Of a DNA stretch of 20,961 nucleotides, positions 1 through 20,961 are shown in pieces. A program made the translations under genes and the position numbers. The notes under the pieces were generated by a model. That model had not been told where the DNA came from, made no database searches, and saw only the letters and a program-made list of their open reading frames with translations. Source of the stretch: a virus; IMG/VR virus record IMGVR_UViG_3300025141_008896, positions 1 through 20,961 of that record. One strand, written 5' to 3'. Within the stretch, counting starts at the first letter, position 1. Every line of letters begins with the position of its first letter.

Positions 1-332
1 CCCGATTGTTCTTTTCGAGAAGCGGTGTCCCTTAAAGCGGTAGTTGCTGTAGCAGTAACATCCTTTCTCCTTTTGGGGTCAGGTCCTGGGTTTTTCTTTG
101 AATGAGACTCAATATCGGAAGCAGCTTGACGATAAACCTTAGCACTTGCAATATCTTTGGCTGCTCTTTGTCCGTGACCATATGCACTTATTGATTTACC
201 TGCTGCTTCCCTTCTGGAATACTCCCCTTGTCTACCTTTAGTTCCGTGGAGTTTTCTTCCTTTGGTCCTAGCACGGCTTTCAGGGCTCCTTGTCTCTGTT
301 AATATATTATAAATTCTTTCGTATGTATTCAT
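1..332 (-). CDS. Basic protein with capsid-targeting-like N terminus (partial, runs off left edge)
   Basis: Reading the minus strand from an ATG at 332-330 gives about 110 residues with no stop before the window edge, so the C terminus is missing. The start overlaps the stop of the upstream gene by one base (TAATG). The protein begins MNTYERIYNILTE and then becomes a hydrophilic, basic, Ala/Ser/Thr/Arg/Lys-rich chain with no hydrophobic core, membrane segment or recognisable fold. Residues M1, N2, Y4, R6, Y8, L11 and E13 are identical to those of its neighbour at 332-559. The pattern resembles the capsid-targeting peptide of T4 internal head proteins (M-K-T-Y start, then [LI]-x-E before the gp21 cleavage point). 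I infer an internal or packaged virion protein. The reading frame is sound; the function is unproven. Confidence 0.72.
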   Translation of the reverse strand, partial: MNTYERIYNILTETRSPESRARTKGRKLHGTKGRQGEYSRREAAGKSISAYGHGQRAAKDIASAKVYRQAASDIESHSKKNPGPDPKRRKDVTATATTALRDTASRKEQS

Positions 333-559
333 TACTTCCCCCTTTGCTGTCGGTATGTACCCTTTGTTTGCCTTTCGTTTTCTGTGTTTGCTTCCTTTTT
401 GTTGGCTCGATTCCTTGCTGCTTTAGTTTTCTCAGAAGCTCTAGTAGGTTTTTTGGGTTTTCTCTCTCCCGCGTGTTCGTGCTGACTCCAGAAATCTTTA
501 AAGGCTTCTATATCTACACTTTCAATTAACAATTTATACATTCTTTTATAATTATTCAT
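332..559 (-). CDS. Small basic protein with capsid-targeting-like N terminus
   Basis: This 75-residue protein starts MNNYKRMYKLLIE and continues into a strongly charged tail rich in Lys, Arg, Glu, Asn and Gln that is probably disordered and could bind nucleic acid. It lies 5 bases after the stop of the Gly/Ala-rich gene and overlaps the next gene by one base, so it belongs to the leftward operon. The upstream bases hold only a weak ribosome site (GGAT), which suggests coupling to the preceding gene. The L11-I12-E13-S14 sequence fits the [LI]-x-E/[AGS] cleavage pattern of T4-type prohead protease. I do not recognise a named family. An internal head protein is an inference from the N-terminal motif and its repetition in the next gene. 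Confidence 0.68.
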   Translation of the reverse strand: MNNYKRMYKLLIESVDIEAFKDFWSQHEHAGERKPKKPTRASEKTKAARNRANKKEANTENERQTKGTYRQQRGK

Positions 560-564
560 AGTTT

Positions 565-1209
565 TTATCCAAATATACTTGAGATGGCATCCTTTGCTTT
601 GTCGTAATCATGAGACACTCCCGAAGATATCTCGTCGGCATCATGAACTATAGGTGCGGTATCTACATGAACAGTTACGCCTGCTTTTACTCCAAGTACC
701 AAAGCTAAATCGCCACCGACATGAGCCGTAATAACTCCGTGTCTATTCTCATCGAGAGTACCACTAAAATGAGCACCTAGTTGATCACCAACACTAGTTC
801 CTACTGTTGCACCAACATTGGTGGTCTTACTACCTACCGTAGTCGATGCTTTAGCACCAACAGAAGAGCCTATTGATGCCCCTGCTGCTACTGATGCCCC
901 CCGAGATCCTATACTTCCTGTTGCGTGTTCTTGCGCTCCTGTGCTTGCATAAACACCAGCTTTACTAGCGACACCTACCCCATATGCTTGCGCTCTGCTA
1001 GTAACACCCGCCTTAGCAGTGAGCATTGCACCTGCTTTTTCTTGACCAGAAGCTTGACCCCCTACATCTCTAGAAGTAGCTGACTCATACAGCCTTGCAG
1101 ATGTGGCATATTGGTCCGAAACCCCTCTAGTAACTGTATCACTACCCGAATCGGTTGCTGTTGCTCCGAAGTTTCCATCTTTATACTGTACCCCTAATTT
1201 ATGTGTCAT
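565..1209 (-). CDS. Gly/Ala/Ser/Thr-rich repetitive protein, unknown function
   Basis: This 214-residue protein starts at an ATG preceded by a good ribosome site (AAGGAGA, complement of 1219-1225, spacer 9). Much of its length is low complexity, dominated by Gly, Ala, Ser, Thr and Val with few large hydrophobics. From about residue 75 to 145 there are recurring G-A/S-x-V-G units, the kind seen in glycine-zipper proteins or in repetitive beta-structured virion proteins. The last 60 residues are more normal, with a hydrophobic stretch (around GGDLALVLGVKAG) and an acidic end. No signal peptide or catalytic motif is visible. Its neighbours are a two-span membrane protein and two head-targeting-like proteins, so an internal virion or membrane-active protein is possible. 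No family is recognised. Confidence 0.7.
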   Translation of the reverse strand: MTHKLGVQYKDGNFGATATDSGSDTVTRGVSDQYATSARLYESATSRDVGGQASGQEKAGAMLTAKAGVTSRAQAYGVGVASKAGVYASTGAQEHATGSIGSRGASVAAGASIGSSVGAKASTTVGSKTTNVGATVGTSVGDQLGAHFSGTLDENRHGVITAHVGGDLALVLGVKAGVTVHVDTAPIVHDADEISSGVSHDYDKAKDAISSIFG

Positions 1210-1231
1210 TTAAGTAATTCTCCTTAAGTTT

Positions 1232-1642
1232 TTATGATTTATCTTTCTTGTCTGGATCCTGGTGACTGCTATTCCCATTTTCTCCAGCGACGATGGATCT
1301 AAGGTTAGTTCCAATCATCGTGATAAGTAGCGTTAGTATTGACGATACTACGCTAATTTCTGTTGATGGGATATACTGAATTGCACCAAAAAATCCCCCA
1401 CAGAGTAGCAATAAATAGAGAGGCCCAAAAACAGCTATGTGCTTAGAAGCAGCCTCTTTTGCGCTCATTTGGAGCTTTAGTTTAGCAAGTTCTAGTTTAG
1501 CTTCTTCTCTTGCTTTAGCTACTATTGCTTTGTACCTTTGAGCGGCCTCTTTAGCTTCTTCCTTCCTCATCTTTACAGCAGACGCTGTATCTTTAACTAT
1601 AAATTGAGTTTGTTTTTGTGCATCATTTATATTATCCATCAT
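1232..1642 (-). CDS. Coiled-coil membrane protein with two transmembrane segments (holin-like topology)
   Basis: This 136-residue protein has three parts. Residues 1-65 form a charged Ala/Lys/Glu/Arg-rich helix with heptad-like spacing, likely a coiled coil. Residues about 68-92 and 95-118 are two hydrophobic segments separated by a short PSTE turn. The end is a hydrophilic tail closing in DPDKKDKS. The start ATG at 1642 overlaps the stop of the upstream gene in an ATGA, and a second ATG follows at once (MM). Two spans with both ends on one side and a charged C terminus resemble class II holins, but the long N-terminal helix is unusual for a minimal holin and it could instead be a virion or membrane-anchoring protein. 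No endolysin is visible in the window to support lysis. Confidence 0.72.
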   Translation of the reverse strand: MMDNINDAQKQTQFIVKDTASAVKMRKEEAKEAAQRYKAIVAKAREEAKLELAKLKLQMSAKEAASKHIAVFGPLYLLLLCGGFFGAIQYIPSTEISVVSSILTLLITMIGTNLRSIVAGENGNSSHQDPDKKDKS

Positions 1643-2142
1643 ACTTTACCCTCCCAGCCTGTTCCCCCAGACCGTTTTTCTTTTCTTCCTGCCTTTTTAA
1701 ATCTCTTTGCTAATGCCTTACGCTTAGGTGTGCAAGTCTTTGCACTCATAGGAGTACAGAACCCTTTATGTGCAGGGTTTACTGCCCCTTGAATCCAATC
1801 TTTTTCTACGACAAGTTGTTCTATTAGTTTATTTGTCCAGTCCATCTCAGTTCCCGCTGTTATCCCTAGCCTTCTTTTTACTAGGACATTTGTTGCTCCC
1901 CCGCCCAATGTACCTGCTGTTTGTTGTTGTTTCATCCTGAGAGCATTCTTTGCTTTTTGGTTAGGGGTTTCGAACCCTACATTACTGGCTCTTTGTGTGC
2001 TTCTTTTTCCTGCGGACAAGAAATCCTTAGGATCCCTCTCCCTTTTCCTCTTGGTAGATAATGCCCCTACTGTTCCTATTTCTTGTAAGGTCTTTCTTAC
2101 TTGTTTAGTGTATGAGAAGTGTTTTTTACTAACTTTTGGCAT
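1639..2142 (-). CDS. Basic protein with C-terminal CTP-x5-CTP phage motif
   Basis: I place the start at the ATG at 2142, not further upstream. It has an excellent ribosome site (GGAGG, complement of 2149-2153, spacer 6), and the longer reading would run antisense through the polymerase gene. The product is 167 residues, very basic, with a probably disordered N-terminal two-thirds (KRKRER, QQQ, GGG). The C-terminal 50 residues hold W116-I-Q-x-A-V-N-P, then C129-T-P and C137-T-P, then a Lys/Arg-rich helix (RKALAKRFKKAG). I recall similar W-I-Q...CTP...CTP...KALA tails in unrelated phage proteins, but cannot check this here. The paired cysteines could bind metal or form a disulfide. It is the first gene of the leftward operon. 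Its function is unknown. Confidence 0.75.
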   Translation of the reverse strand: MPKVSKKHFSYTKQVRKTLQEIGTVGALSTKRKRERDPKDFLSAGKRSTQRASNVGFETPNQKAKNALRMKQQQTAGTLGGGATNVLVKRRLGITAGTEMDWTNKLIEQLVVEKDWIQGAVNPAHKGFCTPMSAKTCTPKRKALAKRFKKAGRKEKRSGGTGWEGKV

Positions 2143-2165
2143 CAGAATCCTCCATGGGGGTCTGT

Positions 2166-2193
2166 TATATATAGCTATGCTTACTGTAGACAA
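2166..2193 (-). promoter_or_regulatory. Possible promoter for the leftward operon
   Basis: Read on the minus strand, TTGTCT (complement of 2188-2193) is followed after 16 bases by TATATA (complement of 2166-2171). It lies upstream of the GGAGG ribosome site and ATG of the 167-residue gene at 2142, and inside the first codons of the divergent polA ORF. The matches to the sigma-70 consensus are partial (4 of 6 at -35), and the AT-rich TTATATATAG could also serve the rightward direction. The position between divergent genes is the main support. Confidence 0.3.
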
Positions 2194-2653
2194 CCCGAAA
2201 AATTTTGATTGGGCAAACATGGCCCTCTCTGACTGTTGTGAAGGAAATGCGATGGATGCGTATTTTACTTTGAAGTTATTTGATTTAGTAGAAGGGAAAC
2301 TAGATGATATAGGTGTTCTGTCTTTTGTTGATAAGATATTGTCTAAATCCCTTGAAACCTTTGCAGAAATGGAGTATGAGGGGCTGTTGGTAAGCAAGGA
2401 CCGTCTCGCTACGTTGGGGAAGCAGCTAAAAGAATTAACTTTGAATCAAGAGGATTCTTTATACTATTTTGAGCAAGTGAATAAGACGGACAACCTAGCA
2501 TCTAATAATGATTTGATTGATATTTTTTATTTAAGGGAAGGGGGTTTTGAGTTTTATCCTCCTGATAAAACAGCAAAAGGGTCCCCCTCCGTTTCTGCCC
2601 CTACCTTAAAGATTTTACTTGAACAGATTAATGAGGAGTTAGTTAAGAGATAA
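2177..2653 (+). CDS. polA: DNA polymerase I family, N-terminal fragment (exonuclease remnant plus thumb base)
   Basis: From the ATG at 2177 this gives 158 residues. Residues 15-40 (ending NAMDAYFTLKLFDLV) match the exo III region of the PolA 3'-5' exonuclease, with D27 as the metal-binding Asp, although the usual Tyr four residues before it is Gly. Residues about 50-80 (LETFAEMEYEGLLVSKDRL) match the PolA segment that enters the polymerase domain, and the GSPSVSAPTLKILLEQI segment matches the KTKKGxxSTxxxxLxxL part of the thumb. Exo I and exo II are absent because the gene begins directly beside the divergent leftward operon. The frame stays open upstream to 1997, but that part is antisense to the 167-residue gene and has no PolA motif. 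It likely pairs with the next ORF. Confidence 0.75.
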   Translation: MLTVDNPKNFDWANMALSDCCEGNAMDAYFTLKLFDLVEGKLDDIGVLSFVDKILSKSLETFAEMEYEGLLVSKDRLATLGKQLKELTLNQEDSLYYFEQVNKTDNLASNNDLIDIFYLREGGFEFYPPDKTAKGSPSVSAPTLKILLEQINEELVKR

Positions 2654-3777
2654 TGAGTGCAAAGTGGAAACATAGGGACGAAGGAAAAAAGATTAGTAAG
2701 GGCGTTATTAAGGCTAAGTCTACAGAAGAGCTTAGAACTGCGTCTAAGTTTATAAATGGTCTTTTGGGTCTTAGGAAAGCAGAAAAGCTCCAGAAAACAT
2801 ATATTCATGGCACTAAGAATGCTTTAGAGTACAACGATAGCCAAAGGCTATATGTGGATTATCGGTTAGATGGCACAGCTACTGGGAGACTCTCTTGTGC
2901 TGCTTATAATGCCCAAAAACCGATGGGGGTGTCTTTTCATACCCTTCCTAGAGAGACTAAAACTAATATACGCAGTATGTTTGTAGCAGAAAAAGGACAA
3001 GCTTTTATTACTGTAGATTATGCAGCTATGGAGTTGCGTGTTCTTGCTCATATTGCCAAGGAAAAGAGTATGCAACACGCCTTCAAGTCTGGGCAGGATT
3101 TGCATACCTATACTGCCAAGCTTCTCTTTAGTAAGGATACTATTACCAAGGAGGAACGACAGATAGCGAAAACTGTTTCTTTTCTTATTGTATACGGAGG
3201 TGGAGCGTTTAATCTAGCTGAAACCATGGGCATTTCCATGGACAGAGCAAAAGAGATCATTAAAAATTACCAAAGGGTGTACCCAGGTATTTTTAAATAC
3301 ATGGAGTTTATAAATGAGTTTATTAAAGATAACGGGTTTGCTTATACTATATTCGGTCGCAGGCGCAACTTATCTGATGTTCGCAGCCAAGATCGTTCGG
3401 TCATTAATAGGGCATTAAGACAGGGGTTAAACTTTACTATTCAAAGTGCTGCTTCTGATATTCTTTTGTGTGGCTTGATCGGGGTGTCTCAACGCTTTAA
3501 AGAGGAGTCTTTGGATGCAAAGGTTGTAGCCACCGTGCACGACAGTCTGGAGATTATATCTACCGAGAAAGATCTTTCGAAATGCTTAGAGATCGTCTAT
3601 GATGAGTTAGTCGAGTACCCCCACCTTCGAAAACTGTTCGGAATTAACTTTGAGGTGCCTCTATCTGTAGATGTGGAGGTAGGCCGCTCTTTTGGGGACG
3701 GCATTCCTGTGTCTTTTGCTGAAGGCATCCCTACAAATATAAAAGAAGTATTCGCGTATCTTAATGAAAGTTATTAG
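2653..3777 (+). CDS. polA: DNA polymerase I family, polymerase domain (palm and fingers)
   Basis: This 374-residue ORF carries the whole family A polymerase core. A TATGRLS motif follows the KTYIHG segment. Motif A is D122-Y-A-A-M-E127-L-R. The O-helix reads R169, K173, F177, Y181-G-G, corresponding to E. coli R754, K758, F762 and Y766. Motif C is V-H296-D297-S, where most family members have VHDE. Phe at the 762 position is the bacterial state, as opposed to the Tyr or Leu of many viral PolAs. The start ATG overlaps the stop of the preceding fragment (TAATG), and a stop sits in its own frame just upstream (2644-2646), so it is a separate ORF. It probably associates with the upstream fragment to replicate phage DNA. 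Confidence 0.93.
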   Translation: MSAKWKHRDEGKKISKGVIKAKSTEELRTASKFINGLLGLRKAEKLQKTYIHGTKNALEYNDSQRLYVDYRLDGTATGRLSCAAYNAQKPMGVSFHTLPRETKTNIRSMFVAEKGQAFITVDYAAMELRVLAHIAKEKSMQHAFKSGQDLHTYTAKLLFSKDTITKEERQIAKTVSFLIVYGGGAFNLAETMGISMDRAKEIIKNYQRVYPGIFKYMEFINEFIKDNGFAYTIFGRRRNLSDVRSQDRSVINRALRQGLNFTIQSAASDILLCGLIGVSQRFKEESLDAKVVATVHDSLEIISTEKDLSKCLEIVYDELVEYPHLRKLFGINFEVPLSVDVEVGRSFGDGIPVSFAEGIPTNIKEVFAYLNESY

Positions 3778-3961
3778 ATTTTTAAAGGCTGCATGGTGTT
3801 GGGTTATGGGAGGGTGTAAAATTTCTCTAACATCCCACCAGCGGAGGCAGATTTGTGAAGACTGTGAACATCAGAAAGAGGGTATTTGTTTGGTTTGTGG
3901 TTGTCTTCTGTCAATGAAAACTAAAATGGATACTGAAAAATGTCCAATTGATAAATGGTAA
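3764..3961 (+). CDS. Small Cys-rich zinc-binding-like protein (DUF6171-like)
   Basis: This 65-residue protein overlaps the end of polA by 14 bases and the next gene by 7. It has an amphipathic, Trp-containing N terminus (residues 1-16) followed by a cysteine-rich part: C31-x2-C34, C42-x2-C45-x-C47 and C60-P, ending in a KCPIDKW motif. The order of a short hydrophobic helix, CxxC, CxxCxC and a terminal CPxxKW resembles what I remember of small phage and bacterial proteins of the DUF6171 type; this was not checked by search. The cysteines probably bind one or two zinc ions. The role is unknown. Its place between polymerase and recombination nuclease suggests a replication accessory, but that is only context. 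Confidence 0.75.
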   Translation: MKVIRFLKAAWCWVMGGCKISLTSHQRRQICEDCEHQKEGICLVCGCLLSMKTKMDTEKCPIDKW

Positions 3962-4950
3962 AAACACTAATCCTTGGGGATATTCATATCTCTAATAAAG
4001 ATGAAGCTTTAAGGCAAGCGCAAATTGATTGTGTTGCTAAAATTTTTAAAGAGGTAAAGCCTGATGAGGTGATTCAGCTTGGAGATTTCTTAGATTTTAG
4101 GAAGCCTTCCCCAGAAGCTCTTCTAGCTGCTAAAAGTATCATTGATTTTTGGAAAGAAAAAGCTTCCGTAGTTATTCTTAGGGGGAATCATTGTGCAAGC
4201 ACTAAAGCTGATGACGGCATAACTGCCCTTAGTGTATTTGAGCATGAAAAGGTAGATATAATTACTGATCTTGAAGTTGATCACCAAAAAAAGCGTGTAT
4301 ACATTCCCCATTATGAAAACGAAAAACTTATTACAACCGCTCTGCACAAATGCCCTAAAGATTATACAATATTTGGTCACTTCGGTTATTATGGTTGTCT
4401 TAATTCCGTTGGTGATTATGATTTTAGTATTAACCTTGATAGCTTTAGGAATGATACTGTTCTGGGTCACATCCACAGACATAATGAAAGAGTTTTTGAG
4501 TGTGATGGAAAAGAAAAAAGAGTTCTAATATTAGGCACTCCCTATACTACAAATTTTGGTGAATCTGGTAAACAGAATTACTATGGTGTTTTAGAAGATG
4601 GGAAAATTGAATTACATGAAGTTACCCATGGGCCAAGACACCTAACTATATGTAATAAAGATGTTTCCTCAAATTTGGAGATGATTAATGATGATAATTA
4701 CTGTACTTATTTGAGGATCTTTTTAAATCCAGGCGAGGCGCAGGTTAATTTGGACGGGATAAACGCTCATTCAGTAGATGTTAAGTATTCTCAAGCTTTT
4801 GATGAAGAGGTAATATCAAATTATATTCCTTCACGAAATTTATTTAAATTAAATGATGTGATTATTGAAGATTACTTGGAAGCTGCTAACTCTTCTATAA
4901 GTAAAGAAAAATTGTTGACGGGGTATAATTTACTCAAATATGAAGATTAA
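3955..4950 (+). CDS. Mre11/SbcD-like nuclease subunit (T4 gp47-like)
   Basis: This 331-residue calcineurin-like metallophosphoesterase shows the motifs in order: D9-x-H11 (LGDIH), G43-D44 (LGDFLD), G77-N78-H79, G141-H142 and G171-H172-I-H174. These bind the two metal ions of the active site. The residue after GNH is Cys rather than the more usual Asp or Glu. Length and motif spacing fit T4 gp47 and SbcD. With the gp46-like ATPase encoded next, overlapping by 11 bases, it should form the nuclease complex that resects double-strand ends for recombination-dependent replication and may degrade host DNA. The start ATG overlaps the preceding gene by 7 bases, implying translational coupling. Confidence 0.92.
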   Translation: MVKTLILGDIHISNKDEALRQAQIDCVAKIFKEVKPDEVIQLGDFLDFRKPSPEALLAAKSIIDFWKEKASVVILRGNHCASTKADDGITALSVFEHEKVDIITDLEVDHQKKRVYIPHYENEKLITTALHKCPKDYTIFGHFGYYGCLNSVGDYDFSINLDSFRNDTVLGHIHRHNERVFECDGKEKRVLILGTPYTTNFGESGKQNYYGVLEDGKIELHEVTHGPRHLTICNKDVSSNLEMINDDNYCTYLRIFLNPGEAQVNLDGINAHSVDVKYSQAFDEEVISNYIPSRNLFKLNDVIIEDYLEAANSSISKEKLLTGYNLLKYED

Positions 4951-6526
4951 ATCAATCCAAATTAAAAATTTCTATTCTTTTGAGTCTGTTACCCTTGATT
5001 TTAGTAAGTTTAAAAAGATAACCTTAATAAAGGGGCACAATAAGGACGCCAAAGGCTCTAATGGATCAGGAAAGAGTGCTTTTGTAGAAGCTATCTATTT
5101 TGGTCTTACTGGAAAAACAATTAGGAAAAGTACAGAGGATGCCATTGTTCATGTAAAGCACAAGAAGAATTGTTCTGTTAAATTAGTTCTTGATGATGGC
5201 ATCACTATTTATAGACAAAAAAAGCCCACCAAACTTCAGGTATTTGTTAATAAGGAGGAGAAAACCAAAGAAAGTGTTGGCAAGACTCAAGAGTATATTG
5301 ATGAGCTTCTAAAGATAAATTATAAGGTTTTATTATCTTCTATGTTTTTTGGACAGGAGAACTCAACTAACTTTTTAGACTGTTCGGCTGAGGATAAGAG
5401 AAACATTGTTAAAACCTTTTTGGATTTGGATGAGGTGTTCTCTATGCGGGATAGAATTAAAACCCATAAGGCTGGATTCTATCAGACCATGAAAGAGCAG
5501 GACTCAATAATAAAGGAACACCATTCCATGATATCTGAGTTTACTAATAAGATAGAAAAGATACAAAAAGCTAAAGAGCAGTTTGCGGAGTATGATGAGA
5601 GCGTTTTAAGTTTTTCCTTGCAAGATATTCTAGAGGCTGAGGAACAAGAGTCTGCGCGGGTATGGCAAGAGGTTAGTTTAAATAAACAGCTAGATGATGT
5701 AGACTTTAATATTAAAAAAATAAAAGAGAATCTTAGTTCTCCTCCCACAAAGGGGGTTTGTGATAAGTGTGGGCAACCTATTGAAGAAAAGGTAAACACT
5801 AGCTTTTTACAAAATGAGCTTGCTGTCCTGGAGAAGGACCGTGTTATTCTTTTAAATTCTTTGGAACGCCCTACTCATCAGCCTTTTGATATGCCTATCA
5901 CCTCTAAAGAGTTTTCTAAAGTTTTAGCGTATAAAGAGTTATGTCGAGACGAAACAAATTACGAGGATTTAATTAAGGTTTATAATGAAAAAATTGATTC
6001 TTGTTCAGTAGTAAAGGCAGACAACAAGCTTGATTATGAGGTTATGCGCTTCTGGGAGAAAGCATTTTCGCAGCAGGGAATAATTAAATTCATTATTAAG
6101 AACATTCTTGAGTACCTTAACAATAGAGTTAATTATTACACTTCATTCTTAACAAACTCTAAGTATACTTTATCTTTTGACGAAGAACTAAATGAAAAAG
6201 TAATGACCAACAATAATGTTATCCAGTATATATCTTTGTCTGGTGGTGAGAAGCGTAAGGTAAATTTGGCTGTCATGATGGCACTTAAAGATTTACTGCT
6301 TTTAACAGATAAGAATCAATCAAATATTCTTTTCTTTGATGAGATTGCTGAGAATTTAGATGAAGAAGGTATCAACGGTCTTTACAATCTACTTCAAGAA
6401 ATAAAGAATGATAAGTTAGTTTTTATTATTACCCACAACAAATATCTGAAAACGCTGCTGCATTCTGCGCCCCGTTTGTCTATTATTAAATCAAAAGGAG
6501 TATCCAAGATAACGAAATGGCATTAG
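4940..6526 (+). CDS. Rad50/SbcC-like SMC ATPase (T4 gp46-like)
   Basis: This 528-residue protein has an N-terminal Walker A (G39-S-N-G-S-G-K45-S), a helical coiled-coil middle interrupted at C274-D-K-C277-G by a zinc hook, then the ABC signature L433-S-G-G-E, Walker B (FFD467-E468) and a terminal switch His (ITHN). This is the Rad50/SbcC layout, in a short phage version like T4 gp46. ATP binding would open and close the heads to control the Mre11-like partner encoded just upstream. The zinc hook joins two coiled-coil arms. The coiled coil is short, so the complex would have short arms. The gene overlaps nrdJ by 10 bases. The assignment is firm; the exact DNA substrate is inferred from the family. 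Confidence 0.94.
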   Translation: MKIKSIQIKNFYSFESVTLDFSKFKKITLIKGHNKDAKGSNGSGKSAFVEAIYFGLTGKTIRKSTEDAIVHVKHKKNCSVKLVLDDGITIYRQKKPTKLQVFVNKEEKTKESVGKTQEYIDELLKINYKVLLSSMFFGQENSTNFLDCSAEDKRNIVKTFLDLDEVFSMRDRIKTHKAGFYQTMKEQDSIIKEHHSMISEFTNKIEKIQKAKEQFAEYDESVLSFSLQDILEAEEQESARVWQEVSLNKQLDDVDFNIKKIKENLSSPPTKGVCDKCGQPIEEKVNTSFLQNELAVLEKDRVILLNSLERPTHQPFDMPITSKEFSKVLAYKELCRDETNYEDLIKVYNEKIDSCSVVKADNKLDYEVMRFWEKAFSQQGIIKFIIKNILEYLNNRVNYYTSFLTNSKYTLSFDEELNEKVMTNNNVIQYISLSGGEKRKVNLAVMMALKDLLLLTDKNQSNILFFDEIAENLDEEGINGLYNLLQEIKNDKLVFIITHNKYLKTLLHSAPRLSIIKSKGVSKITKWH

Positions 6527-8421
6527 CAAATTTAAACGAACTAGGGCAAGAGATTTTTGAAACACGTTATGCCTACCCAGGCGAAACTAAATGGGCCGAA
6601 AGATCTAAAGCTATAGCTAAGGTGGTAGCCTCCGCTGAATCTGACGAGGAGAAAGAAAAAATTGAAAAAGCATTCTACGAAGTTGTGGGGTCTGGAGACT
6701 TTATCCCAGGTGGTCGAATCATTTTTGGTGCTGGTAGGAACCGTGGGAATCATAATCTACTTAATTGTTATGTTATTGTTCCTGAAGATTCGGTTGATTC
6801 TATCGGTAAGACGGTACAGGACATGTATAGAATATCTTGTGCTGGGGGTGGCGTGGGCTTTAATGTTTCAAAGATTCGACCCAAAGGAGATCATATTGGC
6901 AGCGTCCATAATTCTGCCCCCGGCTCTGTATCTGTACTTAAGATGATAAATGAGGTAGGGGAACACGTTAGAGCAGGAAAGAATCGTAGAACTGCTTTGA
7001 TGGGTATTCTGAATGTGACCCACCCAGACCTCCTCGATTTCCTGAGTGTTAAGCTAGACCAAGGAGAACTTAATAATTTCAATATTTCTGTAGCTATTAC
7101 GAATAGGTTTTTGGAAGCTATTGAGTTGGATGAAGATTGGTATTTCACCTTCAACAATAAGGAATATTACTCTTATGAGGTCCACAGAAAAACAAGCGCA
7201 GCCCAGGGAGAGATCATTCGGGTGATAGCTCAGGACGAGGAGGATGCCCTTGCCCGATCCGAGAATTTCCACAAGAAAAATTGGACAGATTGTTTTGAAG
7301 TAATTGGCCGTAAAGACATTAAGGCCAGAGACTTATGGGATATGATCTGGAAAAACTCTGTAGAATCTGGAGATCCAGGCATCTATAACATAGACTTTGC
7401 TAATAAATACACTAATGTCTCTTATTTTGAAAGCTTGGACTCGACTAATCCGTGCGGTGAAATATCCCTCCCCTCATACGGGAATTGTTGCCTTGGCAAT
7501 GTTAACCTTAGTAACATGGTGCTTGATGACTGTTCTGATCTTGATTGGAAACGGTTAGCTCGTACAGTCCGTACAGGTATTAGGTTTTTAGATAACGTAC
7601 TCACGGTAAATAAATTTCCAACCGACACTTGCAAGAGAGTCGGGGAGAGATCTCGTAGAATTGGATTGGGCGTAACTGGTCTGCATTATATGCTTATTAA
7701 ACTGGGAATAAAATACGGTAGTGAAAAGTGCTTAGAGTTTTTAGACCGACTATTCACTACCATACGAGATGAATCGTACAAGCAGTCTATTTATATCGCT
7801 AGGGACAAGAGCCCATTCTCAGAGTTTGATTACAAAAAATATTTAAATGAAGAATTTGCGAAGACGCTTCCTGCGCGTATTAGGATGCTTATCAAACGAT
7901 ACGGCATTAGAAACGCTGTTATGCTTACAATTCCTCCTTGTGGGACTATATCAATGCTCCATGGAGTATCGTCTGGCATTGAGCCTATCTTCTCTGCTAT
8001 GTATAACCGCAGGTATCGTCATACTAACATATGGAAGGAGCAATTAGTTGTCGATCCACTATTCAAAGAATGGTACAAAGAGGGCCGAGCGTTGGATAAC
8101 TTCGTCGGAGCCTACGATGTGGCCCCCGAAGATCATATTAGGGTACAAGCTACGGTCCAAAAGTACATGGATTCCTGCATCTCCAAAACCATCAACCTCT
8201 CCGCTGACACAGAACCTCAAGACTTTTCTCAAGCAGCGTTGGATTATGCTCCGTACCTCAAAGGGCTTACGGTTTATCGTGCTGGCTCTAAAGGGAATGA
8301 ACCGTTAGAAGCTATCCCGCTAACCGAGGATAACATTCGGAAGTACATGAAAGAGGAAAAGGAAGAAGCTGTGGCTGTAGGGGAAGCGTGTTCTCTGGCT
8401 GGAGGAGAGTGCGGTGCATAG
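6517..8421 (+). CDS. nrdJ: Adenosylcobalamin-dependent (class II) ribonucleotide reductase
   Basis: This 634-residue protein reduces ribonucleotides to deoxyribonucleotides by a radical mechanism. The active site N311-P-C313-G-E315 holds the thiyl Cys with its Asn and Glu partners. The redox pair is C84 (LLNCYV) and C324 (11 residues after C313, followed by LGNVNLS). The C-terminal C625 and C632 would re-reduce the pair and take electrons from thioredoxin or glutaredoxin. No partner small subunit (NrdB) is encoded nearby, and the CAGGGVGFN and GVTGLH segments match class II enzymes, so B12 dependence is the best reading. It is somewhat short for NrdJ. A charged segment at about residues 218-255 looks like an insertion. 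It overlaps gp46 by 10 bases and would supply dNTPs. Confidence 0.93.
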   Translation: MALANLNELGQEIFETRYAYPGETKWAERSKAIAKVVASAESDEEKEKIEKAFYEVVGSGDFIPGGRIIFGAGRNRGNHNLLNCYVIVPEDSVDSIGKTVQDMYRISCAGGGVGFNVSKIRPKGDHIGSVHNSAPGSVSVLKMINEVGEHVRAGKNRRTALMGILNVTHPDLLDFLSVKLDQGELNNFNISVAITNRFLEAIELDEDWYFTFNNKEYYSYEVHRKTSAAQGEIIRVIAQDEEDALARSENFHKKNWTDCFEVIGRKDIKARDLWDMIWKNSVESGDPGIYNIDFANKYTNVSYFESLDSTNPCGEISLPSYGNCCLGNVNLSNMVLDDCSDLDWKRLARTVRTGIRFLDNVLTVNKFPTDTCKRVGERSRRIGLGVTGLHYMLIKLGIKYGSEKCLEFLDRLFTTIRDESYKQSIYIARDKSPFSEFDYKKYLNEEFAKTLPARIRMLIKRYGIRNAVMLTIPPCGTISMLHGVSSGIEPIFSAMYNRRYRHTNIWKEQLVVDPLFKEWYKEGRALDNFVGAYDVAPEDHIRVQATVQKYMDSCISKTINLSADTEPQDFSQAALDYAPYLKGLTVYRAGSKGNEPLEAIPLTEDNIRKYMKEEKEEAVAVGEACSLAGGECGA

Positions 8422-9025
8422 AAGAAGCAACAGAGAATTAAATCATGATGCTTGGGAAATACTACACACCTTTCGATCACATGACGATATCTTTAAACGC
8501 TTTCCTAGAACAAAATTCAGATCACATTGGGTAGGAGCTAAGACAGGTTTTAATTTAACTCTTAAGAGAGTTAAGAAAGCTATTAGAGAGGCAGAGAATA
8601 CTCAAAAAATGGGAAGAAGATTATCTATTTCTGAGTTTGAGGCTTTAGAGGGGTATAAAATTAAAACCCCTTCCTTATCCTTCTTGAAAGACAGGGCTCT
8701 CGAAAAGTACGAGCAAGGTAAGAGGGATCACATTCAAAATATTGATAAAATGGCAGAATTAATTAAAACCGATCCTGATATATTTCCTCCCGCTATAAAG
8801 GTAGGGAATGTACAAACTGGAGGAAGAACTAGAGATGCTCTATGTAGGCTTGTATGGGGTTACGGCTATAACTTTATTGATGTGGACTTATCCAAGTACG
8901 GAGAAGGAAGCAAGAGTGCTACACGCAGAGTTAACTGGATGAAGGGCTCTCCTTCGGCTGGAGCTATTAGAGAGGCAGAATTATCTATGCTAGGGAAAAA
9001 GTTGCGAGGGAGTACTTTACTATGA
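8414..9025 (+). CDS. Unknown protein with possible ParB/Srx-like motif
   Basis: This 203-residue protein starts with GTG at 8414, overlapping nrdJ by 8 bases; no in-frame ATG lies near. The first 120 residues are charged and mostly helical. Residues 124-165 (F-P-P-A-I-K-V-G..., G136-G-R-T-R140, then W-G-Y-G-Y and I-D-V-D) resemble the core of the ParB/sulfiredoxin fold, where a G-x-x-R motif follows a P-x-x-V strand and precedes an A-x-x-x-x-G helix. The usual acidic or His residue in the DGxHR motif is absent, so enzymatic activity is doubtful. The C-terminal 40 residues are basic. It sits in the replication operon. A DNA-binding or nucleotide-binding accessory role is a guess, and the fold assignment is weak. 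Confidence 0.75.
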   Translation: MHRRSNRELNHDAWEILHTFRSHDDIFKRFPRTKFRSHWVGAKTGFNLTLKRVKKAIREAENTQKMGRRLSISEFEALEGYKIKTPSLSFLKDRALEKYEQGKRDHIQNIDKMAELIKTDPDIFPPAIKVGNVQTGGRTRDALCRLVWGYGYNFIDVDLSKYGEGSKSATRRVNWMKGSPSAGAIREAELSMLGKKLRGSTLL

Positions 9026-9474
9026 CCTACTATGAATGGGTTTGTCATGACTGTGAAGTGCTGTGGGAGGAAGACCACCCTATAGGTACGGCCCCTAAAA
9101 AAACTCCTTGTCCTGAGTGTGAAGAGTTACGAGAGAGGAATTGGGCAGGAGTTACTACCTTTCAAATGAAGGGAGATTGTCATACCAACCGAGTAAGAAT
9201 GAGAAAGTATCATACTGAGGGTATGGATAAGGATACTGCGGAAGAGTATTATGATGCAGCTATAAAAAGAACAGAGAAAGGATTAAGAACTGGGTGGCAG
9301 CACTACTCTAAAATTACTCCTAATATTGAGGTGCAACACGCAGCAGGGGCAATTACCAAAAGAACTGACCAAGAGGCAAAAAATGCAATGGAAAGGGCCA
9401 AACAAATGACAAAGGCTGTCTATAATGATAATGACATTGATATTTCCGAGACTCTCACACGCAAGCCCCAATAA
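9022..9474 (+). CDS. Zinc-ribbon protein (FmdB-like N terminus)
   Basis: This 150-residue protein begins with Y-x-W/Y-V-C8-x2-C11 and continues to C30-P-E-C33, a short zinc ribbon of the kind found in FmdB-like regulatory proteins (M-x-x-Y-E-Y-x-C-x-x-C). The remaining 110 residues are hydrophilic and helical, with a KYHTEGMDKDTAEEYYDAAIKRTEKG segment that looks like a small all-helical domain, and a polar tail. The start overlaps the preceding gene as ATGA (9022-9025), and the stop overlaps the helicase start as TAATG (9474), so translation is coupled on both sides. The zinc site is clear from the cysteines; its role beside the helicase, perhaps protein or nucleic acid contact, is unknown. 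Confidence 0.78.
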   Translation: MTYYEWVCHDCEVLWEEDHPIGTAPKKTPCPECEELRERNWAGVTTFQMKGDCHTNRVRMRKYHTEGMDKDTAEEYYDAAIKRTEKGLRTGWQHYSKITPNIEVQHAAGAITKRTDQEAKNAMERAKQMTKAVYNDNDIDISETLTRKPQ

Positions 9475-10775
9475 TGCAATACGATTTTAGTGACAACATC
9501 CAGAGAGGGATACTCTTTCTCTCTAAGTACAATAAAGATTTTTATCTTCAGATTTCGTCCCTAGTTAAGCCAGAGTATTTTGAATACCCTATCCACGCTA
9601 ACTTTTTTCAAGCTATTAAGAAGTATTATGAGGAGTATCATGATATTCCTAAGGACCTCCACCTCCTAGAGTGCATTAAAGAATATAAAGGAACAAAGGA
9701 GGATCTTTCGGACTACGACGATGAGATCCAGCGTATCAACAGTATGGACGCTTCCTGCATAGGACATACTGATTTCTTCTTAGATCTTATTGAGAAGTTT
9801 GCCCAACGAGCAGCAATGAAGGATGCTATTACCAATAGTATAGGGTTGCTTAAGGATGATAAGATGGGAGAGATTGAGGTTTTGGTTAGAGATGCCTTGT
9901 CTATTAACAGGAATGTTGATCTAGGCCAAGCTTATTTCAAGGGAGTATTAGAGAGGTTTGAGAGAAGCCTTAAAGATAATGCAGCGAATCGCTTCCCTCT
10001 AGTATTAGATACTCTTACCAAAGAATTAGATGGAGGACTCAGCCCGAAGGAGCTTGCGATGGTGGTGGCACCCCCTGGTGTTGGCAAAAGTTTATACTTA
10101 GTTAACCAGGGGGTCCATGCCCTTATGCAGAACAAAAAGGTACTCTACATTAGTTTGGAAATGAGCGAAGATAAGATTGCTGCTAGGTTTGATTCAGTAA
10201 TGACGCTTATAGGGCAGAAGAAACTTAAAAATAATTTGAGTCTCTTGCAAAAGAGGCTTGGCATTTTTAATGATAAGTTCCCAGAGGGTCAGTTAATGAT
10301 TAAGGAGTTCCCTACTGGGCTTGCCAATATTAATGATATAAGATCTCTCTTGGTGCAACTTCATAATTATGAGGATTTCATTCCTGATGTTATTCTAGTT
10401 GATTATCTTGAGCTTCTTCGCTCCACTAGGGATGGGTTAGCTGAATATCAAGCACAGCAACGGATCTCCGAGGAGCTTAGGGGTTTAGCGGTGGAAACAA
10501 ATGTGTTGCTTTGGACCGCTACTCAAACCAATAGACAAGGGAGATCAGTTAAATTAATTACGGATTCAGAACTTGCAGATGCATACGGTAAGATTAGGAC
10601 TTGTGATTTTGCAATCTCTCTCAATCAAACTGAGGAGGAGTTTGATGATGGTCAGATGAGATGTTATGTGATGAAGTCTAGGAATGGCAAGCAGAGGTTT
10701 GTTGTCCCCATGTCTGTAGACTACAATACTCTTACTATGAGTGAGTTGGATCCTTACGATAATGACGGAGAGTAA
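9474..10775 (+). CDS. Replicative DNA helicase, DnaB/T4 gp41-like
   Basis: This 433-residue protein has a DnaB-like N-terminal helical domain (residues about 5-110) followed by a RecA-fold helicase core. Walker A is A-P-P-G-V-G-K205-S, Walker B ends at V-D310 (ILVDYLELL), and a WTATQTNR segment with a sensor Gln follows. The end carries KSRNGKQ, the region that provides the arginine finger in hexameric helicases. Length, domain order and motif spacing fit DnaB and T4 gp41 and are too short for a fused primase, and no primase is visible in the window. It should unwind the fork 5' to 3' as a hexamer. The start overlaps the upstream stop by one base, and the next gene begins inside its final codons. 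Confidence 0.92.
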   Translation: MQYDFSDNIQRGILFLSKYNKDFYLQISSLVKPEYFEYPIHANFFQAIKKYYEEYHDIPKDLHLLECIKEYKGTKEDLSDYDDEIQRINSMDASCIGHTDFFLDLIEKFAQRAAMKDAITNSIGLLKDDKMGEIEVLVRDALSINRNVDLGQAYFKGVLERFERSLKDNAANRFPLVLDTLTKELDGGLSPKELAMVVAPPGVGKSLYLVNQGVHALMQNKKVLYISLEMSEDKIAARFDSVMTLIGQKKLKNNLSLLQKRLGIFNDKFPEGQLMIKEFPTGLANINDIRSLLVQLHNYEDFIPDVILVDYLELLRSTRDGLAEYQAQQRISEELRGLAVETNVLLWTATQTNRQGRSVKLITDSELADAYGKIRTCDFAISLNQTEEEFDDGQMRCYVMKSRNGKQRFVVPMSVDYNTLTMSELDPYDNDGE

Positions 10776-11142
10776 GCACATTTTTGATATAATTGCCGAT
10801 AACCCTAAGTTACAAACTGTTAATGGGGGCTGGGCAGACTTCTCAATTAAGATTACTTCAGGATTGCATACTAAAGCAGTTAACTGTTGGGGACTCTGTA
10901 ATTTTGATACTTATGAAATACAACTTGAAAAGAAAATGGAGGATGCTCCTGCTAGAGAAACTTTGCTTCATGAGATCTGCCATATGCTCCTTGAATTCTG
11001 TGGGTTAGGAGGGGGCGACGAAGAATCAGAAGAATCTATAAGCACTACCAATGAAAAGCTGACTATAACTATGTCCCGAGCGATGATTATGTTTGCTCGA
11101 TTGAACCCCGAACTTGCTAAGGAATTATTATGCCTAAATTAG
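10762..11142 (+). CDS. HExxH zinc metallopeptidase-like protein
   Basis: I start this gene at the ATG at 10762 (126 residues) rather than a GTG at 10741; both overlap the helicase. The zinc motif is H70-E71-I-C-H74, preceded by A-R-E-T-L-L, and an acidic cluster about 15-20 residues later (GGDEESEE) could supply a third ligand. The arrangement resembles SprT and ImmA/IrrE-type metallopeptidases, which phages often carry as small proteins near replication genes. The first 60 residues contain strands typical of the domain in front of the active helix (NCWGLCNFDTYEIQL). It could cleave a host regulator or trim a phage protein, but no target is visible. It overlaps the next gene by 13 bases. Confidence 0.75.
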   Translation: MTESKHIFDIIADNPKLQTVNGGWADFSIKITSGLHTKAVNCWGLCNFDTYEIQLEKKMEDAPARETLLHEICHMLLEFCGLGGGDEESEESISTTNEKLTITMSRAMIMFARLNPELAKELLCLN

Positions 11143-11576
11143 ATATTAATGAAATTGTTAACAACCTAGATATGGAGACATATAATGAGATATGTCAAAA
11201 CATTACTCGTATAGATAGAAGCAACATGGATGTAGAGCTTTCTCGCCATGCCAGCCACTACTCTTATTACTCTGCTATGCAGGACTTAGGTAAACGTAGG
11301 CTTGATGATGGAAATCTAGAGCTTACCATGTATATGGCTCAGACAAGAAAACTGAGGACAGAAGAGTGCGTGGGGAATACGAAGAAGCCTACTGCAAAGG
11401 ATCTTGACGATTATGTTCTTTCTCAAGATGAGTATCGCCGCCTCTCGCTTAAAGTGAATGAGTTAACTTTGAAGTATAATATGCTTCGTAGTCTGGTTCA
11501 AGCCTTAGGGCAGAAGAAAGACCTACTTGTTCAGTTGTCTGCTAACATGAGAGCAGAAAAAAACATTTATAGTTAA
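11130..11576 (+). CDS. Helical protein, possible UvsY-like recombination mediator
   Basis: This 148-residue protein is almost entirely helical and charged, with a central SRHASHYSYYSAMQDLG segment and a C-terminal helix (RSLVQALGQKKDLLVQLSANMRAE). T4 UvsY is a similar-sized helical protein with an aromatic YYSG region and a basic C-terminal helix, and it works with gp32, which here is encoded by the very next gene. The context (helicase, this gene, ssDNA-binding protein, with a gp46/47 pair upstream) fits a recombination mediator. Sequence identity to UvsY is not visible by eye, so the name is tentative. No UvsX/RecA recombinase lies in this window. It is the last gene before the ssb promoter and overlaps the upstream gene by 13 bases. 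Confidence 0.7.
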   Translation: MPKLDINEIVNNLDMETYNEICQNITRIDRSNMDVELSRHASHYSYYSAMQDLGKRRLDDGNLELTMYMAQTRKLRTEECVGNTKKPTAKDLDDYVLSQDEYRRLSLKVNELTLKYNMLRSLVQALGQKKDLLVQLSANMRAEKNIYS

Positions 11577-11602
11577 CTGAATTTGCCTATTGTGCCTATA
11601 AT
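11573..11602 (+). promoter_or_regulatory. Sigma-70-like promoter before the ssDNA-binding protein gene
   Basis: TTAACT (11573-11578, 4 of 6 to TTGACA) is followed after 18 bases by a perfect TATAAT (11597-11602). It lies in the 62-base gap upstream of the ssDNA-binding protein gene, one of only two plus-strand gaps longer than 50 bases. A separate promoter would let this abundant protein be made at higher level than the rest of the operon. A strong ribosome site (AAAGGAG, 11626-11632) lies 6 bases before the ATG. Confidence 0.55.
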
Positions 11603-11638
11603 AATTTAACCGCTTAACAAACTACAAAGGAGTTTATA

Positions 11639-12373
11639 ATGGCTATTGATCTAGAAAAAATTAAGGAAATCCATGCTAACCTTTCAGGTAAAGGTACTGG
11701 TGGAATGTCTGATACATTCCTGAAAATCGAAGAAGGAACGAATGCAGTTCGTGTCCTCCCTCCTAAAACAGAAGATGAGGACTTCTATGCTATGACTAAA
11801 CTGCATAGAATGCCTATGGCAGATGGCACCGTGAAGAATATTCATTGCCGTCAAGTTCATGGGGAACAATGCCCCATATGTAATCTTTATTACTCGCTCT
11901 GGAAAGAGCCGACAAAAGATGAAACCCTCGCCCGTCAAATCAAAGGGCGTGATCGTTACTACATGAATGTGGTTGATCGTGAAAGTGGAGAGGTTAAGAT
12001 TCTGTCTATCGGAATTATTCTCTTTAAGAAAATTATTGCTGCTATGGTCGATCCTGATTATGGTGACATCACTGATGCTGAAACAGGTCACGACTTTAAG
12101 ATCATTAAGATCATGGAAGGTCAATGGCCTAAATATGACCAGTCTGCTCCTCGTCCCAAGTCTACCCCCGCTGGTAGTGCAAAGGAAGTTTCGGGGTGGA
12201 TGGATTCTCTTCACGATATCCAGTCTCTTGTGAAACTGGAAGATTACGAGGAGCTTAAGCAGCTTGCAGACAGCACCAATCCTTTTGCTGCTGTTGAAAG
12301 GTCTGCTGATGATATTCGTCGCTCCGAAACTGAAGTAGGAGATGAGGATTATATGGAAAAATTACAATCATGA
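11639..12373 (+). CDS. Single-stranded DNA-binding protein, T4 gp32-like
   Basis: This 244-residue protein has an N-terminal basic-to-polar region, a central OB-fold-like body with a zinc site (C70, H74, C78-P-I-C81), and an acidic C-terminal tail (SETEVGDEDYMEKLQS). T4 gp32 has the same order: an N-terminal cooperativity segment, a zinc-containing OB core and an acidic tail that recruits other replication proteins. It would coat single-stranded DNA and help load helicase and recombinase. It has its own promoter and a strong AAAGGAG ribosome site, unlike its overlapping neighbours, consistent with the large amounts such a protein needs. The stop overlaps the next gene's start as ATGA (12370-12373). 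Confidence 0.85.
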   Translation: MAIDLEKIKEIHANLSGKGTGGMSDTFLKIEEGTNAVRVLPPKTEDEDFYAMTKLHRMPMADGTVKNIHCRQVHGEQCPICNLYYSLWKEPTKDETLARQIKGRDRYYMNVVDRESGEVKILSIGIILFKKIIAAMVDPDYGDITDAETGHDFKIIKIMEGQWPKYDQSAPRPKSTPAGSAKEVSGWMDSLHDIQSLVKLEDYEELKQLADSTNPFAAVERSADDIRRSETEVGDEDYMEKLQS

Positions 12374-12909
12374 AAAATATTATTCTAACACTCGCCTTCA
12401 CCGCTTTTTTGGGTGTAGGGCTTATATCCTGTACGGCTCTTGAAAGCGTTTTCGGAGAAGATACAGTACTTACTACCGCCGATCAACTTGAAGAAGGCGA
12501 AACAGGGACGGTAATACCCTGGTCACAACTTCCTGATGGAGTTAAGGATAAGATCCCTGAGGGGACCTCTCTGGTTATGGCGACCAAAGAGCAGCTTGTT
12601 ACTGACGCTGCTTATGTTCCTGTAGGGGGAATAGAAGATGGTGAAGATATGGGAGGTGCAATTGATGCTGTTTTTGGAATAGCTAGTACCTTTATTCCTG
12701 GGCTTGCAGCATGGGAAGGTATGGTTACTTTGTTTAGTAAGCGTAAGCGTAAACACTATGTACGAGCAGCCAAAGCTCTTATCCCTACGGATAAAAACAT
12801 GGACTTGGGTGGAGCGGTTGGAAGCCTAGCATCTGCGCTTGGCATTTCCCACTCTTCGGAAAATTCTGGTCAGGCATTTGATGACGATGTAAATGATGAA
12901 GTAGTCTAA
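12370..12909 (+). CDS. Lipoprotein with an internal hydrophobic segment
   Basis: This 179-residue protein has a clear lipoprotein signal: a short basic start, a hydrophobic run, then L18-I-S-C21. The residue after C21 is Thr, so outer membrane sorting would be expected in a Gram-negative host. Residues about 95-120 (GGAIDAVFGIASTFIPGLAAWEGMVTLF) are hydrophobic and are followed by a basic SKRKRKH, as at the cytoplasmic end of a transmembrane span; a Gly-rich end (GGAVGSLASALG) follows. A lipid anchor plus a membrane-spanning-like segment could fit an envelope, spanin- or holin-like role. It directly follows ssb (ATGA overlap) and is the last gene before the terminator. No family is recognised. 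Confidence 0.75.
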   Translation: MKNIILTLAFTAFLGVGLISCTALESVFGEDTVLTTADQLEEGETGTVIPWSQLPDGVKDKIPEGTSLVMATKEQLVTDAAYVPVGGIEDGEDMGGAIDAVFGIASTFIPGLAAWEGMVTLFSKRKRKHYVRAAKALIPTDKNMDLGGAVGSLASALGISHSSENSGQAFDDDVNDEVV

Positions 12910-12927
12910 CTAATTAGATTAAGAGAC

Positions 12928-12933
12928 TATAAT
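12928..12933 (+). promoter_or_regulatory. Possible -10 element (TATAAT) overlapping the terminator stem
   Basis: A perfect TATAAT sits at 12928-12933, its last three bases being the first of the terminator's left arm. No good -35 hexamer lies at the right distance (a 3 of 6 match at best). If active, transcription would begin near 12940, inside the stem, so the new RNA could not fold the terminator and would run into the glycan module starting at 12969. Confidence 0.25.
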
Positions 12934-12964
12934 ATGGGGAGCTTTCGGGCTCCTCATATTTTTT
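12931..12964 (+). terminator. Intrinsic (rho-independent) terminator of the replication operon
   Basis: A 12-base-pair stem (12931-12942 with 12949-12960, containing one G-U pair) closes a 6-base loop, TTTCGG, and runs directly into six Ts (12959-12964). It lies 21 bases after the lipoprotein stop and 4 bases before the first glycan gene, so it separates the two modules. Confidence 0.9.
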
Positions 12965-12968
12965 AACT

Positions 12969-14192
12969 ATGGATAAATTAAAGATACTGGTTTGCCCCGC
13001 CAATGAGGGAGGGTGTGCATATTATAGGGCTTGGTCCCCGTTTGCTAAGTTAGCGGAAAAATTTCCGGATCTAGTTGAAGTGAAATTTAACATGAACCCC
13101 CTTGGAATCGACACTAGTTCTGGGAAGTGGCAGGACAATTGGGATTTTGAGGACATGAAATGGTGTGATGTTATTATGACTCAAAACATTAGCAATTGGG
13201 GAGGGGAGTATACTTCTAGAATTGTAGGAAAAGCAAAAGAGTTTGGTAAGTTTGTCCATTACGATACCGATGATTTATTAACCGATCTTTACGAAGGCCA
13301 TCGACTGCGTGATGTGTATAAAGAAAAGGGATTGTCTGAGATGACCAAATTCATTTATCATCATGCTGACCTTGTAACGGTTACTCAAAGGAAGTTTGCC
13401 CAGAGGATTCAACAGTATTGCGGAAAAGTACTAGCTGTTGTTAAAAATTCAGTTGATTATACCCTGGAGTGCTGGAACCACCCAAAAGTCCCACCCAGAA
13501 AGAAGGGGCTTGTGCGTATTGGATGGGCAGGAGGGATTCACCATGAAGAAGATGTTAAAGAGTTTGCTGGAATCCCTCATTTTGTTAACCAACGAGTGGG
13601 AAGGGAGAATGTTGAATGGCATTTCTTTGGAAAGCCCCCTAAAACTGATGAAGCCACTGATGAGTGGCAACAAGACGTATGGAAGAATTATCAGAATACA
13701 TTGTTAAAAGGTTTTAAGGGGGAGAGGAATTATTTTATACACAATGCTTTATCAACAGATTCATATGGTTTTATTTTTAGCATGATGGACATAGCAATCG
13801 CCCCTCTTCAAATGAATGATTTTAATGATTCTAAGTCTGAGATTAAAGTTGCTGAATGTGGTCGATACAAAGTTCCTCTAGTAGCTTCCAATGTTGGTTG
13901 TTATGATGAGAGTATCATTAATGGTAAGACTGGATATCTTATTGAGCCTGACGCTCCTAAGGCCGAGTGGGTAAAAATTCTTACAAAAGTTATTAGAGAT
14001 AAAAAGCATAGAGAAGCTATGGGAGAGAGCTTACATGAACTTACAGAGCAGTATTTTGATTTAAATAAAGTCGTGGATCAACGGCTTAACCTGTATAAAG
14101 ATACGTTTGAACTTCTTGGAAGAGAAGATCTTGCTGAGAAACTTTGGGATATTGGAAGTTTGGAAGTTACGCCCCCTACACAATTATCATGA
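12969..14192 (+). CDS. GT-B-fold glycosyltransferase (GT4-like)
   Basis: This 407-residue protein has the GT-B layout. The N-terminal domain begins KILVCPANEGG and includes a HYDTDDLL segment. The C-terminal domain holds E291-I-K-V-A-E296, the donor-site pattern of GT4-type retaining transferases, followed by KVPLVASNVGCYDE and GKTGYLIEP. The last 60 residues are a helix resembling the closing helix of the fold. It would transfer a sugar from a nucleotide donor; donor and acceptor are unknown. It starts 4 bases after the terminator's T tract and lacks a clear ribosome site, so its expression depends on readthrough or an internal promoter. It overlaps the next gene as ATGA. Confidence 0.88.
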   Translation: MDKLKILVCPANEGGCAYYRAWSPFAKLAEKFPDLVEVKFNMNPLGIDTSSGKWQDNWDFEDMKWCDVIMTQNISNWGGEYTSRIVGKAKEFGKFVHYDTDDLLTDLYEGHRLRDVYKEKGLSEMTKFIYHHADLVTVTQRKFAQRIQQYCGKVLAVVKNSVDYTLECWNHPKVPPRKKGLVRIGWAGGIHHEEDVKEFAGIPHFVNQRVGRENVEWHFFGKPPKTDEATDEWQQDVWKNYQNTLLKGFKGERNYFIHNALSTDSYGFIFSMMDIAIAPLQMNDFNDSKSEIKVAECGRYKVPLVASNVGCYDESIINGKTGYLIEPDAPKAEWVKILTKVIRDKKHREAMGESLHELTEQYFDLNKVVDQRLNLYKDTFELLGREDLAEKLWDIGSLEVTPPTQLS

Positions 14193-14935
14193 TATATCAA
14201 TGTTACGCAAGAGAAGAGGATAAAAGCTCCTTGTTTCCTTCTGGTCCTTATGAGGGCTTTGGTTTAGAACCTGAGGTTAATGATACCTTGTTTTTAAATT
14301 GTCCTGAATTAGAGGACCCTAAAACTAGGATGGCATTAACTGAATATGCTTGCTTTCTGTGGCACTGGAGGAATCCTGAGGCTAATCCTGATCCCTGGTT
14401 TGGTACTACTTCTTTTAGGCAATTAGAGAAGGGGTTTACTACTACTTTTAGATCAGAGGAATCAGTTTCCGAACTACTGGAAGAGCATCAAATTTTAGGT
14501 TGGGGTGAGTATCATTCTGTTGGTATGATTCCTGGTGGTGACGGTCAGACCGTTCCCGTAAGTTTAGCCCTTCAGGCCGAAGTTTGTCACCCTCATATCA
14601 ATGATTTTATTTTTGAGGCTTTTTCTGTCTTTGGACATGAGGTTCCTCGCAGTTGGGAGTTCGCTATGTCAGGGTTCTTTGCGAACTATTGGGCAATGAA
14701 AACTGATCTTTTTCATGAGTTTATGGAGTTCTCTTGGCCTATGGTGGAGTGGGCTTTGGAGAATGTTGAAGATTCTGAATTTTACAAGAAGCAACCCTCT
14801 TTTAGTACAGTGAGTAAAGAGAAAGCGGTAGGTTACTTCATGGAAAGACTATTTATTTTATGGTATCTTATGAAAAGAACGCTGCCGCATAACCATACAG
14901 GAGAGGCTCTTACTGTCCTCTCTCATGTAGAATGA
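14189..14935 (+). CDS. DUF4422-like glycosyltransferase
   Basis: I choose the ATG at 14189, which overlaps the upstream stop as ATGA, over an earlier in-frame ATG at 14144; the product is 248 residues. L50-T-E-Y..., with WHWRN at 58-62, and the later GYFMERLFILWYL resemble DUF4422 proteins, which occur in capsule and O-antigen loci and have a GT-A-like fold. The middle has a conserved-looking HPHINDFIFEAF stretch and Trp-rich segments. No obvious DxD motif is seen, so the catalytic residues are uncertain. Its neighbours on both sides are glycosyltransferases, which supports a role in making or modifying a glycan. The family name is from memory of the motif, not a search. Confidence 0.72.
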   Translation: MIYQCYAREEDKSSLFPSGPYEGFGLEPEVNDTLFLNCPELEDPKTRMALTEYACFLWHWRNPEANPDPWFGTTSFRQLEKGFTTTFRSEESVSELLEEHQILGWGEYHSVGMIPGGDGQTVPVSLALQAEVCHPHINDFIFEAFSVFGHEVPRSWEFAMSGFFANYWAMKTDLFHEFMEFSWPMVEWALENVEDSEFYKKQPSFSTVSKEKAVGYFMERLFILWYLMKRTLPHNHTGEALTVLSHVE

Positions 14936-15576
14936 AAAAGGTAATATCATTTGGTCTGTGGGGAAATAACCCTGATTACACCGCAGGTGCTATAAAGAAT
15001 ATAGATCTAGCGCGAAGGATTTACCCTGGGTGGGAAGTGTGGTTTTATATTGAGGATGATGTTGATCCTAAGGTGGTGGAGTCGGTTGAACACCTAGCTG
15101 ATAAAGTAGTAGAATACAAGGATGCACATGGTTGGGATGGACTATTTAAACGCTTCCTTCCTATGTGTGAGCCAGAGGTAGACGTTTTCATTAGCCGAGA
15201 TTGTGATTCAAGATTATCTGATAGAGAGTATCAAGCTGTTGAAGAATGGTTAGCAAGTGATAAGCAGTTCCATGCAATGAGAGATCATGAGGCACATAGG
15301 TTCCCTCCAGTATTAGGGGGAATGTGGGGTGCGAAGCGGGAAGGATTATTAAGTTTGAACTCCTTATATGAGAGGATATTAACTTTTAATAACAGTAGTT
15401 ATTTTGATGACCAAAATGGTTTGAGAATAACTTACGAATCTTTTCCCGAATTATTCTTTGAGCATGACGATAGGAAGGCATATAACGGCACCCCCTTTCC
15501 TTTTCACAAACCTATGGAGTATGGAACTTTTGTGGGACAAAGAATAACCGCTGATGATGCGGAGGGAAGAGTATGA
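14932..15576 (+). CDS. GT-A-like glycosyltransferase with DxD motif
   Basis: This 214-residue protein starts at ATG 14932 (ATGA overlap). It has an alpha/beta start (KKVISFGLWGNNP) and a D90-C-D92 motif (VFISRDCDSRLSD) followed by an acidic-rich helix, matching the metal- and nucleotide-sugar-binding site of GT-A transferases. The end contains HDDRKAYNG and an FPFHKP segment. It is shorter than most GT-A enzymes but complete from start to stop, with overlaps on both sides. Similar small DxD proteins occur in phage and metagenomic glycan clusters, but I cannot give a donor, acceptor or exact family. Confidence 0.75.
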   Translation: MKKVISFGLWGNNPDYTAGAIKNIDLARRIYPGWEVWFYIEDDVDPKVVESVEHLADKVVEYKDAHGWDGLFKRFLPMCEPEVDVFISRDCDSRLSDREYQAVEEWLASDKQFHAMRDHEAHRFPPVLGGMWGAKREGLLSLNSLYERILTFNNSSYFDDQNGLRITYESFPELFFEHDDRKAYNGTPFPFHKPMEYGTFVGQRITADDAEGRV

Positions 15577-16397
15577 TAATTGATAAGGTAATAATGTCAT
15601 GTAATGATGATCCCTTTTATTCGGATTATTGGCCTATAGTGTCTAAAGTCTGGAAAGTTAAAATGGGGATTGATCCTGTTTTAGTTTATTTTGGTGATGC
15701 ATCAAAAATGTCAACTGAGTACGGAACAGTAGTTGAAATGGAAAAGTTGGATGACGTTCCAATGCACACTCAAGCACAATGGGGAAGATTTTGGTATACT
15801 CAATTTGAACCAGAAACAATGTGGTTAATATCAGATATTGATATGATGCCTTTGTCTAAAGAGTATTTTGTTAATTCAATTGAAGCTGTGCCAAGAGAAA
15901 TTGAACCTATAGTTCATTTTAATACTAATATAGAGTACTCTTCCGATAGAGAAGGTTGGGATATTGAATCTCCCCCCGCAGCACATGAAACATATCTTCC
16001 AACTTGTTACAGTGCAGGTAGTGGTAAAATAAGAAAAGAGAGCCTAGACTTAGTTCCTTCTTTTAAGGAATCTATTGAGAACCTTAAATGGAAAGAAAAT
16101 GTTTATGATCATGCACCAAATGGTGTTGTGTGTTCTCATTGGTATGCAGAAGAATCTTATCAGGAAGATAAACTTAAAGAGTGGATTGCAATGCACCCAG
16201 ACAGATTCTTTTCTGTGGTAAGACCCAACGGGTATTGTAGCAATAGGCTTGACCGAGGGCACGGTGTAATGCCTGAGTGGAATAAAGAGGCTTTACAAAG
16301 TGGAGTGTATATGGATTTTCATATGCCTAGACCTTGGGCTCAGTTTGGTGAACAAATTCAGGAGGTTGCAGACTCGTTGATGGAGGTTCCAGTATGA
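15573..16397 (+). CDS. GT-A-like glycosyltransferase with DxD motif
   Basis: This 274-residue protein starts at an ATG that overlaps the upstream stop (ATGA) and has a GGAGGGAA ribosome site just before it. A strand-rich N terminus (DKVIMSCNDDPFYSDYW) leads to D88-I-D90-M-M-P, typical of the DxD in GT-A transferases, in the form LISDIDMMPL. Downstream are PNGVVCSHWY and GHGVMPEW segments that could form the acceptor site. It resembles the preceding gene in size class and DxD placement, but the two are not obviously homologous throughout. It overlaps the next gene as ATGA. Substrate is unknown. Confidence 0.75.
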   Translation: MIIDKVIMSCNDDPFYSDYWPIVSKVWKVKMGIDPVLVYFGDASKMSTEYGTVVEMEKLDDVPMHTQAQWGRFWYTQFEPETMWLISDIDMMPLSKEYFVNSIEAVPREIEPIVHFNTNIEYSSDREGWDIESPPAAHETYLPTCYSAGSGKIRKESLDLVPSFKESIENLKWKENVYDHAPNGVVCSHWYAEESYQEDKLKEWIAMHPDRFFSVVRPNGYCSNRLDRGHGVMPEWNKEALQSGVYMDFHMPRPWAQFGEQIQEVADSLMEVPV

Positions 16398-17218
16398 ATA
16401 TATTAATAACAGGCGGGACAGGATTTTTAGGAAGACATATTATTGGAAAGTGTCTTGATATGGGACATAATGTAACAAGTTTATCTCATTCAGAAAAAAG
16501 AGAAAAAGAAGTACACCTCCAATATCCTTCTGTTGATTTTTATTCTTTGGATATTTCTCACAATAAAGATATCCTTGATTCTGTTATTAAAAAGCATGCT
16601 ATTGATTATATTATCCATACGGCAGCAATGAAGTATATTGGAATTTGTGAAAATAACCCTACTAGGTCTATTGAAGTTAATATTGATGGCAGTAGAAATA
16701 TTATTAACGCCGCAAAGAAAAACAATGTCAAAAATGTTATTGCAATAAGCACCGACAAGGCGATTAACCCCACCAGTGTTTACGGCTCTACAAAGTTTTT
16801 AATGGAAAAATTAATGCTTGAAAATAATTTTTCTGTAATCCAAGGAGTTAATTTTTTCTTTTCCACGGGGAGCGTTTTAGACCTTTGGGAAACTTGTAAA
16901 AATGAAGGAAAAGAAATTGGAGTAAACACAGAGAATACTATTAGATATTTTGTGAATGCGAATGATGTTGCAGATAAGATACTAGACAACCTAAACACCA
17001 AGGGATCTTACATTTATTTAGATGAATGTTATCAAGTTAGTTTGCATGATTTGTCCTTGGCTTTTTGTGAGTATCATGGTTACTATAATACCAAAGAGTA
17101 TGTTTCAATTTCTGCTGAAAAAACAATCGAAGAAGTGCCAGGAACTATGGTGATTCATGACGCAGATGTTGAGACAATAAAGTCTCTTTTAGAAAAATAT
17201 TATGAGGAAGAAAAATGA
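16394..17218 (+). CDS. NAD-dependent sugar dehydratase/epimerase (CapD/PseB-like SDR)
   Basis: This 274-residue short-chain dehydrogenase starts with the Rossmann motif G7-G-T-G-F-L-G13 and carries the catalytic S119-T-D-K, Y130 and K134 (STDKAINPTSVYGSTK). The AAMKYIGICENNPTRSIEVNIDG region before it matches the Polysacc_synt_2 group, whose members include UDP-GlcNAc 4,6-dehydratases such as PseB, FlaA1 and CapD. It is slightly short for that group and may lack part of the C-terminal substrate domain. It probably turns a UDP-HexNAc into a 4-keto-6-deoxy sugar; the exact product cannot be read from the sequence. It overlaps its neighbours by 4 bases on each side. Confidence 0.88.
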   Translation: MNILITGGTGFLGRHIIGKCLDMGHNVTSLSHSEKREKEVHLQYPSVDFYSLDISHNKDILDSVIKKHAIDYIIHTAAMKYIGICENNPTRSIEVNIDGSRNIINAAKKNNVKNVIAISTDKAINPTSVYGSTKFLMEKLMLENNFSVIQGVNFFFSTGSVLDLWETCKNEGKEIGVNTENTIRYFVNANDVADKILDNLNTKGSYIYLDECYQVSLHDLSLAFCEYHGYYNTKEYVSISAEKTIEEVPGTMVIHDADVETIKSLLEKYYEEEK

Positions 17219-17760
17219 ATATCGCTGAGAGATATGAGCAACAATGTAATGCCTCAACTGATATAAATGAGCATCTCCCTACGCTGAAGAAGTATACGGA
17301 AGAGTGTGAGACAGTGATTGAAATGGGAGTTAGGGGTATTGTTTCCACTTGGGCTTTTTTGGCAGGGAAGCCAAAGAAGCTAACATCAATTGATATTGTT
17401 CACCCCAGCGCACACGGGAGCGATTTAAATATTGTTGAGGAATTAGCAAAGGAAGAAGAAATAGATTTTGAGTTTATTTTAGGAGATACAACTAAACTAG
17501 AAATACCCGAGTGTGATTTATTGTTCATTGATACTTGGCACGTTTATGAGCAATTAAAAAAGGAATTAGAGCTTCATGGTGATAAGGCTAAAAAGTATAT
17601 GATATTTCATGATACGACCACCTTCGCCAACAATGGTGAGACTCCAGGGCACGGTGGCATTCTTCCTGCTATTCAAGAGTTTATTGCTGAGTATACGCAT
17701 TGGAAAATAAAAGAAGTATACAGTAACAATAATGGGATCATAGTTTTAGAAAGAGTTTAA
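17215..17760 (+). CDS. SAM-dependent methyltransferase (CmcI/Methyltransf_24-like)
   Basis: This 181-residue protein has a Rossmann-like methyltransferase core. V-I-E36-M-G-V-R-G is SAM motif I, TSIDIVHPS follows as motif II, and FILGDTT and LLFIDTWHVYEQL correspond to later strands. KYMIFHDT and a Gly-rich GHGG near the end match CmcI-like and Methyltransf_24 proteins found in polysaccharide and O-antigen loci. It would methylate a sugar or lipid-linked glycan; the methylated position is unknown. It starts at ATGA with the SDR and ends in a TAATG overlap with the next gene, so it belongs to the glycan operon. Confidence 0.82.
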   Translation: MNIAERYEQQCNASTDINEHLPTLKKYTEECETVIEMGVRGIVSTWAFLAGKPKKLTSIDIVHPSAHGSDLNIVEELAKEEEIDFEFILGDTTKLEIPECDLLFIDTWHVYEQLKKELELHGDKAKKYMIFHDTTTFANNGETPGHGGILPAIQEFIAEYTHWKIKEVYSNNNGIIVLERV

Positions 17761-18431
17761 TGAAAGTTCTTATCTTAGTTTTATCATGTGATGACCCCGC
17801 GTATAATTATATTCGTGAAGAGGGGATAGCTAAAACATGGGACAGTTCAGCATGTGAAGGAACCGAGGTTTATTATTACTTTGGGAATGCAGGAGAAGCC
17901 TCTGTAGACAGTAATAGAATTAATTTAACTACCTCAGAAGATTTAATGTCAATAGGGGTACGGACGTTAGAATGTTTCGAATACTGCCTAGATAATTTTG
18001 ATTTTGATTATATATACAGAACTAATCTTTCTAGTTATGTTAACAAAGAAAGGCTTCTTAAATTTTTAGAAGGGATGCCATCTACTTCTTTTTATAGCGC
18101 GGTAGTAGGTCACCATGTAGGGGTATCCTATGGGTCAGGAGCAGGGTATTTTTTGTCGAGAGATCTAGTAGAAGAAGTAGTAAGTAGAAAAGAAGAGTTA
18201 GATACTTCTATCCTTGATGATGTGGCTATAGGTAAATTATTGAATAAATATTTTATAACTCCTGCACCAAGGGTGGATCTTCCTTGTTATAGTACTACCC
18301 TCCAAGGGTTCATTAGTATCCCAGAGGTTGTTTGTGATGAAAACGATTTTCATTTTCGATGCAAATGCGAATCTAACAGACAAGGAGATGTATATGCAAT
18401 GAAGGAAGTTCATAAAAAATTTGAAGGGTAG
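17760..18431 (+). CDS. GT31/fringe-like glycosyltransferase
   Basis: This 223-residue protein starts with KVLILVLSCDDP and includes DFDYIYRTNLSSYVN, SGAGYFLSRDLVEEVV and DDVAIGKLL, a set resembling beta-1,3-glycosyltransferases of the fringe/GT31 type, where a D-x-D-containing strand is followed by an Asp-Asp loop. Here the first Asp-rich segment is FDFDYIYR, so a true D-x-D is not certain. The C terminus holds cysteines that may be structural. It overlaps the upstream gene by one base (TAATG). The acceptor and donor are unknown; its place in the glycan cluster supports the function. Confidence 0.75.
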   Translation: MKVLILVLSCDDPAYNYIREEGIAKTWDSSACEGTEVYYYFGNAGEASVDSNRINLTTSEDLMSIGVRTLECFEYCLDNFDFDYIYRTNLSSYVNKERLLKFLEGMPSTSFYSAVVGHHVGVSYGSGAGYFLSRDLVEEVVSRKEELDTSILDDVAIGKLLNKYFITPAPRVDLPCYSTTLQGFISIPEVVCDENDFHFRCKCESNRQGDVYAMKEVHKKFEG

Positions 18432-18435
18432 TTCT

Positions 18436-19206
18436 GTGGAAGTAATACAACATAATAAACTGGCTAAGTTCCATAATGGTATAGATATCTTTTTTATTAA
18501 AACAGATTACCTTCTCCGTTTCTTTGAGGATATAAAAAATTATACTACGCCCATAACTCTTATTACTGGAAATAGTGATTACCCTATTACAGATGAAGTT
18601 GTAGATCTAGCCCCTTCTTGTGTGACTAGGTGGTTTGGACAGGGCATAAATACAGACGCCCCTTTTGTTTCAGCGGTTCCTTTTGGTATAGAAAATAGTG
18701 AGACCTGTGTTTTAGGAGAGGCTTTTGGTTATGGTTGGCCTCATGCTGTGGAAAAAGTAGCTGTGCTTGAGGACCCCCCCAGTAAACAACCTACAAAAGA
18801 AATATATGCTAATTTTAGTGAATCTACTTATCCTGGCAGACCTAGTGTAGCGAAGCTGTGTAGAGAAATTTCTTACATTACAGATGATATTCGATCTGTA
18901 TGTAATCATAGAACTTACGATCAGTTTGTGGATACAATTCTTGATCACAAGATGGTGGTGTGTCCTAGAGGAAATGCTTTTGCTGAAACGCATAGGTTTT
19001 GGGAAGTTCTTTATTTGAATAGGATCCCTATTGTAAAGTATAAGAAGGGGATAGCCCCTTTTATTAAGTTACCTGTGATTGTTCTAGATGATTGGGATAA
19101 GCTAACTGACCTAGAATTTTTACATTCAGAGTATGAGAAGGTAAAAGATAATTCTAAAGAAATGTTAGATATGTCTTATTGGGTAAATTTAGTCACAGGC
19201 GAATGA
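18436..19206 (+). CDS. Exostosin-like glycosyltransferase (GT47-like)
   Basis: I use the GTG at 18436, which has an AAGGG ribosome site 7 bases upstream and begins just after the previous stop, giving 256 residues. A TTG at 18421, overlapping the upstream gene, is the alternative (261 residues). The N-terminal half contains GNSDYPITDEVV and a WFGQGINTDAP segment. The C-terminal half holds CPRGNAFAETHRFWEVLYLNRIPIVKYKKG, which matches the exostosin-type C-terminal motif (D/E-x-H-R-x-W-E-x-L, then P-I-V). H186 falls in it. It would add a sugar to a glycan chain, probably after the preceding transferases act. It is followed by a 41-base gap before fcl. Confidence 0.8.
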   Translation: MEVIQHNKLAKFHNGIDIFFIKTDYLLRFFEDIKNYTTPITLITGNSDYPITDEVVDLAPSCVTRWFGQGINTDAPFVSAVPFGIENSETCVLGEAFGYGWPHAVEKVAVLEDPPSKQPTKEIYANFSESTYPGRPSVAKLCREISYITDDIRSVCNHRTYDQFVDTILDHKMVVCPRGNAFAETHRFWEVLYLNRIPIVKYKKGIAPFIKLPVIVLDDWDKLTDLEFLHSEYEKVKDNSKEMLDMSYWVNLVTGE

Positions 19207-19247
19207 CCCTGACTATTATAAGGGTGACCCCGAGAGATGGACAAATT

Positions 19248-20189
19248 ATGAAAATACTATTAACTGGAGCTAATGGTTTAGTAGGCTCTACTTTAGAGGC
19301 AGATGTAAGAGTATGTGGAAGAAAACATTCAATTCCTAATTATAAGGAACATCGAAAGCGGTGGGTAGATCTTACTAATTGGGAAAAGACTCTTTCTCTT
19401 TTTAAAGAGGTAAAGCCTACCCATGTAATTCATACTGCTGCCAGGGTAGGTGGTTTAGGCGCTAACATGAATTACATGGGGGAGTTCTTTTATGACAACA
19501 TGATGATCAATCTAAATGTTTTAGAAGCAGCAAGACTAACTGGGGTAGAGAAGGTGATCTCTTTCCTTTCTACTTGCATTTACCCTGATGATATGGAGTA
19601 CCCCCTTACAGAAACTATGCTTCATCAAGGCGAACCGCACTCTTCTAATTTTGGGTACTCTTATGCTAAACGAATGTTAGATGTACAGAGTAGAGCTTAT
19701 GCCGATCAATATGGTGGAAAGTATATCTGTGTGGTTCCCACAAACATCTATGGCCCCAATGATAATTTTAATTTAGAAAATAGTCATGTGGTTCCTGCTC
19801 TTATACATAAATGTTATTTAGCCAAAAAGAATAAGACAGATCTTGTTGTTTGGGGTAGTGGAAAACCTTTGCGTGAGTTTATTTTCTCTGAGGATGTAGG
19901 ATACCTAACACAGCTAATTTTAGATTACTATGAGAAAGATGATCCTATTATCCTCTCTACTAGTGAGGAAGTTACCATTAAAGATCTTGTTAATGAAATT
20001 GTAAAAGCAATGAAATTTAAAGGAAAGGTTATTTTTGATGACAGCAAGCCTGACGGGCAATATAAAAAACCAACTAGCAATTTGCGCCTTCGTAACTTTG
20101 CTCCTCACTATAAATTTATTTCTTTAGAGAAAGGGATTAAGAAAACTGTAGACTGGTTTGTTGAAAATTACGAAACATGCAGGAAGTAA
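19248..20189 (+). CDS. fcl: GDP-L-fucose synthase
   Basis: The start at ATG 19248 gives 313 residues and puts the Rossmann motif G7-A-N-G-L-V-G13 at the usual distance from the N terminus; an in-frame ATG at 19179 lies inside the upstream gene. Catalytic residues are S108 (STCIYP), Y137 and K141 (YSYAK). AAxVGGLGAN, PTNIYGPNDNF, HVVPALIHK, WGSGKPLREF and KPDGQYKKP are hallmark Fcl segments. The enzyme epimerises GDP-4-keto-6-deoxymannose at C3 and C5 and reduces C4 with NADPH, giving GDP-L-fucose. It overlaps gmd by 13 bases, so the two steps are encoded together. Length is normal for the family. Confidence 0.95.
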   Translation: MKILLTGANGLVGSTLEADVRVCGRKHSIPNYKEHRKRWVDLTNWEKTLSLFKEVKPTHVIHTAARVGGLGANMNYMGEFFYDNMMINLNVLEAARLTGVEKVISFLSTCIYPDDMEYPLTETMLHQGEPHSSNFGYSYAKRMLDVQSRAYADQYGGKYICVVPTNIYGPNDNFNLENSHVVPALIHKCYLAKKNKTDLVVWGSGKPLREFIFSEDVGYLTQLILDYYEKDDPIILSTSEEVTIKDLVNEIVKAMKFKGKVIFDDSKPDGQYKKPTSNLRLRNFAPHYKFISLEKGIKKTVDWFVENYETCRK

Positions 20190-20961
20190 AGAGAGCATTA
20201 ATAACGGGGATTAGTGGACAGGATGGGTCCTATCTCGCTGAGTTTTTATTAGAAAAGGGCTATGAGGTATGGGGAATACTTCGTAGACATTCTATACCTG
20301 AAAATCAAACAACTAGGCTAAATGATATTGGTCTTTTTGATAATCCAAAGGTCCATTTGCTCTATGGGGATATTACGGACCTTCCTTCTTTGTTGGGTAT
20401 TTTTAGGAAAGCTGTTCCGCATGAGATATATAATTTAGCCGCCCAATCTCATGTTAGGATTAGTTTTGACCAACCCGCATTTACCACTCATGCAGATGCG
20501 GAAGGCTTTTTAAATGTTTTAGAAGCAGCGCGGCACGTTTGCCCTGACTGTAAAATATATCAAGCAGGATCTTCGGAGATGTTTGGAAATGAATATGATG
20601 AAGATGGATATAGACGCGAAACGACACCTATGCGCCCTGTTAGCCCATACGGCTGTGCAAAGCTTTATGCTTTTAATCTCGCTAGGGTGTATAGAACTTC
20701 TTATGGTATGTTTGTGGCTAATGGGATACTCTTTAATCATGAGTCTCCACGGCGCGGGTTAAATTTTGTAACTAATAAGATTGTAGACGGCGCGGTAAAA
20801 ATTTACAGAGGAGAACAACCAACTTTAGCATTAGGTAATTTAGAAGCTACTAGGGATTGGGGTCACGCTAAGGACTATGTTCGTGCTATGTGGATGATGC
20901 TACAGCAGGATGAGCCTGATGATTTTGTGTGTGCTATGGGAGAGTCTCATTCGGTAAGAGA
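20177..20961 (+). CDS. gmd: GDP-mannose 4,6-dehydratase (partial, runs off right edge)
   Basis: About 261 residues are visible from the ATG at 20177; the C-terminal quarter lies beyond the window. It begins with G11-I-S-G-Q-D-G17, the GMD form of the nucleotide-binding loop. The catalytic S132-S-E134 (GSSEMFGN) and Y158-G-C-A-K162 are present, and NLAAQSHV, FNHESPRRG and TRDWGHAKDYVRAMW match GMD strongly. The enzyme converts GDP-mannose to GDP-4-keto-6-deoxy-mannose, the substrate of the Fcl encoded just upstream. The start lies inside the end of fcl and has no clear ribosome site, so translation is probably coupled. Host GDP-mannose would be the starting material. Confidence 0.95.
   Translation, partial: MQEVKRALITGISGQDGSYLAEFLLEKGYEVWGILRRHSIPENQTTRLNDIGLFDNPKVHLLYGDITDLPSLLGIFRKAVPHEIYNLAAQSHVRISFDQPAFTTHADAEGFLNVLEAARHVCPDCKIYQAGSSEMFGNEYDEDGYRRETTPMRPVSPYGCAKLYAFNLARVYRTSYGMFVANGILFNHESPRRGLNFVTNKIVDGAVKIYRGEQPTLALGNLEATRDWGHAKDYVRAMWMMLQQDEPDDFVCAMGESHSVR

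Follow-up and report, generated by a model that had tools for sequence, protein, structure and literature searches.

A 13-residue tag at the start of small basic proteins in uncultured marine phages is probably a capsid-targeting propeptide, which would be cut after Glu13 (E13) and would load the proteins behind it into the prohead; we put the probability of this reading at roughly 0.77. The reading builds on what can be seen directly in the sequences, namely the conservation, modularity and exact boundary of the tag, the basicity of the bodies that follow it, and a prohead protease and T4-like head genes in related contigs.

Tag-bearing genes in the window and in related contigs

The window, meaning the whole stretch of DNA that was analysed (20,961 bases), is an entire IMG/VR record (IMGVR_UViG_3300025141_008896) and a genome fragment. 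Its plus strand carries a replication module with a family A DNA polymerase, a gp32-like SSB and a DnaB-type helicase, together with SbcC/SbcD-like and ribonucleotide-reductase-like ORFs recognised by inspection. A minus-strand cluster lies at the left end, and its last ORFs within the window are 332..559 (75 aa, complete) and 3..332 (110 aa, incomplete, continuing past the window end), which overlap by one base in TAATG. Both begin with a class-A tag of 13 codons and a predicted cut after E13: MNNYKRMYKLLIE (521..559, minus strand), detected by the tag regular expression and profile, and MNTYERIYNILTE (294..332, minus strand), detected by both and by swap comparison. As the initial annotation had described, these tandem ORFs have a common N terminus with L-x-E at positions 11–13; 7/13 residues are identical (M1, N2, Y4, R6, Y8, L11 and E13). 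The tags end in L-I-E/S and L-T-E/T, and L/I-x-E is a feature of T4-type CTS-bearing internal proteins. The first is followed by a low-complexity basic body with its stop codon (332..520, minus strand), the second by a basic body beginning TRSPESRARTKGRK (3..293, minus strand), which is incomplete at the window end and carries other tags in contigs G001 and G020. No sequence relatives of the 75-aa ORF were found.

The third tag of the window, the class-B sequence MDWTNKLIEQLVVE (1804..1845, minus strand), is internal, with a predicted cut before KDWIQGAVNP; it stands between the modules MPKVSKKHFSYTK... and DWIQGAVNPAHKGFCTPM... of a two-module ORF (1639..2142, minus strand). As context only, 1232..1642 (minus strand) encodes a protein with two TM helices and a weak match to phrog_1544, and genes similar to it adjoin tagged genes in G004, G010 and G018. 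Between this gene and the tagged ORFs, 565..1209 (minus strand) encodes a Gly/Ala/Ser/Thr-rich protein of 214 aa, which matched no family.

The tag regular expression was applied to the first 12 sequences, with 20 codon-block shuffles of the set and the reversed sequence as controls. It found 19 starts, comprising both window ORFs and 17 in G004, G005, G010 and G011, and had zero matches in the shuffles and in the reversed sequence. A profile scan of the full set gave ~95 starts against 0.4 per shuffled set; both tag profiles were trained on set members, so these counts are not independent of training and the regular expression is the cleaner test. The 13-residue similarity of the tagged ORFs is far above chance. 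Further contigs were recruited by two degenerate DNA scans over 2.9 million viral contigs. The window and 19 other contigs hold 82 distinct tag-bearing starts, 57 of class A (consensus MNSYERIYNLLTE) and 25 of class B (consensus MNWQNKIYESLTE); some are nested inside longer ORFs, 72 ORFs being left without the nested ones, and start assignment comes from our own ORF scans rather than a trained gene finder. With 8–12 tagged proteins apiece in the richest contigs, the "at least two" of the initial annotation was an understatement. In G004, the locus (L005) was fetched with the 3..332 protein, of which only the first 18 residues match; here each ORF of a tandem array (25..4240) starts with MNxY[ED][RK][IVL]Y..L.E or near it, and terminase and portal genes lie a few kilobases downstream.

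Used as a query, the tag had no match at E 10 in cultured phages and mostly chance matches in bacterial genomes, the exception being a phage contig in a Prochlorococcus single-cell assembly. This 130.6-kb contig (G011, QCKN01000003.1) lies within the assembly of Prochlorococcus sp. AG-409-P03, a match that may reflect infection or adsorption. A scan of 36 kb of the single-virus record AG-345-E15 found no tags.

Anatomy of the tag and its exchange between bodies

Class A (n=57) has Y4 in 56/57 tags, R/K6 and I/L/V/M7 in 57/57 each, Y8 in 48/57, L11 in 51/57 and E13 in 48/57, while class B has E13 in 20/25; the few tags without E13 include LLEG and ILGG. At position 13 the information content is 3.4 bits; it drops to 0.83 at position 14 and stays at ~0.6–0.8 further on. 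Residue 14 is variable (E, A, G, M, R and others), and this lack of a small-residue preference at P1' counts against cleavage here, although phiKZ-type proteases have no such preference either. AlphaFold, at low confidence, places a helix at residues 3–12 and a break at 13–16.

Five cases were found in which one body carries different tags, with homology breaking exactly between E13 and residue 14. Ahead of the body TRSPESRART, the window has MNTYERIYNILTE, G001 has MNYTNAYVNKLVE and G020 has MNWQERVYGCLQE; the tag before the body HGADVFHKKLGNAG is of class A in G010 and of class B in G026; and DTPSKTEVSVKKALGW is preceded by MKAYEKIYRFLTE in G010 and by the 12-residue MSWKNTLLSLLE in G018. 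The tag of the body RSNPQLDYILKS is N-terminal in G010 and internal, without Met, in G006. The DWIQGAVNP module belongs to a gene that the window and G018 share; at the same place before it, the former has a class-B tag and the latter a class-A-like one. Across swap pairs the DNA of the tag is 36–62% identical and the following 39 nt are 72–92% identical, while the 12 upstream residues reach 0–8%. Identical bodies also recur between contigs, and near-identical tags stand on unrelated bodies. The DWIQ...GYCTPM module, looked for on its own in cultured phages, was not found there.

Met-less internal tags were found between modules (DNTNSYDRIYNLLLE in G009, DNTNSYQRVCDILLE in G006 and DASYGRLYSLLVE in G018), and a further one, GTYLERVFNLLVE in G010, precedes a DUF6321 domain. 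Since these tags lie inside ORFs, they are protein elements, and a pure translation-start signal is excluded.

Head genes of the relatives and alternative readings

An S77 (PF03420, T4-gp21-type) prohead protease is encoded by G001, G007, G008, G010, G011, G013 and G018, a list that takes in G001 and every one of the four tagged contigs that reach 70 kb. H85 and S140 of T4 gp21 are invariant in an alignment of gp21 with the proteases of six relatives. Absence of such a protease had been set beforehand as grounds for refutation, and in the relatives this test does not refute the tag reading; the window, a fragment without head genes, is too short for its protease to show up, and the protease is for that reason known from the relatives only. 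G007 and G008, whose polymerase is 82% identical to that of the window, both have the protease, and no tagged gene was found in these two fragments; G001 has the protease and the 3..332 body at 84%. The relatives have the gene order three small ORFs, protease, scaffold, capsid protein, comparable to T4 67-68-21-22-23, and their capsid proteins are 30–32% identical to T4 gp23. In six of them, the conserved capsid domain is immediately preceded by [LM]xE (LQE, MNE, MDE, LNE, LDE). The scaffold protein starts with MSKFDSISQLLPE, which aligns in register with MNSYERIYNLLTE, and scaffold N-termini rank at the 91st–99.5th percentile for tag similarity (558 untagged proteins). The protease and the three small neighbouring ORFs mostly have an early [LIV]xE and are otherwise unlike the tag, the tag similarity of the three small proteins being, apart from this motif, not above background. 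In G013 the protease ORF (L060:8700-10217) is extended at its C-terminus by a long basic stretch that includes a tag-like NTYAALKGLLLED and may amount to a targeting or cargo segment of the protease itself.

DUF6321 occurs in ~500 cyanophage and pelagiphage records. In P-HM1 and P-TIM68 it makes up the C-terminal portion of a longer protein encoded close to the terminase gene, in S-SSM7 it lies inside a 994-aa protein ('T4-GC 119'), and in pelagiphage HTVC033P it is a stand-alone gene starting MAKTPAW. The S-SCSM1 protein that contains it is annotated 'virion protein', and the depositors of that annotation report mass spectrometry of S-SCSM1 virions (PMC9602691). The domain, which starts AW.[RK]K, has a Glu a few residues ahead of it in S-SCSM1 (VSE/GAAW), AG-345-E15 (VDE/AKSAAW), P-HM1 (VSE/EAW), S-SSM7 (IDE/AAAW) and S-PRM1 (NE/SAAW). 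The cyanophage 'T4-GC 119' proteins resemble polyproteins of basic modules (WFKGSKSKDG, CWDGY, AW.RK/DUF6321; L130:998-3982, L131:1141-1842, L132:1476-2759, L134:2687-4240), several with x-x-E directly before them, and are candidate prohead-protease substrates. No paper on DUF6321 or on the Prochlorococcus single cell was found in the literature library searched.

An uncut tag that directs its proteins elsewhere than the prohead, such as to the membrane, the replication site or a host protein, would agree with the unrestricted residue 14 and with the two-TM protein gene within the same clusters. Conservation and recombination both end sharply at E13, however, the same genomes encode an S77 protease, the scaffold N-terminus is tag-like and the DUF6321 family includes an annotated virion protein in S-SCSM1, which together make this an unlikely alternative. 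The cleavable, T4-like head-targeting tag proposed in the initial annotation is well supported by computation, in its modularity, its boundary after E13 and the protease of the relatives, with further evidence from the scaffold register and the virion annotation of a DUF6321 protein in a cultured cyanophage.

It is less probable still, and by some distance, that the common start acts in the nucleic acid, as a translation-initiation signal, a promoter or an early-codon bias, rather than as a protein tag. The first eight class-A codons are conserved at the DNA level, with TAC for Tyr4 in 47/56, TAT for Tyr8 in 42/48 and AAC for Asn2 in 40/50 (genome-wide, TAC 35% and AAC 34%), and in several contigs a conserved leader, CTATATAAcTATATG, stands ahead of the first gene of the array. 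The early-codon bias can be put down to descent of the tags from a common ancestor, though, and the bias in the first half of the tag fits such descent. A nucleic acid signal would also have to explain Met-less tags deep within ORFs, E13 codons divided between GAA (27) and GAG (21), L10 and L11 likewise of many synonymous codons, conservation that stops right at a protease-type motif, and a class-B tag with the same residue pattern in other residues and codons. The leader (CTATATAAcTATATG, or CTATATAA[CT]TATATG) lies directly before the first tagged gene at G010 47612, G011 129367, G013 72377 and other array heads, with GGGACTCCTA repeats upstream of it in several contigs, and is possibly a promoter; no pattern of the T4-type late promoter TATAAATA was found around the tagged arrays. 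An ordinary paralogous family that kept its N-terminus while the bodies drifted would produce tandem arrays, short ORFs and low-complexity bodies, but is the least probable reading of all, given bodies that bear tags of different classes and are better conserved in their DNA than those tags, identical bodies across contigs, and near-identical tags on unrelated bodies.

Proposed packaging route and comparison with known systems

By BLAST, the bodies behind the 82 starts form ~43 families; a short N-terminus is common to these otherwise unrelated proteins. Every body is net positive; the median net charge per 100 aa is +15.3, and that of untagged ORFs is −1.7 (n=382, 60–300 aa; Mann-Whitney p ~7e-36, inflated by relatedness). 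With 25% K+R, the bodies may serve to condense DNA or to balance charge. When 72 tagged proteins were scanned for domains, phage families and defence systems, only single matches at E 0.003–0.007 came up, taken as noise; a PDB search gave none. As the bodies are basic and of low complexity, with no convincing domain or defence match, DNA-associated internal proteins fit better than effectors, and the suggestion of host-takeover effectors in the initial annotation is unsupported. Anti-defence roles are possible, with no match pointing to them in the scans of the 72 proteins.

Under the capsid-targeting reading, docking, cleavage, packaging, ejection and the DNA-binding role are the steps that we infer. 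The tag would probably form an amphipathic helix with Y4, I7/Y8 and L10/L11 on one face, by which newly made proteins would attach to the prohead's scaffold core; the S77 protease would then cleave behind E13 and release the body. Docking on the scaffold and removal after E13 are proposed by analogy with the T4 CTS, whose residues 4 and 7 serve targeting and whose residues 8 and 10 control processing, with L/I-x-E as the motif behind which gp21 cuts (PMC9026906). The leader is the only shared part of the T4 internal proteins (PMC12373910), whose lysines contact DNA phosphates (PMC3012670). The strongly basic, low-complexity body would stay beside the DNA inside the head and probably accompany it into the host. 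Many different bodies would be served by interchangeable tags, and strung modules would be cut apart at internal tags inside the prohead. More tentatively, and in our view somewhat short of an even chance, this may be a general tag-and-cut cargo system of marine T4-superfamily phages, in which interchangeable propeptides, N-terminal or as internal linkers, gather around a dozen basic DNA-binding modules in the prohead and the protease cuts the polyproteins into a protamine-like set of internal proteins, the cyanophage 'T4-GC 119' proteins being an untagged version.

The T4 CTS serves as a tool to load foreign proteins into phage heads, and CTSs are known from few proteins of one phage group. 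The sequences described here point to CTS logic at scale in uncultured marine phages, and natural tag swaps mark its boundary residue. With such a tag, internal head proteins could be recognised by sequence in phages that resist culture, dozens of 'hypothetical' ORFs as well as DUF6321 would gain functions open to testing, and new, possibly orthogonal packaging tags would become available.

On our best reading, the marine tag would work like the CTS of the T4 internal proteins (IPI, IPII, IPIII; gp21 processing) and differ from it in sequence, number, modularity and cargo. Like the CTS, the marine tag would be a short N-terminal propeptide on otherwise unrelated proteins, and the two agree in an aromatic residue at 4, hydrophobic residues at 7 and 8 and an L/I-x-E cut motif, in phages with a T4-type head module and S77 protease. 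The T4 consensus MKT[FY]xEF is absent from the marine tags, however, which have only the aromatic 4 and hydrophobic 7/8 in common with it. The marine tag, MNSYERIYNLLTE or MNWQNKIYESLTE, is three residues longer than the T4 IPIII CTS, and marine contigs carry up to 8–12 tags against four MKT[FY]xEF starts in T4. Internal Met-less copies and swaps between bodies are further differences, and the marine bodies are strongly basic and of low complexity, whereas mature T4 IPI is a compact folded protein.

The head propeptides of the giant phages SPN3US and phiKZ (cut at A-x-E or S/A-x-E) are processed, as proposed for the marine tag, by a gp21-lineage protease that cuts after Glu with little other preference, and many internal or ejected proteins are processed; the identical N-terminus of SPN3US gp53 and gp54 is akin to the shared marine tag. 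These propeptides are mostly longer, with another motif residue at P3, and we found no array of tagged small basic ORFs described for these phages. In phage P1, an N-terminal sequence of DarB suffices to bring the protein into the head, but it spans ~30 residues of one 250-kDa protein, and the Dar proteins have no shared consensus.
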